64,000 bases of DNA, taken from the NCBI GenBank assembly GCA_022708105.1, contig JAKIZI010000004.1, positions 1 to 64,000 on the forward strand. Reading direction: 5' to 3'. This stretch comes from Bacteroidota bacterium. GTDB taxonomy: Bacteria; Bacteroidota; Bacteroidia; Bacteroidales; WCHB1-69. How positions within the stretch are numbered: the first letter of the stretch is position 1; each line of letters opens with the position of its first letter. The position numbers and the translations under genes were made by a program. The notes beneath the pieces were generated by a model that saw nothing but the letters and a program-made list of their open reading frames with translations, made no database searches and was not told where the DNA came from. Positions 1 to 64,000 of this stretch are shown here, one piece after another.

Positions 1-723
1 GAGATCCGGAAAGTATCTGTAATCGCCGGTAATTATGATTTGTTCTGATGATTTTTCAGGCCATTCAGATATTGCCGAAGACATCGCGTCAAATACCTTT
101 TTAGAAGTGGCAAGAGCCCTATTTTTTAATTCTGCCACATCTTCGCTGATAGTCATTTGAACTCCTTGAAGCAAATCCGTTCCGCTAATTTTTACAGAGT
201 TATCTTCGCTGAAGCCCATCTCATTACCGCCACGCAACATATCTGCTAACATTGTGAGGGATTGGTCATCAACATTCATTGCGTATTTACTTCTAAAATA
301 AAAGGGGAATCCAATCCACGGGTACATACAATGGTTTTCCAATCGGCAACACAATTCCATTGGAATAGAGTCGGTGGAACTGTCCCCCGCCGTATAAGAG
401 AAACGGCAAATATCAAGATGAAATCTGCCGAAGTGCACCAAAAGAGCAGAACCGCCCTCCGGAGGTATCAAACCTCCGCCTATAGCTGCAACTATCGGCT
501 CTCTGACAAAAAAGCAATTCAGAATATTCCTCTTTTTTGCATAATTTTGAAGCATATCCTCTTCTTCCTTGGTTAAATCTCCGGAAAACGAAACCGCCAT
601 TAGAATATTCTCCGGATTGGAGAAAGTCAACTCGCTGTCGGACAGAATGGCTACATTAGGTTTTGTGTCGCTAATAGGTCCCGTAAATGTAAAAGCAATT
701 TTAAAATTTGAAATTTGTCTCAT
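1..723 (-). CDS. MreB-related (actin-fold) protein, partial, nucleotide-binding motifs degenerate
   Basis: The reading frame runs off the left edge, so 241 N-terminal residues are visible. Residues 38-85 follow the MreB pattern of a beta strand, then a helix, then EPIVAAIGGGL (MreB has EPMAAAIGAGL). Residues about 178-241 match the MreB stretch GRDLxxGxPxTI through the final LTGG loop. The phosphate-2 motif (DIGGGTTE in MreB) reads VHFGRFHLDI here, and the last loop reads TGDYRYF instead of TGGGAL. The protein also starts roughly where MreB residue 60 would be, so the phosphate-1 loop is absent. I infer an actin-fold pseudo-ATPase. The start at 723 is supported by a -7 box 21 bp upstream. Homology was judged by eye; the family call is probable and the function unknown. 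Confidence 0.6.
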   Translation of the reverse strand, partial: MRQISNFKIAFTFTGPISDTKPNVAILSDSELTFSNPENILMAVSFSGDLTKEEEDMLQNYAKKRNILNCFFVREPIVAAIGGGLIPPEGGSALLVHFGRFHLDICRFSYTAGDSSTDSIPMELCCRLENHCMYPWIGFPFYFRSKYAMNVDDQSLTMLADMLRGGNEMGFSEDNSVKISGTDLLQGVQMTISEDVAELKNRALATSKKVFDAMSSAISEWPEKSSEQIIITGDYRYFPDL

Positions 724-744
724 GGGTATGTGTTTTGATTGCGA

Positions 745-752
745 CAAAATTA
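745..752 (-). promoter_or_regulatory. -7 box for the MreB-like gene
   Basis: TAATTTTG on the minus strand matches the Bacteroidota TAnnTTTG element and lies 21 bp before the ATG at 723. It decides the start: the frame is open back to about 866 but has no ATG there. Confidence 0.6.
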
Positions 753-755
753 TAG

Positions 756-1070
756 CACGATTATGAAAAAATAAAGCATAGTGTTTTAAAGATTGATATT
801 TTGAAAAATCAAATAAAAGTGCTTGATAATCAAGTACGCGATTTTTTTTGAAAAAGGAAGCCCCCTAATCAAAAAGAGTTAGTTCTGCAACTAAGCAACG
901 TGCGTGGGCAGGGCAAAAAGGGGAGGCGGGTGGCTTTCTTTTTTCCTTGATTTTTTGGTACTTTTTATGCGTATTGCTTGATCGCAAAGAAATAACTCCG
1001 AACAAAGCTTTGTAAAGAAACCATTGATTTATTGAGGATATACAAAGTCTTTGGAGAATAAGAAATTGGC
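756..1070. other. Intergenic region with a GC-rich patch, no gene seen
   Basis: About 315 bp without a convincing gene. Positions 855-945 are unusually G/C-rich for this genome. They are followed by a T-rich run (about 942-970) that looks like intergenic repeat or decayed sequence. No tRNA, riboswitch or long open frame was recognised. Confidence 0.5.
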
Positions 1071-1073
1071 AAT

Positions 1074-1108
1074 AAAAAAAGCTGCCTAATATTTAGGCAG
1101 CTTTTTTT
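1074..1108 (-). terminator. Rho-independent terminator after rpsT, bidirectional in shape
   Basis: A perfect 9-bp stem (1081-1089 with 1093-1101, GCTGCCTAA and its complement) with a 3-nt loop is flanked by seven A and seven T. It lies 19 bp beyond the rpsT stop on the minus strand. Confidence 0.9.
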
Positions 1109-1127
1109 ATTGAGAATAGGAAAAAAA

Positions 1128-1379
1128 TTATAAAGAATTGATTTTTTTCATTAATCCTGATTTCAAATTGGCAGCTTTATTCTTGTGAATAATTCCTTTT
1201 TTGGCTAATTTATCAATAAGAGAAACCACACCGGATAATTTTCCTGAAGCTTCTTCTTTATTAGACATTAATCTAATCTCTTTTAAAGAATTACGCATTG
1301 TTTTTGCATAATATCTGTTTTCCAATCTCTTTCTGTTGTTCGCTCTGATTCGTTTTAAAGCCGATTTGTGATTTGCCAT
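1128..1379 (-). CDS. rpsT: 30S ribosomal protein S20
   Basis: This 83-residue, strongly basic protein starts MANHKSALKRIRANNRKR, the typical S20 N-terminus. It continues as the long helical hairpin of the family and contains the GIIHKNKAA segment. S20 binds 16S rRNA early in 30S assembly. Length is normal for the family. The gene stands alone, with a -7 box about 47 bp upstream and a strong terminator just downstream. Confidence 0.97.
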   Translation of the reverse strand: MANHKSALKRIRANNRKRLENRYYAKTMRNSLKEIRLMSNKEEASGKLSGVVSLIDKLAKKGIIHKNKAANLKSGLMKKINSL

Positions 1380-1426
1380 CTTTTTTCTATTTGATAATTT
1401 ATTTTTTTTATTTCTTAATTGGGGTG

Positions 1427-1434
1427 CAAAAATA
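1427..1434 (-). promoter_or_regulatory. -7 box for rpsT
   Basis: TATTTTTG on the minus strand, 47 bp before the rpsT ATG. Confidence 0.55.
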
Positions 1435-1483
1435 GTAATTTTATTTGATATAGCAAATAGGTTTACTTCTTTTTTTTATTTTT

Positions 1484-3067
1484 TTATTGAATTTCAATAT
1501 GATATTGAAAATTTCCTGTCAGTTTTAATCTTAATTTATAGGAATCATAGATTTTAGTATATCCGGGAGTATTGGTATTAAAGGTAGCGGTAATTCTCAT
1601 CTTCCCATTTTCTTTAAGTATTTTACTCTCTGCATTATTCAAAGTAATGGGGAGAATGCTGCGGGTCGGAGTTGTAACTCCTTCTTCAATCAAAGTCCCG
1701 GGTAAAATAGTGTTATTACCTGAAAAGAGTGGAAGTTTTGACTCTCCTTGAGAATCGATAATCTCCACCTGAATCTGAGCTGCAAAAGGATATCCGTTGT
1801 CGGCGATAAGTTGTAACCGAAGTTGATCAACAGGATCCAATTCACTGCCGAATTTGTAAGCAACATCGTCACGAAGGGTTAGATTGGAAGCAGAAAAGGA
1901 AAATGGAATTTCAATATGTACTTTTGTCTTAAAATCATATCCCCGATAGATGAAATCATTCCCTGCCGAAATATTTCCCATCGGATTAAGATGGAGCATC
2001 GCTTGATATTCTGTTTGGTCAGGGAAGAAAGTCAGCCATTGCAGAATATTGGATTCGGTGACGTCAATCGTAGTTGTAGTAGGGGAGACAGGAACTCCGG
2101 GATTATTGTTTTCTGAAGCACGGGTGATATTGATGGGGCGATTCAAAAGAGAACTTTGGAATGGGAGTTCTTCAAGTGTGTTGCTTTTTATGGCTTTAAG
2201 ACTTAATAATCTGAATTGTAAATCTGCTCCAATCCCATTTTGAATCGTAAATGACGCTTTGGCACTTTCCATTTCGAGGGTACCGTCTTGAATCATATCA
2301 AAGAAATGGATTGGTGTCGTTTCAGGTCCATAATTGATATGTTGTTGTCCAAAGAACCCTCCTGCATATCCAAGATCAATATCTTCAAAATTAATTTTAA
2401 TAAGCAATTCGGAACCGATAGTTCTTGCGGAGTCAGGGGCATTGGGAGAAACTCTTACTGCAAGAATATTGCGGTAACTATTTACGGTATTTCCGTTTGG
2501 TCCCCGCAAGTCAAGTTGGTAACCGGATATATCAATATGAGCCGTATAGCTGTTTTCGCTACCATTACCCTTAGGAATCGTTATTTTTTTTGATAAAGAA
2601 ACCCCGTTAATTTTGGCGGCAGGAATCTGATAATGCAATTCGATGGGTTGGTTAAATGGATTTATAACCTCAAAGGCAATAGAACCTCCATGTAATTCAA
2701 TTTTCGTTAGTTCAAGCGGAGAAAGTTGCATTTTTTGAACTTCATCTTTATGAAAAAATAGGGTGTTAGGAGCCAACGATGCTGATGAGGAGACCGGTAA
2801 ATACAACTGAAATATTGAATCAGGTAAAGAGGTGAATGAGTTGGTGGAGAGAGAAAAAAGGTCTTTGTCAATAACTAAGGACAATAAGTTGTTCTCATCA
2901 ACGGAAACCATACTGTCCGGAAGAATGTGCGCAACGGATAACTCTGTATTAAATAATGGTGCATTGAGGTCGGTATCCCATTCAATCGGCGACTTTTTGC
3001 ATCCTATCAGTAAAATTATGATGAGGAAAAGACTAATTTGGTGTTTCACGCTCCGTGCTTTTATCAT
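1484..3067 (-). CDS. Large lipoprotein, paralogue of the one at 18873
   Basis: I chose the Met at 3067, which gives MIKARSVKHQ, then a hydrophobic stretch and the lipobox LIGC followed by KKSP. Upstream in-frame Mets would bury the signal peptide. The result is a 527-residue predicted lipoprotein with no cytoplasmic features. After the Cys comes a short motif W-D-x-D-L-N-A-P-L-F, then a long beta-rich region. The first 35 bases overlap the end of the rhomboid gene, so the two are probably co-transcribed. It aligns by eye with the lipoprotein at 18873 in several blocks (W..PL.N near the N-terminus; FE...; FF....G....A......NG.GA). I do not recognise a function; a surface or outer-membrane-associated role is an inference. 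Confidence 0.8.
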   Translation of the reverse strand: MIKARSVKHQISLFLIIILLIGCKKSPIEWDTDLNAPLFNTELSVAHILPDSMVSVDENNLLSLVIDKDLFSLSTNSFTSLPDSIFQLYLPVSSSASLAPNTLFFHKDEVQKMQLSPLELTKIELHGGSIAFEVINPFNQPIELHYQIPAAKINGVSLSKKITIPKGNGSENSYTAHIDISGYQLDLRGPNGNTVNSYRNILAVRVSPNAPDSARTIGSELLIKINFEDIDLGYAGGFFGQQHINYGPETTPIHFFDMIQDGTLEMESAKASFTIQNGIGADLQFRLLSLKAIKSNTLEELPFQSSLLNRPINITRASENNNPGVPVSPTTTTIDVTESNILQWLTFFPDQTEYQAMLHLNPMGNISAGNDFIYRGYDFKTKVHIEIPFSFSASNLTLRDDVAYKFGSELDPVDQLRLQLIADNGYPFAAQIQVEIIDSQGESKLPLFSGNNTILPGTLIEEGVTTPTRSILPITLNNAESKILKENGKMRITATFNTNTPGYTKIYDSYKLRLKLTGNFQYHIEIQ

Positions 3068-3740
3068 GCTGCAAATGTATGAAATTTTCTTCATTTTCAT
3101 TGGAGTAAAAATCTTCATTCTCGTCTTCATCTTCTTCTGGAAAGTATACCTTTTTTTGAGGGCCTTCTTTTCTATAAAAAAAAGCAAGAATAATGCCGGT
3201 TAGAGCACCCGATAAATGTCCTTCCCAAGAGATGTGTCTGTCGGGAAATAATATGGGAAAAAATCCCCAAATAAGACTGCCATAAAGAAAAATAATAATA
3301 AGCGTATAGGCCATGAGTGTGGGTTCCATCTTTATGATAGAAATAGTTACCAGAAAAAATGCGAGTGCATACACCAGCCCACTTGCCCCGATATGAATAC
3401 CCGAAGAACCTATTGCCCAAGTAAATATTCCTGTAATCAAACTACTCATGAACAAAATTAGCATCGCTTTTTTTGAAAAAAAATAGAATAATCCGAAACA
3501 GAATAAGAATAATGGAATACTGTTTGAAAAAATATGTTGTAAATCGGCATGAAGAAATGGCATGGTGAAAATCCCTCCAAGTCCTGAAAAAGAACGGGGA
3601 CGCAATCCCCAACTATTCCATTGCAGTGAAAAAGTAGTGTTAATCAGATACACAATCCAAATAAGTCCTACCGGAATTAAGGATTTGCTTATTGCTAGAT
3701 AGAATTTGTGTTTTTCAGCCTGAAATTCGGAACTTATCAT
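3033..3740 (-). CDS. Rhomboid family intramembrane serine protease
   Basis: This 235-residue polytopic membrane protein carries the rhomboid signature. It has HADLQHIFSN at 64-73 (H69, N73), the catalytic serine in GASG at 118-121 (S120), and the catalytic His in EGHLSG (H175). About six transmembrane segments can be seen. Rhomboids cleave membrane proteins within the bilayer; the substrate is unknown. The C-terminal tail (residues about 195-235) is strikingly acidic, rich in E and D, and presumably cytoplasmic. The downstream lipoprotein gene starts inside the 3' end of this one, which suggests co-expression. A -7 box lies 21 bp upstream of the ATG. Confidence 0.93.
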   Translation of the reverse strand: MISSEFQAEKHKFYLAISKSLIPVGLIWIVYLINTTFSLQWNSWGLRPRSFSGLGGIFTMPFLHADLQHIFSNSIPLFLFCFGLFYFFSKKAMLILFMSSLITGIFTWAIGSSGIHIGASGLVYALAFFLVTISIIKMEPTLMAYTLIIIFLYGSLIWGFFPILFPDRHISWEGHLSGALTGIILAFFYRKEGPQKKVYFPEEDEDENEDFYSNENEENFIHLQHDKSTERETPN

Positions 3741-3761
3741 GGCGGATTATTTTTAAAGCAA

Positions 3762-3769
3762 CAAAGATA
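3762..3769 (-). promoter_or_regulatory. -7 box for the rhomboid gene
   Basis: TATCTTTG on the minus strand, 21 bp before the ATG at 3740. Confidence 0.6.
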
Positions 3770-3806
3770 ACCTTTTTTCAGAGTTATGCCAAATTAGACC
3801 AATAGT

Positions 3807-3843
3807 AAAAAAAAGAGACGTTGGAATATTTCCCAACATCTCT
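3807..3843 (-). terminator. Terminator after the 180-residue membrane protein gene
   Basis: An 11-bp stem with one mismatch (3814-3824 with 3833-3843) is followed on the minus strand by eight or so T. It ends transcription from the gene at 3893-4435 before the rhomboid promoter. Confidence 0.8.
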
Positions 3844-3892
3844 TTGTATAATTATTCTTATAAAACAGAATAACTAATGCTTGTTTTGATAA

Positions 3893-4435
3893 CTAATTTC
3901 CGGAGGAAAGAACGTGGCTTATCATTTTTTTTGCATCTTCACCTTCTAAAACATAAACCGGTGAAGTAGCCACATAATTATAGGGAATGAATTCTGTGAT
4001 TTGAAGAAGCGCGATATCCCCTTCTTTTGTTCCCATTATCCGCATGATATGACCTGAATCTTTGACGCATGGAAGTTTAAGGATAGCACTATAGTCTTTA
4101 TTTTGCAATAAAAAATGTAATTTTTGAATATGTTGGCCATCGTAGTACAAGTCGAATTTTTTTATTTTCTTGCCTGTGGGAGCGTAGATGTATTCCCCAC
4201 CAGATTTGGAACTTGATTTGATGATTTTAATTAAGCCTATGATAATTGCAGTTAATCCGAGAATTCCTAGAAATATACTGATTCCGAAATGCATAGATAT
4301 GATTAAAGGAATTACTAAAAGTAAAATACCGATTACACCCATGAGGATTCCAAGTAAATCAACGCCTCCTTTTTTAACAATTTTATAATCAGACATTTCT
4401 GATAATTGATTATCAATTGAAATATAATTTTCCAT
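3893..4435 (-). CDS. Unknown membrane protein with two transmembrane segments
   Basis: This 180-residue protein has a short hydrophilic N-terminus, two adjacent hydrophobic helices (residues about 25-70) and a C-terminal soluble part of about 100 residues. The soluble part contains YAPTGKKIKKFDLYYDG and a stretch around KLPCVKDSGHIMRIMGTKEGD. I do not recognise the family. It stands as its own unit with a clear terminator downstream. No TAnnTTTG box was seen upstream. The composition is consistent with a real gene and nothing larger competes on the other strand. Confidence 0.7.
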   Translation of the reverse strand: MENYISIDNQLSEMSDYKIVKKGGVDLLGILMGVIGILLLVIPLIISMHFGISIFLGILGLTAIIIGLIKIIKSSSKSGGEYIYAPTGKKIKKFDLYYDGQHIQKLHFLLQNKDYSAILKLPCVKDSGHIMRIMGTKEGDIALLQITEFIPYNYVATSPVYVLEGEDAKKMISHVLSSGN

Positions 4436-4532
4436 TTTTTCTTATTTTATATTTTATGTAAATAAACTAATTAAGATTCGACTTTTTTATTCAAAATCGA
4501 ATTAAAAATAAACAACTAAGAAAAAACGGTTT

Positions 4533-4916
4533 CTATATTTGCAATTTCCTGAGTCCGACGAAATAAAATCCTGCCAAAAATTGTCCGGCAGTTAGAATGG
4601 CTTGTATTTCGTCAAAAAGGATTATTTTAATTTTGATGGTATGTTCAGAAATGATGTATTTTAAATGATAGCAAGAGGGAATAATTCGTTGTATATTCCT
4701 GATATTTAAAAGTATTTGAGGAGGTTCGGTATTTATTGTGAATAAAGTTTGGGAATGCAATTCAGGAATAGAATCGTCATGCGGCAAAGAATCTGCTAAC
4801 AGATGTGTCTGTGTATTTTGATATGTCCAATAAGAGTTCCCTCCGGAAAATTGTCCGCATATAAAAAATAAAACCAAACAACTTAATTTGAAGTTTTTGT
4901 TTAAGATTCTATTCAT
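4533..4916 (-). CDS. Small secreted or membrane-anchored unknown protein
   Basis: Starting at the Met at 4916 gives 127 residues: MNRILNKNFKLSCLVLFFICG, a signal-peptide-like start, then a polar region, and a hydrophobic segment near the C-terminus (around ILTAGQFLAGFYFVG). A -7 box ends 24 bp before this ATG. The upstream Met at 4943 lies on the box itself, so 4916 is the better start. No family recognised. The promoter and signal peptide support a real gene, but it could be fast-evolving or decayed. Confidence 0.5.
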   Translation of the reverse strand: MNRILNKNFKLSCLVLFFICGQFSGGNSYWTYQNTQTHLLADSLPHDDSIPELHSQTLFTINTEPPQILLNIRNIQRIIPSCYHLKYIISEHTIKIKIILFDEIQAILTAGQFLAGFYFVGLRKLQI

Positions 4917-4940
4917 TGAGTTCACTTTATTTTGATGATG

Positions 4941-4948
4941 CAAAAATA
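4941..4948 (-). promoter_or_regulatory. -7 box for the small secreted protein gene
   Basis: TATTTTTG on the minus strand. It excludes the ATG at 4943 and points to 4916. Confidence 0.5.
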
Positions 4949-5007
4949 TAAAATATTATTCACAAGAAGAAATGATAAATTGAACTTGAGGTACGAGTTA
5001 TTTTTCT

Positions 5008-5015
5008 TATTTTTG
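5008..5015 (+). promoter_or_regulatory. -7 box for the UvrD/PcrA helicase gene
   Basis: TATTTTTG, 17 bp before the ATG at 5033. CTTG at 4985-4988, 19 bp upstream of the box, is a possible -33 element. Confidence 0.6.
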
Positions 5016-5032
5016 CAAAGACAAACCAAGGT

Positions 5033-7351
5033 ATGAATACAGAACAAACTATATTATCACAACTTAATGTATCTCAACAAGAAGCGGTCAAGAAAATTGA
5101 AGGTCCGTTGATGGTGATTGCCGGTGCCGGCTCCGGGAAAACGCGTGTGTTGACCTATAGAATTGCCTATATGATCGCGAAAGGGATTATCCCTTATCAA
5201 ATTTTGGCCTTAACGTTTACCAATAAGGCCGCGGCAGAAATGAAAGATAGGATTTTTAAATTAGTAGGGGATGCACAAGCGAAAGCTGTTGTCATGGGAA
5301 CCTTTCATTCGGTTTTTTATAAAATATTGAGAGTCGAGGCCGAAAAACTTGGTTTTTCTAAGAATTTAACGGTCTATGATACGGATGACTCTAAGAGTAT
5401 GCTCAGGACTATTATTAAAGAGATGAGTCTGGATCCAAAAATATATCTTCCCAATTATGTTCTGAATAGAATTTCTTCTGCGAAGTCAAGTCTGTTGTCT
5501 GCGGAAGAGTATGCCCGAAATTCTGAAATTTTAGATGCAGATGCTCGTAGCGGGCGCCCTATGATTTCCGAGATTTTTATGCGCTATACGGCTCGTTTGC
5601 GAAATGCCGATGCCATGGATTTCGACGATTTGCTTTATTACATGAATGTCTTGTTGCGTGATTTTCCGGAAGTCCTTTATAAATACCAAAACAGATATCG
5701 CTATATACTTGTAGATGAGTATCAAGACACTAATTTTGCTCAATATCTGATTGTGAAGAAATTGGCTGCGGCCCACCATAATCTTTGCGTTGTGGGAGAT
5801 GATGCCCAAAGTATTTATGCTTTCAGAGGTGCCAATATTCAAAATATTTTGAATTTTCGAAGAGATTATCCCGAAGCTGCAACTGTGAAATTGGAACAAA
5901 ACTATAGATCTACAAGTAATATTGTCAATGCGGCAAATGCCATTATTAAAAATAATACGGAACAAATTCAAAAAGAGGTCTGGACAGATAAAGATGAAGG
6001 AGCTAAAATTCGAGTTCACCTTCTGAGTAATGAGACCGAAGAGGCTAACACTGTTGCCAATTCTATTTTTGAATCAAAACTCAATTTTCAATTAAACAAT
6101 TCTCAATTTGCAATTCTATATCGAACCAATGCTCAATCCCGTGCTTTGGAAGAAGCTTTGATTAAAAGGCATATCCCTTACAAAATCTATGCAGGAATGT
6201 CTTTTTATAAAAGAAAAGAAATCAAAGATGTTTTGGCATATTTTCGTTTAGTGATTAATAATTATGATGAAGAGTCTTTGCGTAAAGTAATCAATTATCC
6301 TCTTAGAGGAATTGGTTCCACGACGATGGATAAAGTGATTGCTTGTGCAAAAGAGCAGAATGCCCGGATTTGGAATGTTGTTGCCCATCCTGATGATTTT
6401 TTCCTTGAGGTAAATGCACCCACACGATCCAAATTGCAGGATTTCGCTTCAAGAATTAGAGCATATACTGCACAATTACAAACGACCAATGCTTATGATC
6501 TTGCTATGCATATAGTTACAACAACGGGGGTTTTGCAAGATCTGAAAGATAATATTGCCGAGAAAGAACGATTGGAAAATGTTGAAGAACTGCTCGACTC
6601 TGTGAAAGAGTTTACAGAGAAAACCCCTGAAAGTAGTTTTAATGAAGAAACTGGAGAGTTGATTGATCAATATTTTCCAACATTGGATCGTTATATGGAA
6701 AGTATTGCATTGCTCACAGATGAAGAAGAAAAGGAGTCCGATGATTTGGATAAGGTGAAGTTGATGACGATTCATGCGGCAAAAGGATTGGAATTTGACC
6801 ACGTTTATTTAACCGGAATGGAAGAAAATCTATTCCCGTCTTCCTTGTCAATTGCATCGAAACAGGAATTGGAAGAGGAACGGCGGCTTTTTTATGTGGC
6901 CGTTACTCGTGCCAAAGAATCGTTGACACTTACTCATTGCCAAACCCGTTATAAGTTTGGCTCGTTACAGTTTTGTGAAAAGAGCAGATTTATTGATGAA
7001 ATTCCTACCAGATTTTTAAAACTTACCGAAAAAGCTTCATCAGGATTCGGAATGTTTGCCCCGACAATGAATAAGAAAGTAAATTTAAAAGATAATTATA
7101 CTCCCTTTCCTAAAAAAAATACTTCTACTCCGACTTCTTCTTCAGAAATCAATTTGGCTTCTATAGGCAATATTGCAATGCCGGAGGATATCAAGATGGG
7201 TGTTCGTGTGTATCATCAAAAATTCGGTTATGGCAATGTGACCGGAGTAGAAGGTAGCGGGGCTGATAAAAAAGCGATGATTGCTTTCGAGTCCGTTGGC
7301 CTTAAAACACTATTACTTAAATATGCTAAATTAGTTTTACCGGAAAAATAA
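5033..7351 (+). CDS. pcrA: UvrD/PcrA family 3'-5' DNA helicase
   Basis: This 772-residue superfamily 1A helicase has the Walker A motif AGAGSGKT at 30-37, motif Ia TFTNKAAAEMK, motif II DEYQDTN, motif III GDDAQSIYAFRGA, motif IV QNYRSTSNI, motif V MTIHAAKGLEF and motif VI FYVAVTRAK. The last ~50 residues (VRVYHQKFGYGNV onward) are the small beta-barrel, Tudor-like tail that lets PcrA/UvrD contact RNA polymerase. Expected roles are nucleotide excision and mismatch repair and clearing of transcription-replication conflicts. PcrA and UvrD cannot be separated with confidence by eye. Two small genes follow within 200 bp. Confidence 0.95.
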   Translation: MNTEQTILSQLNVSQQEAVKKIEGPLMVIAGAGSGKTRVLTYRIAYMIAKGIIPYQILALTFTNKAAAEMKDRIFKLVGDAQAKAVVMGTFHSVFYKILRVEAEKLGFSKNLTVYDTDDSKSMLRTIIKEMSLDPKIYLPNYVLNRISSAKSSLLSAEEYARNSEILDADARSGRPMISEIFMRYTARLRNADAMDFDDLLYYMNVLLRDFPEVLYKYQNRYRYILVDEYQDTNFAQYLIVKKLAAAHHNLCVVGDDAQSIYAFRGANIQNILNFRRDYPEAATVKLEQNYRSTSNIVNAANAIIKNNTEQIQKEVWTDKDEGAKIRVHLLSNETEEANTVANSIFESKLNFQLNNSQFAILYRTNAQSRALEEALIKRHIPYKIYAGMSFYKRKEIKDVLAYFRLVINNYDEESLRKVINYPLRGIGSTTMDKVIACAKEQNARIWNVVAHPDDFFLEVNAPTRSKLQDFASRIRAYTAQLQTTNAYDLAMHIVTTTGVLQDLKDNIAEKERLENVEELLDSVKEFTEKTPESSFNEETGELIDQYFPTLDRYMESIALLTDEEEKESDDLDKVKLMTIHAAKGLEFDHVYLTGMEENLFPSSLSIASKQELEEERRLFYVAVTRAKESLTLTHCQTRYKFGSLQFCEKSRFIDEIPTRFLKLTEKASSGFGMFAPTMNKKVNLKDNYTPFPKKNTSTPTSSSEINLASIGNIAMPEDIKMGVRVYHQKFGYGNVTGVEGSGADKKAMIAFESVGLKTLLLKYAKLVLPEK

Positions 7352-7358
7352 CTAAAAT

Positions 7359-7532
7359 ATGAGTGAAATGAGAAAAATAGTGTCTATAAGAACTCTTCTC
7401 TTTTTGGTGGCAGTCATTTTGTTTACTTCCTGTAGCCGAAATATTTATGGACAGCGTCAACGCAGAATTGATAGAAATTGTGGCTGCGAATTAGTTCAAC
7501 CTTCTGAGAATGACCATTTATGCGTTCAGTAA
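7359..7532 (+). CDS. Tiny lipoprotein (57 residues)
   Basis: A short frame begins ATG at 7359, 7 bp after the helicase stop. The product starts MSEMRKIVSIRTLL, followed by a hydrophobic helix ending in LFTSC, a good lipobox. The mature part is only about 33 residues, with four further cysteines (including CGC) and several arginines. Its last 13 bases overlap the start of the SprT-like gene, a tight arrangement typical of an operon. It resembles the very small cysteine-bearing lipoproteins common in Bacteroidota. Function unknown. Confidence 0.7.
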   Translation: MSEMRKIVSIRTLLFLVAVILFTSCSRNIYGQRQRRIDRNCGCELVQPSENDHLCVQ

Positions 7533-8155
7533 CTAAAGAAGAATTTTTGGTTGTCTTGCAACGTTATTTTCCCGTAGAAGCCATCCCTTTTGTGATGAGG
7601 TTTATAGGAAATTATCAGTTTAAGTTTGTGATTTCCTCACCCCGAATATCAAAAAAAGGAGATTTTCGATTTCGTATTGACGGAAAAAGGATCCCTTCAA
7701 TTAGTGTGAATCGTGATTTGGGGAAATATGAATTTTTATTGGTTTTTATTCATGAATTGGCTCATTTTTTTGTCTATGTAAATTCTCCGTATTTTGTTAA
7801 ATCTCATGGCGAAGAGTGGAAAAATCAATATAAGAATTTATCCCTTCAACTGATGGAAGAGATTTCGTTACCTCAAGATATTGAACGAGCGTGGCGGCAA
7901 CATCTATCTCGCATTAAAAGCTCAAGTGCTCTGGATGAAGAACTTGTGACTATATTCAAAAAGTATAAAAAAGAAAATTTGAATGAATGTATGCTCAAAG
8001 AACTTCACAATGGGGATTGTTTTTTCTTTAGGAAGGAACTTTTCCGGTTGGATTCTTTTGCTCGTACAAGAGCAACTTGTACGTTATTAAGAACAAATCG
8101 CCGATATATAATCGGAGGAACGGCAGAAGTGATTCGAGCAAGTTCTTGTTGTTGA
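7520..8155 (+). CDS. SprT-like zinc metalloprotein
   Basis: This 211-residue protein carries a zinc-protease motif HELAH at 78-82 (H78, E79, H82) and a downstream HGEEW (H96) that supplies the third ligand, as in SprT/Spartan domains. The C-terminal third has GDCFFF and a short beta region resembling the end of the SprT family. SprT-like domains are linked to DNA-protein crosslink repair in eukaryotes; the bacterial role is poorly known. Placement directly after a repair helicase fits but does not prove a DNA-related role. It converges on the dehydrogenase gene with no spacer. Confidence 0.88.
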   Translation: MRSVTKEEFLVVLQRYFPVEAIPFVMRFIGNYQFKFVISSPRISKKGDFRFRIDGKRIPSISVNRDLGKYEFLLVFIHELAHFFVYVNSPYFVKSHGEEWKNQYKNLSLQLMEEISLPQDIERAWRQHLSRIKSSSALDEELVTIFKKYKKENLNECMLKELHNGDCFFFRKELFRLDSFARTRATCTLLRTNRRYIIGGTAEVIRASSCC

Positions 8156-9115
8156 TTAGCAGTCTTGTTGTTCCAAATAATTGATGATTTTTTGGTAGGC
8201 AATTTTAGCATGTCTTACTGCAGACTCATAAGTTTGTCCTGCAATGTGTGGAGTTAAGAGCACATTTTTCATTGAAGCCAGCTCCTTCATGGCGGGCTCC
8301 CAATCTTGTAAGGGAGCGTTTTCCAAATGTACATTTTCGTATTCCAAAACATCCAAACATGCAAAAGAAAGCTGTTTATTGCGAAGAGCATCCACTATAT
8401 CTTCTGTGTTTACGGCTAATCCTCTTGAACTATTGATGAAAATAGGATTTCGAGTGCACTTTTTAATAAAGTTTTTGTCTACAAAATGATAATTTTCAGG
8501 CATATAGTTAATGTGTAACGATATGACATCACACTTTTTACAAAGTTCATCTAAAGAGACTTCTTGAATATAGGGTTCCGTAAATCCGCTTTTAAATTTA
8601 TCATAAACTAAAATTGTACAACCGAAAACGCTGAGCAATTTTGCAAAAGCTTTTCCGGTATTACCAAAACCAATAATCCCAATAGTCCGGGATGAAATTT
8701 CGTGTCCCTTATTTTGGCTACGGAGCCAAAGTCCTTCTCGAACTTCCTGATTGGCTGATGGAATGTGTTTAAGCGCCGACAAAAGGAGGCCGATGCAATG
8801 TTCCGCTACTGCATGTGCATTTCCTTCAGGCGTACTCAAACAAGCGACACCTCTTTCCTTACAACTTGTTAAGTCAATATGTTCAACTCCGGAGCCGATT
8901 CTGACAATGAATTGTAACTCTTTCTTAGAATCCAACACACGACGGTCTAACGGAAAACGATTCCGAATCACTAAACCGATATATTTATCTTCAGCGACTA
9001 TAAATTCTTCTTGTGTGATTGTTCGGTTTATTTCACAATGAAATCCGGCTGCGTTCAATCGGTTGGTCAAATCTTCATGTACGGAATCAACAATCAGAAT
9101 ATTTTTGGGAACCAT
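8156..9115 (-). CDS. D-isomer-specific 2-hydroxyacid dehydrogenase (phosphoglycerate dehydrogenase-like)
   Basis: This 319-residue protein has the two-domain layout of the family. The NAD-binding fingerprint GFGNTG is at 149-154. The catalytic triad is visible as R231 (NSSRG), an acidic residue near 258 (DVLEYE) and H290 (LTPHIAG). The early motif GSGVEHID is typical of SerA-like members. The likely reaction is NAD-dependent oxidation of a D-2-hydroxyacid such as 3-phosphoglycerate, but no ACT domain is present and no serC neighbour is seen, so the substrate is uncertain. It lies 25 bp after the AtpI-like gene and may be read from the bactofilin operon. Confidence 0.85.
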   Translation of the reverse strand: MVPKNILIVDSVHEDLTNRLNAAGFHCEINRTITQEEFIVAEDKYIGLVIRNRFPLDRRVLDSKKELQFIVRIGSGVEHIDLTSCKERGVACLSTPEGNAHAVAEHCIGLLLSALKHIPSANQEVREGLWLRSQNKGHEISSRTIGIIGFGNTGKAFAKLLSVFGCTILVYDKFKSGFTEPYIQEVSLDELCKKCDVISLHINYMPENYHFVDKNFIKKCTRNPIFINSSRGLAVNTEDIVDALRNKQLSFACLDVLEYENVHLENAPLQDWEPAMKELASMKNVLLTPHIAGQTYESAVRHAKIAYQKIINYLEQQDC

Positions 9116-9140
9116 AATTTAAAATTAATGAAAAATAGGG

Positions 9141-9524
9141 CTAACTCTCTTTTTGTTCGCGTTTTGTAGTATATATTTCAAAAATTGAAAAAAGAAGATA
9201 TAGAATCAGAAAAGAAATCGTAAATAAAATTCGATCTTCTTTAAACAATACTAAATAAACCAAAACAAAGATAATATAGGAAAGAAATTTGATGGTGGTT
9301 GCTAAAATATAGTTGGAAATAAACTTTTTATCTTTTTTATACAAACCTCTCAAAAGGAGATAATGAGTAAAAAGTATAATGATAAAAAAGAATAAAATTA
9401 AAAAAGGAAGGGCAGGGGAGGCGTAAGCTGGGAAAAAACGTTGCAAAGCAAAAGAAAGTCCGGCAATACAAATCGAAAAAATCAGAAGCCGGAATAAGTA
9501 TTTCTTAAAAGCATATTTTAACAT
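9141..9524 (-). CDS. AtpI-like small membrane protein
   Basis: This 127-residue protein is almost entirely hydrophobic, with four predicted transmembrane helices separated by a basic cytoplasmic loop (LYKKDKKF). It sits 9 bp after atpZ. In Bacteroidota a protein of this size and topology usually lies between AtpZ and the ATP synthase a-subunit, so I read it as the ATP synthase subunit I-type assembly factor. Sequence similarity to AtpI is not strong enough to see by eye. The usual downstream atpB is missing. Confidence 0.6.
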   Translation of the reverse strand: MLKYAFKKYLFRLLIFSICIAGLSFALQRFFPAYASPALPFLILFFFIIILFTHYLLLRGLYKKDKKFISNYILATTIKFLSYIIFVLVYLVLFKEDRILFTISFLILYLLFSIFEIYTTKREQKES

Positions 9525-9533
9525 AGCGGTTGT

Positions 9534-9752
9534 TTATTTTTTTTTGGAAGTAAAATCTCTGAGAATTAAGTACATAGAAATCGCAATTGCGCCTAAGGAA
9601 CAGAGGATAACAAAAAGAGGGCCGGTTAATAGCCATTGGTCCAATTTTATGCCACCATAAGTGCCGCCGGCAATGATAATTCCCATTTGAAAGGCCATTC
9701 CGGAATAACGGACATAACCCTTCATAGGGGAATCACCGGAATTCTTTTTCAT
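9534..9752 (-). CDS. atpZ: AtpZ/AtpI family protein
   Basis: This 72-residue protein has two transmembrane helices. It contains YSGMAFQMGIIIAGGTYGG followed by K-L-D, the conserved glycine-rich helix and xLD motif of AtpZ. It ends in a second helix and a basic tail. Family members help F1Fo ATP synthase assembly or Mg2+ supply to it. The start overlaps the bactofilin stop in an ATGA arrangement, so translation is coupled. Confidence 0.82.
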   Translation of the reverse strand: MKKNSGDSPMKGYVRYSGMAFQMGIIIAGGTYGGIKLDQWLLTGPLFVILCSLGAIAISMYLILRDFTSKKK

Positions 9753-10129
9753 TGTTTATCTTCTTGTTTTTCTACAGGAATTTCAACCTTTGAATTTTGC
9801 ATTTTACAATTTCCCACAAAATTGGCACCGGGTTCAATCGAAAGTTTCCCGGCTATTATATTGCCCATTAGAACTGCATTTGAGCGTAAACTTAATAAAT
9901 CTCCAACATTGATGTTGGCTTTCACTTTACCTTCAATTTCGATGTTTTTACATACAATTTCTCCTTCAACGATTCCAGTTTCTCCTACAATGACTTTTGC
10001 ATTGGATTGAATATTCCCTTTCATGTTTCCATCTATCCGACAATCTCCTGAAGTTACAATATTTCCTATTAAATTGGAGCCTTCAGCAATGACATTAACT
10101 CCATTTTCTTGTTCGTATATTTTTGGCAT
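9749..10129 (-). CDS. Bactofilin (polymer-forming cytoskeletal protein)
   Basis: This 126-residue protein has the bactofilin core: a right-handed beta helix of short glycine-punctuated repeats (SGDCRIDGNMKGNIQSNAKV, GETGIVEGEIVC, EIEGKVKANI) from about residue 15 to 115. The N-terminal leader is short and polar and the C-terminal tail is charged. Bactofilins self-polymerise without nucleotide and scaffold envelope processes. Linkage to atpZ is the arrangement commonly found in Bacteroidota upstream of ATP synthase genes. Confidence 0.92.
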   Translation of the reverse strand: MPKIYEQENGVNVIAEGSNLIGNIVTSGDCRIDGNMKGNIQSNAKVIVGETGIVEGEIVCKNIEIEGKVKANINVGDLLSLRSNAVLMGNIIAGKLSIEPGANFVGNCKMQNSKVEIPVEKQEDKQ

Positions 10130-10316
10130 ATTTTATATAAATTAACTTAGGGTTAATACTGATTTTAACCTGCAATAATACAATTATTATTTTAAATAAC
10201 AAAAAAATGTTAATAAATAATATAATTCCCATTTTTCTACGGAAGGTTATTATAAATCGGACGGATTATTATCAACAAATTTTGTTAAAAGAATGAGCTA
10301 ATTGAAAAAAATCTTG

Positions 10317-10324
10317 TAAATTTG
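10317..10324 (+). promoter_or_regulatory. -7 box for pheT, long leader
   Basis: TAAATTTG lies 80 bp before the pheT ATG, leaving an untranslated leader of about 75 nt. No attenuator peptide or hairpin was recognised in it. Confidence 0.5.
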
Positions 10325-10404
10325 CCGGCTTTTAAGAGGAAAGAACAAATAAATAAGCTAAGTGTCTTTCAATGAATAGGTTTTAAGAATTTTATAGTGA
10401 AATT

Positions 10405-12861
10405 ATGAAAATATCTTTCAATTGGTTAAAACAATATTTAAGTTTTGATTTAACTCCCGAAGAAACTGGGAAATATCTTACAGATTGCGGATTAGAAGTA
10501 GAAGCTATTGAGACTTTTGAAAGTGTTAGAGGAGGATTGAGAGGATTGGTGATCGGAGAAGTGCTTACTTGTGAGCCACATACGGATTCCGACCACTTAC
10601 ATGTGACTACCGTTGACGTAGGAAACAATCAAATATTGAATGTGGTTTGTGGGGCTGCAAACGTTGCCAAAGGGCAAAAAGTAGTAGTGGCAACCATTGG
10701 GACTGTATTGTACGATAATGAGAGCTCTTTTACGATAAAAAAATCTAAAATTCGTGGAGTCGTTTCCGAAGGGATGATTTGTGCTGAAGATGAAATTGGG
10801 TTGGGAAGTTCCCACGATGGAATTATGGTACTGCCCGAAGATGCAAAAATAGGGACACCGGCGGCTAAATATTTTAAAATAGAAAGCGACTCTATCTTTG
10901 AAATAGGATTGACGCCTAATCGTAGTGATGCCATTTCCCATTTTGGGGTTGCCAGAGATTTATATGCAGTACTTAAAATTAACGGAGTTAAATGTTCTGG
11001 ATTGGTTTTACCGACAGCATATGACTTTACTTCAAATTCAAGAAAAAACGGAATCGAAATTGTGGTGGAAAATAAAGAGGCATGTCCTCGTTATTCGGGA
11101 CTGACATTTGATAAAGTGAAAGTGAAAGAGTCCCCGGAATGGCTCAAAAATAGATTGAAATCTATTGGCATTCGACCTATTAATAATATTGTCGATATTA
11201 CCCAATTTGTTATGTTCGAAGTGGGACAACCGCTTCACGCCTTTGATGCCGATAAGATTACAGGGAAAAAGGTAATTGTTAAAAATCTTCCGTCCGGAAC
11301 ACTTTTCAATACTTTAGATGGAAATGAAATTAAATTAGATCATGAAGATTTGATGATATGTAATAGTGAAGGAGGAATGTGTATTGCAGGTGTCTACGGA
11401 GGATTGGATTCCGGTGTTACTCAAAATACGACGTCCATCTTTTTGGAAAGTGCTTACTTTAACCCTGTTTCTGTTCGCAAAACATCCAAAAGACACAATT
11501 TGAAAACAGATGCAGCTTTCAGATTTGAACGGGGCTGCGATCCTGAAATTACAGTCTATGCACTCAAAAGAGCGGCAAACTTGATTAAGGACCTCTCAGG
11601 GGCTATAGTTACTTCCGAAATTATGGATGCATATCCGACTCGTATTGAACGACCTACCATTACGCTGCGTTTTGATGAAATTAACCGCATCGCCGGCAAA
11701 GAGATAGACAAGCAAACGGTGTCGACTATCTTATTGCTCTTGGGGATGGAAGTTCAGGCCTCCGGCGAAGAGCAACTTATGGTTACGGTTCCTCTCTATA
11801 AAAATGATGTTACCCGTCCCATTGACTTGATAGAAGAAATTTTAAGAATATACGGCTATAATAATATTGAAATTCCGGAACAACTTTCATACAGTATTCA
11901 TCTTCCTAAAAAAACGTTGAGTACAAAACTTCAAGAAAGAATATCTCTCTATCTTGCAGCTAACGGATTCTATGAAATGATGAATAATTCGCTGACAAAA
12001 AGTACTTATGCAAGACAGTTCGATTTTATTGACGAGTCGAAATCAATTCCTTTATTGAATCCTCTCAGTAATGAATTGAGTGTCATGAGACAAACAATGC
12101 TTTTTTCTGGATTGGAAACCATTTCCCGTAATCTGAATAATAAAAATACCAATCTCAGACTTTTTGAATTCGGAAAGACTTACAACCGGAAATCACTAGA
12201 CCATCATGCTGAGGTAACTGAGCAAATCGAAGAAAAAGACACACTTTCGCTTTTTGTTACCGGAAAAATGCACGATGATGTATGGAATCATCAACCATTC
12301 GATTTGGATTTCTTCTATTTGAAAAATATGGTGTTGAATCTCATGCAAAAAATCAACTATCCATCAGAAGAATTAACGATCTCTTTTGAAGAACCGGGAC
12401 GCTTTTTGGAAAATTTGATCTATTCAATAAATGATAAAGTGTTGATTCACATCGGACAAGTACACCCTAAAGTATTAAAATATTTTGATATTAAAAAACC
12501 GGTTTACTATGCAGAAGTGGATGCACAATTGCTTTATTCGGATTGTGATAAAAATAGAATCATCTATTCTCAGATACCGGCATTTCCTTCAGTGAAAAGA
12601 GATTTAGCGTTGGTAGTAAATCAGGAGGTCTCTTATGAACAATTGGAGCAAATTGCTTATCGCACAGCTTCTAAATGGTTGAAATCAGTTACCTTGTTTG
12701 ATGTTTATGAGGGAACCCATATTGAAACCGGAAAAAAATCCTATGCATTAAATTTTGTCCTCCAACATTCTGAAAAGACAATGACAGAAGAGGATATTCA
12801 AAAAATAATGAAAAAATTGATTGATGCTTTTGATAAAGAGGTGGGCGCCAAGTTGAGATAG
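10405..12861 (+). CDS. pheT: Phenylalanyl-tRNA synthetase beta subunit
   Basis: This 818-residue protein has the full bacterial PheT domain order. An N-terminal segment is followed by a tRNA-binding OB fold (about 40-155, with HPDADxLxx-like HTDSDHLHV), then B3/B4 (about 210-390, with VDITQFVMFEVGQPLHAFD), B5 (about 400-475), the catalytic-like core (about 490-700) and the anticodon-binding ferredoxin-like domain at the end (FPSVKRDLALVV onward). It pairs with PheS, which is not in the window, to charge tRNA-Phe. It stops 3 bp from the convergent obgE stop. Confidence 0.97.
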   Translation: MKISFNWLKQYLSFDLTPEETGKYLTDCGLEVEAIETFESVRGGLRGLVIGEVLTCEPHTDSDHLHVTTVDVGNNQILNVVCGAANVAKGQKVVVATIGTVLYDNESSFTIKKSKIRGVVSEGMICAEDEIGLGSSHDGIMVLPEDAKIGTPAAKYFKIESDSIFEIGLTPNRSDAISHFGVARDLYAVLKINGVKCSGLVLPTAYDFTSNSRKNGIEIVVENKEACPRYSGLTFDKVKVKESPEWLKNRLKSIGIRPINNIVDITQFVMFEVGQPLHAFDADKITGKKVIVKNLPSGTLFNTLDGNEIKLDHEDLMICNSEGGMCIAGVYGGLDSGVTQNTTSIFLESAYFNPVSVRKTSKRHNLKTDAAFRFERGCDPEITVYALKRAANLIKDLSGAIVTSEIMDAYPTRIERPTITLRFDEINRIAGKEIDKQTVSTILLLLGMEVQASGEEQLMVTVPLYKNDVTRPIDLIEEILRIYGYNNIEIPEQLSYSIHLPKKTLSTKLQERISLYLAANGFYEMMNNSLTKSTYARQFDFIDESKSIPLLNPLSNELSVMRQTMLFSGLETISRNLNNKNTNLRLFEFGKTYNRKSLDHHAEVTEQIEEKDTLSLFVTGKMHDDVWNHQPFDLDFFYLKNMVLNLMQKINYPSEELTISFEEPGRFLENLIYSINDKVLIHIGQVHPKVLKYFDIKKPVYYAEVDAQLLYSDCDKNRIIYSQIPAFPSVKRDLALVVNQEVSYEQLEQIAYRTASKWLKSVTLFDVYEGTHIETGKKSYALNFVLQHSEKTMTEEDIQKIMKKLIDAFDKEVGAKLR

Positions 12862-12864
12862 TGG

Positions 12865-13860
12865 CTACATCTCTTGTAAAGTGCTCCATATCAAATCTTT
12901 CAACTGAATGAGATTCATCTGCGTGTGTGAAGAGATGAAGATTGCCGGAATCGTTTTCGGAACTTTGGTTTTTAACTTTTTCAACTCCTCTTCAGTAAGT
13001 AAATCGCATTTAGTAATGGCAAGCAGTCGTTTTTTATCTATCAGTTCAGGATTGTATAATTTTAATTCTTTTAATAAAATCTTATATTCTTTCTGTATGT
13101 TTTCCGAAATAGAAGGAACCAAAAAGAGGAGGATGGAATTACGTTCTATATGCCTTAAAAAACGAAGCCCCAATCCTTTTCCGGTAGAAGCACCTTCAAT
13201 AATTCCCGGAATATCGGCTACTACAAAGGATTGATGATCCCTGTATGCCACCATTCCAAGGTTTGGTTTTAGTGTGGTAAACGGGTAATCCGCAATTTTT
13301 GGTTTTGCGTTTGATATGACTGAAATGAGTGTCGATTTCCCTGCGTTTGGAAAACCCACCAAGCCGACATCTGCTAAAATCTTTAATTCTAATACAAGCC
13401 ATCCTTCAAATCCTTCTTCTCCGGGTTGTGCAAATCGGGGTGTTTGACGTGTCGCTGTTTTGAAATGCACGTTACCTTGACCTCCCCGTCCTCCATTCAT
13501 GGCAATCAACTCTTCTCCGTCTTCAATAATTTCTCCGATTACTTCTCCTGTTTCTTCATATTTAACAACGGTACCTAAAGGAACTTCAATAATTGCATTT
13601 TTCCCTTGCTTCCCAAAGCATTGATTTCCTTCACCATTTCCCCCGTCTTCAGCAAAAATGTGTTTTGTATAACGTAAATGCAATAAAGTCCATAAGTTGC
13701 GGTTGCCTCTAAAAATAACATCGCCTCCTTTGCCTCCGTCGCCACCATCCGGACCGGCTTTCGGGTCTTGAGCCGTTCTCATCAAGTGTGCCGAACCTGC
13801 CCCGCCTTTACCCGAATGACAAAATATTTTTACATAATCGATGAAATTTTCATTGGCCAT
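12865..13860 (-). CDS. obgE: GTPase Obg/CgtA
   Basis: This 331-residue protein begins with the glycine-rich Obg fold (residues 1-160, many GGxGG turns such as [13 protein letters not shown]). A GTPase domain follows, with G1 GFPNAGKS at 169-176, switch [12 protein letters not shown]3 DIPG and G4 TKCD. The long C-terminal OCT domain of Gram-positive Obg is absent, as is usual in this phylum. Obg acts in large-subunit ribosome maturation and stress signalling. The start has a -7 box 44 bp upstream. Confidence 0.97.
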
Positions 13861-13904
13861 AACTTCGGTGTATTGAGGTTCTTGATATAGATTTTTTAAT
13901 GCTG

Positions 13905-13912
13905 CAAAGATA
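13905..13912 (-). promoter_or_regulatory. -7 box for obgE
   Basis: TATCTTTG on the minus strand, 44 bp before the ATG at 13860. Confidence 0.6.
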
Positions 13913-14038
13913 CAAAATAATCAGTCATTGATTTACATCCGCTGAAAAGAGAAGTGTCAAAATGAATTTTTATATAGAGATATAGGAAAAAAGCTTGACC
14001 GGATTTTTCATTTTTTATTTACTTTAAATAATTAATGT

Positions 14039-14046
14039 TATTTTTG
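14039..14046 (+). promoter_or_regulatory. -7 box for the BatD gene
   Basis: TATTTTTG, 20 bp before the ATG at 14067 and 41 bp before the alternative ATG at 14088. Likely promoter of the batD-murC-hldE2 run. Confidence 0.55.
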
Positions 14047-14066
14047 TACGTTTTTTCGATGAACAG

Positions 14067-15917
14067 ATGTTAAAAAGATATACAATTATGAATGCTTTTT
14101 TTAATCTATTAAAAGTAAATATAATTATTCTTTTCACAATTTTTGTATCCCCATCCAATGCTCAGTCATGTAAAGCGACCGCTCCTTCTCAAATTTCTGT
14201 GGGACAAGCTTTTAACTATTCTGTTGTGTTAGATGAGAAAGCTACAAAGATTGTATCGGTTAATTTTGATCATTTTGATGTACTCGGGGGGCCAAATCAA
14301 AGTTTTTCTTCCTCTATGAGTATGATTAATGGTCAGACAACGCAATCTAAGACATATACCTATTCTTATACCTTACGTGCATCAAAATCTGGAACTTATA
14401 CAATTCCTGCTGCAATAGTGCAGGTGGGAAAGCAACAGCTGAAATCTAATTCGGTTACCATTTCGGTTTCGGAAGCGCCTGCAAATTCTCAAAAAAGAGG
14501 TAATCAAACCACAACTTCTTCAGTCCCCAATATCGGTCATGAAGATGTTTTTGTCAAAGCTTATGCCTCCAAATCGAATCCTTATGTGGGTGAAGAGGTA
14601 ATCGTAACTCATAAAATGTATGTTGGACAACAAGTTAACGGAGGATACCAAATCACAGGAGTGAATGCACCTTCGCAATCGGGTTTTTGGGCTTATACCC
14701 TTGGAGATCCCAATCAAAATGCTCCCGAATCGGTGGAAACCGTAAACGGGAAAAGATATTCCGTAGTTGAGATACGTAAAACCGCTCTCTTTCCTCAACA
14801 ATCCGGAAAATTAACCGTTACTCCTTTTGAATTGGATTTTGTGGGGCGTCTTATTTATAGTGTGCGCTCTAATGACCCATGGGATAACTTTTTCGGTGGG
14901 GGGCAAAGAGCAAGAGATGTCGATCTTAAGTTGAAATCAAATAGTATTACCCTGAATGTGAAAAAATTACCCGAGCCCAATCAACCGGATGATTTTAGTG
15001 GGGTAGTGGGGCATTTTACCATGAAATCGAACTTGTCCCGTACGGAACTTAAAACCAACGATGCTGTCAATTTAACTGTAACAATTACCGGAAATGGAAA
15101 TTTGCAATATATTGATAATTTGAATGTCGATTTTCCTGCCGATTTCGATGTTACAGATCCTAAAATTACCGATAATATAAATTCCCTCGGAAATACGGTT
15201 TCCGGTTCCCGTACCTTTGAGTATGTGTTGATTCCTAGATCTGAAGGAAACTTTGCCATTGCACCCATCTCCTTTTCTTTTTTTGACATTAAATCACATT
15301 CTTATAAAACGCTAAAAACAGATTCTCTTTTCATTAAAGTGGAAAAAGGTAGCGGAGATGGAATTACATCTGTATCTTCACGCCAAAGAGATATAAAAGT
15401 CCTTGGAAATGATATTCGTTTTATTAAAACGGACGGAAAAGCGTTTCATCCGAAAAGAGATGCTTTTTTTGCAACTCCTTGGTATTTTTTCTTTCTCTTT
15501 CTTCCATTTTTCTTTTTTGTTCTCTTTATTTTAATTTGGAGAAAAAAAATTGAAGAGAATAAGAATTTGGCTTTAATAAAAAATAAAAAAGCAAATAAGG
15601 TAGCACGAAAACGATTGAAAAGAGCTTCGGTATTGTTATCAGCCAATAAAAAAGAAGAGTTTTATGTCGAAATTTCTCAAGTATTGTGGGGATATATGAG
15701 CGATAAATTTCACATTCCGTTGGCTCAATTATCTATGGAGACAGTCACAATGCGCTTGAAGGAAAAACAACTCAGCAATGAGGCAATTCAAGATTTTGTT
15801 GCTACACTTGAACAATGTGAATATGCCCGATTTGCTCCGGGGGATTCTTCTCAAATGATGCATCATTTATATGATCTCTCTCATCAATTTATTACTAAAA
15901 TAGAGAAAAAAAGTTAA
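14067..15917 (+). CDS. batD: BatD family protein (aerotolerance-type)
   Basis: This 616-residue protein has a signal peptide ending in SNAQ, a long periplasmic beta-rich region, and one transmembrane helix near residue 470-495 (WYFFFLFLPFF). A cytoplasmic helical tail follows. The N-terminal motif GGPNQSFSSSMSMINGQTT is the conserved BatD signature (xGPxxSxSxxxxNG). Met8 (14088) is an equally good start and gives a tighter signal peptide. BatD belongs to the Bacteroidota Bat locus linked to oxygen tolerance, but batA, batB and batC are not adjacent here. It overlaps murC by one base (TAATG). Confidence 0.88.
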   Translation: MLKRYTIMNAFFNLLKVNIIILFTIFVSPSNAQSCKATAPSQISVGQAFNYSVVLDEKATKIVSVNFDHFDVLGGPNQSFSSSMSMINGQTTQSKTYTYSYTLRASKSGTYTIPAAIVQVGKQQLKSNSVTISVSEAPANSQKRGNQTTTSSVPNIGHEDVFVKAYASKSNPYVGEEVIVTHKMYVGQQVNGGYQITGVNAPSQSGFWAYTLGDPNQNAPESVETVNGKRYSVVEIRKTALFPQQSGKLTVTPFELDFVGRLIYSVRSNDPWDNFFGGGQRARDVDLKLKSNSITLNVKKLPEPNQPDDFSGVVGHFTMKSNLSRTELKTNDAVNLTVTITGNGNLQYIDNLNVDFPADFDVTDPKITDNINSLGNTVSGSRTFEYVLIPRSEGNFAIAPISFSFFDIKSHSYKTLKTDSLFIKVEKGSGDGITSVSSRQRDIKVLGNDIRFIKTDGKAFHPKRDAFFATPWYFFFLFLPFFFFVLFILIWRKKIEENKNLALIKNKKANKVARKRLKRASVLLSANKKEEFYVEISQVLWGYMSDKFHIPLAQLSMETVTMRLKEKQLSNEAIQDFVATLEQCEYARFAPGDSSQMMHHLYDLSHQFITKIEKKS

Positions 15918-17269
15918 TGGAAAATCTTAATACAGATCGGTTTCAGTGCATCTATTTTTTAGGCATCGGCGGTATCGGAATGAGTGCTTTGGCGCAATAT
16001 TTTTTGCAACACGGAAAAGAAGTTCATGGATATGATCTTACTCCTACGGCCATTACCGAAGAATTACTCAATAAAGGTGCTCATATCCATTTCGAGGAAA
16101 ATATTTCCCTGATTCCGACAGATGTAGATTTGGTAGTTCATACTCCTGCTGTAAGTAAGGAACATCTGGAATATCAATTTTTTATAGCCTATAATGTTCC
16201 TATTTTCAAAAGGTCTGAAATTTTGGGCAAAGTTTCAAGCCAATATCCCAATATCGCAGTGGCGGGGACGCATGGGAAAACGACCACAACGGCCATGATT
16301 ACTCATATATTTCATGAAGAAAAAAAACTAATGGCTTTTATTGGAGGCGTTGCTAAAAATTTTAATTCTAATTTTGTTTTAGACCCACAAGTAGAGATGG
16401 TTATTGAAGAGGCGGACGAGTTTGACCGCTCGTTTCTTCAATTATCTCCCGATTCAGCTGTGATTACTTCTATGGATGCAGATCATCTCGATATTTATGG
16501 TGTCAAGGAAGAATTGGAAAACTCTTTTCGCAAGTTTTCAACTCGAATCAGAGCTCATGGTCCGCTTATTATTCACGAAAATTTAAAAGGGAAAATTAAT
16601 TATAAAAATCAATTTTCATACGGACTCGAACCAACGGCAGATTATTCAATATCTAAAGTTCAATTGTTCCCCAATAAGGCATTTTTTAATATAACGTATC
16701 AACAAAAGCTTTCATTTTTGGTTGAACTCGGAGTCTCCGGAATGCATAATATTCTTAATGCGACGGCAGCTTTTGCAGTAGCTCATCAATGGGGCATCTC
16801 TCCGGATATTATAATCGAAAAATTGAAAACATTTACGGGGGTTAAAAGAAGATTTGATTATCTTATTGAAAGAGAGGATTTTATTTTTATAGATGATTAT
16901 GCTCATCATCCGGAAGAAATTCGTGCGTTTTTTAATTCGGTGAAATCTATATATCCGGAGAAACATATCACGGCCGTTTTTCAACCCCATCTCTATTCCA
17001 GAACCCGAGATTTTGCATCTCAATTTGCTGAGGTACTTGCTTTGCCTGATACCATTATTCTCATGGACATTTATCCTGCCCGTGAAAACCCGATTGAAGG
17101 GATTACTTCTGCCTATCTGCTTTCTTTGATACAACATCCCGATAAAAAATTGCTCAATCGCAAACAACTCATAGACTATCTGTTACACGAAAAACCAGAG
17201 GTGTTGCTCACCCTTGGAGCCGGAGATATTGACAAATCTCTTCCGGAATTAAAAAGAGTTTTATCTTAA
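15917..17269 (+). CDS. murC: UDP-N-acetylmuramate--L-alanine ligase
   Basis: This 450-residue Mur ligase shows the N-terminal Rossmann motif GIGGIGMSALA (16-26), the ATP loop GTHGKTTT (117-124), the acidic EEADEFDRSF motif, DADHLDIYG, and the C-terminal DDYAHHPEEI and QPHLYSR motifs specific to MurC-type enzymes. It adds L-Ala to UDP-MurNAc in the cytoplasm. Mpl recycling ligases are related, but HLDIYG and HHPEE fit MurC well. The gene lies in an envelope-oriented operon with no other mur genes. Confidence 0.92.
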   Translation: MENLNTDRFQCIYFLGIGGIGMSALAQYFLQHGKEVHGYDLTPTAITEELLNKGAHIHFEENISLIPTDVDLVVHTPAVSKEHLEYQFFIAYNVPIFKRSEILGKVSSQYPNIAVAGTHGKTTTTAMITHIFHEEKKLMAFIGGVAKNFNSNFVLDPQVEMVIEEADEFDRSFLQLSPDSAVITSMDADHLDIYGVKEELENSFRKFSTRIRAHGPLIIHENLKGKINYKNQFSYGLEPTADYSISKVQLFPNKAFFNITYQQKLSFLVELGVSGMHNILNATAAFAVAHQWGISPDIIIEKLKTFTGVKRRFDYLIEREDFIFIDDYAHHPEEIRAFFNSVKSIYPEKHITAVFQPHLYSRTRDFASQFAEVLALPDTIILMDIYPARENPIEGITSAYLLSLIQHPDKKLLNRKQLIDYLLHEKPEVLLTLGAGDIDKSLPELKRVLS

Positions 17270-17293
17270 TTATTATTAATAAAAATTTATATT

Positions 17294-18328
17294 ATGTCAG
17301 AGAAACTTAAACGATTTATTCAATTACTTATTTTTTTAGGAGTTGGAATTTTCTTTACTTGGTTTTCTGTTAAAGACCTGACGGCAGAAGATATTGCAAT
17401 GATTAAGGAAAGTGCTGCACAAGTAAGGGAGGGAAATAGCTGGTTTTTCCTCTTATTATCGGCCTTGTTTATTGTTTTAGCCCATTATATAAGAGCCCTG
17501 AGAAGTGTTTTGTTAATAGAACCGCTCAATTATAAAGTGCGTAAGAGTATGTCCTTTTATGCAGTAATGGTTTGCTATTTTGCCAATCTTGCCATTCCAA
17601 GAATCGGAGAAATACTTCGTTGTACCTTCTTGCAACGTTATGAAAAAGTCCCATTTCAGAAATCATTTGGAACAATTCTTACGGAAAGAGCGATTGATTT
17701 AATTCTTTTTGTGGTCTTGTTTGTTAGTGCTATTTTTATAAATCAAAATGCACTTTCTCAAATGATTGTAGATCGGGAACAGGGGACTACTTTGGGGATG
17801 CGAATTGAAAATATGGCGAGTTCTCTGATTCATAATCACATGATTTATATATTGTTGGGGGGATTGGTGTTACTGGTTGCTCTTATCTATTTTACCCGAA
17901 AAAAATGGGGTAAAATTAACTTTTTTGTAAAAGTAAAGAATTTTATGGTGGGTATTTGGCAAGGATTAATCTCTGTGAAAGATTTAAAACATCCGTACCT
18001 GTTTGTGTTATATACTTTGTTGATATGGGTGAGTTTTTTCGCTTCGACGTATGTATGCTTTTTCGCCTTTGATTTTCTTGCTGATTTAGGTCCGGTGGCT
18101 GCATTTTCGGTGCTTGGCTTTGGAACACTGGGATTCATCATTGCGCAAGGAGGTTTGGGAGCGGCTCCCCTGATTATTGCCGCAACGCTGGTGCTCTATA
18201 ATGTTGATTATACGGCTTCGTTAGCCGCCGGATGGATAAATTGGACGCTTCAAACGATTACGGTTATTATTGTGGGGTTGGTTTCTTTGGTGCTTGCTTC
18301 ATTTGCAAAAACTTCCAAAAATGAATAA
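17294..18328 (+). CDS. LPG-synthase-type transmembrane protein (UPF0104-like)
   Basis: This 344-residue protein has about eight transmembrane helices. It contains the family hallmarks [29 protein letters not shown] (the IPARxGE-like motif) and [11 protein letters not shown] near the C-terminus. The family is the flippase/synthase-like transmembrane half of lysylphosphatidylglycerol synthase. Stand-alone versions lack the aminoacyl transferase domain, so lysyl-PG synthesis is not implied; lipid or polyprenol handling in the inner membrane is more likely. It overlaps the next gene by 8 bp. Confidence 0.85.
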
Positions 18329-18800
18329 TCTTGAATTGATAGAAAACAAAATTATTAGCCTTGCCGCGTGGGAGAAACTGAAAACTCAATTTATCGGTCA
18401 AAAAATTGTGTTTACCAACGGCTGTTTTGATATTCTCCATTTGGGACATGTTCATTATTTGGCAGAAGCAAAAAGTCTAGGACATATTCTGGTGATAGGT
18501 CTGAATAGCGATGACTCTGTTAAACGCCTCAAAGGAAAAGAACGTCCTGTTAATCCGGAATATGCCCGGGCCATGGTGCTTGCGGCTCTGCAAGTTGTGG
18601 ATTATGTAATTGTTTTCCAGGAAGATACCCCATTTGAACTCATTCAACAAATTAATCCCCAAGTCCTGGTAAAAGGAGGAGATTACCGAATAGATGAGGT
18701 GGTTGGAGCTGATTGGGTCACGGCTCGCGGCGGTGAAGTACATCTGATAAATTTTATTGATGGTTTCTCAACTTCTCAACTAATCGAGAAATTAAAATAA
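18321..18800 (+). CDS. hldE2 (rfaE2): D-glycero-beta-D-manno-heptose 1-phosphate adenylyltransferase
   Basis: Starting at the ATG at 18321 gives 159 residues beginning [10 protein letters not shown]. Longer in-frame starts only extend into the upstream gene. The cytidylyltransferase-like motif [17 protein letters not shown] holds the HxGH signature, and [13 protein letters not shown] and KGGDY follow as in RfaE domain II. It activates heptose 1-phosphate with ATP for ADP-heptose synthesis. No kinase domain is fused, as is usual in this phylum. Overlap with the preceding membrane protein indicates co-translation. Confidence 0.92.
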
Positions 18801-18846
18801 ATTTTCTCTTTTTTTTGTAAAATAGACCTCCATGTCAAAATTTGTG

Positions 18847-18854
18847 TAATTTTG
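18847..18854 (+). promoter_or_regulatory. -7 box for the large lipoprotein and DUF5723 genes
   Basis: TAATTTTG, 18 bp before the ATG at 18873. Confidence 0.55.
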
Positions 18855-18872
18855 CAATAAAATGTTATTGCC

Positions 18873-20459
18873 ATGAAAAAATTTTGGTTATTCACAGTCA
18901 AAATAACCATCTTCAGTTTGGTTATTTTAAGTTTTGTATCTTGTCGAAAAGATTATTTTAATAATATTAATTCCGTAGAAGCTTCCGGCGAATGGGGTGT
19001 CCCTTTACTCAATAGTGATATTTATATCGGAGATGTGCTCTCCTCATTTGCAGCTATGGATATCGAGGAGGATGCCTCTTCCGGAATGTTGAAATTTTCG
19101 TTGTTTATGGATTCTACACAATTAATTCGTCCTACAGAAATGCTTCAAATTAACAATCATGTCTATTCCAATAGTTTTAGCTTTCCGGCGCCTTCTGGTG
19201 ATTTTATTCCGCCGGTCAATGAATTCCAAATGACCTTTCAAAGTGATCTTTTGGATCAGGATAATTTTGAAATTGAAGAGGGGATAGTAAAATCCGGAAC
19301 AATTACAATCACCATTAATACTGATATTGATCAATCGAATTATTCGATTCATATCTCCTCTCCCAATATTTTTGATGCTCAAAATGCACCTTTTGAAGTG
19401 GTCTTTACGCCTACTACTTTGACACAAACGATTGACCTTACCGGCTTTAAATTTGTCATTGGCCCTGCAGATTTAGAAAATACGATTTCCTATACGACCA
19501 CGGTATATATCACCGATATTGTCTCCAGTCCACTTTCTCAATATGTAGTTCAAACTGATTTTGAAAGTAATTCTGTGTTATTTAAATCTCTTAAAGGAAA
19601 GATGGATCCGAAAAGTTATCCGGTTCGTTTTACAAATCCGATATCTTTTTTCTCCGATAATTTGTCCGGAAATTTTACCCTCTTAAATCCTAAATATAGT
19701 GTTAAAGTGGGAAATTCTGTTGGAGCTGCCTGTAGATTTATTGCGGATAGCGTTGGTTTTCGCGGTCCCGGTTTCTACTCTACAATCTTAAATCCGGGAA
19801 CTCAAATTAATTGCGATGCTTCTACCGGAAACGGCTATTACGAAATTACGGTTAACGAAGGTACCGGCAATGAGCTCGTTTTTTCCAACCAAGTTAAAGA
19901 GTTTCTCTTTGATGGAAATGCAATTATTAACCCTTTGGGAATGAGCGCCGGTACGATTACAATTGATGACCAAGCCGCTGTTTATGTAACCTCCAGAATT
20001 GAAGTGGGTTTAGAATCTAAATTTGATTATGTGGAATATATGGATACCATAGATTTTCAAATGGATGATGTTAAATATAATCAAGTTATTGAAGAAGCTG
20101 TTCTCAGACTTGCTATTGTGAATGGGATACCACTTTCAGGCGAAGCACAACTCTATTTTTATGATTCTCAACAAAATATAATTATTGATACTCTTATGCC
20201 ATCTCCTCAAATCTTTAGAGCCGCCACAAGCGCCGGAGCCCCCGACTATCAAGTCATCTCTCCAACTACTTCAGTCCCGAAATTGATTACCATTACAGGA
20301 AGTCAATTTACGGAAATTTTAAAAGCCGACAAGATTATCGTGAGATGTAAACTTTATTCCGAAAATCCCAATAATATTATTCGAATATATCAAAATCAAA
20401 AAATGAGCATACGCCTTGGGGCAAAAATTAAGTATAATACCAATTCCGTAGAATTATAA
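18873..20459 (+). CDS. Large lipoprotein, paralogue of the one at 1484
   Basis: This 528-residue protein has a lipoprotein signal ending LSFVSC, followed by RKDYF. The mature protein is beta-rich and starts with the motif W-G-V-P-L-L-N-S. Later blocks (DFESNSVLFKSLKG; FFSDNLSGNF; VGNSVGAACRF) line up by eye with the lipoprotein at 1484-3067. It is followed after 5 bp by a DUF5723 outer-membrane barrel gene, so the two probably act together at the outer membrane. No enzymatic motif seen; function unknown. Confidence 0.82.
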   Translation: MKKFWLFTVKITIFSLVILSFVSCRKDYFNNINSVEASGEWGVPLLNSDIYIGDVLSSFAAMDIEEDASSGMLKFSLFMDSTQLIRPTEMLQINNHVYSNSFSFPAPSGDFIPPVNEFQMTFQSDLLDQDNFEIEEGIVKSGTITITINTDIDQSNYSIHISSPNIFDAQNAPFEVVFTPTTLTQTIDLTGFKFVIGPADLENTISYTTTVYITDIVSSPLSQYVVQTDFESNSVLFKSLKGKMDPKSYPVRFTNPISFFSDNLSGNFTLLNPKYSVKVGNSVGAACRFIADSVGFRGPGFYSTILNPGTQINCDASTGNGYYEITVNEGTGNELVFSNQVKEFLFDGNAIINPLGMSAGTITIDDQAAVYVTSRIEVGLESKFDYVEYMDTIDFQMDDVKYNQVIEEAVLRLAIVNGIPLSGEAQLYFYDSQQNIIIDTLMPSPQIFRAATSAGAPDYQVISPTTSVPKLITITGSQFTEILKADKIIVRCKLYSENPNNIIRIYQNQKMSIRLGAKIKYNTNSVEL

Positions 20460-20464
20460 TAGCC

Positions 20465-21868
20465 ATGAATATAAAGAAGTTAAAACCAATAATGGTGGTA
20501 TTGGGATTACTCCTTATACTGCTGCAAGTTAAAGCTCAGGATAGTCGTGTGCTTTACTTTATGAATTATAATCCTTATTCTTCTTATACAAATCCGGGAA
20601 ATCCCTCTCATTCCAGACTCTACATAGGAATTCCGGTTTTGTCTAACCTGAATATTTCCCTCTATAATTCTGCTTTTCACTATAATAAACTGTTTAAAGC
20701 AAATGAAACGGGAACTACCATTACTGCCGATAAGTTTGTCAATTCATTGAAAAAGAACAATTGGCTCAATACCTCCCTGAATATTGAACTATTGGGCTTC
20801 GGTTTTAAAGCCGATAATCTTTTTGTGAGTGTTGGCTATCGAATTCGTTTGGAAGAGTATTTTTCGTTTCCGGATGTGCTCTTTAAACTACCTGTTAAAG
20901 GAAATATGGCCTATGTTGATGAACCTGCCGAGATGAAAAAGTTACGTCTCAATGCCATGCTATACCATGAGTTAAGTGTTGGGCTTCAATATAAACTGAA
21001 TGAACATCTCTGCATCGGAATACGCCCGAAATTGCTGATGGGGCTTGCCAATATCAATACGAAAAACAGCTATTTCAAACTGACTACCGATCCCCAAACG
21101 TATGAGATGAATATTCAGGAACAACTGCATGTCAATACTGCCATGGTGGTAAATCCCGATAGTGTTGATATTATGAAAATTCTTCCCAATGTCTTTAAAA
21201 ATATGGGATTTGGAATTGATTTAGGAGCAACCTATCAATTTAATGACCATTTTGGAGTTAGTGCTGCTGTTACCGATTTAGGGTTTATTAAATGGAAAAC
21301 CAACCCTCGTACATTTAAAAGTGAAGTCGCCGATGGCGGAGCTTTTTACCAAGACGGCGGATTCTGCTTTAGTGGATTAAATACGAATAGACTTAATATG
21401 GATTCTTTGATGGAAGGAGGTGTAGATCAAGTAGTCGGGCAGTATAAGGATTCATTGCTCAACTATTTCCCTTTGGAACAAACGTATCAATCTTATGTTA
21501 CTACAACTTATGCTAAAATATATTTGAGCGGCTATTATCGCATTAATAAACAAAATGCATTCACGTTGATGTTTAGAGGTGATATTATCGGGAAGTCCTT
21601 TTTGCCGTCTTTTACCCTAGCATATAGTGGCAACTTTTTTAACCTGCTTGATATTTACGCAACTTATTCCATTATTGGAAATGATTATTTGAATGTCGGA
21701 GCCGGACTTGGATTACGATTGGGACCAATTCAACTCTATGCCGCAACCGATAATGTCTTGGCCGCATTTTCGCCTATGAATTCTTCTATGTTAAATGTGC
21801 AAATGGGACTGATGGTGAATCTTTCTGATAAAAAAAATAAAAAAATTAAATCTAAGACCGATAACTAA
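20465..21868 (+). CDS. DUF5723 family outer-membrane beta-barrel protein
   Basis: This 467-residue protein has a cleaved signal peptide (ending VKAQ). Alternating hydrophobic strands and PorV/FadL-like features follow, including NPGNPSHSRLYIGIPVLSN at the start of the mature part and a C-terminal strand ending VQMGLMVNL before a lysine-rich tail. The opening YFMNYNPYSSYTNPG with IGIPVL is typical of DUF5723 proteins of Bacteroidota. It is expected to be an outer-membrane barrel. It is the second gene of a two-gene unit with the lipoprotein at 18873, and pgi begins 5 bp downstream. Confidence 0.85.
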   Translation: MNIKKLKPIMVVLGLLLILLQVKAQDSRVLYFMNYNPYSSYTNPGNPSHSRLYIGIPVLSNLNISLYNSAFHYNKLFKANETGTTITADKFVNSLKKNNWLNTSLNIELLGFGFKADNLFVSVGYRIRLEEYFSFPDVLFKLPVKGNMAYVDEPAEMKKLRLNAMLYHELSVGLQYKLNEHLCIGIRPKLLMGLANINTKNSYFKLTTDPQTYEMNIQEQLHVNTAMVVNPDSVDIMKILPNVFKNMGFGIDLGATYQFNDHFGVSAAVTDLGFIKWKTNPRTFKSEVADGGAFYQDGGFCFSGLNTNRLNMDSLMEGGVDQVVGQYKDSLLNYFPLEQTYQSYVTTTYAKIYLSGYYRINKQNAFTLMFRGDIIGKSFLPSFTLAYSGNFFNLLDIYATYSIIGNDYLNVGAGLGLRLGPIQLYAATDNVLAAFSPMNSSMLNVQMGLMVNLSDKKNKKIKSKTDN

Positions 21869-21873
21869 TATTT

Positions 21874-23181
21874 ATGATAGAAATGAATTTTACTTTCAAA
21901 GATGTTCTGCCATTTCTTAATGATTTGGAAAGTGAAAAAAATCAATTACTTCTTGCTTCTGCTTATTCGGATTTGGTAACCAAAAACGGGAAAGGCAATG
22001 ACTTTTTAGGTTGGCTGGACTTACCCGAATCAATTACTGCAAATTTAGTAGAAGAAATTAGGCAAACGGCCAAACAACTCCGGGAACAGTCAGATGTTGT
22101 GGTGGTTGTGGGAATTGGCGGATCATACCTCGGCGCTCGTGCTGTAATTGAGGCTTTGCAACCCTATTTTGCTTCGGAAATAAACAATAACGCTCCCCAA
22201 TTGCTCTATGCCGGCAATAATATCAGTGAAGATTATTTATACGACTTAATTAAGCTTCTTGAAAAGAAGTTTTTTTCCATTATTGTGATTTCTAAGTCGG
22301 GAACTACTACCGAGCCGGCCCTCGCATTTCGCTTATTAAAAGAACTTTGCGAAAATAAATTCGGTAAAACCGAAGCTGCAAAACGTATTGTGGCAATTAC
22401 CGATAAACAACGCGGAGCCCTGAAAAAAATGGCCGTTACAGCCGGTTATAAAACGTTTGTCATTCCCGACGATGTGGGAGGACGATATTCTGTGCTTACT
22501 CCGGTAGGGCTATTGCCTATTGCAGTCGCAGGCTTCAATATTGTTCAACTGCTCGAGGGAGCCCGCAATATGAGAAAATTGCTTCTGTCCTCAAATAAAT
22601 GGAAGGAAAATCTGGCCATGCAGTATGCCCTTTGCCGTTTTCTCCTCTATACACAACAACAGAAGAAAATAGAACTAATGGTAACCTATGAACCGAAGTT
22701 GTTCTATTTTGTGGAATGGTACAAACAACTCTTCGGTGAAAGCGAAGGGAAAGAATCTAAAGGGATTTTTCCGGCCGGAGCCGTCTTCTCGACAGACCTT
22801 CACTCCTTAGGACAATATATTCAGGAAGGAGAACGCATGTTGTTCGAAACTGTTCTCTCTGTTGAGCAGAATATGCATACATTGCCTATTCCGTATATGG
22901 AAGGTGATGCCGACGGCTTAAATTATCTGCAAAAAAAATCTATTCATGAAATAAACCGGACAGCCGAAAAGGGAACCCGATTGGCCCATCTCGAAGGGGA
23001 TGTTCCCAATATGATCATTTCTATTTCTTCTATTAATGAGCAGACACTTGGGGAACTGATATTTTTCTTTGAGTTTTCCTGCGCGTTGGGAGGCTATATG
23101 CTTCAAATCAATCCCTTTGACCAACCCGGTGTGGAAGCCTATAAATCCAATATGTTTCAACTGCTCGGAAAACCCAAATAA
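21874..23181 (+). CDS. pgi: Glucose-6-phosphate isomerase
   Basis: This 435-residue protein has the PGI core: GIGGSYLGARA (sugar-phosphate loop), ISKSGTTTEPA, DVGGRYSVLTPVGLLP (contains the PGI signature), GESEGKESKGIFPAG and a final FDQPGVEAYKSNM. Length matches the short bacterial PGI type. It interconverts glucose 6-phosphate and fructose 6-phosphate. The next gene, nth, starts 4 bp later. Met4 is an alternative start. Confidence 0.96.
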   Translation: MIEMNFTFKDVLPFLNDLESEKNQLLLASAYSDLVTKNGKGNDFLGWLDLPESITANLVEEIRQTAKQLREQSDVVVVVGIGGSYLGARAVIEALQPYFASEINNNAPQLLYAGNNISEDYLYDLIKLLEKKFFSIIVISKSGTTTEPALAFRLLKELCENKFGKTEAAKRIVAITDKQRGALKKMAVTAGYKTFVIPDDVGGRYSVLTPVGLLPIAVAGFNIVQLLEGARNMRKLLLSSNKWKENLAMQYALCRFLLYTQQQKKIELMVTYEPKLFYFVEWYKQLFGESEGKESKGIFPAGAVFSTDLHSLGQYIQEGERMLFETVLSVEQNMHTLPIPYMEGDADGLNYLQKKSIHEINRTAEKGTRLAHLEGDVPNMIISISSINEQTLGELIFFFEFSCALGGYMLQINPFDQPGVEAYKSNMFQLLGKPK

Positions 23182-23185
23182 TCTT

Positions 23186-23827
23186 ATGAAGCGTAATCTG
23201 AAAGATAAATATGACTTTGTGATTGATTATTTCACAAAGCAGAATCCTGACGCCACTTCCGAACTGAAGTACGAAGATCCTTTTCAACTTCTCGTTGCGG
23301 TGGTGCTTTCGGCTCAGTGTACCGACAAAAGAGTGAATATGGTAACTCCTGCTCTGTTTCAAAAATTTCCGACTCCTACCGCATTGGCCAACGCCTCTGT
23401 GGACGAAATCAGGGAGATGGTTAAATCAGTCTCTTACCCGAATAGCAAAGCAACACATCTGAATGAGTTGTCCAAAATGCTCGTTGCCGATTTTGGAGGT
23501 ATTGTTCCCGACAATCGGGAGGATTTACAAAAATTACCCGGTGTAGGACGAAAAAGTGCGAATGTGCTTCTTGCCGTTGCTTTCGATAAACCTGCGATGC
23601 CCGTCGATACCCATGTTTTTCGAGTTTCTGCCCGTATAGGTTTAGTTGTAAATGCTAAAAATCCACTTGAAACCGAAGAACAATTGGTACGCCACTTTCC
23701 CGAACATCTGCTTTCCATTGCCCACCATTGGCTTATTTTGCACGGCCGTTATGTCTGTACAGCCCGAAACCCTAATTGTGACCGGTGCGGATTGAAAGAA
23801 ATATGCAATTATTATCAAAAATCTTAA
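23186..23827 (+). CDS. nth: Endonuclease III
   Basis: The ATG at 23186 gives 213 residues; a longer in-frame extension would only lie inside pgi. The helix-hairpin-helix LPGVGRKSANVLL carries the catalytic lysine (GRKSA), and PVDTHVFRVSARIGL carries the catalytic aspartate. The C-terminus has the four-cysteine iron-sulfur cluster loop in CTARNPNCDRCGLKEIC. It is a DNA glycosylase/AP lyase for oxidised pyrimidines. Confidence 0.96.
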   Translation: MKRNLKDKYDFVIDYFTKQNPDATSELKYEDPFQLLVAVVLSAQCTDKRVNMVTPALFQKFPTPTALANASVDEIREMVKSVSYPNSKATHLNELSKMLVADFGGIVPDNREDLQKLPGVGRKSANVLLAVAFDKPAMPVDTHVFRVSARIGLVVNAKNPLETEEQLVRHFPEHLLSIAHHWLILHGRYVCTARNPNCDRCGLKEICNYYQKS

Positions 23828-23856
23828 TTTTTAAACTATTATAAAAAGTAATTATT

Positions 23857-24393
23857 ATGAATGACTTGTCAGTAGGAACCAGAATTGACCATCCCAAATA
23901 CGGGGAAGGCGTGATTAGTAAAAATACTCCGCTTACCTATAAAATTATTTTTGTGAGAGGCGGTGAAATTGAGTTTTCGAAATTGAACATCCAATTCGAA
24001 GTGATTGAAGAAAATGAAATAGAAGACACGACACAGCCCCGACTTAATATTAAAGAGTTTGAGAAAATATTGAAATACATTCTGGAGCAATACAATACTG
24101 TGGAATATAAGGTCTCCCTCGGTAAGAAATGGGAAGGCGGAACCATGTCGCTGCAACCCGCAAATCTCGATTTAAAACCGAAAGAGATGCCTATAGAAAG
24201 CTTTTTCCATAAAATTGTGATGATGCGTGACCGACTGCGCGTCCTAGAGCAAAATATTAACAGCCATCCTGTTCTCTCCGACGAAGAAAAAGTCAACATG
24301 CAACAATATATTACGCGTATTTATGGTAGTATGACCAGCTTTAATATTTTGTTTGATGACAAGGCCGATTATTTTGTTGGTGCGAAGTCATAA
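23857..24393 (+). CDS. Conserved unknown protein with a PcrA-tail-like N-terminal domain
   Basis: This 178-residue soluble protein begins VGTRIDHPKYGEGVI, which resembles the Tudor-like C-terminal tail of the helicase at 5033 (MGVRVYHQKFGYGNV). The rest is helical: residues about 65-110 hold KEFEKILKYILEQYN and KKWEGGTMSLQP, and a late helical pair (KIVMMRDRLRVLEQNI, VLSDEEKVNMQQYITRIYGS) follows. No catalytic motif seen. It is probably a nucleic-acid or polymerase-associated protein, but that rests only on the domain resemblance. It lies 29 bp after nth. Confidence 0.75.
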   Translation: MNDLSVGTRIDHPKYGEGVISKNTPLTYKIIFVRGGEIEFSKLNIQFEVIEENEIEDTTQPRLNIKEFEKILKYILEQYNTVEYKVSLGKKWEGGTMSLQPANLDLKPKEMPIESFFHKIVMMRDRLRVLEQNINSHPVLSDEEKVNMQQYITRIYGSMTSFNILFDDKADYFVGAKS

Positions 24394-24411
24394 ACCTATC
24401 ATTTAATTTTG

Positions 24412-24419
24412 TATCTTTG
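24412..24419 (+). promoter_or_regulatory. -7 box for rocD
   Basis: TATCTTTG, 62 bp before the ATG at 24482. Confidence 0.55.
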
Positions 24420-24481
24420 CCCTGTTTTTCATTGAGAAACATTTTTTTTTGGATATTAACATCAATTTAAAATATATTATT

Positions 24482-25708
24482 ATGATAGAAAAAGTAACAA
24501 GTAGCAAACAAGCCATTGAGTTGGAAGATAAGTATGGTGCGCATAATTATCATCCCCTGGGCGTTGTAATCGCAAAAGCAAAAGGTCCTTACATGTGGGA
24601 TGTTGAAGGAAAAAAGTATTATGATTTTCTTTCTGCTTACTCGGCAGTAAATCAGGGACATTGCCATCCGAAGATTGTACAAGCCATGATTGATCAGGCG
24701 CAAACCCTTACCCTCACTTCCCGGGCTTTCTATAATGACAGTCTCGGACCGTATGAAAAATACATCACCGAACTTTTCGGATACGATAAAGTGTTGCCGA
24801 TGAATTCCGGTGCCGAAGCCGATGAAACAGCTTTGAAACTCTGTCGTAAATGGGCTTATCTTAAAAAAGGATTACCCGATAACCAAGCCAAAATTATTGT
24901 ATGTGACGGCAACTTCCATGGTCGTACCATTACCATCATCTCCATGTCCACAGACCCAGATGCTTACAGCGGCTTTGGTCCTTATACTCCGGGATTTATT
25001 AAAGTGCCTTATAATGACATCCCTGCCCTCCAAAAAGCATTGGAAGATCCTAACGTGGCCGGATTCCTTGTGGAACCGATTCAAGGTGAAGCCGGTGTGT
25101 ATGTGCCCGAAGACGGATACATCAAAAAAGCATATGATCTCTGTAAAGCTAAAAATGTTCTCTTTATCGCTGATGAAGTACAAACCGGTATTGCACGTAC
25201 AGGAAAAATGTTGGCCTGTGACCACGAAGGTGTTCGCCCCGATATTTTGATTCTCGGAAAAGCCCTTTCCGGAGGAACAATGCCCGTATCTGCCGTTCTC
25301 GCTGATGACGATATCATGCTCTGCATCAAACCCGGGGAACACGGCTCTACGTTCGGTGGAAATCCGGTAGCATGTAAAGTGGCTATCGCTGCCCTCGAAG
25401 TGGTAAAAGAAGAAAAACTGATGGAAAAATCCGAAGCCCTTGGCAAAATTTTCAGAGACGAAATGAGAAACGTGAAAAGCGAGATGATAGAATTGGTTAG
25501 AGGAAAAGGATTACTCAATGCCATCGTTATCCGTCCTAAAAATGGAAAAGAAGCTTGGGACGTATGTCTGAAAATGAAAGAGTTGGGCGTACTTGCAAAA
25601 CCAACCCACCAACATATTATCCGTTTTGCCCCCCCATTGGTTATTACCGAAGAAGAACTTAGAAAAGCAATCGCCCTTATCAAAGAGGCTATTCTTTCCT
25701 TCGAATAA
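24482..25708 (+). CDS. rocD: Ornithine aminotransferase
   Basis: The ATG at 24482 gives 408 residues; an upstream in-frame Met adds an atypical tail. Class III aminotransferase features are [22 protein letters not shown], the PLP-contacting [11 protein letters not shown] (D231) and the Schiff-base lysine K260 in ILGKALSGG. The N-terminal [13 protein letters not shown] is characteristic of ornithine-oxo-acid transaminases. It converts ornithine and 2-oxoglutarate to glutamate semialdehyde and glutamate. A hairpin terminator follows. A convergent aldehyde dehydrogenase, which could oxidise the semialdehyde, lies beyond an inserted IS. Confidence 0.95.
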
Positions 25709-25729
25709 AATTTACATAAATTTTTCAAA

Positions 25730-25771
25730 GAGTCTGTCTAACAATCAAAAGTTAGACAGGCTCTTTTTTTT
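25730..25771 (+). terminator. Terminator of rocD
   Basis: A 13-bp stem with one G-T pair (25730-25742 with 25751-25763), loop of 8 nt, then about nine T. Its arm GTCTGTCTAAC recurs in the terminator of the convergent gene at 27248. Confidence 0.9.
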
Positions 25772-25824
25772 TATTACATTTTGTTAAAATCTATAAAAGA
25801 GACAATTTTACCATAAAAGAACCT

Positions 25825-25832
25825 CTGATAGT
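25825..25832. repeat. Target-site duplication, left copy
   Basis: CTGATAGT, repeated exactly at 27205-27212 on the other side of the insertion sequence. Eight bp fits the IS256 family. Confidence 0.85.
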
Positions 25833-25855
25833 GGTAGTGTCCCAAAAAGTGTGTA
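25833..25855. repeat. IS left terminal inverted repeat
   Basis: 23 bp beginning GGTAGTGTCCC and containing CCCAAAAAGTGTGTA. Matches the reverse complement of 27182-27204 at 20 of 23 positions. Confidence 0.85.
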
Positions 25856-25916
25856 TGGTATAAGTTCATTTTGTATTTGCAAAGTTATTATTTTTTTAAT
25901 TCTATCGTCATTTTTA

Positions 25917-25967
25917 AAATTTTTGTCCGTAACGGAGGCGTAGCCGGAGTGGAGGACAAAAATTTTT
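25917..25967 (-). terminator. Hairpin inside the IS, after the transposase gene
   Basis: Inverted repeat AAATTTTTGTCC (25917-25928) and GGACAAAAATTT (from 25954). It lies 5 bp or so beyond the transposase stop on the minus strand and may end transcription in both directions. Confidence 0.6.
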
Positions 25968-25971
25968 GCGG

Positions 25972-27132
25972 TCAATAATCCCATCTAAACTTTTGTTTTT
26001 CGTTAAGGAACAAGGTCACCTTAAAGTGATAAGCATTTCTTGTCATAGCCACATATCCGAGAAGCAATATGGTGGCTTCAATACAGGGTAAAGCTCCTCG
26101 CATTCTAGTCGTTCTTTTATAGTCCCTGTTCAATCTTTCTATCCAGTTGGTCGTGTAGATCATGCTTCTAATCCTATAGTCATAGTTGAGATAGGTAAAG
26201 TAATAGCGATATCTTTCGTTTGTTATTTTGTCTCCGAATGAAGGATAGTGTTTACTCCATTTTTCACAGAACAGATGGAATTTTTCCATCCCTTTTTTCA
26301 TGCTGTCGTACTTGTCATCATATGCGAACACCTGCCTCAAATCTTCAGCAACTTCTGCCTTGTGTTTTACTTTTACCTTTTTCTGGAATTCCCTCTGCAA
26401 ATGAACCGTACATAGCTGAACATCGGCCATTTTGAAATGATTCTGAACAACTGTCTCTATGCCCGTAAGTCCGTCGCTGACGACAAGCCCAACCTCCTTC
26501 ACGCCTCTCTCTTTTAAATCGGTGAAAATATCGTTCCAGAATGAAGAACCTTCCGTGGGATTATTCACAACAGCAAGGACTTCTCTGGAAGTATCCTCTT
26601 TTACTGCTAGTATGGTGAAGTATGCTTCTTTGCTTACGCTGTCAACTCGGCGAGTCGCTATGAAAGTCGCATCTATGTACAGAATCGGATAGTAGCTATC
26701 CAATCTTCTTGTTAGCCATGCTGCTACATCTTCTCGGGCGTAGTCGAACATTCTACTCACTTGGCTGCTGCTGTATGACTTCCCGTAAATCTCTCCGAAC
26801 AGGTCGCCCACTTGTTCTGTGGTCAGGCCTGCACCATACAGTTTGAAGGCTATCTGCCTCGCTTCTTCTTCCTGATCTCGCAACAGTCCTAATATCATGG
26901 GATAGAAGTTGCCGTTGCGTGTTCTCGGAACCTTTAATTCCAAAAGTTTACCTTGTCCGTATGTCTTTCTGAAACGATAGCCGTTGCTGAGATCTCCATT
27001 TGAAAAATTGTGCTCATGGCGTTCCGCCTTCATAAGAATTTCAAGACTCATGCGTAGAATTTCTTCAATTCCTGAACCATGCTTGATGATGTTCTCTAAA
27101 ATTTCGTAATTTTGCGTTTGTGTAAAATTCAT
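25972..27132 (-). CDS. IS256 family transposase (mutator type)
   Basis: This 386-residue protein has the IS256 DDE layout: D154 in YIDATF, D220 in VVSDGLTG, the C-x2-H motif CTVH at 241-244, and E332 in TNWIERLNR. The N-terminal region (about 50-130) carries the family's DNA-binding part, with LKVPRTRNG and TTEQVGDLFGEIYG. Length and motifs are complete, so the enzyme is predicted to be functional. Confidence 0.95.
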   Translation of the reverse strand: MNFTQTQNYEILENIIKHGSGIEEILRMSLEILMKAERHEHNFSNGDLSNGYRFRKTYGQGKLLELKVPRTRNGNFYPMILGLLRDQEEEARQIAFKLYGAGLTTEQVGDLFGEIYGKSYSSSQVSRMFDYAREDVAAWLTRRLDSYYPILYIDATFIATRRVDSVSKEAYFTILAVKEDTSREVLAVVNNPTEGSSFWNDIFTDLKERGVKEVGLVVSDGLTGIETVVQNHFKMADVQLCTVHLQREFQKKVKVKHKAEVAEDLRQVFAYDDKYDSMKKGMEKFHLFCEKWSKHYPSFGDKITNERYRYYFTYLNYDYRIRSMIYTTNWIERLNRDYKRTTRMRGALPCIEATILLLGYVAMTRNAYHFKVTLFLNEKQKFRWDY

Positions 27133-27181
27133 TGTTTGTGTTTTTTTATTTGGCTTTACAAAAATATTAAACTTTGAGTTT

Positions 27182-27204
27182 TACACACTTTTTGGGATAG
27201 TATC
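27182..27204. repeat. IS right terminal inverted repeat
   Basis: 23 bp ending TTTTTGGGATAGTATC; the partner of the left repeat at 25833-25855. Confidence 0.85.
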
Positions 27205-27212
27205 CTGATAGT
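27205..27212. repeat. Target-site duplication, right copy
   Basis: CTGATAGT, identical to 25825-25832. Confidence 0.85.
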
Positions 27213-27247
27213 ATCTGATTTTCAATAAAAAAGTCTTATTTTTTTAC

Positions 27248-27287
27248 AAAAAAAAAGGTCTGACTAAAACTTGTTAGACAGACCCTT
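27248..27287 (-). terminator. Terminator of the aldehyde dehydrogenase gene
   Basis: An 11-bp stem with one mismatch (27257-27267 with 27274-27284), followed on the minus strand by a run of nine T. It shares GTCTGTCTAACAA with the rocD terminator. Confidence 0.88.
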
Positions 27288-27308
27288 TGATATTGGGAAT
27301 AAAAATGA

Positions 27309-28790
27309 TTAGTAATTGTCGATTTGAGCTCGTTGGAGGGTGTCTGAATAGTCGAAATATACGGTTTTCCATTCGGTGAAGATGTCGAAAGCGGTCCATC
27401 CACCTTCGCGGTGTCCGTTGCCCGTACCTTTAACGCCGCCAAAAGGCATGTGTGCTTCGGCGCCAATCGTAGGTGCATTGATGTAGCAAATTCCGGTTTG
27501 GATTTCGCGGGCAGCTACCCATGCTTTGTTGACATCTTTGGTGTAGATTGATCCGGAAAGTCCGTATTCGCAATGATTTTGCAATTCGATGGCATGTTCA
27601 AAGGAATCGGCTTTGGAAACTGAAAGAACAGGTCCGAATACTTCTTCATTGAAAAGGGTATGTTTTTCGGTAACATCAGCGATGATGGTCGGTTCGAAGA
27701 AACAGCCTTTTGCCAATTCGGGAGTAGTGCATCTTTTGCCTCCGGTAATAAGTCTGCCTCCTTCTTTAACGGCGATTGCTACGATACGTTCGCAATTTTC
27801 GAGTGATTTCATGTGAATTACGGGGCCCATGTCAGTACCTGCTTGGAGTCCCGGTCCGATTTTCAGTTTTTCGGCTCTCACTTTCAACATATCAATAAAT
27901 TTATCGTACACATTTTTATGCACAATCAATCGGGATGTAGCAGTACAGCGTTGTCCGGTAGTTCCGAATGCACCCCAGAGTGCTCCTTCGAGAGCTAATT
28001 CGAGATTGGCATCGTCCATCACGATTTGGGCATTTTTGCCCCCCATTTCGAGGGAACAACGTTTATTTAATTTGCCGCAAACTTCGGCAATTTGGCAACC
28101 GATTTCGGTAGAGCCGGTAAAGCCGATAACGCGCACGTCGGGATGATGAACGATATGGTCGCCCATGCTTCCTTTTCCTAATAATACGTTGAAAACGCCT
28201 TTCGGAACGCCTGCTTCTTCCATAATTTCAGCAAAGATTACTCCAGAGTGGGGGGCATCTTTGGAAGGTTTAAATATAACCGTATTTCCGGCAGCGATGG
28301 CGGGTAATATTTTCCATGAAGGAACGGCAATCGGGAAATTCCAAGCGGTAATGACACCGACAACGCCAATGGGAGTGCGGAAAGAGAGGTTCATTTTGTT
28401 GTTCATCTCACTCGGAACAGTGTGTCCGAAGAGACGACGCGTTTCGGAAGCGGCATAATAAGCGGTATCAATAGCTTCTTGGACATCACCTTCGGTTTCA
28501 AAGGTAGGCTTTCCCATTTCGCGTGTCATAACTTTGGCCAACTCTTTTTTGCGGCGATTGAAGATATCTCCCACTTTACGCATGATGTCACCTCTTTTTG
28601 GGGCCGGAACCAAACGCCATTTTTCGTATGCTTCTTTGGCTGCCATGACTGCGTTTTGCACGTCTTCTTTATCGGATAAAGCAAATTCACCGATAATATC
28701 CTCTAAATTGGCAGGATTATAATTTAAAAAGGTTTTGCCTGATACGGCATCTACCCAAGCTCCGTTGATGTAGTTTTTGAATTTTTCCAT
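27309..28790 (-). CDS. NAD(P)-dependent aldehyde dehydrogenase
   Basis: This 493-residue ALDH has N151 in TAWNFPIAV, the general base E248 in LEMGGKNA and the nucleophile C282 in GQRCTATS. The C-terminus reads GGVKGTGNGHREGG followed by FTEWKTVY. The substrate is not evident from sequence; semialdehyde dehydrogenases of the ALDH superfamily share this shape. Convergent placement with ornithine aminotransferase suggests glutamate semialdehyde to glutamate as one candidate reaction, but this is inference. A -7 box lies 68 bp upstream. Confidence 0.9.
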   Translation of the reverse strand: MEKFKNYINGAWVDAVSGKTFLNYNPANLEDIIGEFALSDKEDVQNAVMAAKEAYEKWRLVPAPKRGDIMRKVGDIFNRRKKELAKVMTREMGKPTFETEGDVQEAIDTAYYAASETRRLFGHTVPSEMNNKMNLSFRTPIGVVGVITAWNFPIAVPSWKILPAIAAGNTVIFKPSKDAPHSGVIFAEIMEEAGVPKGVFNVLLGKGSMGDHIVHHPDVRVIGFTGSTEIGCQIAEVCGKLNKRCSLEMGGKNAQIVMDDANLELALEGALWGAFGTTGQRCTATSRLIVHKNVYDKFIDMLKVRAEKLKIGPGLQAGTDMGPVIHMKSLENCERIVAIAVKEGGRLITGGKRCTTPELAKGCFFEPTIIADVTEKHTLFNEEVFGPVLSVSKADSFEHAIELQNHCEYGLSGSIYTKDVNKAWVAAREIQTGICYINAPTIGAEAHMPFGGVKGTGNGHREGGWTAFDIFTEWKTVYFDYSDTLQRAQIDNY

Positions 28791-28858
28791 AAATGATGAT
28801 ATTTTAATATGTTGATTATTTAATAATTTCTCTACATTTTTATATGTACTGAGGGTTG

Positions 28859-28866
28859 CAAAAATA
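28859..28866 (-). promoter_or_regulatory. -7 box for the aldehyde dehydrogenase gene
   Basis: TATTTTTG on the minus strand, 68 bp before the ATG at 28790. Confidence 0.55.
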
Positions 28867-28954
28867 CGATTTTATTTAACATGTTTTATAGAATCTTGAA
28901 TTGGATTTTCTCTTTTTTTGTTTTTTTTATACGCCATATTTGGTCGAATTTTAT

Positions 28955-28962
28955 TATTTTTG
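28955..28962 (+). promoter_or_regulatory. -7 box for recG
   Basis: TATTTTTG, 24 bp before the ATG at 28987. Confidence 0.6.
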
Positions 28963-28986
28963 TCAATTAATCTATAAAGCAACTTG

Positions 28987-31098
28987 ATGATGCAAGTAAA
29001 TCTTTTAGAAACACCGATCGAATTTTTAAAAGGGATTGGTCCCAAGCGGGCAGAGGTTCTCCAAAAGGAGTTCGGTATTGTTACGTATGAAGATTTGCTG
29101 CACTATTATCCCTATCGACATGTGGATAAGTCGAAGGTGTATAAAATTGCTCAAATTTCGGGTGAATCGTTCTACATGCAGTTTTACGGTCGGGTGGTTC
29201 GTTATGAAATTTTGGGCCAGCAGCGGGCTAAACGGCTGGTGGCCTATTTCGATGACGGTTCGGGAACCATGGAATTGGTCTGGTTCAATGGTATTAAATG
29301 GGTGGAAGAGATGTTGGAGGAGAAAAGGGAGTTTGTTGTCTTTGGAAAGCCTTCTCTTTTTAACGGAAAGTGGAACATGATGCACCCGGAGTTGATGGAT
29401 CCCCTGACGCGTGCGGAGAGTCCGTTGCCGATCAAATTCCAACCGCTTTACAATACTTCCGACAAAGCCAAGAGAATGGGCGTTGATTCCAAAGTGATTG
29501 CCAAAAGCATGTTCCGGCTTTTGTTGCAAATAAAAGAGTTGATTCGCGAAACCCTCTCCGAAGAAATACGGAGCAAGTACCGATTGATTTCGATGACGGA
29601 AGCCCTTATGAATATCCACTATCCCGAAAGTTCGGAATATTTGGATAAGGCAATGCTGCGCTTGAAATTCGATGAACTTTTTTTCACACAGTTGCGCCTT
29701 CTAAAATTGAAACTCATTACGGAACAAAAGGTAAAAGGACATCTTTTTGCCGAGGTGGGTGAATATTTCAACAATTTTTATCATCAATATTTACCATTTG
29801 AGTTGACCAATGCTCAAAAAAGGGTAATCAAACAAATTCGCGCCGACGTGGGTAGTGGGAGACAGATGAACCGATTGTTGCAGGGGGATGTGGGCAGCGG
29901 TAAAACCATTATTGCCCTTTTTGTGATGCTTTTGGCGAAAGATAACGGATTTCAATCTTGCATTATGGCTCCAACCGAAATATTGGCCATGCAACATTAC
30001 GAGAATATTGCTTCTCTGATGAAAGAGATGAACGTAACGGTTGCTTTTCTTTCGGGGAATATTAAAAGTGCGAAACGCAAAAAACTCCTAGAGCAACTGA
30101 AAGCTGGCGAGATTGACATCTTGATAGGAACCCATGCCTTAATTGAAGATGAGGTGGTGTTTGACAATTTGGGAATGGTGATTATTGATGAGCAGCATCG
30201 TTTCGGAGTGGAGCAACGGGCAAAGTTGTGGCGTAAGAATAGAATTCCGCCCCACATTCTGGTGATGACGGCCACTCCGATTCCGCGCACCCTGGCCATG
30301 ACGCTATATGGGGATTTGGACTTGTCGGTAATTGATGAACTTCCGAAAGGACGAAAACCGGTGATTACGCGCCATTTTTATGAAAAAGACCGTTTGCGTG
30401 TGTTCGGGTTTATGAGAGAACAAATTGAGTTGGGAAGGCAGATTTTTGTCGTCTATCCGCTGATTCAGGAATCGGAAAAAATGGATTTACTCGATTTGAT
30501 GGCCGGCTACGATGCAGTGTCACAGGAGTTTCCGTTACCCGATTATGCCATAAGTATTGTCCACGGAAAAATGAGCACGGAAGAGAAAGATTTTGAAATG
30601 CAGCGATTCATCAAAAAAGAGACGGTCATCATGCTTTCCACAACGGTTATTGAAGTAGGGATTGACGTGCCGAATGCTTCCGTGATGATTGTGGAAAATG
30701 CCGAGCGTTTCGGGCTTTCGCAGTTGCATCAGTTGCGGGGCAGGGTCGGGCGCGGAGCGGAACAATCCTATTGTATTTTAATGTCGGGCAATAAGTTGAC
30801 AACCGAAAGTAAACAGCGACTTGCGGCAATGGTAAACACCAACGATGGGTTTGAAATTGCCAATATCGATTTACGTTTGCGTGGTCCGGGAGATATACAA
30901 GGTACCAGACAGAGTGGTATGTTGGATTTTAAAATTGCCGATTTGGTCAAAGATGAAAAATTGGTGGTTTTTACCCGAAGATTGGCTCAGGAACTCTTGA
31001 AAGAAGACCCCGAGTTGTCCGCTCCCGCAAATGCTCCTTTGAAGAAAACGCTTGAACTGATGCTCCAACGATCTGCTTTTTATGGCATGATCAGTTGA
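28987..31098 (+). CDS. recG: ATP-dependent DNA helicase RecG
   Basis: Two tandem ATG codons at 28987 and 28990 follow a TTG; I use the first ATG, giving 703 residues. An N-terminal wedge/OB domain (about 60-160) precedes the helicase core. Motif I is GDVGSGKT (near residue 300), then MAPTEILAMQH, the DEQH box in IIDEQHRFG, MTATPIPRTLAMTLYGDLD, and the terminal motif HQLRGRVGRG. RecG remodels stalled replication forks and Holliday junctions. It converges on phoH with 10 bp between stops. Confidence 0.97.
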   Translation: MMQVNLLETPIEFLKGIGPKRAEVLQKEFGIVTYEDLLHYYPYRHVDKSKVYKIAQISGESFYMQFYGRVVRYEILGQQRAKRLVAYFDDGSGTMELVWFNGIKWVEEMLEEKREFVVFGKPSLFNGKWNMMHPELMDPLTRAESPLPIKFQPLYNTSDKAKRMGVDSKVIAKSMFRLLLQIKELIRETLSEEIRSKYRLISMTEALMNIHYPESSEYLDKAMLRLKFDELFFTQLRLLKLKLITEQKVKGHLFAEVGEYFNNFYHQYLPFELTNAQKRVIKQIRADVGSGRQMNRLLQGDVGSGKTIIALFVMLLAKDNGFQSCIMAPTEILAMQHYENIASLMKEMNVTVAFLSGNIKSAKRKKLLEQLKAGEIDILIGTHALIEDEVVFDNLGMVIIDEQHRFGVEQRAKLWRKNRIPPHILVMTATPIPRTLAMTLYGDLDLSVIDELPKGRKPVITRHFYEKDRLRVFGFMREQIELGRQIFVVYPLIQESEKMDLLDLMAGYDAVSQEFPLPDYAISIVHGKMSTEEKDFEMQRFIKKETVIMLSTTVIEVGIDVPNASVMIVENAERFGLSQLHQLRGRVGRGAEQSYCILMSGNKLTTESKQRLAAMVNTNDGFEIANIDLRLRGPGDIQGTRQSGMLDFKIADLVKDEKLVVFTRRLAQELLKEDPELSAPANAPLKKTLELMLQRSAFYGMIS

Positions 31099-31108
31099 TG
31101 TTTTTGAA

Positions 31109-32107
31109 TTATAATTCGGGATTTTTCTTTTTAATTAAAATGGGATTTTGTTCCTTTTCTTCTTCCCATTTATCATAAGATTCAATAATCCGGGTAACAA
31201 GATGATGTCTAACCACATCCCGATTATCCAAATAGACAAAATCAATTCCTTTAATATTGTTTAGAATTTTCGAAGCCTGAATAAGTCCTGAATTTTGGTT
31301 TCGGGGAAGGTCGATTTGGGTAATATCTCCGGTAATAAAAAACTTGGCATTTTTGCCCATGCGGGTTAGGAACATCTTGAGTTGTCCTTCTGTTGCATTT
31401 TGAGCTTCATCAAGGATAACGTAGGCATTGTCGAGTGTTCTTCCGCGCATGAACGCCAGCGGGGCAATTTCAATCGTTTTGTCTTCGAGATAACTAAGGA
31501 GTTTTTGCATCGGCATCATATCCCACAACGCATCGTAGAGGGGTTGTAAGTAAGGATCCAGTTTGTCGCGGAGATCGCCCGGAAGGAATCCCAAGTTTTC
31601 GCCGGCTTCTACTGCCGGACGGGTAAGGATGATTCGGCGAATCTGCTTGTTTTTGAGTGCTCGTACGGCTAAAGCGACTGCCGTATAGGTTTTGCCTGTC
31701 CCTGCCGGTCCAATGGTGAATACCATGTCATTTATGGTTGCCGAAGCAACAATTTTCCGTTGATTCGGCGTGATGGCTTTAATGATACGCCCCTCGCGGC
31801 CGTGCAAAATCACATCGTCTTTTATTCCATTATGATCCAATAGGTAAAAAGAGTCATCTTCCTGAGCCGTAATTTTCAAGATATCTGTTTCCGTTAATTT
31901 TTCAAATTGTTCATAATGTGTAATCAACAGATTAAATCTGTTTTCGAAAAGAGAAACTGCACTTTCTTCACCTGCTATTTTGACCTCGTTGCCGCGAGCT
32001 ACAATTTTTAATTTAGGATAGATATTTCGAAGTAGGTCGATATTGCCGTTTTGTTGGCCATAGACACCCACGGCAATATTATTATTTAAAATAATGGTTT
32101 TTTCCAT
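31109..32107 (-). CDS. phoH: PhoH-like protein (P-loop ATPase)
   Basis: This 332-residue protein has an N-terminal KH-like region (about 15-105) and the PhoH ATPase core with Walker A GPAGTGKT (133-140), RPAVEAGENLGFLPGDL, and DEAQN (Walker B). TRMGKNAKFFITGD and VVRHHLVTRI follow, all family signatures. The family is linked to RNA metabolism. It lies 9 bp downstream of the secreted amidotransferase-like gene on the same strand and may share its transcript. Confidence 0.95.
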   Translation of the reverse strand: MEKTIILNNNIAVGVYGQQNGNIDLLRNIYPKLKIVARGNEVKIAGEESAVSLFENRFNLLITHYEQFEKLTETDILKITAQEDDSFYLLDHNGIKDDVILHGREGRIIKAITPNQRKIVASATINDMVFTIGPAGTGKTYTAVALAVRALKNKQIRRIILTRPAVEAGENLGFLPGDLRDKLDPYLQPLYDALWDMMPMQKLLSYLEDKTIEIAPLAFMRGRTLDNAYVILDEAQNATEGQLKMFLTRMGKNAKFFITGDITQIDLPRNQNSGLIQASKILNNIKGIDFVYLDNRDVVRHHLVTRIIESYDKWEEEKEQNPILIKKKNPEL

Positions 32108-32116
32108 GTATATTTT

Positions 32117-33388
32117 TTAGGTTTTTTGTTTTTCTTTTTTGGCAGCAGGGAAAAGAACATTGTTTAATATTAAACGATAACCGGCAGAGTTGGGAAATAG
32201 ATTTAAATCCGTGGGTTCATCATTCACAAAGTGTTGATAATCTTCGGGGTCGTGGCCGGCGTAAAAAGTCCAGGTGCCTTTGCCAAATTCTCCGTGAATA
32301 TATCGGGCTTCGTCGAAAAGATTGGTTTCCCCCATGATGAGGACATGAGGTTTGAGTCTGCTTCTTCTGAAAGCCGTAGTTTGACCCATAAATCCGGAAA
32401 TCACATTTTGGTGATTCTGGCAAAGCATTGTAGGCACGGGATCCCATTTTGCCGAATATTCGAATAGGGTGAAATAATCATTCTTTTTATTACTCATGTG
32501 CACAGAAGGATCGATATCAATATCTGAAATTTCGTAGGCATAAGGGTTTTGTACAATTTTAAAATCCGTGAAAGCAAAACAGTTTTCGTAATTTAATTTA
32601 TCTTGGGCATTGGGTTCGATTGGGTCGCCATCAAACATGGCATCGCAGATGTCAACTCCGTCTGCGGCCAAAGCCACATCGAAGCTGTCGGGACCGGAGC
32701 ACATGGCAAACAGGTAACCGCCACCCGCAACAAAGTCACGAATTCCCTTGGCAACGGCTAACTTCATTTGCGACACTTTCTTAAATCCCAACTTGGCTGC
32801 CATGGCCTCTTGTGTATTCACATCTTCAATATACCAGGCCGCATTTCGGTAATTCGCCCAAAACTTTCCATATTGTCCCGTAAAATCTTCATGATGTAAA
32901 TGCAGCCAATCGTATTTGGGTAACATCCCCGTAATGACCTCTTCATCATAAATTACATCGTAGGGAATCTCGGCGTATGTCAGCACTAGGGTAACGGCAT
33001 CATCCCACGGAAGTTTGCTTTTTGGAGAATAGACCGCAATCTTCGGTGCTTTGGTCAACTTTATTTCATTCATATTGGCATCTACCGAAGCAATTTCTTG
33101 TCGAATCACATCCGCTTGGATATCGGCAATTACTTGATAAGAAACATCCCTGACCACACATTCGTTTTCAATGGAGGGGTTATAAGGAGACATAAAACTG
33201 CCTCCACGGTAATTTAAGAGCCAACTGATATCTATGGAATTGGATACTGCAAAATAGGCCACCCCATAGGCTTTTAAATGATTTTTCTGACTCATATCCA
33301 TCGGAATCAAAATATAGGAGGCGTGCGCAGAAATGGAAATAGTTCCCAATAACACAATCAGTATAATATGTTGTATTTTCTTTTTCAT
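32117..33388 (-). CDS. Secreted class I glutamine amidotransferase-like protein ('asparagine synthetase B' of Bacteroidota annotation)
   Basis: This 423-residue protein has a signal peptide ending AHA. Then comes the opening ILIPMDMSQKNHLKAYGVAYF, seen in a Bacteroidota family often misnamed asparagine synthetase B. A central flavodoxin-like domain holds a GGGYLFAMCSGPDSFDVAL segment that looks like a GATase1-type nucleophile elbow, with a Cys in MCSG. No asparagine synthetase domains (Gln-hydrolysing NTN fold or ATP pyrophosphatase loop) are present. It is predicted to be exported. It overlaps the DUF4369 lipoprotein gene by 4 bp. Substrate unknown. Confidence 0.75.
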   Translation of the reverse strand: MKKKIQHIILIVLLGTISISAHASYILIPMDMSQKNHLKAYGVAYFAVSNSIDISWLLNYRGGSFMSPYNPSIENECVVRDVSYQVIADIQADVIRQEIASVDANMNEIKLTKAPKIAVYSPKSKLPWDDAVTLVLTYAEIPYDVIYDEEVITGMLPKYDWLHLHHEDFTGQYGKFWANYRNAAWYIEDVNTQEAMAAKLGFKKVSQMKLAVAKGIRDFVAGGGYLFAMCSGPDSFDVALAADGVDICDAMFDGDPIEPNAQDKLNYENCFAFTDFKIVQNPYAYEISDIDIDPSVHMSNKKNDYFTLFEYSAKWDPVPTMLCQNHQNVISGFMGQTTAFRRSRLKPHVLIMGETNLFDEARYIHGEFGKGTWTFYAGHDPEDYQHFVNDEPTDLNLFPNSAGYRLILNNVLFPAAKKEKQKT

Positions 33389-34125
33389 GGCGTTTTTAGT
33401 TTAAATTCAATGCTTTCAATCCGTTTTTTTAAGTATTGAACATTTTCATTGTTCGGATAAAGAATAACAAGATTTTGATAAATTTGTTGTAATAAAGCAA
33501 GATTTTCTTCTTCCGGAAAAAATATTTTTCGGTTATATCTTTGATAAAAAGCAGGAATTGTGGTTATGGAATTGGGATGTGATGCAATAAAATTCAACAA
33601 ATACTGCGTATGATTATCGGCCAATATGAGGTAAACTTCATTAATACGACTTCTGATGGAGTCATTTTCAATTTCATTCTCGTATATAGTTTGTAATACC
33701 TCTGTAGAATCAATAAAGCGACTGAGTTGCCGATCTAATTGCCACATCAATTGTGCCTCTTCACTTCCCGATATCGTATATGTGGTTACCAAATTCATGC
33801 CGTCGGCTTTAATGTTGAGAATCTCGCCATTTTTAGCCACCGTAGTGAACCCATTTTCTTCAGAGAATGAAAGTCTGTAAAAATGGGGAGTTTGACGTCT
33901 TTCTCGAAGTTCCTTTTGTTTCTCGCGCAGCACAAAGCAAAATTTCCCTTTTTCCGGCAAACATGAATCCAAAAGGAGCGTCCCTTCCGGTGTAACTTCG
34001 GATAAATAAATCTGCTTAGACGGACTATCCGTAAGTTCACCCGTGAACACAATCTCTTGCCCGCTTTGTTGGCAGCCGGCCATCATGATGCTTGTTAGAA
34101 AGATAAAAAAAATACGATTTTTCAT
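33385..34125 (-). CDS. DUF4369-type lipoprotein without a thioredoxin domain
   Basis: This 246-residue protein begins MKNRIFFIFLTSIMMAGC, a lipoprotein signal. The mature N-terminus (FTGELTDSPSKQIYLSEV) resembles the DUF4369 beta domain that precedes thioredoxin in TlpA-like proteins. The C-terminal half is helical and ends without any CxxC active site, so it is a stand-alone or reduced form. Compare the complete two-domain protein at 52342. Its last 4 bp overlap the next gene's start (ATGA), indicating coupled translation with the secreted amidotransferase-like protein. Confidence 0.78.
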   Translation of the reverse strand: MKNRIFFIFLTSIMMAGCQQSGQEIVFTGELTDSPSKQIYLSEVTPEGTLLLDSCLPEKGKFCFVLREKQKELRERRQTPHFYRLSFSEENGFTTVAKNGEILNIKADGMNLVTTYTISGSEEAQLMWQLDRQLSRFIDSTEVLQTIYENEIENDSIRSRINEVYLILADNHTQYLLNFIASHPNSITTIPAFYQRYNRKIFFPEEENLALLQQIYQNLVILYPNNENVQYLKKRIESIEFKLKTP

Positions 34126-34141
34126 GGCTTATTTAACTTCG

Positions 34142-34149
34142 CAAAAATA
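34142..34149 (-). promoter_or_regulatory. -7 box for the DUF4369 lipoprotein operon
   Basis: TATTTTTG on the minus strand, 16 bp before the ATG at 34125. Confidence 0.6.
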
Positions 34150-34259
34150 CGAAAAATAAATAGAAGACAATCATCTGGAGATATGGATATTAACAGCGGA
34201 AGTCGTTTTTTGTGAATTAATTTATCCGTTTTTTTATTTTTAAAATTGAAAAATAGATG

Positions 34260-34267
34260 TAAATTTG
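34260..34267 (+). promoter_or_regulatory. -7 box for folK, decides its start
   Basis: TAAATTTG, 20 bp before the TTG at 34288. It rules out translation from the TTG at 34246, which lies upstream of the box. Confidence 0.6.
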
Positions 34268-34287
34268 CAACCTTAATTATAGGTGTT

Positions 34288-34773
34288 TTGGAAAATATTG
34301 TTTTGTCTTTAGGGAGTAATTTAGGGGATCGTCGTGCCTTTCTTGAGGAAGCCCGTTTCATGATTGCTTCGGATATCGGTGAAATTGTGCGAAGTTCTTC
34401 GATGTACGAAAACGCTTCCTGGGGATTTGAGTCGGGAGATTTTCTGAATCAGGTACTCGAAGTTGCCTCTGCAGACACCCCCCAAGTATTGCTTCAAAAA
34501 GTTGAATCTATCGAAAAAAAACTTGGAAGAACCACGAAATCTTATTATGACTCCGATACCGGAAAAATGATTTATTCGGACAGAACGATAGATATCGACA
34601 TTCTTCTTTACAGAAATGAAAGTTTCAGCGGTCAAGGGCTTACGATTCCTCATCCCAGAATTGTCGAACGGGAATTTGTGCTTCGTCTCCTGACAGAAAT
34701 CTTTAAGGATGAAGTGATTCCACCCTTTACATCTTCTTTCAAACAGTTGTTACAACATACGTTAAAATCATAA
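34288..34773 (+). CDS. folK: 2-amino-4-hydroxy-6-hydroxymethyldihydropteridine pyrophosphokinase
   Basis: Translation from a TTG at 34288 gives 161 residues starting MENIVLSLGSNLGDRR, the usual HPPK N-terminus; no ATG is available in frame. The HPPK signature is RTIDIDILLYRNE, and LTIPHPRIVEREFVLRLL follows. It transfers pyrophosphate from ATP to hydroxymethyldihydropterin in folate synthesis. It is followed 22 bp later by a deoxynucleoside kinase gene on the same strand. The non-ATG start is notable. Confidence 0.9.
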   Translation: MENIVLSLGSNLGDRRAFLEEARFMIASDIGEIVRSSSMYENASWGFESGDFLNQVLEVASADTPQVLLQKVESIEKKLGRTTKSYYDSDTGKMIYSDRTIDIDILLYRNESFSGQGLTIPHPRIVEREFVLRLLTEIFKDEVIPPFTSSFKQLLQHTLKS

Positions 34774-34795
34774 TCCATTCTAAAATAGTAAAGTC

Positions 34796-35428
34796 TTGAA
34801 CTATAATTATATTGTCATAGAAGGTTGTATCGGAGCAGGTAAAACTACCCTGGCGGAAAAATTTTCCAAAGATTTGAATGCGGAACTTATTTTGGAAAGA
34901 TTTGCCGATAACAGCTTTCTTCCGAAATTTTATAAGGACCCCCTGCACTATGCTTTTCCACTCGAAATGGCCTTCCTTACAGAACGCTATCAACAACTTA
35001 AAACCCTCCTTTCTAAAAGAGATATTTTTACGGACTTAGTGATTGCCGATTATTTTATTGATAAATGTATCATTTTTTCCAAACATAATCTTCAAAGCGA
35101 CGAATATAATCTCTATACAAAAGTGTATGACATTATCTCTACCTACTTGCCGAAACCGGATTTGATTATTTATCTCTATAATAATGAAAGTAAATTACTA
35201 CAAAATATAGCCAAACGTGGACGCGAATACGAAAAAGATATTGCTCCGGATTACTTGACAAATATCCAAGATGGATATATGAACTATTTTAAACATTATG
35301 AAAAGGTCCCGATTGTCATCGTTGAAGCACATAATCTTGATTTTGTGAAGAATATTGAAGACTATGAACAATTAAAACAATTGTTGTATCAGACCTATCC
35401 TCCTGGAATTACAAGAATAACTTATTAA
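34796..35428 (+). CDS. Deoxynucleoside kinase
   Basis: The TTG at 34796 is the only plausible start, because a stop lies just upstream in frame. The 210-residue product has a P-loop GCIGAGKTTLAEKF near the N-terminus, FADNSFLPKFYKD (substrate base region), LTERYQQL and DYFIDKCIIFS, and the LID-like KRGREYEKDI. These fit the deoxyguanosine/deoxyadenosine kinase family. It phosphorylates deoxynucleosides for salvage; exact base specificity cannot be read. Clustered with folK. Confidence 0.88.
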   Translation: MNYNYIVIEGCIGAGKTTLAEKFSKDLNAELILERFADNSFLPKFYKDPLHYAFPLEMAFLTERYQQLKTLLSKRDIFTDLVIADYFIDKCIIFSKHNLQSDEYNLYTKVYDIISTYLPKPDLIIYLYNNESKLLQNIAKRGREYEKDIAPDYLTNIQDGYMNYFKHYEKVPIVIVEAHNLDFVKNIEDYEQLKQLLYQTYPPGITRITY

Positions 35429-35483
35429 ATAATAGTGCATTATTTTTTTTGTATCAAATATTAATTTCTAATGATTTTTTTAG

Positions 35484-35491
35484 TAATTTTG
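35484..35491 (+). promoter_or_regulatory. -7 box for the gene at 35546
   Basis: TAATTTTG, 54 bp before the ATG at 35546. Confidence 0.5.
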
Positions 35492-35545
35492 CTCGCTTTT
35501 TAAAATAAGAACGATTTATAAATGTTAACATAATATAATTAGTAT

Positions 35546-36217
35546 ATGAAAACCCGTATCCTTTTTCGTACATTTTTAGTTATTCTTGTCCTGATATTTG
35601 CTGTTTTGGTATTCAGAAGTATTATGCGTCCTCAGAAATTCAAATCCGTATATGAATTGAGAAGCAAAGAGATACAAAACAGATTGTCTGCCATCAGAGT
35701 GGCTCAAACCGTCTTTAAAACCGAATTTAAAGTCTATTCATCAGATATTGACTCTTTAGTTGATTTCGTGAATAATGGACAAGTGACTATTATTAAAAAT
35801 ATCGGTAATATTCCTGAAGGAATGTCCGAAAAAGAAGCTTTTGAAAAAGGGTTGTTGAAAAAAGAAGAGATGAAAATTCCGGCGAAACAAAGAATCATGG
35901 AAACTGACCCTACGGTGAAATTAGAAGATTTTCAATATATTCCGTTTACAGATAAACAGCATAAATTTAAAATCCAGATAGGAAATATTTCCAGTCAAAC
36001 TTACTCCATTATGGTCTATCGTATTGATGTTTCTCTTGATGAAATTCTTATCAATATGGAGCGAAGTGTCCAACCTGAAGAGGTTAATATAATTTCCAAG
36101 TTTTTCAATTATTTGTTTTTCAATAATCTTGCAGAAGAAGAACAATATAGAATTCAGTATAAACCGATGTGGATGGGCTCTCTGACCGAAGCGAGCGTGT
36201 CGGGTAGCTGGGAATAG
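35546..36217 (+). CDS. Unknown membrane-anchored protein
   Basis: This 223-residue protein has one N-terminal transmembrane helix (about 8-25) followed by a periplasmic domain. The stretch KSVYELRSKEIQNRLSAIRVAQTVFKTEF is a coiled-coil-prone helix like those of pilin-like or SPFH-associated proteins. The rest is beta-rich with no catalytic motif. I do not recognise the family. The next gene, DUF3822-like, begins one base after its stop, so the two are co-transcribed and may act together. Confidence 0.7.
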   Translation: MKTRILFRTFLVILVLIFAVLVFRSIMRPQKFKSVYELRSKEIQNRLSAIRVAQTVFKTEFKVYSSDIDSLVDFVNNGQVTIIKNIGNIPEGMSEKEAFEKGLLKKEEMKIPAKQRIMETDPTVKLEDFQYIPFTDKQHKFKIQIGNISSQTYSIMVYRIDVSLDEILINMERSVQPEEVNIISKFFNYLFFNNLAEEEQYRIQYKPMWMGSLTEASVSGSWE

Positions 36218-36218
36218 T

Positions 36219-36800
36219 ATGGCTGCTTCTAAAACCAATTATGTTGTTATTCCTACCAAAGAATCCGAAGAATCAACGGTGCTGGTTTTTAATTATCCCC
36301 CGTTGCTGATTCCCACTGATGTTTATCAACCTGAATTGCAAAAAGAGTATCTTAAGTTTCAATTTGACCTTGCCGATCTTGGCGTTATTTTTGAAGACCA
36401 TATTACTGATTATGTGGGGCTTTATTTTCTCAATCATCAAGATCATTTTTTTCTGAGTCGCGAATATCCGTATCTGAAATTTGAACATCGTTCTCTCTAC
36501 TACTATAAAAAATTTCAACAATCAACCCCTGAATTAGATTTACGTGAATATAGACTCGTGTTGATTATGGATGAGGAACGGGCAGATTTTTGGCTCGAAA
36601 AAGAGGGAAAGCTTTTTTTGATGAATTGCTTTGAATTTACTTCCGAATACGATATACTTTACTTTGTGTCGAATATTTTGAAACAATATGAAATCCTTGC
36701 AAAGGAATGTTCTTTGTTTTTGCAAAAGATATCAGGAAATCATGAGGCAACAATTAAGTTGTTAAGTCAATATTTCCATACACTTCCTTTTCCGAGTTAA
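36219..36800 (+). CDS. DUF3822-like protein
   Basis: This 193-residue soluble protein carries a late segment, FWLEKEGKLFLMNCFEFTS followed by YDILYFVSNILKQYEIL, with the strand-turn-strand-helix pattern typical of DUF3822 in Bacteroidota (xxGKLLLYNxFxxxTxEDFxYY). The N-terminal half is a set of beta strands. Family function is unknown. The 3' end overlaps the convergent ogt gene by 47 bp. It follows the membrane protein gene at 35546 with one base between. Confidence 0.65.
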   Translation: MAASKTNYVVIPTKESEESTVLVFNYPPLLIPTDVYQPELQKEYLKFQFDLADLGVIFEDHITDYVGLYFLNHQDHFFLSREYPYLKFEHRSLYYYKKFQQSTPELDLREYRLVLIMDEERADFWLEKEGKLFLMNCFEFTSEYDILYFVSNILKQYEILAKECSLFLQKISGNHEATIKLLSQYFHTLPFPS

Positions 36801-37311
36801 GTAATTTTTCTTTAAGTGCCCGTCCCCAACGGTATTCACCGACATTTTTGCCGTGTTTGGGAATAATGCGATGACAAGGTACGAAGTAGGCGATTTGATT
36901 GCGGGCTACCTCTGAAGCTACCGCCCTGACGGCTCTTGGAACTCCTGCAAAAGCTGCCAACTCACTATAGGTCATGGTGTTCCCGACCGGAATTTGTAAC
37001 AGCGCCGACCAAACCCGCTGTTGAAACTCGGTACCATAGAGGACCAAAGAAACTGAGCTTTCCGACGGAGCAGAAAAGAGCTCTTTTCCCAGTTGTGCGG
37101 CTCCGGAGGGATTAGATGTCCATACAGCTTCTGAAAACGAATTTTTCAACGTTTCCTCCGCATGAATAGAACCTTCCGACACAAAATGTAAGGCATACAA
37201 ATTCCCTTTGCTGTCAAATGCCAATAAGGCAAGCCCGAAAGGGGAGGGGTAATAACCCATCTTTAATTCCCAAATGGGATCTTTATATACAGATTTTAGA
37301 ATGATATTCAT
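36754..37311 (-). CDS. ogt: Methylated-DNA--protein-cysteine methyltransferase
   Basis: This 185-residue protein has the active-site motif VPCHRII with acceptor C146, the TMTYSELAAFAG recognition helix and EFQQRVWSALLQIPVG. It removes alkyl groups from O6-alkylguanine by suicide transfer. No AdaA/AraC domains are fused, so it is the stand-alone form. The final 47 bp overlap the 3' end of the DUF3822-like gene on the other strand. Confidence 0.95.
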   Translation of the reverse strand: MNIILKSVYKDPIWELKMGYYPSPFGLALLAFDSKGNLYALHFVSEGSIHAEETLKNSFSEAVWTSNPSGAAQLGKELFSAPSESSVSLVLYGTEFQQRVWSALLQIPVGNTMTYSELAAFAGVPRAVRAVASEVARNQIAYFVPCHRIIPKHGKNVGEYRWGRALKEKLLNSEKEVYGNIDLTT

Positions 37312-37345
37312 GAATTAGATAAATTGAAATACGTTTTCTAATCTG

Positions 37346-37353
37346 CAAATATA
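37346..37353 (-). promoter_or_regulatory. -7 box for ogt
   Basis: TATATTTG on the minus strand, 34 bp before the ATG at 37311. Confidence 0.5.
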
Positions 37354-37434
37354 CCTAATTAATTTATTTGTAAAGCTTAATTTTATTTCGCTCATTTTTG
37401 ATAAAAAAGAATCTGTCGTTTAGGTTTTTTTTTG

Positions 37435-37442
37435 TATTTTTG
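37435..37442 (+). promoter_or_regulatory. -7 box for ppdK
   Basis: TATTTTTG, 55 bp before the ATG at 37498. Confidence 0.55.
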
Positions 37443-37497
37443 TACTTTCAAAAAATAAGGAAAAAGAAAACAGATATAAACCTTAAATTTATTAAAA

Positions 37498-40242
37498 ATG
37501 AGTAATGTAAAGTATGTTTACTCCTTTGGGGGAAAGACAGCCGAAGGAAAAGCCGACATGAAAAACTTGTTGGGAGGTAAAGGTGCGAACCTTGCCGAAA
37601 TGTGTCATTTAGGTTTGCCGGTACCTGCCGGACTTACCATCACTACTGAATGTTGTACGGCCTATTACGCAAATAATTGCCAACTTCCTGCAACCCTTAT
37701 GAAGGATGTATGGGCAGCCATGACGAATGTGGAAAATTTAATGGGAATGAAATACGATGATTCTGATAATCCGCTCCTGATCTCTTGTCGCTCCGGTGCC
37801 AGAAGCTCAATGCCCGGAATGATGGATACCGTACTTAATATAGGACTTAGTTCCAAAACACTCCCCGGATTAGTGAAAAAAACCGGAAATCCTCGTTTTG
37901 TGTACGACTCCTACCGCCGATTGATTATGATGTATGCCGATGTGGTTATGGAAAAATCAGAAGGTATTGAACCCAAAGACGGCAAAGGAATTAGAAAAGT
38001 ATTGGATGATATGTTGGACGAGTTCAAACATAATAAAGGATACAAATCTGATACCGAAATCAAAGCTGATGAATTGTTGGAATTGGCCAATGCATTCAAA
38101 ATGAAAGTGAAAGAAGTCTTGGGTACTGAATTTCCGGATGATGCAAAAGCACAATTAGAAGGAGGAATCAAAGCGGTTTTCAAAAGCTGGAACGGAAAAA
38201 AAGCTATTTCCTATCGCCGTATCGAAGGTATTCCTGATGAGTGGGGTACTGCCGTGAACGTTCAGGCAATGGTGTTCGGAAATATGGGAGACTCTTCCGC
38301 TACGGGTGTGGCATTTACACGTAACCCCGCCACCGGAGAAAATCAATTCTACGGCGAATGGCTTGTAAATGCTCAAGGTGAAGATGTGGTAGCCGGAATC
38401 AGAACCCCCAATCCACTCAATGATGACACTAAAAATGATCAAAATAAACACCTCCACTCCATGCAGGAAACTATGCCCGGAACTTATAAGGAGTTGTGTG
38501 ATATCAGAGATACCCTTGAAAAGAATTTTAAAGATATGCTCGATATTGAGTTTACAATTCAAGAAGGAAAACTCTATATGCTCCAATGTCGTGTCGGCAA
38601 ACGTACCGGAGTGGCCGCATTGAATATGGCCCTCGATATGATGCACGAAGGTTTGATTACCGACAAAGACGTGGTAATGAGACTGCAACCGGCTCAATTG
38701 GATGAACTTCTTCACCCGATTTTGGATGCTGCCGATGAAAAGAGAAAAACCGTGGTTGCCAAAGGTTTGCCCGCAGGACCCGGAGGTGCTGTTGGCGTAA
38801 TTGCCCTCACCAGCGAAAAAGCAATGGAATATGCTGCAAAAAAAATCAGCTGCATCCTCGTTCGTGAAGAAACAAACCCGGAAGACGTAGAAGGAATGCG
38901 CGCAGCAATGGGTATTTTGACTGCTCGCGGTGGAATGACTTCCCACGCAGCTCTTGTTGCCCGCGGCTGGGGAAAATGTTGTATCGTTGGTTGTGAAGCC
39001 ATTCATATTGACCTGAATAAGGGAGAAGTGAAAATTGCAGGAACTACCTATAAGGAAGGTGATACCATCAGTTTGAACGGAACCAAAGGTTGGGTTTATG
39101 CCGATGCTATTGCCATGATTGATGCTACCGAAAATCCAAGATTCCAGGAATTTATGAATATCGTGGATAAACATAGAACCATGGGCGTTCGTACCAATGC
39201 CGATACCCCCGAAGATGCTCAAAATGCAATCAATTTTGGCGCCGAAGGAATTGGACTTTTCCGTATTGAACACATGTTCTATGGCAAAAACAGCGAAGCT
39301 CCGTTGGCAAAATTACGGAATATGATTCTCGCCAACTCTACCGAAGAACGCGTTGCTGCTCTTAACGAATTGGAACCCTTTATTCGCGAAGCCGCCAAGG
39401 GAACACTGAAAGTTATGGATGGAAAACCGTTGACCTTTAGATTGATGGACCCACCATTACACGAATTTGTACCCCAAACCGAAGATAAACAACGTGAATT
39501 GGCCAAAGAACGTGGAATGTCTTACGAAGAAATCCACAGACGTATTGAAGCGCTCCACGAAGTAAACCCAATGATGGGACTCCGCGGTGTTCGTTTGGGT
39601 ATTGTATATCCGGAAATTACTGAAACTCAATTCCGCGCCCTCTTCCAGGCAACTGCTGAATTGATGAAAGAAGGTTTTGACCCCCATTTGGAAATTATGG
39701 TGCCTCTAACCATCAACGTGAAAGAATTAGAACACCAAAAAGCAATCGCTACTCGCGTAAAAGCTGAAGTGGAAGCTAAATTCAATCTTACTATCAATTA
39801 TCTTTATGGAACCATGATTGAAATTCCCCGCGCTACGTTAGTGGCAGACTTAATAGCTGAAGTAGCGGAGTTCTTCTCATTCGGAACCAATGACTTAACC
39901 CAGATGACTTTCGGATTCTCCAGAGATGACGTGAATGCGATTGTACACAACTATGTGGAAAACAAAATTATCCCTGCCGATCCGTTCAATACGTTAGATC
40001 AGGAAGGTGTGGGACAATTGGTACATGTAGGGATTCAACGCGGTCGTTTTGCCCGTCCAAACCTCAAAGTAGGGGTGTGCGGTGAACACGGTGGCGATCC
40101 TGCATCCGTAGAATTTTTCTACAACGCCGGAATGACCTACGTTTCTTGTTCCCCGTTCAGAGTGCCTGTTGCTCGTCTTGCTGCTGCTCAAGCTGCCATC
40201 AAGGCAGAAGAAAGTGGATGCGGATGCGGTTGCAACTGCTAA
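37498..40242 (+). CDS. ppdK: Pyruvate, phosphate dikinase
   Basis: This 914-residue protein has the complete PPDK plan. An ATP-grasp domain with GGKGANLAEM and CRSGARSSMPGMMDTVLN is followed by the swivelling phosphohistidine domain with GGMTSHAALVARGWGKC. A TIM-barrel PEP/pyruvate domain follows, with GIGLFRIEHMF, FGTNDLTQMTFG and the catalytic Cys in CGEHGGDPAS. It interconverts pyruvate, ATP and Pi with PEP, AMP and PPi, a common glycolytic or gluconeogenic step in anaerobes. The C-terminus ends in an unusual cysteine tail, ESGCGCGCNC. A strong hairpin terminator follows. Confidence 0.97.
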   Translation: MSNVKYVYSFGGKTAEGKADMKNLLGGKGANLAEMCHLGLPVPAGLTITTECCTAYYANNCQLPATLMKDVWAAMTNVENLMGMKYDDSDNPLLISCRSGARSSMPGMMDTVLNIGLSSKTLPGLVKKTGNPRFVYDSYRRLIMMYADVVMEKSEGIEPKDGKGIRKVLDDMLDEFKHNKGYKSDTEIKADELLELANAFKMKVKEVLGTEFPDDAKAQLEGGIKAVFKSWNGKKAISYRRIEGIPDEWGTAVNVQAMVFGNMGDSSATGVAFTRNPATGENQFYGEWLVNAQGEDVVAGIRTPNPLNDDTKNDQNKHLHSMQETMPGTYKELCDIRDTLEKNFKDMLDIEFTIQEGKLYMLQCRVGKRTGVAALNMALDMMHEGLITDKDVVMRLQPAQLDELLHPILDAADEKRKTVVAKGLPAGPGGAVGVIALTSEKAMEYAAKKISCILVREETNPEDVEGMRAAMGILTARGGMTSHAALVARGWGKCCIVGCEAIHIDLNKGEVKIAGTTYKEGDTISLNGTKGWVYADAIAMIDATENPRFQEFMNIVDKHRTMGVRTNADTPEDAQNAINFGAEGIGLFRIEHMFYGKNSEAPLAKLRNMILANSTEERVAALNELEPFIREAAKGTLKVMDGKPLTFRLMDPPLHEFVPQTEDKQRELAKERGMSYEEIHRRIEALHEVNPMMGLRGVRLGIVYPEITETQFRALFQATAELMKEGFDPHLEIMVPLTINVKELEHQKAIATRVKAEVEAKFNLTINYLYGTMIEIPRATLVADLIAEVAEFFSFGTNDLTQMTFGFSRDDVNAIVHNYVENKIIPADPFNTLDQEGVGQLVHVGIQRGRFARPNLKVGVCGEHGGDPASVEFFYNAGMTYVSCSPFRVPVARLAAAQAAIKAEESGCGCGCNC

Positions 40243-40295
40243 TCAACGAAAATGTCCGGTGAGAAAGTGATTTTCTTATCGAATCTACATCATAC

Positions 40296-40323
40296 AAACG
40301 GAAAGATTCATTTCTTTCCGTTT
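40296..40323. terminator. Terminator after ppdK
   Basis: A perfect 11-bp stem (40296-40306 with 40313-40323) with a 6-nt loop and seven T at the end. It may act on the opposite strand too. Confidence 0.9.
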
Positions 40324-40325
40324 TT

Positions 40326-40499
40326 TTATGATTTATTAGGGGACTCACTTGATACAAAAGTACCGTGAAAACTGATAGCCAAGCCCCCATAGGCAGTCAT
40401 CTCTTCATCTATGAACTCTAATATTTGTTTTTTGCTTTCTCTTTTTGAAGAAAATATAGTATTTTTGTATTCTGTATTAAAATAAAAAGAGATAAACAT
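40326..40499 (-). CDS. Possible small protein, 57 residues, unsupported
   Basis: A minus-strand frame runs from an ATG at 40499 to a TAA at 40326, right beside the ppdK terminator hairpin. Its C-terminal half (KKQILEFIDEEMTAYGG, then LAISFHGTFVSSESPNKS) reads like protein rather than random AT-rich sequence. No promoter box was seen, and its 5' end overlaps the promoter of the di-iron protein gene. It may be a relic of a longer gene. Low confidence. Confidence 0.25.
   Translation of the reverse strand: MFISFYFNTEYKNTIFSSKRESKKQILEFIDEEMTAYGGLAISFHGTFVSSESPNKS
40460..40467 (+). promoter_or_regulatory. -7 box for the di-iron protein and LuxR gene pair
   Basis: TATTTTTG, 30 bp before the ATG at 40498. 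Confidence 0.6.
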
Positions 40500-41190
40500 G
40501 AGAGGGTTTTTCTTTTCCGAAAATATGAAATTGGCAGATTTGATTTCTGAAAATTATAATCTAATATTGATGCTGCCTCGTTTTGGCATTCCATTGGGTT
40601 TTGGAGATAAAAGTGTAGCGGACATTTGTAAAAATAATAATATTCCCGTCGACTTTTTTTTATTGGTTTGCAATATTTATTCTTTTGATAATTTTATTCC
40701 GGATAAAATGCTTATTAGTAGCATTGATATGAATTTTTTGTTGCCTTATCTCTTGGCATCTCATCGTTATTATAAAGAAGAACGCATTCCTCATATAGAA
40801 AATCATCTCCAACATCTTATAGAGAAATCAGAAGCTAAATACGGAAAGATATTATTACAGTTTTTTAATGAGTATAAAGAAGAGGTAAATGAACATTTCA
40901 GACATGAAGAAGAGCAGGTGTTTCCTCATTTGGAAGCACTTCAAAAAGGGAATTCTGACAATTCGTATCGTATCCGGACTTTTGTTCCCGAACACAGCAA
41001 TATTGAAGATAAACTAAGCGATCTTACCCGAATCATTTGTAAATATTTCCCCGGAAATATTTTACCGAATGAATCTATTGAATTGATATTCGATATTTTA
41101 CAGCTATCTGATGATTTGGAAAAACATAAATTAATAGAAGAGAAAATTTTAGTTCCTTATGTGGTGTTTTTGGAAAGGAGATTCCGATGA
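40498..41190 (+). CDS. Hemerythrin-like di-iron protein, YtfE/RIC type
   Basis: This 230-residue protein has a four-helix hemerythrin-like domain. H89 (SHRYYKEERIPH), H133 and E137 (EHFRHEEEQ), H166 (PEHSN), and H210 and E214 (EKHKLIEEK) match the spacing of the six di-iron ligands of E. coli YtfE. The N-terminal segment (RFGIPLGFGDKSVADICKNN) resembles the ScdA_N/DUF542 domain but lacks its cysteine pair. YtfE-family proteins handle nitric oxide or repair iron centres. Its stop overlaps the start of the LuxR-type regulator by 4 bp, so the two are co-translated and may form a sensor-regulator pair. Confidence 0.85.
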   Translation: MRGFFFSENMKLADLISENYNLILMLPRFGIPLGFGDKSVADICKNNNIPVDFFLLVCNIYSFDNFIPDKMLISSIDMNFLLPYLLASHRYYKEERIPHIENHLQHLIEKSEAKYGKILLQFFNEYKEEVNEHFRHEEEQVFPHLEALQKGNSDNSYRIRTFVPEHSNIEDKLSDLTRIICKYFPGNILPNESIELIFDILQLSDDLEKHKLIEEKILVPYVVFLERRFR

Positions 41191-41774
41191 GCCGTAAACT
41201 AAAAGTGCTCATAGTGGAACCTTCTTCAATTATTGTAGAAGGATTACTTAAAATATTGAATGGAACAGAGCTGTTTCATATTCTTCCTTCGTTGCCGGAT
41301 GTCCAACATCTGCAAGAACGATTATCTGTATCTCATCCGGATATTTTGATTCTCAATCCCACTTTATTGTTTCCAACAAAACGGATTCCAATTTTCTCTT
41401 TTTTAAATGAGAATCCTCAAATTGCCGTAGTTGCTTTAATTTATCAATATGTGGAAGCCAAAGTCCTCAGTGCCTATCATGGAGTAATTGATATTAGAGA
41501 AAATCCCGGGCAAATTGCTCCGATTTTATTGGAAGCCCAAGCAATTTTGCGAGAAGCAGTTCCGTCATCGGACAGCTATGAATTGAGCGATCGCGAAACT
41601 GAAGTACTGATATGTTTGGCGAAAGGCCTAATCAGTAAAGAAATTGCAGACAAGTTGAATATTTCTGTGCACACGGTTAATTCTCATCGAAAAAATATTA
41701 CCCGGAAAACCGGAATTAAATCAATTGCAGGATTGGCTGTATATGCAATGTTACATAATCTTACAGACAAGTAA
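41187..41774 (+). CDS. LuxR-type transcription factor with degenerate receiver domain
   Basis: This 195-residue protein has a response-regulator-like N-terminal fold (LKVLIVEPSSIIVEGLLKIL) and a C-terminal NarL/LuxR helix-turn-helix. The latter starts LSDRETEVLICLAKG and runs to SVHTVNSHRKNITRKTG (about 135-185). The receiver looks non-functional for phosphorylation: the acidic pair is E11-P12, the phosphoacceptor position is N57 (ILILNP), and the conserved Thr/Lys region is altered. It should therefore respond by protein contact or ligand rather than a histidine kinase. Coupled to the YtfE-like di-iron gene upstream. Confidence 0.87.
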   Translation: MSRKLKVLIVEPSSIIVEGLLKILNGTELFHILPSLPDVQHLQERLSVSHPDILILNPTLLFPTKRIPIFSFLNENPQIAVVALIYQYVEAKVLSAYHGVIDIRENPGQIAPILLEAQAILREAVPSSDSYELSDRETEVLICLAKGLISKEIADKLNISVHTVNSHRKNITRKTGIKSIAGLAVYAMLHNLTDK

Positions 41775-41813
41775 AGCCTTTGAAGTTTGCTTCATTATGT
41801 TGCAAAAAAATCT

Positions 41814-41821
41814 TACTTTTG
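41814..41821 (+). promoter_or_regulatory. -7 box for the BatA-type gene, decides its start
   Basis: TACTTTTG, 30 bp before the ATG at 41852. It rules out the upstream in-frame ATG at 41780. Confidence 0.55.
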
Positions 41822-41851
41822 CAAATTGCAAAACTAACAACGATTGATATA

Positions 41852-43912
41852 ATGATTCATTTTCAAAACCCTGCGTTTCTATTTGGTTTATTGGCCATTA
41901 TTGTTCCAATATTAATCCATCTTTTTAATTTTCGTCGTTATCGCACGGTATATTTCTCTAATGTAAAATTACTTCGCGATATTCAACAAAAAACAAAACG
42001 CGAATCTCGGCTTCAACATTTAATTGTATTGATGTTGCGAATTTTGGGAATTTCAGCACTTGTTTTTGCTTTTGCACAACCATATATTCCCCGCAATGAA
42101 GACAATAATCGCAATGGGAATTTGGTTGCCATATATGTAGATAATTCCTTTTCGATGGAAGCGGCTTCCCGTGAAGGAAATCTATTCCAAGATGCACTTA
42201 ATGCGGCTAAAAATGTAGTTGATGCCTTCTCCTTTTCAGATGATTACATTCTGATTACCAACGATTTTTTGGGAAAATATTCCCGTATTATGAATCGTGA
42301 TGAAATTCTTTCTGCCATTAATGAAATTGAAATTTCTCCCCGAAGTAAATCTTTGAATGAAATCATTCAATTGGAAGAGCATCTGCAAGCCTCCTCAAGA
42401 AAAGAGCAAGTGCTGAGTTATTATCTTTCCGATTTTCAAAAAAGCAGATTTTCTTTTGAGCAAATAAGTACAAATAAGAATCATCGTCTTTTTTTGATGC
42501 CCTTGCCGGCAGAAGATGTTAATAATGTATCGATTGACAGTTGTTGGTTCCTATCGCCTGTTTTTAAAGAAGGTCAACAAGCCGTATTGAATGTGCGTGT
42601 GCATAATTATGGAGCTCAGGATGTCATTAAATTGCCCTTAAAATTGTATATTAATAATGAACAAAAAGCCCTTGCTGCCATTGATGTGAAAGCGGAAAGT
42701 TATACGGATTACCAGTTGAGCTATACACTATCTTCTTCAGGAATCCAATGCGGAACGCTTCAAATCGAAGATGCCCCGATCGTATTTGATGACCAATTCT
42801 ATTTTACCTACGAAGTGCTTCCCGCAACGCGAATTATTGCGATTCAAGAAAAGGAAAATTCTTATTTGAGGGCTCTTTATGGAAAAGATTCTCTGTTTAT
42901 TTATGAAGAAATGAATGTAAATAGAATTAATTATGCGCAATTTAAAAATGCAGAATTGATTGTATTGGACCAAATCAAAGAGATCTCCTCGGGACTTGCA
43001 GATGAACTGAAAAAATTCGTTGTGGCCGGCGGAAATTTGTTAGTATTCCCTTTCTTAGAGCAAGAGAAAGATTCCTGGAAAGCTTTTCTCGAAAATAAAT
43101 TGTCGTGTAATTCTTATGGGGAGCTAATCAATGGGGAAGTGAAAGTAGGTAGAATAAATACAGAAAGTGCTTATTTTAAAGGTGCTATTGAAAGGCAAGA
43201 GTATCAACTTGAGATGCCATCGCTTTTACGTTTTTATGGAATATCATCGCCCTTAGTGCCAACAAGCGAAACGATTATGGAATTGGAAAATAAAATGCCG
43301 ATGTTGGTTGTTTCTCAAGTGGAAAAAGGACAACTATTTTTGTCTGCGGTTGCGTTGAATGATGAATTTGGAAATGCTCATAAAAATGCGCTATTCTTTG
43401 TTCCGTTGCATAATATTGGGATTAAAAGTCAGCGACAAACTCAATTATATGGAATTATCGGAAAAGATGAATTTCAAACAATTCATAAAAAAAGTGAATC
43501 TGCAGAAGATGTTTTTGTGATGAAATTGCGTGATGACGGAACAGAGTTTATTCCCGAACAACGAAGAATAGGCAATGAAACCATGATCTATTTCCATTCT
43601 CAAATTGATAAGGCCGGTTTTTATGATGTGGAACAGGGTGGGGTAGTTCTAGCTACTTTTGCGTTTAATTTCGATCGTGCAGAATCAGATTTACATTACT
43701 ATTCAAGGAATGAATTAGAAGATATTTCCAATAATGACGAAACTCAAATGCAAGTTTTGACAGTTGATGGAAAAGATCTTTCACGACGTATTGCTTCAGA
43801 ATTAAATGGAATTAACTTATGGCGCTGGTTCGTGGGTTTTGCTTTGCTGGCTTTCCTGGGCGAAATCTTAGTGCTTCGTCTCTGGGGACGTGCCCGTTAT
43901 GCTAAAAATTAA
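41852..43912 (+). CDS. BatA-domain membrane protein with VWA-like and GATase-like regions
   Basis: The ATG at 41852 gives 686 residues. The start MIHFQNPAFLFGLLAIIVPI is the BatA N-terminal domain (TIGR02226-type), with LLRDIQQKTKRESRLQHLIVL connecting to a second helix. A VWA-like section (AIYVDNSFSMEAASREG) and a later Rossmann-like section (VVAGGNLLVFPF) follow. A final transmembrane helix lies near residues 660-680. In other Bacteroidota such proteins sit with MoxR, DUF58 and DUF4159 genes; here it stands alone behind the LuxR gene with its own promoter. Exact role unknown. Confidence 0.82.
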   Translation: MIHFQNPAFLFGLLAIIVPILIHLFNFRRYRTVYFSNVKLLRDIQQKTKRESRLQHLIVLMLRILGISALVFAFAQPYIPRNEDNNRNGNLVAIYVDNSFSMEAASREGNLFQDALNAAKNVVDAFSFSDDYILITNDFLGKYSRIMNRDEILSAINEIEISPRSKSLNEIIQLEEHLQASSRKEQVLSYYLSDFQKSRFSFEQISTNKNHRLFLMPLPAEDVNNVSIDSCWFLSPVFKEGQQAVLNVRVHNYGAQDVIKLPLKLYINNEQKALAAIDVKAESYTDYQLSYTLSSSGIQCGTLQIEDAPIVFDDQFYFTYEVLPATRIIAIQEKENSYLRALYGKDSLFIYEEMNVNRINYAQFKNAELIVLDQIKEISSGLADELKKFVVAGGNLLVFPFLEQEKDSWKAFLENKLSCNSYGELINGEVKVGRINTESAYFKGAIERQEYQLEMPSLLRFYGISSPLVPTSETIMELENKMPMLVVSQVEKGQLFLSAVALNDEFGNAHKNALFFVPLHNIGIKSQRQTQLYGIIGKDEFQTIHKKSESAEDVFVMKLRDDGTEFIPEQRRIGNETMIYFHSQIDKAGFYDVEQGGVVLATFAFNFDRAESDLHYYSRNELEDISNNDETQMQVLTVDGKDLSRRIASELNGINLWRWFVGFALLAFLGEILVLRLWGRARYAKN

Positions 43913-44355
43913 CTGGATTGAGCATATAACACTAATCGCCACAAATTGCCGTTAATATCTGTATACTCATACTCTAAATCTGTCTTGGATAATTTTTTGA
44001 TTTTAGCAATGTAACTATAAGAAACATCCAACAAGATAAAATTAATTTTCAACTCTTTTTCGTTGTTCTGAAATTGCCATGAACCGGTGTAAGATTCACG
44101 CAATGTTCCATTGTGATAGGTCGTAACTACCAAAGGTCCGTATGCATGAAATGTATAATAGGTGCCAATTTGATTGGCATACCATTCAGGAGTTGTCGTT
44201 TGTTCTCCGTTGCGATATACTTTTTGAAGTGACCAAGTGGTAATAAGGCGTTTTTCGGGAGTGTAAAAACTGAGAAAAGGACCATCTTCATACCGACAAG
44301 AGGTGAATAAAAATAACGCACTGAAAATTAATAAAATACTCTTTTTTGTTTTCAT
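43909..44355 (-). CDS. Small lipoprotein, lipocalin-like
   Basis: The Met at 44355 gives 148 residues with the lipoprotein signal LFLFTSC followed by RYEDGPFLSF. The mature part has the WxL.....NG pattern and antiparallel strands typical of Bacteroidota lipocalin-like domains (ITTWSLQKVYRNGEQTT, ...GSWQFQNNEKEL, ...LEYEYTDINGNLW). The 3' end overlaps the convergent BatA-type gene by 4 bp. Function unknown. It lies 16 bp after argS on the same strand. Confidence 0.75.
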   Translation of the reverse strand: MKTKKSILLIFSALFLFTSCRYEDGPFLSFYTPEKRLITTWSLQKVYRNGEQTTTPEWYANQIGTYYTFHAYGPLVVTTYHNGTLRESYTGSWQFQNNEKELKINFILLDVSYSYIAKIKKLSKTDLEYEYTDINGNLWRLVLYAQSS

Positions 44356-44371
44356 ATACATTTTTTCAATA

Positions 44372-46150
44372 TTACATTTTTTCAGGAAGATCAATACCTA
44401 AAAGAGCCATTCCGTTTCGAAGAACAATGGAAATAAAATGTGAAATTTGTAATCGAAATATCTTTAATTCTAATGAGGTTTCTTTGAAAATAGGAGTCTC
44501 TTGATAAAATCGATTGAAAGCTTTTGCTAAATCAAACATATAATTGGCTATCACTGCCGGACTATATGTTGTTCCTGCATTTTCTATAATTTGCGGAAAA
44601 TCGTAGAGTAATTTAATTAACTCTTTTTCCATTTTGGGAATCGTGAGTTCTGTTGGAGCAGCAAGGGGGATCGAAAGGCCTTCCTTGTCGGCTTTTCGCA
44701 GTAAAGAGCGAATTCTGGCATACGTGTATTGTATAAATGGAGCGGTATTGCCATTTAGATCGATAGACTCTTCGGGATTGAATAACATGTTCTTTTTGGG
44801 ATCTACTTTGAGAATGAAATATTTTAATGCGCCCAATCCAATCATTCTATATAAACATTCTGCTTCTTCATTAGAGAAATCAGTCTTTCCCAATTCTTGC
44901 GTATTGCGGCGTGCGGCAACAATCATCTCTTCCATCAGATTATCCGCATCCACGACCGTTCCTTCTCTTGATTTCATCTTTCCCGATGGCAATTCAACCA
45001 TTCCGTACGAAAGATGATGAATGTGATTGCCAAATGATTTCTTTAACTTTTTAGATAAAATGATTTTTAGTACATCAAAATGATAATTCTGTTCATTTCC
45101 AACAACATAAATCATCTTTTCGGGATGAAATTCATCAAATCGGAGAGACGCAGTGCCTAAATCTTGTGTCATATATACCGAAGTGCCGTCTTGACGAAGT
45201 AATAACTTTTCATCCATTCCTTCATCATTTAAGTTTACCCAAACAGATCCGTCTTCTTTTCGATAAAAAGCTCCTTGATGTAAACCTTCTTCAACCAATT
45301 GTTTGCCCAATAAATAAGTCTCAGATTCATAATAAGTTTTGTCAAAATGAATTCCCAATTCTTGATAAGTGATTTCAAAACCCTGATATACCCATTCATT
45401 CATCTTTTTCCATAACGAAATAATGTCGCGGTCTCCTTCTTCCCAACGTCTGAGCATCTCTTGAGCTTCAAGCAGGATGGGGGCTTTTTTGCCGGCCTCT
45501 TTCTCCGAAATTCCTTGCTCAACCAATATTTTAATCTGTTTTTTATATTCTTGATCAAAGATAACGTAATATTTCCCCACCAAATGATCTCCTTTTAAAT
45601 TACTGGTTTCCGGGGTTTCACCATTCCCGAATTTTTGCCATGCAAGCATAGATTTACAAATATGAATCCCCCGGTCATTGACTAAATTAACACAGATGGT
45701 TTGTTCGCCGCAGGCCTTTAATATTCGGGATATGGAACTGCCGAGCAGGTTGTTGCGAATGTGACCAAGATGTAAGGGCTTATTGGTGTTCGGAGACGAA
45801 TATTCAATGAGTATTGGTGCACGATTCTTTTGAGGCCAATATCCAAATTGATCATTCTTCCAATTTTTATTTAGAAATTGAAGCCATTGTATATCTGCAA
45901 ATGATAGATTAATAAATCCTTTTATGACTTGATAGTGGCAAGCTAATTTAGATGAAAGAGATTCTCCAATTTCTGTTGCTGCAGCATCAGGGGATTTTTT
46001 TGCTATTTTTAAAAAAGGAAAAATAACCACCGTGAAATCCCCTTCTATATCTTTCCTTGTTCGTTGAATGTAACTTTTATCAATCGAAATATCTTCGTTA
46101 TATAGTTCTTTGATGCTTTCTTGTAAGGCAGTTGAAATTATTGTTTCCAT
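44372..46150 (-). CDS. argS: Arginyl-tRNA synthetase
   Basis: This 592-residue class I synthetase has the HIGH motif as PLHLGHIRNN (near 125), preceded by the ArgRS-specific EYSSPNTNKP. MKSREGT is the KMSKS-equivalent. The anticodon-binding domain at the C-terminus contains ANYMFDLAKAFNRFYQETPI, and an N-terminal Arg-S domain is present. It charges tRNA-Arg. A -7 box lies 30 bp upstream. Confidence 0.97.
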   Translation of the reverse strand: METIISTALQESIKELYNEDISIDKSYIQRTRKDIEGDFTVVIFPFLKIAKKSPDAAATEIGESLSSKLACHYQVIKGFINLSFADIQWLQFLNKNWKNDQFGYWPQKNRAPILIEYSSPNTNKPLHLGHIRNNLLGSSISRILKACGEQTICVNLVNDRGIHICKSMLAWQKFGNGETPETSNLKGDHLVGKYYVIFDQEYKKQIKILVEQGISEKEAGKKAPILLEAQEMLRRWEEGDRDIISLWKKMNEWVYQGFEITYQELGIHFDKTYYESETYLLGKQLVEEGLHQGAFYRKEDGSVWVNLNDEGMDEKLLLRQDGTSVYMTQDLGTASLRFDEFHPEKMIYVVGNEQNYHFDVLKIILSKKLKKSFGNHIHHLSYGMVELPSGKMKSREGTVVDADNLMEEMIVAARRNTQELGKTDFSNEEAECLYRMIGLGALKYFILKVDPKKNMLFNPEESIDLNGNTAPFIQYTYARIRSLLRKADKEGLSIPLAAPTELTIPKMEKELIKLLYDFPQIIENAGTTYSPAVIANYMFDLAKAFNRFYQETPIFKETSLELKIFRLQISHFISIVLRNGMALLGIDLPEKM

Positions 46151-46180
46151 AGTCTATTTTCCGAATAATCATTTTGTTTG

Positions 46181-46188
46181 CAAAAATA
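46181..46188 (-). promoter_or_regulatory. -7 box for argS
   Basis: TATTTTTG on the minus strand, 30 bp before the ATG at 46150. Confidence 0.6.
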
Positions 46189-46299
46189 CATCATTTTTTT
46201 AAATTTTTTATATGTAAATTAAAATATTGAATTTCAACAATATAAGTTTTTATTTCTAATCTAATTAGAAATATTGCTCATGCTTTTCGACTATTTTTT

Positions 46300-46307
46300 T
46301 ATTTTTG
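46300..46307 (+). promoter_or_regulatory. -7 box for the fused NfnAB-type gene
   Basis: TATTTTTG, 73 bp before the ATG at 46381. The leader holds a short overlapping out-of-frame ATG frame (46340-46399). Confidence 0.55.
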
Positions 46308-46380
46308 CACTATTAAAAAAAGATTTTAATAAATTTTTAATGGCTGATTCAATTCATTGTTCACGGAGAAAATGTAATTT

Positions 46381-48657
46381 ATGTATCCTATACAGGTAAA
46401 GAAAAACATAGCGGAGAGTACCTATTTAATGAAGGTTTATGCCCCACGTATTGCTAAATCTGCTTTACCGGGGCATTTTTTAATTATAAAGATGCGCCAA
46501 GAGTCTGAACGAATTCCTCTAACCATTGCAGATACGGATCCCATAAAAGGGACTGTTACGATTGTGGTTAAAGCAATTGGGCGTTCAACGATAGAAATGG
46601 GTACATATCAAGAAGGAGATTCTTTTGCTGATGTAGTAGGACCTTTGGGTAATGAAGCCTCGTTTATACAATGGTCAGCATCTGAGATTCATCGGAAAAG
46701 GATTTTGTTTATCGCAGGTGGGGTAGGTATCGCTCCGGTATATCCGCAGGCGAAGTGGTTGTATTATGCAGGAGCTTCAGTTGATGTGGTGATTGGGGCT
46801 CGCACCAAGTCGATGCTCTTTTTTCAGGATGAATTGAAAGAAGTGTGTGATAATTTGTATGTTACTACGGATGATAACTCTTGCAAAACTTCAGGATTAG
46901 TTACCGATATGCTTGTTAGGCTTCTTGAGGAGAAGAAAGTTTATGACGAAATTATTACAATTGGCCCCCTGATTATGATGAAACTTGTGACGGAAGTAGC
47001 ACAGAAATATGGAATCAAATGTACCGTTAGCTTGAACTCAATGATGGTGGACGGAACGGGAATGTGTGGGGCATGCAGGGTTACCGTAGGAGGGAAAACC
47101 CGTTTTACTTGTGTGAATGGTCCGGAATTTGACGGAAGTATGATTGATTTTGACGAAGCGATGAAACGCCAGGCAATGTACAGTACCGTTGAAGGAAAGA
47201 AACAAATAGAGGCTTCGGAAAAACAAGAAAATCACCAATGTCATATCGGAGGTATTGTGGAAGATAAACCCGACAAGAAAAGAGCGGTGCCACTTCGAGA
47301 ACGTCGCGTTGAAGAGCGAATTACCAATTTTGAAGAAGTGTGTTTCGGGTATAATGCGGAAGAAGCTATCATAGAAGCGCAGCGTTGTCTCCAATGCAAA
47401 AAACCTATGTGTATCGAAGGTTGTCCCGTAGCTATTAATATTCCTTCTTTTATCGCTTCTGTCGCAGCCGGAAATTTTAAAGAGGCAGCCCAAATTATCA
47501 ATAAAGACTCTGCCCTCCCGGCTGTATGTGGACGTGTATGCCCTCAGGAAATTCAATGTGAGGGATTGTGTATTCTCGGGAAAAAACATGATCCTATTGC
47601 TATTGGAAAGTTGGAACGCTTTGTCGGAGATTGGTCTCGTGAAAATGAACTCTCGTTTGATGCTCCGAAAACTAAAAATAATCAAAAAGTGGCTATTGTC
47701 GGAAGCGGACCGGCCGGTATTACCTGCGCCAAAGAATTGCTTCTTTTGGGTTACGAGGTGACTGTTTTTGAAGCACTCCATGAATATGGTGGAGTATTGG
47801 TATACGGAATTCCTTCTTTCAGATTACCTAAACCTGTCGTGAAATATGAAGTAGCACAGTTGCTGAAATTGGGAGCCCATTTTGAGAAAAATGTGGTAGT
47901 TGGAAAAACTATCTCTATTGATCAATTGATAAATGAAGAGGGATATAAGGCAGTATTTCTTGGCACAGGAGCCGGTTTGCCCAAATTTATGAATATTCCG
48001 GGGGAAAATCTGAATGGGGTGGTTTCTGCCAACGAATTTTTAACAAGGAATAATCTTTTATTTGCTTATAAAAAGAACTATAGAACCCCTAATTATGTGG
48101 GGAAGAAGGTCGTAGTTGTCGGAGGCGGAAATGTGGCGATGGACGCAGCTCGTACCGCATTGCGACTTGGTGCTCAGGTTGAAATCGTTTATCGTCGTTC
48201 CATAGATGAACTTCCTGCCAGAAAAGAAGAAGTGCATCATGCACAAGAAGAGGGAATTACTTTTAATTTACTATGTAATCCTACTGAAATTATTGGTGAT
48301 GAAGAAGGATGGGTAAAAGCAATGACTTGTATTCGAATGACCCTTGGCGAACCAGACAGCACCGGAAGAAGAAAACCGGTAGAACTTCCCGATTCACAAT
48401 TTACCATGGAAACAGATATGGTTATTATGGCCATCGGAACTTCTCCTAATCCGTTAATAGCCAATACGACTCCCGGTCTTGAATTGAATAAATGGAATTG
48501 TATTGTGGCTGATGAAGAAACCGGACAAACCACCCGCCCCGGTGTGTTTGCAGGCGGAGATGCCGTGAGTGGTGCCGCAACCGTGATTTTGGCTATGGGA
48601 GCCGGAAAGAAAGCGGCCATTGCCATTGATCGCTTTATCAGACCACAGAACCAATGA
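46381..48657 (+). CDS. Fused NfnA/NfnB-type oxidoreductase (sulfide dehydrogenase/NADPH:ferredoxin type)
   Basis: This 758-residue protein joins two parts. Residues 1-280 are a PyrK-like ferredoxin-NADP reductase module with GGVGIAPVYPQAKWLY and a [2Fe-2S] site in GMCGACRVTVGG...FTCV. Residues about 300-758 are a GltB/GltD small-subunit-like module with [4Fe-4S] cysteines (CLQCKKPMCIEGCPV, CGRVCPQEIQCEGLC), the FAD fingerprint VGSGPAGITCAKELL, the NAD(P) fingerprint VVGGGNVAMDAARTALRLG, and a final GDAVSGAATVILAMGAGKKAA. In separate-gene form these are the two subunits of NfnAB, which bifurcates electrons between NADH, NADPH and ferredoxin. It is often annotated as a DHOD-B/glutamate synthase fusion. 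Confidence 0.88.
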   Translation: MYPIQVKKNIAESTYLMKVYAPRIAKSALPGHFLIIKMRQESERIPLTIADTDPIKGTVTIVVKAIGRSTIEMGTYQEGDSFADVVGPLGNEASFIQWSASEIHRKRILFIAGGVGIAPVYPQAKWLYYAGASVDVVIGARTKSMLFFQDELKEVCDNLYVTTDDNSCKTSGLVTDMLVRLLEEKKVYDEIITIGPLIMMKLVTEVAQKYGIKCTVSLNSMMVDGTGMCGACRVTVGGKTRFTCVNGPEFDGSMIDFDEAMKRQAMYSTVEGKKQIEASEKQENHQCHIGGIVEDKPDKKRAVPLRERRVEERITNFEEVCFGYNAEEAIIEAQRCLQCKKPMCIEGCPVAINIPSFIASVAAGNFKEAAQIINKDSALPAVCGRVCPQEIQCEGLCILGKKHDPIAIGKLERFVGDWSRENELSFDAPKTKNNQKVAIVGSGPAGITCAKELLLLGYEVTVFEALHEYGGVLVYGIPSFRLPKPVVKYEVAQLLKLGAHFEKNVVVGKTISIDQLINEEGYKAVFLGTGAGLPKFMNIPGENLNGVVSANEFLTRNNLLFAYKKNYRTPNYVGKKVVVVGGGNVAMDAARTALRLGAQVEIVYRRSIDELPARKEEVHHAQEEGITFNLLCNPTEIIGDEEGWVKAMTCIRMTLGEPDSTGRRKPVELPDSQFTMETDMVIMAIGTSPNPLIANTTPGLELNKWNCIVADEETGQTTRPGVFAGGDAVSGAATVILAMGAGKKAAIAIDRFIRPQNQ

Positions 48658-48714
48658 TCATAAATGAATTCGTTTTATTATATCTTAAATGGTTTTTTGT
48701 TTTGAACAATTTTG

Positions 48715-48722
48715 TATTTTTG
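48715..48722 (+). promoter_or_regulatory. -7 box for the LutA-like gene
   Basis: TATTTTTG, 24 bp before the ATG at 48747. Confidence 0.6.
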
Positions 48723-48746
48723 CCATTTAATTAAGAAAAATAATTT

Positions 48747-49490
48747 ATGGATAGTTCCGCTTCAAATAACGATTTTGTTAATTTGTTTGTGCCTTGTGAG
48801 ATGGATATGTTTAATCCGTCTATCGCTTTTAGTGTAATTCATGTTTTGGAAAAAGTAGGATGTAAAGTCCTCTATTTTCCTGCACAGACGTGCTGTGGAA
48901 GAAGGTTTTATTTGCAAGGAGATTTAGAATCTGCAAGAGAATTGGGAAATAAAATGATGAAAGAATTGGATGCCAATTATCCAATTGTCATGCCTACCAC
49001 TGCTTGTGCTGGATATATTCGCAATAAGTATCCGAAACTCTTTGAAAATACCGGCGTTCCTGCTGAAATTAAACAATTTACAAATAATATTTTTGAATTG
49101 TGTCACTTCCTTGTTTCCGTAAAAGGAATAACAACCCTCAATAACTCATATAACCAAAGAGTTTTCTATTTTAAATCTTGCTCAGCTAGAAATATTTACC
49201 GTTTGGGAAATGAACCCGAAATTCTTCTCCGAAATACACAGGGACTTGATTTGCTGACAGATCCTACGCTTGATATTTGTTGTTCTGCTAACGGACAGTT
49301 TTCTGTTGAAAATCCCGAAGCTTCAGATGCAATGCTTCAACAAATAGTGGATAAAATTTATTCGATGGGAGCTCAATCGGTAACCTCTACAGATATTCAT
49401 TGTCTGCAACATATTGATGCTTATATTCAAGCTCATAATGTGGGACTTGAGGTTATTCATATTGCGGATATATTAAATGCTTCCGAATAA
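48747..49490 (+). CDS. LutA/YkgE-like cysteine-rich Fe-S protein
   Basis: This 247-residue protein has two CCG-type repeats. The first has LFVPCEMDMF, QTCCGRRFYLQG and TTACAGYIRN; the second has KSCSARNIY, DICCSANGQF and DIHCLQHIDA. LutA (YkgE) family members supply one component of the LutABC lactate-utilisation complex and related oxidoreductases. No LutB or LutC gene is adjacent, and the second CC lacks the usual following Gly, so the partner and substrate are unknown. Confidence 0.8.
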   Translation: MDSSASNNDFVNLFVPCEMDMFNPSIAFSVIHVLEKVGCKVLYFPAQTCCGRRFYLQGDLESARELGNKMMKELDANYPIVMPTTACAGYIRNKYPKLFENTGVPAEIKQFTNNIFELCHFLVSVKGITTLNNSYNQRVFYFKSCSARNIYRLGNEPEILLRNTQGLDLLTDPTLDICCSANGQFSVENPEASDAMLQQIVDKIYSMGAQSVTSTDIHCLQHIDAYIQAHNVGLEVIHIADILNASE

Positions 49491-49556
49491 GATGTACTTA
49501 TTCGTCGAATTTTACGTTATGATAGTTATGCTGATTTTGTAAACTCAATCGAAGAG

Positions 49557-51656
49557 ATGACTTTAATTACTGAATATTCCGGATGGTTTTTTATTTTTTG
49601 TTTGTTATTGGGTGCTATATACGCTTTTGCCCTTTATTATAAAAATAAAAATATTGAATTCTCCCCAAAAACACAACTCTTTTTGGCAATTCTCAGAGGA
49701 ACAGTTATTTCTCTTATTGCTTTTCTATTGCTTGCCCCTATGCTGAAATTAACTATGAAACACAAGGAAAAACCTCTAATTGTGTTTGCCATGGATAATT
49801 CTGCCTCCTTGGTTTGTGGCAAAGATTCCGCTTTTTATCGAAATGATTTTTCTAAAGAGGTAAACCGATTGATTGAATCTTTTGGAAGCGATTACGAAAT
49901 TAAACCATACCTTATTGGTGAAAAAGTTGTTTCCTTAAATCCCAAAGATCAAGTAGTACTTAATTTTGAAGATAAGAATACTAATTTGTCGGAAATTTTT
50001 GATAATATTTCGGATTATTATGCAAATCAAAATGTGGGTGCAGTGATTTTGCTGTCAGACGGGATTTTCAATGCAGGATCAAATCCGTACTATAAAACTC
50101 CCCAACTGAAATGTCCGATTTATACCGTTGGACTAGGAAATACGCAATTACAAACAGACCTTCTGATTTCATCCGTGAATCACAACAGACAAGTTTATAA
50201 AGGAAATTATTTTCCGGTTGAAGTAAATGTGTTGGCTACGAAATTAGCAGGCAAATCAGCCCGTTTAACTGTGGTTGATGATAAAAATAATGAATTGTTT
50301 AAGAAAGATATTTCGATTAGCGGGATGAACTATTTTGAAACCGTTAAGTTCTCAATTCAAGCTGGTGAAAAAGGAGTTTATAGATATCAGGTACATCTAA
50401 CCGAATTAGATGGCGAAATTACTTATAAAAACAATCATTTCTCTTTCTTTATAGAAGTAGGGGAATCTAAAGAGAAAATTGCCATTATTTATCATGCGCC
50501 TCACCCCGATGTCAGTGCCATGAAACAAGCATTGGAAATGACAGATAATTATGAGGTGGAAACCTTTTCTGCTGAGGAGTTTAAAGCCGATCCAGAAGCA
50601 TATACTTTAATTGTCCTTCATCAACTTCCTTCAGTACGTTATAGTATGGCTACTATATTGTCTAAAATTCAACAAAAAGGAATTTCAACCCTCTTTGTGC
50701 TGGGAAATCAAACAAATTTAACTGCATTTAACGGACTTAATACAGGTTTGTCAATTTCTCAGAATAAACAACTTTTTAATGATGCTTTTCCCTCTCTGAA
50801 TAACAATTTTACTCTATTTACATTTCCTGAAGAGGCAAGGCAAATAGTTCCTTTTTATCCTCCTCTTCATACTTTTTTTGGAGATTATAAATTATCGGGT
50901 TCTGCCAATGTTTTTATGTATCAAAAAATTAATAATGTTGACACCGATTATCCGCTTATCGTTTTCAATCAGACAGCCGGAGCTAAAATAGGAGTTGTTG
51001 CCGGTGACGGATTATGGCAATGGAGAATGTATAATTTTCTGCAAATGGAAAATCATGACGCCTTCAATGAATTGATGAACAAAATAGCTTTATATCTCTC
51101 TGTTAAAGCAGATAAGAGTTTCTTTAGAATATATTCTAAACCATGGTTTGATGAAAATGAAGCTCTTGAATTCAGTGCCGAATTGTATGATGAAAGTTAC
51201 GAACTTATTTCCGATCCTGAAGTGAAAATGGTGATGACGGACGAAAAGGGAAACCAATATTCTTCTCTCTTTTCTAAAAAAAATAATGCCTATTATTTGA
51301 AGATGACCGATTTTCCTCCCGGAACATATAAATGGGTAGCCTCCACTGCTTATGGAAATAAGCAATATTCCAAATCAGGTTCTTTTATGGTACGTCCCGT
51401 AGAAGCCGAAACTCAAAATCTTGTTGCCGATCATGCTTTATTAAAAAGTATGTCACAAAATTCGGCAGGTCTTTTTTATGAAGTGGCTGATATGCAAAAT
51501 GTAGTTCAGGATATTCGGAATAATGACAATATTAAAACAATTGCTTCTTACTCCAAAAATTATAATCTCTTATTGAACTCATGGCTCTATTTTGTTGTTT
51601 TGATTCTGCTTATGGGCGTTGAATGGTTTCTTAGAAAATGGGCCGGCGGTTATTAA
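49557..51656 (+). CDS. Membrane protein with VWA-like domain (BatA/GATase-type architecture)
   Basis: This 699-residue protein has two N-terminal transmembrane helices, then a VWA-like fold with the degenerate metal site LIVFAMDNSASLV and a later VILLSDGIFNAGSNP. Beta-rich repeats, a Rossmann-like portion and a single C-terminal helix ending VEWFLRKWAGGY follow. Proteins of this shape are conserved in Bacteroidota close to DUF4159 and Bat-type genes, and the next gene here is DUF4159. No enzymatic function can be read. Start chosen at the first ATG. Confidence 0.75.
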   Translation: MTLITEYSGWFFIFCLLLGAIYAFALYYKNKNIEFSPKTQLFLAILRGTVISLIAFLLLAPMLKLTMKHKEKPLIVFAMDNSASLVCGKDSAFYRNDFSKEVNRLIESFGSDYEIKPYLIGEKVVSLNPKDQVVLNFEDKNTNLSEIFDNISDYYANQNVGAVILLSDGIFNAGSNPYYKTPQLKCPIYTVGLGNTQLQTDLLISSVNHNRQVYKGNYFPVEVNVLATKLAGKSARLTVVDDKNNELFKKDISISGMNYFETVKFSIQAGEKGVYRYQVHLTELDGEITYKNNHFSFFIEVGESKEKIAIIYHAPHPDVSAMKQALEMTDNYEVETFSAEEFKADPEAYTLIVLHQLPSVRYSMATILSKIQQKGISTLFVLGNQTNLTAFNGLNTGLSISQNKQLFNDAFPSLNNNFTLFTFPEEARQIVPFYPPLHTFFGDYKLSGSANVFMYQKINNVDTDYPLIVFNQTAGAKIGVVAGDGLWQWRMYNFLQMENHDAFNELMNKIALYLSVKADKSFFRIYSKPWFDENEALEFSAELYDESYELISDPEVKMVMTDEKGNQYSSLFSKKNNAYYLKMTDFPPGTYKWVASTAYGNKQYSKSGSFMVRPVEAETQNLVADHALLKSMSQNSAGLFYEVADMQNVVQDIRNNDNIKTIASYSKNYNLLLNSWLYFVVLILLMGVEWFLRKWAGGY

Positions 51657-51670
51657 TCAATTGATTTATA

Positions 51671-52321
51671 ATGAAAAAAATAATAGTAACACTCTTTTTT
51701 TTGACGGGAATTATAATGACCTCCTCTTTTGGGCAACAAATTGCATTGGTTAAATATCGGGGTGGTGGCGACTGGTATGCCAATCCGACGTCCCTTCCTA
51801 ACTTGATTGCTTTTTGTAATAAGAATTTGAATATGTCTCTTAACCCGATTCCGGCAACTGTTGAGGTCGGTAGCAGCGATATTTTTCGTTATCCGCTTTT
51901 ACATCTGACCGGACATGGCAATGTCGTTTTTTCCGAAGAAGAAGCCGCTAATCTCCGTGCCTACCTATTGGCCGGAGGATTTCTCCATATTGACGATAAT
52001 TATGGGTTGGATAAATTTATTCGTTCCCAAATGAAATTGGTTTTTCCGGAACTCGATTTTGTGGAATTACCATATAATCATCCAATTTATCATCAACAAT
52101 ATAAGTTCCCCGCCGGGCCACCGAAAATTCATGAACATGATATGAAACATCCGCAAGGCTTCGGATTGATTTGGGAAGGACGTCTTGTCTGTTTCTATAC
52201 TTACGAAACAGACCTTGGCGATGGTTGGGAAGACCCCAAAGTTCATAAAGACTCCGAACAGATAAGATTGAAAGCACTCCAAATGGGTGCCAATATAGTC
52301 AAATTTGCTTTTACCGAATAA
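51671..52321 (+). CDS. DUF4159 family exported protein
   Basis: This 216-residue protein has a signal peptide ending FGQQ. The mature core fits DUF4159: RYPLLHLTGHGNVVFSEEE, the loop AYLLAGGFLHIDDNYGLDK, and a late HPIYHQQYKFPAG. Partly conserved Asp and His residues suggest a GATase-like or metal-binding fold; the family function is unknown. It starts 14 bp after the VWA-type gene and 20 bp before the TlpA-like gene, so all three are likely one transcript. Confidence 0.88.
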   Translation: MKKIIVTLFFLTGIIMTSSFGQQIALVKYRGGGDWYANPTSLPNLIAFCNKNLNMSLNPIPATVEVGSSDIFRYPLLHLTGHGNVVFSEEEAANLRAYLLAGGFLHIDDNYGLDKFIRSQMKLVFPELDFVELPYNHPIYHQQYKFPAGPPKIHEHDMKHPQGFGLIWEGRLVCFYTYETDLGDGWEDPKVHKDSEQIRLKALQMGANIVKFAFTE

Positions 52322-52341
52322 TTAATGTTAAAACTGATACT

Positions 52342-54045
52342 ATGAAAAAAATGAAATCATTATCCCTGCTGTTTATCCTCATTTTGCTGATCTCCTCCGG
52401 GATTTTTGCGCAACAACCCGTGACGGTTAAAGGGATGATATTGAATAATGTGGATTTTAAAAATGTGAAACTGGATCTGGCATACGGAAAAAATGCTCCT
52501 CAGTTTGGAGTAGCAGAGGTTGCTGCCGATGGTTCTTTTATTTTGTCTGCTAAAATTCCCCAACACGATATTTATCGATTGGTATTTAATGATAAAAATG
52601 CTGTTTTGATTGCACTTGCTCCCCAAGAAAAAGTCGAAATTACCCTGGATGCAAATAATCTTCAACAAATTCCGGCGGTAAAAGGATCTGCTTCAATGAC
52701 TTTTGTGAAACAGGTTATTGATATTGTGCTGGACAAAAATGTATATTTGGACAGCGTGAATAAAGCATTGCAAAACGACCCTTCTCAAAAGTATTTTAAC
52801 TCCTTTATTCAAAAATTTAATCTCTATAATCAGACAAATCAAGATGTGGATCGTTATCTGAAAAACGTATATCAAGCCGCTTCGGAATTATCCGAAATTG
52901 TAAAATCAAATAAAGATGACAAAGGAGAAATCCCTACTAAAACAATGGATAAATTTTTGGAAGCATCCATCGGAAAATTGAAAATTATTAAGGAAAATTA
53001 TTTCCCGTTCGCTAACTATTTGAATAATGTTGATGCACATTATGATTTTACTTCCGATAGAGTTTCGAGTAATAAAGAGTTGTTTGCAAAATTGGATAAA
53101 TATATTGATAACCTGGTTTCACGTCATTTTTTGGCTCAGATGGATTTAACGCCTCTTAATAACGTAGCGAACCAAATGATTAATGTTTATGACTCTTTGA
53201 CATTGAATAAATCAATCGAGAATAAAAAGGTAAAAAAGAATTTTTGTAATGATTTATTGAATGGACTGAGCCAATATATTCCAAATGCAGATAATTACGC
53301 CCAATATGAAGAAAAAGCCGAAACTTCAAATCTGCTTGGGAAAGAAATTATGTCGGAAAGTCAAAAAGTCGTTTCTGCTATTGTGAAAGAGTTTCAAGAG
53401 ATGTATAATGAAGGAGATAGGACTCGTAATGAACAGATTATGAAGTTAATGCAGCAGAATAAAAGTGATATTGCCGTGTTAATGTTTTTGGATAATTATG
53501 TGGGACGTGACCGGAATCCTGTGTTATATGATGAAGTTGTGAAAGCATTGGCTGTTAAATATCCAGAGAATCCATTGGTGAAACAAAAAATGCAAGAAAT
53601 TCAAGCTGCTACCGGACCGCTCGCTATTGGAAGTGTTGCGCCCGATATGGAGTATGATAACCCCGAAGGGAAAAAAATGAAGTTGTCAGATTTGAGAGGT
53701 AAAGTGGTGCTTATCGACTTCTGGGCTTCGTGGTGTCGCCCATGCCGTAATGAAAATCCCCATGTCGTAAAACTATATCAAAAATATCAAGCTAAAGGTT
53801 TTGATATATACAGCGTATCCTTGGATCGTGACAAAACCAGTTGGATAAATGCCATAAAAAGCGATAACCTTACATGGGAAAATCATGTCAGCGACCTTAA
53901 ATATTGGTCATCCGCAGGTGCAAAACAATACAATGTTTCCTCTATTCCCAGTACTTTTTTGCTTGATAGAGAAGGCCGAATTATTGCAAAAAATCTTCGC
54001 GGTGCCGCTCTGGAGCAAAAATTACAAGAAATTTTCGGAGAATAA
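52342..54045 (+). CDS. TlpA-like thioredoxin family protein with DUF4369 domain
   Basis: This 567-residue protein has a signal peptide (ending IFAQ), an N-terminal DUF4369 beta domain (about 20-115) and a long helical linker. A C-terminal thioredoxin fold (about 425-567) carries the redox motif FWASWCRPCRNENPHVV, that is CRPC, and the cis-proline loop SSIPSTFLLDREG. It is periplasmic and probably reduces or isomerises disulfides, with an unknown partner. Compare the DUF4369-only lipoprotein at 33385. The murB start lies 2 bp after its stop. Confidence 0.92.
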   Translation: MKKMKSLSLLFILILLISSGIFAQQPVTVKGMILNNVDFKNVKLDLAYGKNAPQFGVAEVAADGSFILSAKIPQHDIYRLVFNDKNAVLIALAPQEKVEITLDANNLQQIPAVKGSASMTFVKQVIDIVLDKNVYLDSVNKALQNDPSQKYFNSFIQKFNLYNQTNQDVDRYLKNVYQAASELSEIVKSNKDDKGEIPTKTMDKFLEASIGKLKIIKENYFPFANYLNNVDAHYDFTSDRVSSNKELFAKLDKYIDNLVSRHFLAQMDLTPLNNVANQMINVYDSLTLNKSIENKKVKKNFCNDLLNGLSQYIPNADNYAQYEEKAETSNLLGKEIMSESQKVVSAIVKEFQEMYNEGDRTRNEQIMKLMQQNKSDIAVLMFLDNYVGRDRNPVLYDEVVKALAVKYPENPLVKQKMQEIQAATGPLAIGSVAPDMEYDNPEGKKMKLSDLRGKVVLIDFWASWCRPCRNENPHVVKLYQKYQAKGFDIYSVSLDRDKTSWINAIKSDNLTWENHVSDLKYWSSAGAKQYNVSSIPSTFLLDREGRIIAKNLRGAALEQKLQEIFGE

Positions 54046-54047
54046 AT

Positions 54048-55070
54048 TTGTTGTCTGTGAAAGATCTTTTAAATCAACCCCTGAAACCTCTGAATACTTT
54101 TCGAATTGACGGTATTACACGTCGATTAATCGAAATTGATTCTGTGAAAGAAATTGATTACCTATTTGATAATCATGTTTTTGATGATAAATTTATGATC
54201 TTGGGCGGGGGAAGTAATCTGCTCTTTTGTAATGATTTCGCTGGAACGATTATTCGCCTGAATCTGAAAGGAATTCAAGTGGTTGAAGAGACAGAAGAGC
54301 ATGTCTTTATTAAAGTCGCTGCAGGAGAGATTTGGGATGATTTTGTGTCCTATTGCCTAAGTCATGGCTACTATGGAGTAGAAAATTTGATTGGAATTCC
54401 CGGCCGAGTGGGAAGTGCTCCCGTTCAAAATATCGGAGCATACGGTGTTGAGGTGAAAGATGTATTCTATCAAGTCGAAGGGCTCTTTATTGCCGATAAG
54501 TCACCCTTTTGTTTCTCTGCGGAAGCGTGTGATTTCGGATACCGTAATTCGGTGTTTAAAAATAGATTAAGAAATCAATGTTTGATTACCTCGGCGTGTT
54601 TTAAGTTATCTAAAAAAGAGTCTTATAATTTAACTTATTCTGCCCTTAATGAGGCGATTAAAAGGAAAGAAAGTCCTCTCACGTCAAGCCTTGTGGCACA
54701 GACCGTTCTCGAAATTAGAAATGCAAAGTTACCGGATATTACAAAGATAGGTTGTGCCGGCAGTTTTTTTAAGAATCCTGTTTTGCCTAAAACAGAAGCC
54801 GAGCAACTATTGGCACAAAATCCAAATCTTGTAACGTTTGATACGGAGAATGGAATGGTCAAATTTGCAGCTGCCCGCCTGATTGAATTATGCGGATGCA
54901 AAGAATGGAAATACGGAGATGTAGCGGTGTATCCGACACAATCTTTGGTGATTGTGAATTATGGCAATGCTTCCGGAACGGAAGTTTTCCAATTTTATCA
55001 ACGGGTTACCGAGGCAGTCAAGGAGAAATTTGGGATCCTTCTTGAACCGGAAGTGAATATCGTTTGCTAA
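54048..55070 (+). CDS. murB: UDP-N-acetylenolpyruvoylglucosamine reductase
   Basis: This 340-residue protein uses a TTG start at 54048 (a second TTG and a GTG follow within 9 bp; no ATG is near). FAD-binding GGGSNLL, the conserved IPGRVGSAPVQNIGAYGVEV, YRNSVFKN and GCAGSFFKNP (catalytic Ser) are present, and the final EPEVNIV fits type I MurB. It reduces UDP-GlcNAc-enolpyruvate with NADPH in peptidoglycan synthesis. No other mur gene is adjacent; murC lies 37 kb upstream in the window. Confidence 0.95.
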   Translation: MLSVKDLLNQPLKPLNTFRIDGITRRLIEIDSVKEIDYLFDNHVFDDKFMILGGGSNLLFCNDFAGTIIRLNLKGIQVVEETEEHVFIKVAAGEIWDDFVSYCLSHGYYGVENLIGIPGRVGSAPVQNIGAYGVEVKDVFYQVEGLFIADKSPFCFSAEACDFGYRNSVFKNRLRNQCLITSACFKLSKKESYNLTYSALNEAIKRKESPLTSSLVAQTVLEIRNAKLPDITKIGCAGSFFKNPVLPKTEAEQLLAQNPNLVTFDTENGMVKFAAARLIELCGCKEWKYGDVAVYPTQSLVIVNYGNASGTEVFQFYQRVTEAVKEKFGILLEPEVNIVC

Positions 55071-55071
55071 T

Positions 55072-57216
55072 CTACGTTTTCTCAACCTCTTTCATGGAAA
55101 GACTGATTCGTTTTCGGGAAACTTCCACTGCTACCACCTTCACCATTACTTTCTGATTTAATTTCACCACTTCATTCGGATCCGAAACATAACGATTGGC
55201 CAAATGGCTGATATGTACCAATCCGTCCTGATGGACGCCGATATCCACAAAACAACCGAAATTGGTAATATTGGTTACAATGCCCGGAACGACCATGCCT
55301 TCTCTTAGATCGGAAATACTATTGATGTTTTTATCAAATTCAAAAAAGTCGAACTTTGCCCGTGGGTCACGACCGGGCTTCGCAAGCTCCTGCATGATGT
55401 CTTGTAGGGTAGGTAAGCCTACATTTCCGCTGATGAATTCCCGAAGATTAATACTTTTTCGCAGTGCTTCGTTTTGAATAAGATCGGATACGCTGCATTT
55501 CATCGTCTTGGCCATCTTGTCCACAACATGATAACTTTCCGGATGAACGGCACTTGCATCTAAAGGATTCGCGGCTCCGTGGATACGTAAGAAACCGGCA
55601 GCTTGTTCAAATGCTTTGGCTCCAAACCGAGGAATCTTTTGTAACCCGGCCCGACTCTCAAAAGGCCCGTTTTCATTTCGATAAGCAACTATTTTCTTTG
55701 CCAATGCCGGTCCGACTCCGGATACATACGAAAGCAACTCCTTGCTCGCTGTGTTGATCTCCACGCCAACCGCATTAACACAACTCTCTACCGTTGCCTG
55801 TAAACTCTCCTGCAATTTATTCTGATCGACATCGTGTTGGTATTGCCCGACTCCGATAGATTTAGGGTCTATTTTTACCAACTCTGCTAAAGGATCCATT
55901 AAACGGCGACCTATGGAAACCGATCCGCGTACCGTTACATCGTAATCAGGAAATTCCTCCCTCGCTACATCTGATGCCGAATAGATGGAAGCGCCGCTTT
56001 CATTCACGACAATGGCTGTTACTTCGCGTTCAAACGGAATTTTACGTACAAAATTTTCGGTTTCCCGCCCTGCTGTTCCGTTTCCAATGGCAATGGCATC
56101 AACTTTGTATTGCAATACCAAGCGTTTAAGCTTGTCCGAAGCTTGTTTGTATTCGGAATGGGGTGGGTGGGGGTAAATGGTTTCGTTATACAATAATTTC
56201 CCTTGTTTATCAAGAATGACGATCTTGCAGCCGGTTCTGAATCCGGGATCTATCGCTAAAATACACTTTTGTCCTAATGGCGGTGCCATCAATAATTGAC
56301 GTAAATTAATTACAAAGACTTTGATGGCCTCCTGATCTGCCTTTTCCTTGAAAAAATTACGTGTTTCTGTCTCCATTTGGGGCTTTAACAATCTTTTATA
56401 GGAATCGATTGCAGCGGTACGTACTTGCTCACTGCAACTGTTATTCCTTTGTACGAAATGCTGCAACATAATATCAAGCGCTTTGGTTTCGTCCGGCTCG
56501 ACGTTCAAACGCAAAAAGCCCTCATCTTCCCCCCGAAACATAGCCAAAAGTCTGTGCGAAGGAGCTTTGCTGATTCGTTCTGTTGCGTCAAAATAGATTT
56601 CATATTTTTCTCCTTCGACCTCTTTCTCTTTGAGCACCTTTGAGGTAATGACTGCTTCGTTTTTGAAGAAATTACGCATCCTTTCGCGTATCCGAATCTC
56701 TTCACACATCCGCTCGGCCAAAATATCCCGCGCACCTGCCAACGCCTCTTCAACGTTGTTTACCCCTTTTTCTGTGTCTATATAGTCAGATGCAATGCGT
56801 TTAAGATCAACCTGATCTTCACGGAAAATGATATCGGCAAGCGGTTCCAGTCCCCTTTCAATGGCCATCGACGCTCGAGTTTTTCTCTTCGGTCGATAGG
56901 GGAGATAGAGGTCTTCCAACTCATTCATCGTCATGGCCGATTCAATCTGTTTTTCTAAATCCGGAGTTAATTTTCCTTGTTCATTTATGGAATCAAGAAT
57001 CGCAGCACGACGTTTGTCCAACTCAACCCAACGCTCATGTAAAATCTTGATAGAGGAGATCTGTACCTCGTCCAAACTGTCTGTAACCTCTTTCCTGTAT
57101 CGCGATATGAAAGGGATAGTTGCTCCCGAACTCAATAAATTAATGGTATTCTTGACTTGCTCTTCCCGGAGATGTAATTCCTTCGCAATTAACGCTGCAT
57201 AATTTCTAATCGTCAT
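55072..57216 (-). CDS. tex: Transcription accessory protein Tex
   Basis: The Met at 57216 gives 714 residues; the earlier Met at 57237 sits on the promoter box. Domains in order are an N-terminal helical region (IPFISRYRKE, a Tex signature), a YqgF/RNase H-like domain (CILAIDPGFRTGCKIV, near 320), the helix-hairpin-helix region (LLSYVSGVGPALAKKIVAYR), and a C-terminal S1 domain (GMVVPGIVTNITNFGCFVDIG onward). It acts in RNA-associated transcription functions. It converges on murB. Confidence 0.96.
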   Translation of the reverse strand: MTIRNYAALIAKELHLREEQVKNTINLLSSGATIPFISRYRKEVTDSLDEVQISSIKILHERWVELDKRRAAILDSINEQGKLTPDLEKQIESAMTMNELEDLYLPYRPKRKTRASMAIERGLEPLADIIFREDQVDLKRIASDYIDTEKGVNNVEEALAGARDILAERMCEEIRIRERMRNFFKNEAVITSKVLKEKEVEGEKYEIYFDATERISKAPSHRLLAMFRGEDEGFLRLNVEPDETKALDIMLQHFVQRNNSCSEQVRTAAIDSYKRLLKPQMETETRNFFKEKADQEAIKVFVINLRQLLMAPPLGQKCILAIDPGFRTGCKIVILDKQGKLLYNETIYPHPPHSEYKQASDKLKRLVLQYKVDAIAIGNGTAGRETENFVRKIPFEREVTAIVVNESGASIYSASDVAREEFPDYDVTVRGSVSIGRRLMDPLAELVKIDPKSIGVGQYQHDVDQNKLQESLQATVESCVNAVGVEINTASKELLSYVSGVGPALAKKIVAYRNENGPFESRAGLQKIPRFGAKAFEQAAGFLRIHGAANPLDASAVHPESYHVVDKMAKTMKCSVSDLIQNEALRKSINLREFISGNVGLPTLQDIMQELAKPGRDPRAKFDFFEFDKNINSISDLREGMVVPGIVTNITNFGCFVDIGVHQDGLVHISHLANRYVSDPNEVVKLNQKVMVKVVAVEVSRKRISLSMKEVEKT

Positions 57217-57234
57217 GGTGCTTGTTTTAAAATG

Positions 57235-57242
57235 CAAAAATA
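57235..57242 (-). promoter_or_regulatory. -7 box for tex, decides its start
   Basis: TATTTTTG on the minus strand, 18 bp before the ATG at 57216. It rules out the ATG at 57237. Confidence 0.6.
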
Positions 57243-57492
57243 GAGAAAAAAGATAATTCCTTCCATTTTTCTGCGAAATTGCACATTCTTTTCCGTATTT
57301 ATCTTTCTTTATTGCAATTTCGAATAATTCGACAGAAAATGCTGCTATTTTTCCCCCTTTTTATGTAGTGGATTTAGAACTTTTAATGTTGCTTGTTTCT
57401 ATTTTGAAAAAAAAATAGAGAATAGATAAATTTAAGGAATTTATACTATTTTAGCTTATTGATTTTCAATATTTTTTTAAAATAAAAGAGTC

Positions 57493-58407
57493 ATGAAAAA
57501 AATAGTTATTTTATTGATTTTGATAATGGTGTTTTCCGCTTGCAAGAAAGAGGGCACCGGAACCATGAATTTTAAAATGCACTATACAGATTCTCCGGAT
57601 AAGGCAAAATCTGGTTATAAAAATGACAGCTATTATACCGGGTTTGGAGATTATATCACCTCTTTGACACCCCATCGATTTTTGGGCAAATTCGGGATAC
57701 TGGGCTTTCGTACAAATTACATGGACCCAAATATCAAAGAACATACCTTGTTGTTTATAGACGGGAATATGCCGGATGATGATCCGGCTAAAATTGCCGA
57801 CTTTTCTAATAATGCTGTCGTTAGCTATTCCCCGAACCTGAGCGGATTGATGGATAGCCATTTCAGATTTGTGGGAGAACAAATTGAATTAGTTTATTTC
57901 TTCTATGACGTCCTGAATTTTTATCAAGAAGTAAATATTCCTGTTCAATACGAGGGAGTGAATTTGCAAATGTTCAATTATATTTATGGAAATTATAACT
58001 GCCGACTTGATTCGATTATGCAAAATAATGTTATGCATGTGGAGCATTTCCCTTTTATTGCGCGATTATTCAATAGCGGATTTCCGGGTCTCTTTGTTTT
58101 TGGCAATTGTGATTCAACCTTTGTTTTTAATATGGAAGGTAATGAAGTACCGGCAAATTCACTCCACTTTCCCTTTGGCGGCAGTACCCGTTCCCAAATT
58201 ATCAGAAGTAATAATTATTTTCCTATCGTTGTGAATACGCCTTACGAAAACGAAACTGTCAACTTTATTGCGACCATGAGTTTTGATACCCGTAACTTGA
58301 TTCAAATTTATGCAGGCGAAGATAATATTCCCTATACGGGTGATGATGTTTTTATTTATGCTCCGAATTTCTGGGAAAGAATTAAAGTGAGTGTGGAAGT
58401 TCGGTAA
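57493..58407 (+). CDS. Lipoprotein of unknown family
   Basis: This 304-residue protein begins MKKIVILLILIMVFSAC, a lipoprotein signal. The mature portion opens with a run of beta strands (GTMNFKMHYTDSP, then an aromatic-rich YYTGFGDYITSLTPHRFLG). It contains the phrase GEDNIPYTGDDVF near the end, an acidic metal-loop-like feature. No family recognised. It stands alone, with no TAnnTTTG box seen upstream. It precedes the phosphate transporter gene by about 210 bp. Confidence 0.75.
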   Translation: MKKIVILLILIMVFSACKKEGTGTMNFKMHYTDSPDKAKSGYKNDSYYTGFGDYITSLTPHRFLGKFGILGFRTNYMDPNIKEHTLLFIDGNMPDDDPAKIADFSNNAVVSYSPNLSGLMDSHFRFVGEQIELVYFFYDVLNFYQEVNIPVQYEGVNLQMFNYIYGNYNCRLDSIMQNNVMHVEHFPFIARLFNSGFPGLFVFGNCDSTFVFNMEGNEVPANSLHFPFGGSTRSQIIRSNNYFPIVVNTPYENETVNFIATMSFDTRNLIQIYAGEDNIPYTGDDVFIYAPNFWERIKVSVEVR

Positions 58408-58568
58408 TTGATTGTCCGTTCAATCTCTTCATATTTCTTCTTTTCGGAAAGGAAATTATAAAATTTATTTTTATGAATAGATAAAGTGTCTCTTAATGAG
58501 TTTGTTACATAGATGCAGATTTTATCGTAAAAAATCTAAAAAACCGACAAAGAAAACCTGTTTTTTTA

Positions 58569-58576
58569 TATATTTG
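58569..58576 (+). promoter_or_regulatory. -7 box for the phosphate transporter gene
   Basis: TATATTTG, 45 bp before the ATG at 58622. Confidence 0.5.
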
Positions 58577-58621
58577 TAACATGGAATTTTTTTTTATTAA
58601 TGATTTAATAAATATAATTGT

Positions 58622-60871
58622 ATGGAGATTTTTTACTTCATTTTGATCGTTTTTCTTCTTTGTTTGGCTATGTTTGATTTGATGGTGGGGGTAAGCAATG
58701 ATGCCGTTAATTTTATTAATTCTTCGGTCGGAAGTAAAGCAGCCCCCTTAAAAGTAATTTTATTGGTTGCCGGTATGGGGATTCTCGTTGGTGCTACCCT
58801 CAGCAACGGAATGATTGATATTGCCCGAAACGGAATTTTTAATCCTGAAAAGTTCGTTTTTTCGGATATAATGTGCATCTTCGTTGCCGCCATGATTACG
58901 GATGTTTTCCTGCTCGACTTTTTTAATACGCTCGGATTACCCACTTCCACCACCGTTTCTTTTGTCTTTGAACTCCTCGGTGCCGCTTTTGCTATTTCGA
59001 TGTTGATGATTATCAATGATCCTACTGGTTCGCTCCAATTTGTTGAACTGTTGAATACTGAGAAAGCCCTGGCCATTATCTCCGGAATCTTTCTCTCGGT
59101 GGCCCTTGCGTTTATCTGTGGCTCCATCATCCAATTCATTGTACGATTGATTTTTACATTTAATTTTAAAAAGAATCTCAAATATTTTGCTGCTGTGTAC
59201 GGGGGATTAGCCGTGACCGCTATCATATATTTTATGCTGATTAAAGGGTTGAAAAACAGTAGTTTCATCTCCTCAAGTCAGATGGCCGAAATTTCAAGAT
59301 TTACTCCCATGATTTTGTTGGGATGTTTTGCCTTTTTTACCGTTTTGATGGAAATTCTCTATCTGCTGAAAGTGAATGTGCTGAAAGTAGTAGTTCTTTT
59401 TGGAACTTTTGCTTTGGCATTGGCTTTTGCAAGCAATGACCTTGTGAACTTTATCGGTGTGCCTCTGGCCGGTTTGGAATCCTACTTGCATTATATCGCT
59501 TCCGGTGGGGGAGACCTTGCAAAAACGCTTACAATGGAGACACTTAAAGGTCCCTCACAGACACCTTTCTACTTTCTGCTTATCGCTGCCGTTGTTATGC
59601 TTATTGCCCTGTTAACCTCCAAAAAAGCCCATAATGTGGTGAAAACGGAACTAAACTTGGCCAAACAAGACGAAAGTGAAGATATATTCAATTCCTCTGT
59701 CATGGGACGTAATCTTGTAAGAGGAATGCACAAAATGACCAAATCTTTCGATAAGGTCATTCCGGATAAAGTGACCATATGGATTAATAAACGGTTTGAT
59801 AAAGCTGACTTAACGCTTGAAGATGGCGCCTCTTTTGATCTTTTGCGAGCCTCTGTTAATCTGATTGTCGCCGGCCTCTTAATTGCGCTCGGAACATCAC
59901 TCAAATTACCGCTCTCTACCACTTACGTAACCTTTATCGTAGCAATGGGAACTTCGCTCTCTGACCGTGCATGGGGCAGGGATAATGCCGTCTATCGCAT
60001 TAGTGGCGTACTCAATGTGATCGGTGGATGGTTCATTACGGCCATTGCTGCTTTTATGCTCACTTTTGTTGTCGCTATTCTTATTTATTACGGCGGCCCC
60101 GTAGCCATCATACTCCTCATTGCGCTCGTCGTTTTCATGCTGATTAGAAACCAAAAAATGTTCAAAAGAAGAGAAAAAAGACATCTTGAACGAGATACCG
60201 TCGTTAAATTGATGAATAACGGAAATACAGAGACAGCTCTCAACCTCCTTCAAACCTATGTACGTGAAGATATCGAAAAAACAATGCAATTTGTTAAAGA
60301 TAATTATCTCAAAACCATTCATGGTTTCTGTAAGGAGAATTTGTCTGCCCTCCGTCATGTACATGCAGATATTGTGGAAGAGAAAATTCTGGTCAAAAAA
60401 ATGAAAAGGTTCGGAAGTGTTAGTATTCGGAAATTGAGCGAAAATGAAGCTGCCGAAAAGGGAATGTACTACTTCCAATGCAACGACTTTATGAGCGAGT
60501 TAGTCTATTCGCTTCACCGAATCGTGATGCCTGCGAAAGACCATCTTGACCACAATTTTAAACCTTTTAACTACATACAGATTACGAAAATTACAGATTT
60601 TGCAGCTAAATTGGCTGATTATATAACGTTGTGCGATAATTTTATTCGTGATAATGAAACCGCTACCATTGACGAAATCGTCGAAACAGGCCGTTACCTC
60701 AACAATGAATTAACAGAACTCAAACGCGCCCAAATCCGATTCCTCAAAGAAGAAGGCGACAGCACCAAAGCCAGTGAAATTTACCTCACTATGATTCACG
60801 AATCCCGGAACATCATCTCTTTCTCTGCCAATCTGAGTAAAGTGAGCCGTAAGTTCTTTGCCGGGTTATAA
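58622..60871 (+). CDS. pit: PiT-type inorganic phosphate transporter with PhoU-like C-terminal domain
   Basis: This 749-residue protein has about twelve transmembrane helices in two halves. The PiT repeats are visible as GVSNDAVNFINSSVGSKAAP near residue 25 and FASNDLVNFIGVPLAG near residue 280. After a cytoplasmic linker, a second PHO4 block (LKLPLSTTYVTFIVAMGTSL) follows. The last ~220 residues (KRREKRHLERDTVVKLMN onward) form a helical PhoU-like domain. It imports phosphate with a cation. A fused PhoU-like domain is known in this family and may regulate transport. A terminator follows. Confidence 0.9.
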   Translation: MEIFYFILIVFLLCLAMFDLMVGVSNDAVNFINSSVGSKAAPLKVILLVAGMGILVGATLSNGMIDIARNGIFNPEKFVFSDIMCIFVAAMITDVFLLDFFNTLGLPTSTTVSFVFELLGAAFAISMLMIINDPTGSLQFVELLNTEKALAIISGIFLSVALAFICGSIIQFIVRLIFTFNFKKNLKYFAAVYGGLAVTAIIYFMLIKGLKNSSFISSSQMAEISRFTPMILLGCFAFFTVLMEILYLLKVNVLKVVVLFGTFALALAFASNDLVNFIGVPLAGLESYLHYIASGGGDLAKTLTMETLKGPSQTPFYFLLIAAVVMLIALLTSKKAHNVVKTELNLAKQDESEDIFNSSVMGRNLVRGMHKMTKSFDKVIPDKVTIWINKRFDKADLTLEDGASFDLLRASVNLIVAGLLIALGTSLKLPLSTTYVTFIVAMGTSLSDRAWGRDNAVYRISGVLNVIGGWFITAIAAFMLTFVVAILIYYGGPVAIILLIALVVFMLIRNQKMFKRREKRHLERDTVVKLMNNGNTETALNLLQTYVREDIEKTMQFVKDNYLKTIHGFCKENLSALRHVHADIVEEKILVKKMKRFGSVSIRKLSENEAAEKGMYYFQCNDFMSELVYSLHRIVMPAKDHLDHNFKPFNYIQITKITDFAAKLADYITLCDNFIRDNETATIDEIVETGRYLNNELTELKRAQIRFLKEEGDSTKASEIYLTMIHESRNIISFSANLSKVSRKFFAGL

Positions 60872-60923
60872 TCTTTCATGGTGTTATAATTTATTTATAG
60901 TTCGATATTTTTATGATAAAAAT

Positions 60924-60966
60924 AAAAAAGGCCTTGATTCTCTAGGAAAACCAAGGCCTTTTTAAA
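60924..60966. terminator. Terminator between the transporter gene and the tRNA
   Basis: A 12-bp stem (60925-60936 with 60952-60963, core AAGGCCTTG) with A- and T-rich flanks. It can serve both the plus-strand transporter gene and the minus-strand tRNA. Confidence 0.9.
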
Positions 60967-60975
60967 ACAGCGGTG

Positions 60976-61060
60976 CGGAGAGTGAGGGATTCGAACCCCC
61001 GGAGGTGTTAGCCTCAACGGTTTTCAAGACCGCCGCAATCGACCACTCTGCCAACTCTCC
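60976..61060 (-). tRNA. tRNA-Ser (anticodon UGA)
   Basis: An 85-nt type II tRNA on the minus strand. The acceptor stem GGAGAGT pairs with ACTCTCC. The anticodon arm GCGGT-CTTGAAA-ACCGT holds TGA. The long variable arm is GAGG-CTAACA-CCTC, and the T arm is GGGGG-TTCGAAT-CCCTC. CCA is not encoded. A -7 box lies 4 bp before the 5' end. Confidence 0.95.
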
Positions 61061-61064
61061 GCCG

Positions 61065-61072
61065 CAAAGATA
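61065..61072 (-). promoter_or_regulatory. -7 box for tRNA-Ser
   Basis: TATCTTTG on the minus strand, 4 bp before the mature 5' end. Transcription should start at or near the tRNA itself, leaving almost no leader to remove. Confidence 0.6.
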
Positions 61073-61140
61073 CAAAAAAAGAGTTACAGGACTCAATTTT
61101 TTTTTGAAATTATTAATGGTGTCAAAATCAATAATTTTCG

Positions 61141-61148
61141 TATTTTTG
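61141..61148 (+). promoter_or_regulatory. -7 box for the pseudouridine synthase gene
   Basis: TATTTTTG, 26 bp before the ATG at 61175. Confidence 0.6.
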
Positions 61149-61174
61149 TACTTCATTATTTTACTCCATTTTGT

Positions 61175-62275
61175 ATGAAAGACGAGCTTGTTTTAGAAGA
61201 AAAAGATGAATTATATGAGCATTTTAACTTTACGGTGGATAAAGGGACTGACCTGCTCCGTATGGATAAGTATCTGCTGAATCTGATTGCCAATACTTCC
61301 CGAAATAAAATCCAACAAGCTGCCAAAGCAGGCTGTATTCTGGTAAATGGAAAGCCTGAAAAACAGAACTATAAGGTGAAGCCTTTAGACGTTATATCCG
61401 TCCTGATGGCGCATCCTCCCCGCGAAATTGAGTTGATTCCCGAAGATATTCCGCTAGATATTTGCTACGAGGACAATGATATTGTGATTGTGAACAAACA
61501 TGCCGGCTTAGTTGTGCATCCCGCTTACGGCAATTATACAGGAACGTTGGTTAATGCGTTGATGTTCCATTTTCAGAATCAATCCGGAAAAAATCAGGAA
61601 TCGCCACGTCCGATGCTGGTACACCGAATCGATAAAAATACGTCGGGAATTATGATTGTGGCTAAAAATGAATATGCCCAAATTAAATTAGCTAATGATT
61701 TTTTCCATCATACCATTGATAGAAAGTATTTGGCGTTGGTGTGGGGCGATTTTAAAGAAGATGAGGGGACCATTACCGGAAATATCGGTCGCAACCCTAA
61801 AGATCGGTTGGTGATGACCGTTTTCCCGGACGGGGAAGAGGGAAAACATGCCGTTACCCATTATAAAGTAGTGGAGCGTTTCGGCTATGTAACACTCATT
61901 GAATGTACCTTGGAAACGGGCAGAACGCATCAAATTCGCGTACATCTCAAATCTATCGGGCACCCGCTCTTTAATGATGCCTCTTATGGCGGCGATCAGA
62001 TTATAAAAGGAACTACATTTACGAAATATAAACAATTTGTTGCCAATTGTTTTAAATTGCTGCCGAGGCAAGCACTACATGCCAAATCGCTTGGCATTAC
62101 CCACCCGCTGACCGGTGAAAAAATATTCTTTGATTCTGACTTGCCGGACGATTTTCAATCCGTCATCGACAAGTGGCGGCATTATGCGAAACATAAAGAG
62201 TATGAAGAAGATATTACCCCCGAATTTGATTTAACTCATCGCGAAAAAGAGAGTATTCATGGCCCAAAAGAGTAA
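61175..62275 (+). CDS. rluD: RluD-type 23S rRNA pseudouridine synthase
   Basis: This 366-residue protein has an N-terminal S4 domain (about 25-85, [20 protein letters not shown]) and an RluA-family catalytic domain. The catalytic Asp lies in [17 protein letters not shown], and [18 protein letters not shown] marks the conserved late motif. It modifies uridines in helix 69 of 23S rRNA if the RluD assignment holds; RluC is possible. It overlaps the next gene by 17 bp. Confidence 0.93.
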
Positions 62276-62999
62276 ACCCAAATTTAAAGTTGACGATTTT
62301 TTCGGTACCCAAAACGACTATTATGTTTTCGGTGTTCAATCCGGGAAATCACTTTTTCGTCTTGCCGCTGATCTCGGGAATTTGTTCGGATGCGACTTTT
62401 TTTATCTGGAACAATATGCTGTTCAAGAAAACCCCGACCTGAACTACCACCTAATGTATGCGCTGATTTCGGAATCGGAAGAGATTCACTGCTTCCTGAT
62501 GGAGAATAAGACCTCTCATGATTCTCAATTTAATGTGGCTGAAACCGAAAAAAAACTCTCGTTTCATACGATGAATCTTTTTGAGGATGATTTTTATATT
62601 TTGAATAAAAAAGGGCTTCGGCTTTTTACGTGGCCGTTCTTAAATGCTGATTTTTTGATGTTGTTTTATACGGAAAAAGATCGCAATATTGCTTCTTTTT
62701 TCGAACAACTGGAATCTGTTCCCGGACTGCAATTGGTGCAAGATTTTGATATAATGAAATATAAACAATCTTCCCCTCATATCAAACGTCGTAAATTCTT
62801 TCAAAATCTTTTTTGTGAGATTGAGATTAAAAGTCGGAATTTTATGAAACAACGGTCGGAAACGATATTTCATCTTTCCCCGGATAATCATGGAGAAAAT
62901 ACTCAATTTTCCCTGAACAATAATTTGTTGAGACCGCTAAATCCTGAGTATATTGATTTTTTAGTAACAGACCCGTCCGAAGAGTATGGAAGATACTAA
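62259..62999 (+). CDS. IPExxxVDY family-like protein, extended form
   Basis: This 246-residue protein has an N-terminal part (about 15-165) that follows the IPExxxVDY pattern seen in Bacteroidota: SLFRLAADLGNLFGCDFF, FLMENKTS, and the region FTWPFLNADFLMLF at the place of the IPExxxVDY motif, which is degenerate here. The remaining ~60 residues are polar. Family function is unknown. The start lies 17 bp inside the end of the pseudouridine synthase gene. The stop overlaps the convergent lon stop by 4 bp. Confidence 0.6.
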   Translation: MAQKSKPKFKVDDFFGTQNDYYVFGVQSGKSLFRLAADLGNLFGCDFFYLEQYAVQENPDLNYHLMYALISESEEIHCFLMENKTSHDSQFNVAETEKKLSFHTMNLFEDDFYILNKKGLRLFTWPFLNADFLMLFYTEKDRNIASFFEQLESVPGLQLVQDFDIMKYKQSSPHIKRRKFFQNLFCEIEIKSRNFMKQRSETIFHLSPDNHGENTQFSLNNNLLRPLNPEYIDFLVTDPSEEYGRY

Positions 63000-64000
63000 A
63001 TGATGATGTAATCAATGGCCTCTTTCATGTTTTGAAAGTAGTGAAAGGTCATGCCTTCAATAAAATGGTCTTTAATATCTTCGATATCTTTTTTATTTTC
63101 GGAAGAGAGGACAATATCGTAGATGCCGGCTCTTTTGGCTGCCAGTATCTTTTCCTTAATTCCTCCAACGGGAAGCAATTTTCCACGCAGGGTAATCTCT
63201 CCGGTCATAGCGATTTTCGGTCTGATTCTGCGTTTGGTAAATGAAGAAATCAATGAAGATAGTATGGTGATTCCCGCCGAAGGTCCATCTTTGGGGGTTG
63301 CTCCTTCGGGAACATGAATGTGCACTTTCTGTTTTTGAAAATCCTCTATTGTCAGTTTATAATCCTGGGCGTGGGCTTTCAGATATTCGTATGCAATAGT
63401 TGCAGATTCTTTCATAACATCTCCCAAATTACCGGTCAGCGTCATGTTGCCTTCTTTGCTTGGACTGATAATTGATTCCACAAAGAGAATCTCTCCGCCC
63501 ACGGCTGTCCATGCCAAACCTGTAGCCACGCCGGGAACCTTATGATCGATGGAATTTTCCTTTTGAAATAGGGGGGCACCCAATATTTCCAGCAGATCTT
63601 TAGAAGTGATTATTTTTTTGATTTTGCCTTCCTGAACTAAGTTTGCCGCCCGACTGCGAATCACTTTGGCGATGGTTTTTTCAAGGAGCCGGACGCCTGA
63701 TTCGCGCGTATAGTCGGTAATCAATTGCTCAATAATTTGATCAGTAAAGGTTAATGAATTGCTTTTTAATCCGTGTTCTTTCAACTGTTTTGGGATGAGA
63801 TGTCTCTTGGCAATCTCAATTTTTTCTTCCAGGAAATATCCGGCAATATCAATAATTTCCATTCGGTCTAAGAGGGCGGGATGAATGGTTGAAAGGTTAT
63901 TGGCGGTTGCAATGAACAGCACTTTCGAGAGGTCATACGTAGTTTCCAAATAGTTATCGTAAAAGGCACTGTTTTGCTCGGGATCAAGTACTTCAAGCAG
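62996..64000 (-). CDS. lon: ATP-dependent protease Lon, C-terminal part (cut by the window edge)
   Basis: The frame continues beyond 64000, so only the last ~335 residues are seen. They begin in the AAA+ region (LLEVLDPEQN, ...LSKVLFIATANNLSTI) and run through the sensor helices into the Lon protease domain. The catalytic Ser lies in PKDGPSAGITILSSL and the catalytic Lys in GGIKEKILAAKRAGIYD. No truncation is seen within the window. Lon degrades misfolded and regulatory proteins. It converges on the IPExxxVDY-like gene. Confidence 0.97.
   Translation of the reverse strand: MLEVLDPEQNSAFYDNYLETTYDLSKVLFIATANNLSTIHPALLDRMEIIDIAGYFLEEKIEIAKRHLIPKQLKEHGLKSNSLTFTDQIIEQLITDYTRESGVRLLEKTIAKVIRSRAANLVQEGKIKKIITSKDLLEILGAPLFQKENSIDHKVPGVATGLAWTAVGGEILFVESIISPSKEGNMTLTGNLGDVMKESATIAYEYLKAHAQDYKLTIEDFQKQKVHIHVPEGATPKDGPSAGITILSSLISSFTKRRIRPKIAMTGEITLRGKLLPVGGIKEKILAAKRAGIYDIVLSSENKKDIEDIKDHFIEGMTFHYFQNMKEAIDYIII

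Follow-up and report, generated by a model that had tools for sequence, protein, structure and literature searches.

The first 723 nucleotides of a contig from a genome read as Bacteroidales by its gene content and search matches encode, on the minus strand, a protein (P0001) in which an earlier note had recognised MreB-like blocks and degenerate nucleotide-binding motifs. This locus raises the question of whether P0001 is indeed derived from MreB and, if so, whether it might be an actin-fold protein acting without ATP, for instance as a partner of true MreB. We addressed this question in the window, that is, the whole 64,000-nucleotide stretch analysed (G000:C219:1-64000), and through searches of related genomes.

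The gene at the contig start and its surroundings

P0001 is one truncated gene from a single incomplete draft genome (G000; 2.0 Mb, 75.8% complete, with an estimated contamination of 3.4%). Base 1 of the window is the start of the contig, and a search of its own genome for the missing C-terminus with the first 21 bases of the contig matched only these bases themselves. The reading frame starts with an ATG at 723, and an in-frame TTG is found at 747. Codon usage was trained on 37 long ORFs of the window and resulted in an in-frame score for P0001 of 0.078 bits per codon, above the maximum observed for out-of-frame controls taken from those 37 genes (-0.045) and above the values for its five other frames (-0.30 to -0.10). 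Beside the training genes this score was the fourth lowest, with only 3 of 37 genes scoring lower in a leave-one-out comparison. Altogether, the coding signal of P0001 is clear, though weakish, and we regard P0001 as very probably a real gene.

The gene had also been credited with a promoter box of its own. P0001 does have a separate upstream region, and the sequence TAATTTTG in it fits TAnnTTTG, which we take to be the Bacteroidales promoter box, but the window contains 56 copies of this motif on one strand and 49 on the other, and the probability of a chance occurrence within 60 bases, estimated by arithmetic from these counts, is about 5%, which makes for a weak assignment.

The product of the upstream neighbour rpsT was matched in 54 of 59 family genomes. 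The rpsT side of the window is syntenic with G001, a genome of the same genus from which P0001 is absent; downstream of the conserved rpsT block, G001 carries an Rhs-like remnant at the place where the window has P0001. The next gene conserved in G001 (of bifunctional nuclease type, named by eye) sits within a different contig of G000. For this reason the site was considered a rearrangement point, and the possibility that P0001 was a simple insertion, or the replacement of a conserved G001 gene, was rejected. Another contig of G000 (C208; L183:11161-16957) carries several Rhs-like genes in which a YFYHPDHIGSTSW segment is repeated. The remnant adjoining rpsT in G001 is related to these genes, and it is bracketed by G+C-rich stretches that by eye appear to be inverted copies (L037:7540-7760 and 9370-9570). 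A bactofilin-like gene (126 aa, cytoskeletal, named by eye) was observed at 9749-10129 on the minus strand of the window, 9 kb away from P0001; its proximity is probably a coincidence.

Table 1. Position of P0001, its sequence blocks and upstream elements in the window, and of other MreB derivatives in the family
Feature	Position	Strand	Remarks
P0001 CDS, MreB-derived	1..723	-	241 residues visible, cut by contig start
Short N-terminal part, residues 1-37	613..723	-	Replaces ~100 MreB residues; alignments
EPIVAAIG, residues 75-82	478..501	-	Best-kept block (MreB EPMAAAIG); Glu at CcMreB E140; alignments
HFGRFHLDI, residues 97-105	409..435	-	At phosphate-2 loop (MreB DIGGGTxEI); alignments
GTDLLQG, residues 181-187	163..183	-	MreB GRDLLxG hairpin of subdomain IIB; alignments; most confident part of the model
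TGDYRY, residues 232-237	13..30	-	At last glycine loop (MreB AGGGSL region); alignments
TAATTTTG	745..752	-	Possible TAnnTTTG promoter box; ~5% by chance
rpsT (ribosomal protein S20)	1128..1379	-	Upstream neighbour of P0001; syntenic with same-genus genome G001
G026 derivative	L145:1724-2959	-	412 aa; long extra N-terminus; HCGGGVTE at phosphate-2; short contig
G011 derivative	L146:3187-3654	-	156 aa; lacks N-terminus and middle; phosphate-2 reads HIGSDTCE
G107 second MreB	L147:2902-3894	-	46% identity; DIGGGT kept; motifs intact except EP to RP

Homology of P0001 to MreB

Curated models recognised P0001 with scores below their thresholds. The Pfam model MreB_Mbl (PF06723) matched with an E value of 4e-4 and 19.8 bits, missing its cut-off of 27; the NCBIfam model MreBH gave an E value of 4.7e-6, far under its cut-off; and the scores obtained with NCBIfam models (25.9, 19.7, and 17.5 bits) missed the cut-offs of 515, 293, and 365.75, respectively. 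A custom profile was then built from 82 MreBs, 30 of them from the family and 52 from a search of genome contigs. This profile scored P0001 at 32.0 bits and placed residues 39-233 colinearly on profile positions 102-287, so that the MreB blocks appear in their proper order, as had been claimed. The best score among 5,000 composition shuffles of P0001 was 5.2 bits, and that of the remaining window ORFs of at least 100 aa was 4.7 bits. Given the size of this difference, the homology of P0001 to MreB is real, and the profile search bears out the relationship that the earlier note had proposed.

The rival view, that the resemblance is due to chance or low complexity, draws on the failure to reach any curated cut-off and on the values obtained with single PDB sequences, with E values of 0.14 or worse. 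We consider it highly improbable, since it is contradicted by the shuffle and window-ORF controls, by the colinearity of the alignment over ~195 residues (at ~22% identity), and by an alignment-based tblastn search of genome contigs that reached at least 52 loci with E values of 4e-8 to 1e-4 (relative to the candidates), all 52 listed loci holding an MreB ORF. A match of P0001 to the Pfam family LPD34 (E value of 0.011) was taken as due to chance.

We then examined the distribution of P0001 in samples of relatives, family, order, and phylum genomes, which overlap with each other. Among 99 relatives, three had matches at E values up to 1e-3, corresponding to the G000 gene itself and two true MreBs. 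Searches for an orthologue returned only the gene itself in 104 genomes of the family (E value up to 1e-5) and in 393 genomes of the order. In 395 genomes of the phylum, six matches were obtained at E values up to 1e-4: the gene itself and five others (21-23% identity, open frames of 341-395 aa), which were taken to be MreBs. The best match in G001 was MreB itself, with an E value of 0.3. Patterns derived from P0001 had no match in the genome contigs of the GTDB collection, and no close relative was found in the plasmid, phage, and viral-contig collections. G000 has a separate true MreB, whose last 68 residues open contig C220; the gene next to it is the one that adjoins mreB in G001. The absence of an orthologue from all these searches, which leaves the altered residues of P0001 without a record of conservation, counts against the explanation proposed below. 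P0001 was not filed as MreB because it lacks several features that define that protein. Confined to one of the genomes examined, it is an unusual, far-diverged paralogue of MreB and not a new system.

Parts lost and parts retained

The alignments revealed that the N-terminal part of P0001 comprises 36-38 residues, in comparison with ~100 in MreB, which agrees with the shortened first domain described previously. As judged from the sequence, the phosphate-1 loop (DLGTANT), subdomain IB, and the N-terminal amphipathic helix are all absent. No remnant of an MreB N-terminus was detected upstream, as a tblastn search of window positions 1-1500 with two MreB N-termini (115 aa each) gave nothing at E values up to 100. 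The phosphate-2 motif DIGGGTxE reads HFGRFHLD, and in the last glycine loop AGGGS reads TGDYR, in an alignment that stops near the contig edge. The missing phosphate-1 loop and the two altered loops were thus found as the earlier note had reported them, with one correction, namely that two residues of the catalytic set are retained: E75 (CcMreB E140) and D104 (CcMreB E169). The third is changed, T167 being replaced by H102, and so P0001 departs at its T from the motif E...T-x-[D/E] described for MreB in PMC9597168 (for the role of CcMreB E140 and for T167, see PMC4051119). In comparison with the MreB/Mbl/MreBH group (PF06723, TIGR00904), P0001 is colinear and shares the EPxxAAIG and GxDLLxG blocks, whereas its identity and its scores are low, and the phosphate loops, subdomain IB, and the N-terminal helix are altered or missing.

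To see how these changes are distributed, we considered the 67 aligned columns conserved in at least 90% of MreBs, 20 of which are kept in P0001. Losses affected 4 of 6 nucleotide-site columns, chosen after the alignment had been inspected, and 43 of 61 columns elsewhere (Fisher p = 1.0). This lack of enrichment indicates that the sequence by itself shows no specific switch to ATP-free work.

An even spread of losses is also what would be observed in a decaying, functionless duplicate of mreB that has not yet built up stop codons. The presence of P0001 in a single genome and its absence from G001 are in line with such decay, as are its low codon score and the existence in G011 of a shortened mreB copy (156 aa), flanked by core genes and apparently decaying. 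On the other hand, a neutral sequence of 241 codons diverged to ~22% identity would be expected to contain ~12 stop codons (an estimate assuming ~5% stop codons), and none is present; in addition, the codon usage of P0001 is gene-like solely in the correct frame. The persistence of 241 stop-free codons at such divergence argues against free decay, which we consider rather unlikely, though still a serious contender.

The actin fold proposed for P0001 was examined by structure prediction. Two AlphaFold runs with MreB alignments resulted in mean pLDDT values of 54.0 and 54.8. The model was confident at residues ~140-160 and 176-205, corresponding to subdomain IIB and the helix that follows, and of low confidence at residues 1-40 and 75-133. 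The top 22 Foldseek matches of this model were all MreBs (E values of 1e-7 to 5e-6), with TM values of 0.25-0.30 and rmsd of ~13-15 Å; in the model, pieces agree with MreB and their packing does not. VIA-align gave Z values up to 8.0 for MreBs; below 8, a match obtained with this tool may reflect no more than a shared arrangement. It also aligned residues ~4-85 on actin domain I with Z near 5 and an rmsd of 3.4-4.2 Å over 65-81 residues. The best PDB matches are therefore MreBs, but the pLDDT of 54.8 and whole-chain rmsd values above 10 Å speak against a firm assignment. Because of the warning attached to Z values under 8, and because the alignment supplied to AlphaFold for P0001 consisted itself of MreBs, the structure supports the actin fold weakly, and this fold is probable for P0001 as modelled.

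Other MreB derivatives in the family and possible roles of P0001

A survey of 103 family genomes with true MreB as query revealed, among the matches listed, three other MreB derivatives each present in a single genome (G026, G011, and G107; Table 1). As in P0001, a His replaces the phosphate-2 Asp in the G026 and G011 copies. In contrast to P0001, the three copies are far closer to MreB, with Pfam E values of 6e-37, 3e-37, and 2e-79 for G026, G011, and G107, respectively, and that of G107 retains DIGGGT. With the G026 copy as query, the matches other than the query itself were true MreB-like copies of no more than 36% identity, which indicates that the derivatives are separate orphan copies. 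A second mreB copy in G042, at 63% identity, has intact motifs and belongs to a bin with 8% contamination. The bins of G026 and G107 have estimated contaminations of 5-7% (5% for G026), and the owner of the G026, G107, and G042 copies is uncertain. Two further mreB-like pieces (G053:C124 and G027:C134) were excluded from the derivatives as contig-edge pieces. The G011 copy sits between apparent topoisomerase I and methionyl-tRNA synthetase genes, and that of G107 adjoins, by eye, genes of the AAA-type ATPase, WYL-like regulator, and nucleotidyltransferase-like types, which possibly make up a mobile or defence-related region.

With site columns again selected after inspection of the alignment, losses at the nucleotide site were enriched in P0006, from G011 (4 of 9 columns vs 5 of 43 elsewhere, Fisher p 0.037), and not in P0005 (Fisher p 0.73). 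A strict DNA pattern for the change of the phosphate-2 Asp to His, Asn, or Tyr, which misses the G026 copy because its upstream block differs, matched 21 of 393 order genomes; by eye P0001 was the only MreB-like case among these, and the other 20 look like chance matches. The sharing of His at phosphate-2 by three copies is suggestive, and three sequences are too few for a rule.

We propose that P0001 arose by divergence, within this Bacteroidales lineage, from a duplicate of mreB or from an MreB paralogue of great age. In this process the membrane helix at the N-terminus would have disappeared, as would subdomain IB (and with it the phosphate-1 loop), the Mg/phosphate-2 loop, and the glycine loop on the adenine side, and the protein would have kept the core of the fold around EPxxAAIG plus subdomains IIA and IIB. 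Such a protein would probably no longer bind ATP tightly or polymerise alone, and could survive nucleotide-free. The loss of the parts needed for ATP-dependent assembly on the membrane, along with subdomain IIB being the best kept, leads us to think a nucleotide-free P0001 the most likely, and its ATP binding has quite probably been lost. The IIB face of MreB takes part in protofilament contacts, and its conservation in P0001 suggests that P0001 could bind true MreB and cap or modulate its filaments. A role as partner of true MreB, the leading one that we put forward, is doubtful, and the explanation taken as a whole, a nucleotide-free MreB paralogue that perhaps teams up with true MreB or caps it, is tentative. 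Its most elaborate form, in which P0001 would be an IB-less, nucleotide-free cap or regulator of MreB and one of several that arose independently in the family with the same change of Asp to His, is distinctly improbable.

A protein with an actin fold and a job unrelated to MreB filaments, either as an adaptor, like the actin-fold scaffolds that work without nucleotide, or as a decoy for MreB-targeting agents, would also account for the loss of the nucleotide site and membrane anchor, and would be in line with the position of the orphan G107 copy beside genes that, named by eye, look mobile or defence-related. P0001 lacks an operon partner, however, with rpsT upstream and its other side off the contig, and searches for defence, phage, and plasmid matches returned nothing; we regard such a job as unlikely.

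With regard to known systems, the cytoplasmic domain of GspL/EpsL is a nucleotide-free scaffold with an actin fold. It resembles what we propose for P0001 in having such a fold without ATP; the Pfam matches listed for P0001 include none to the GspL/EpsL families. SpeMreB3 of Spiroplasma, according to PMC9597168, is an MreB paralogue with reduced ATPase activity that has lost E and T of the catalytic motif, exists beside active MreBs, and polymerises on nucleotide binding. P0001 is likewise a paralogue of MreB whose catalytic residues are altered; SpeMreB3, however, retains nucleotide binding, whereas P0001 keeps E and D and has lost T. P0001 goes further than SpeMreB3, since it is devoid of the phosphate loops and IB. 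In the titles and opening lines of abstracts surveyed in the open literature, there was no nucleotide-free MreB paralogue from Bacteroidota.

As it stands, P0001 matters little beyond annotation. Some eukaryotic actin-related proteins have lost ATPase activity and regulate actin; if P0001 were expressed and bound MreB, it would represent a bacterial parallel of these ATPase-less proteins. Furthermore, the recurrence of damaged MreB copies within one family may provide a natural series on which parts of MreB are dispensable.
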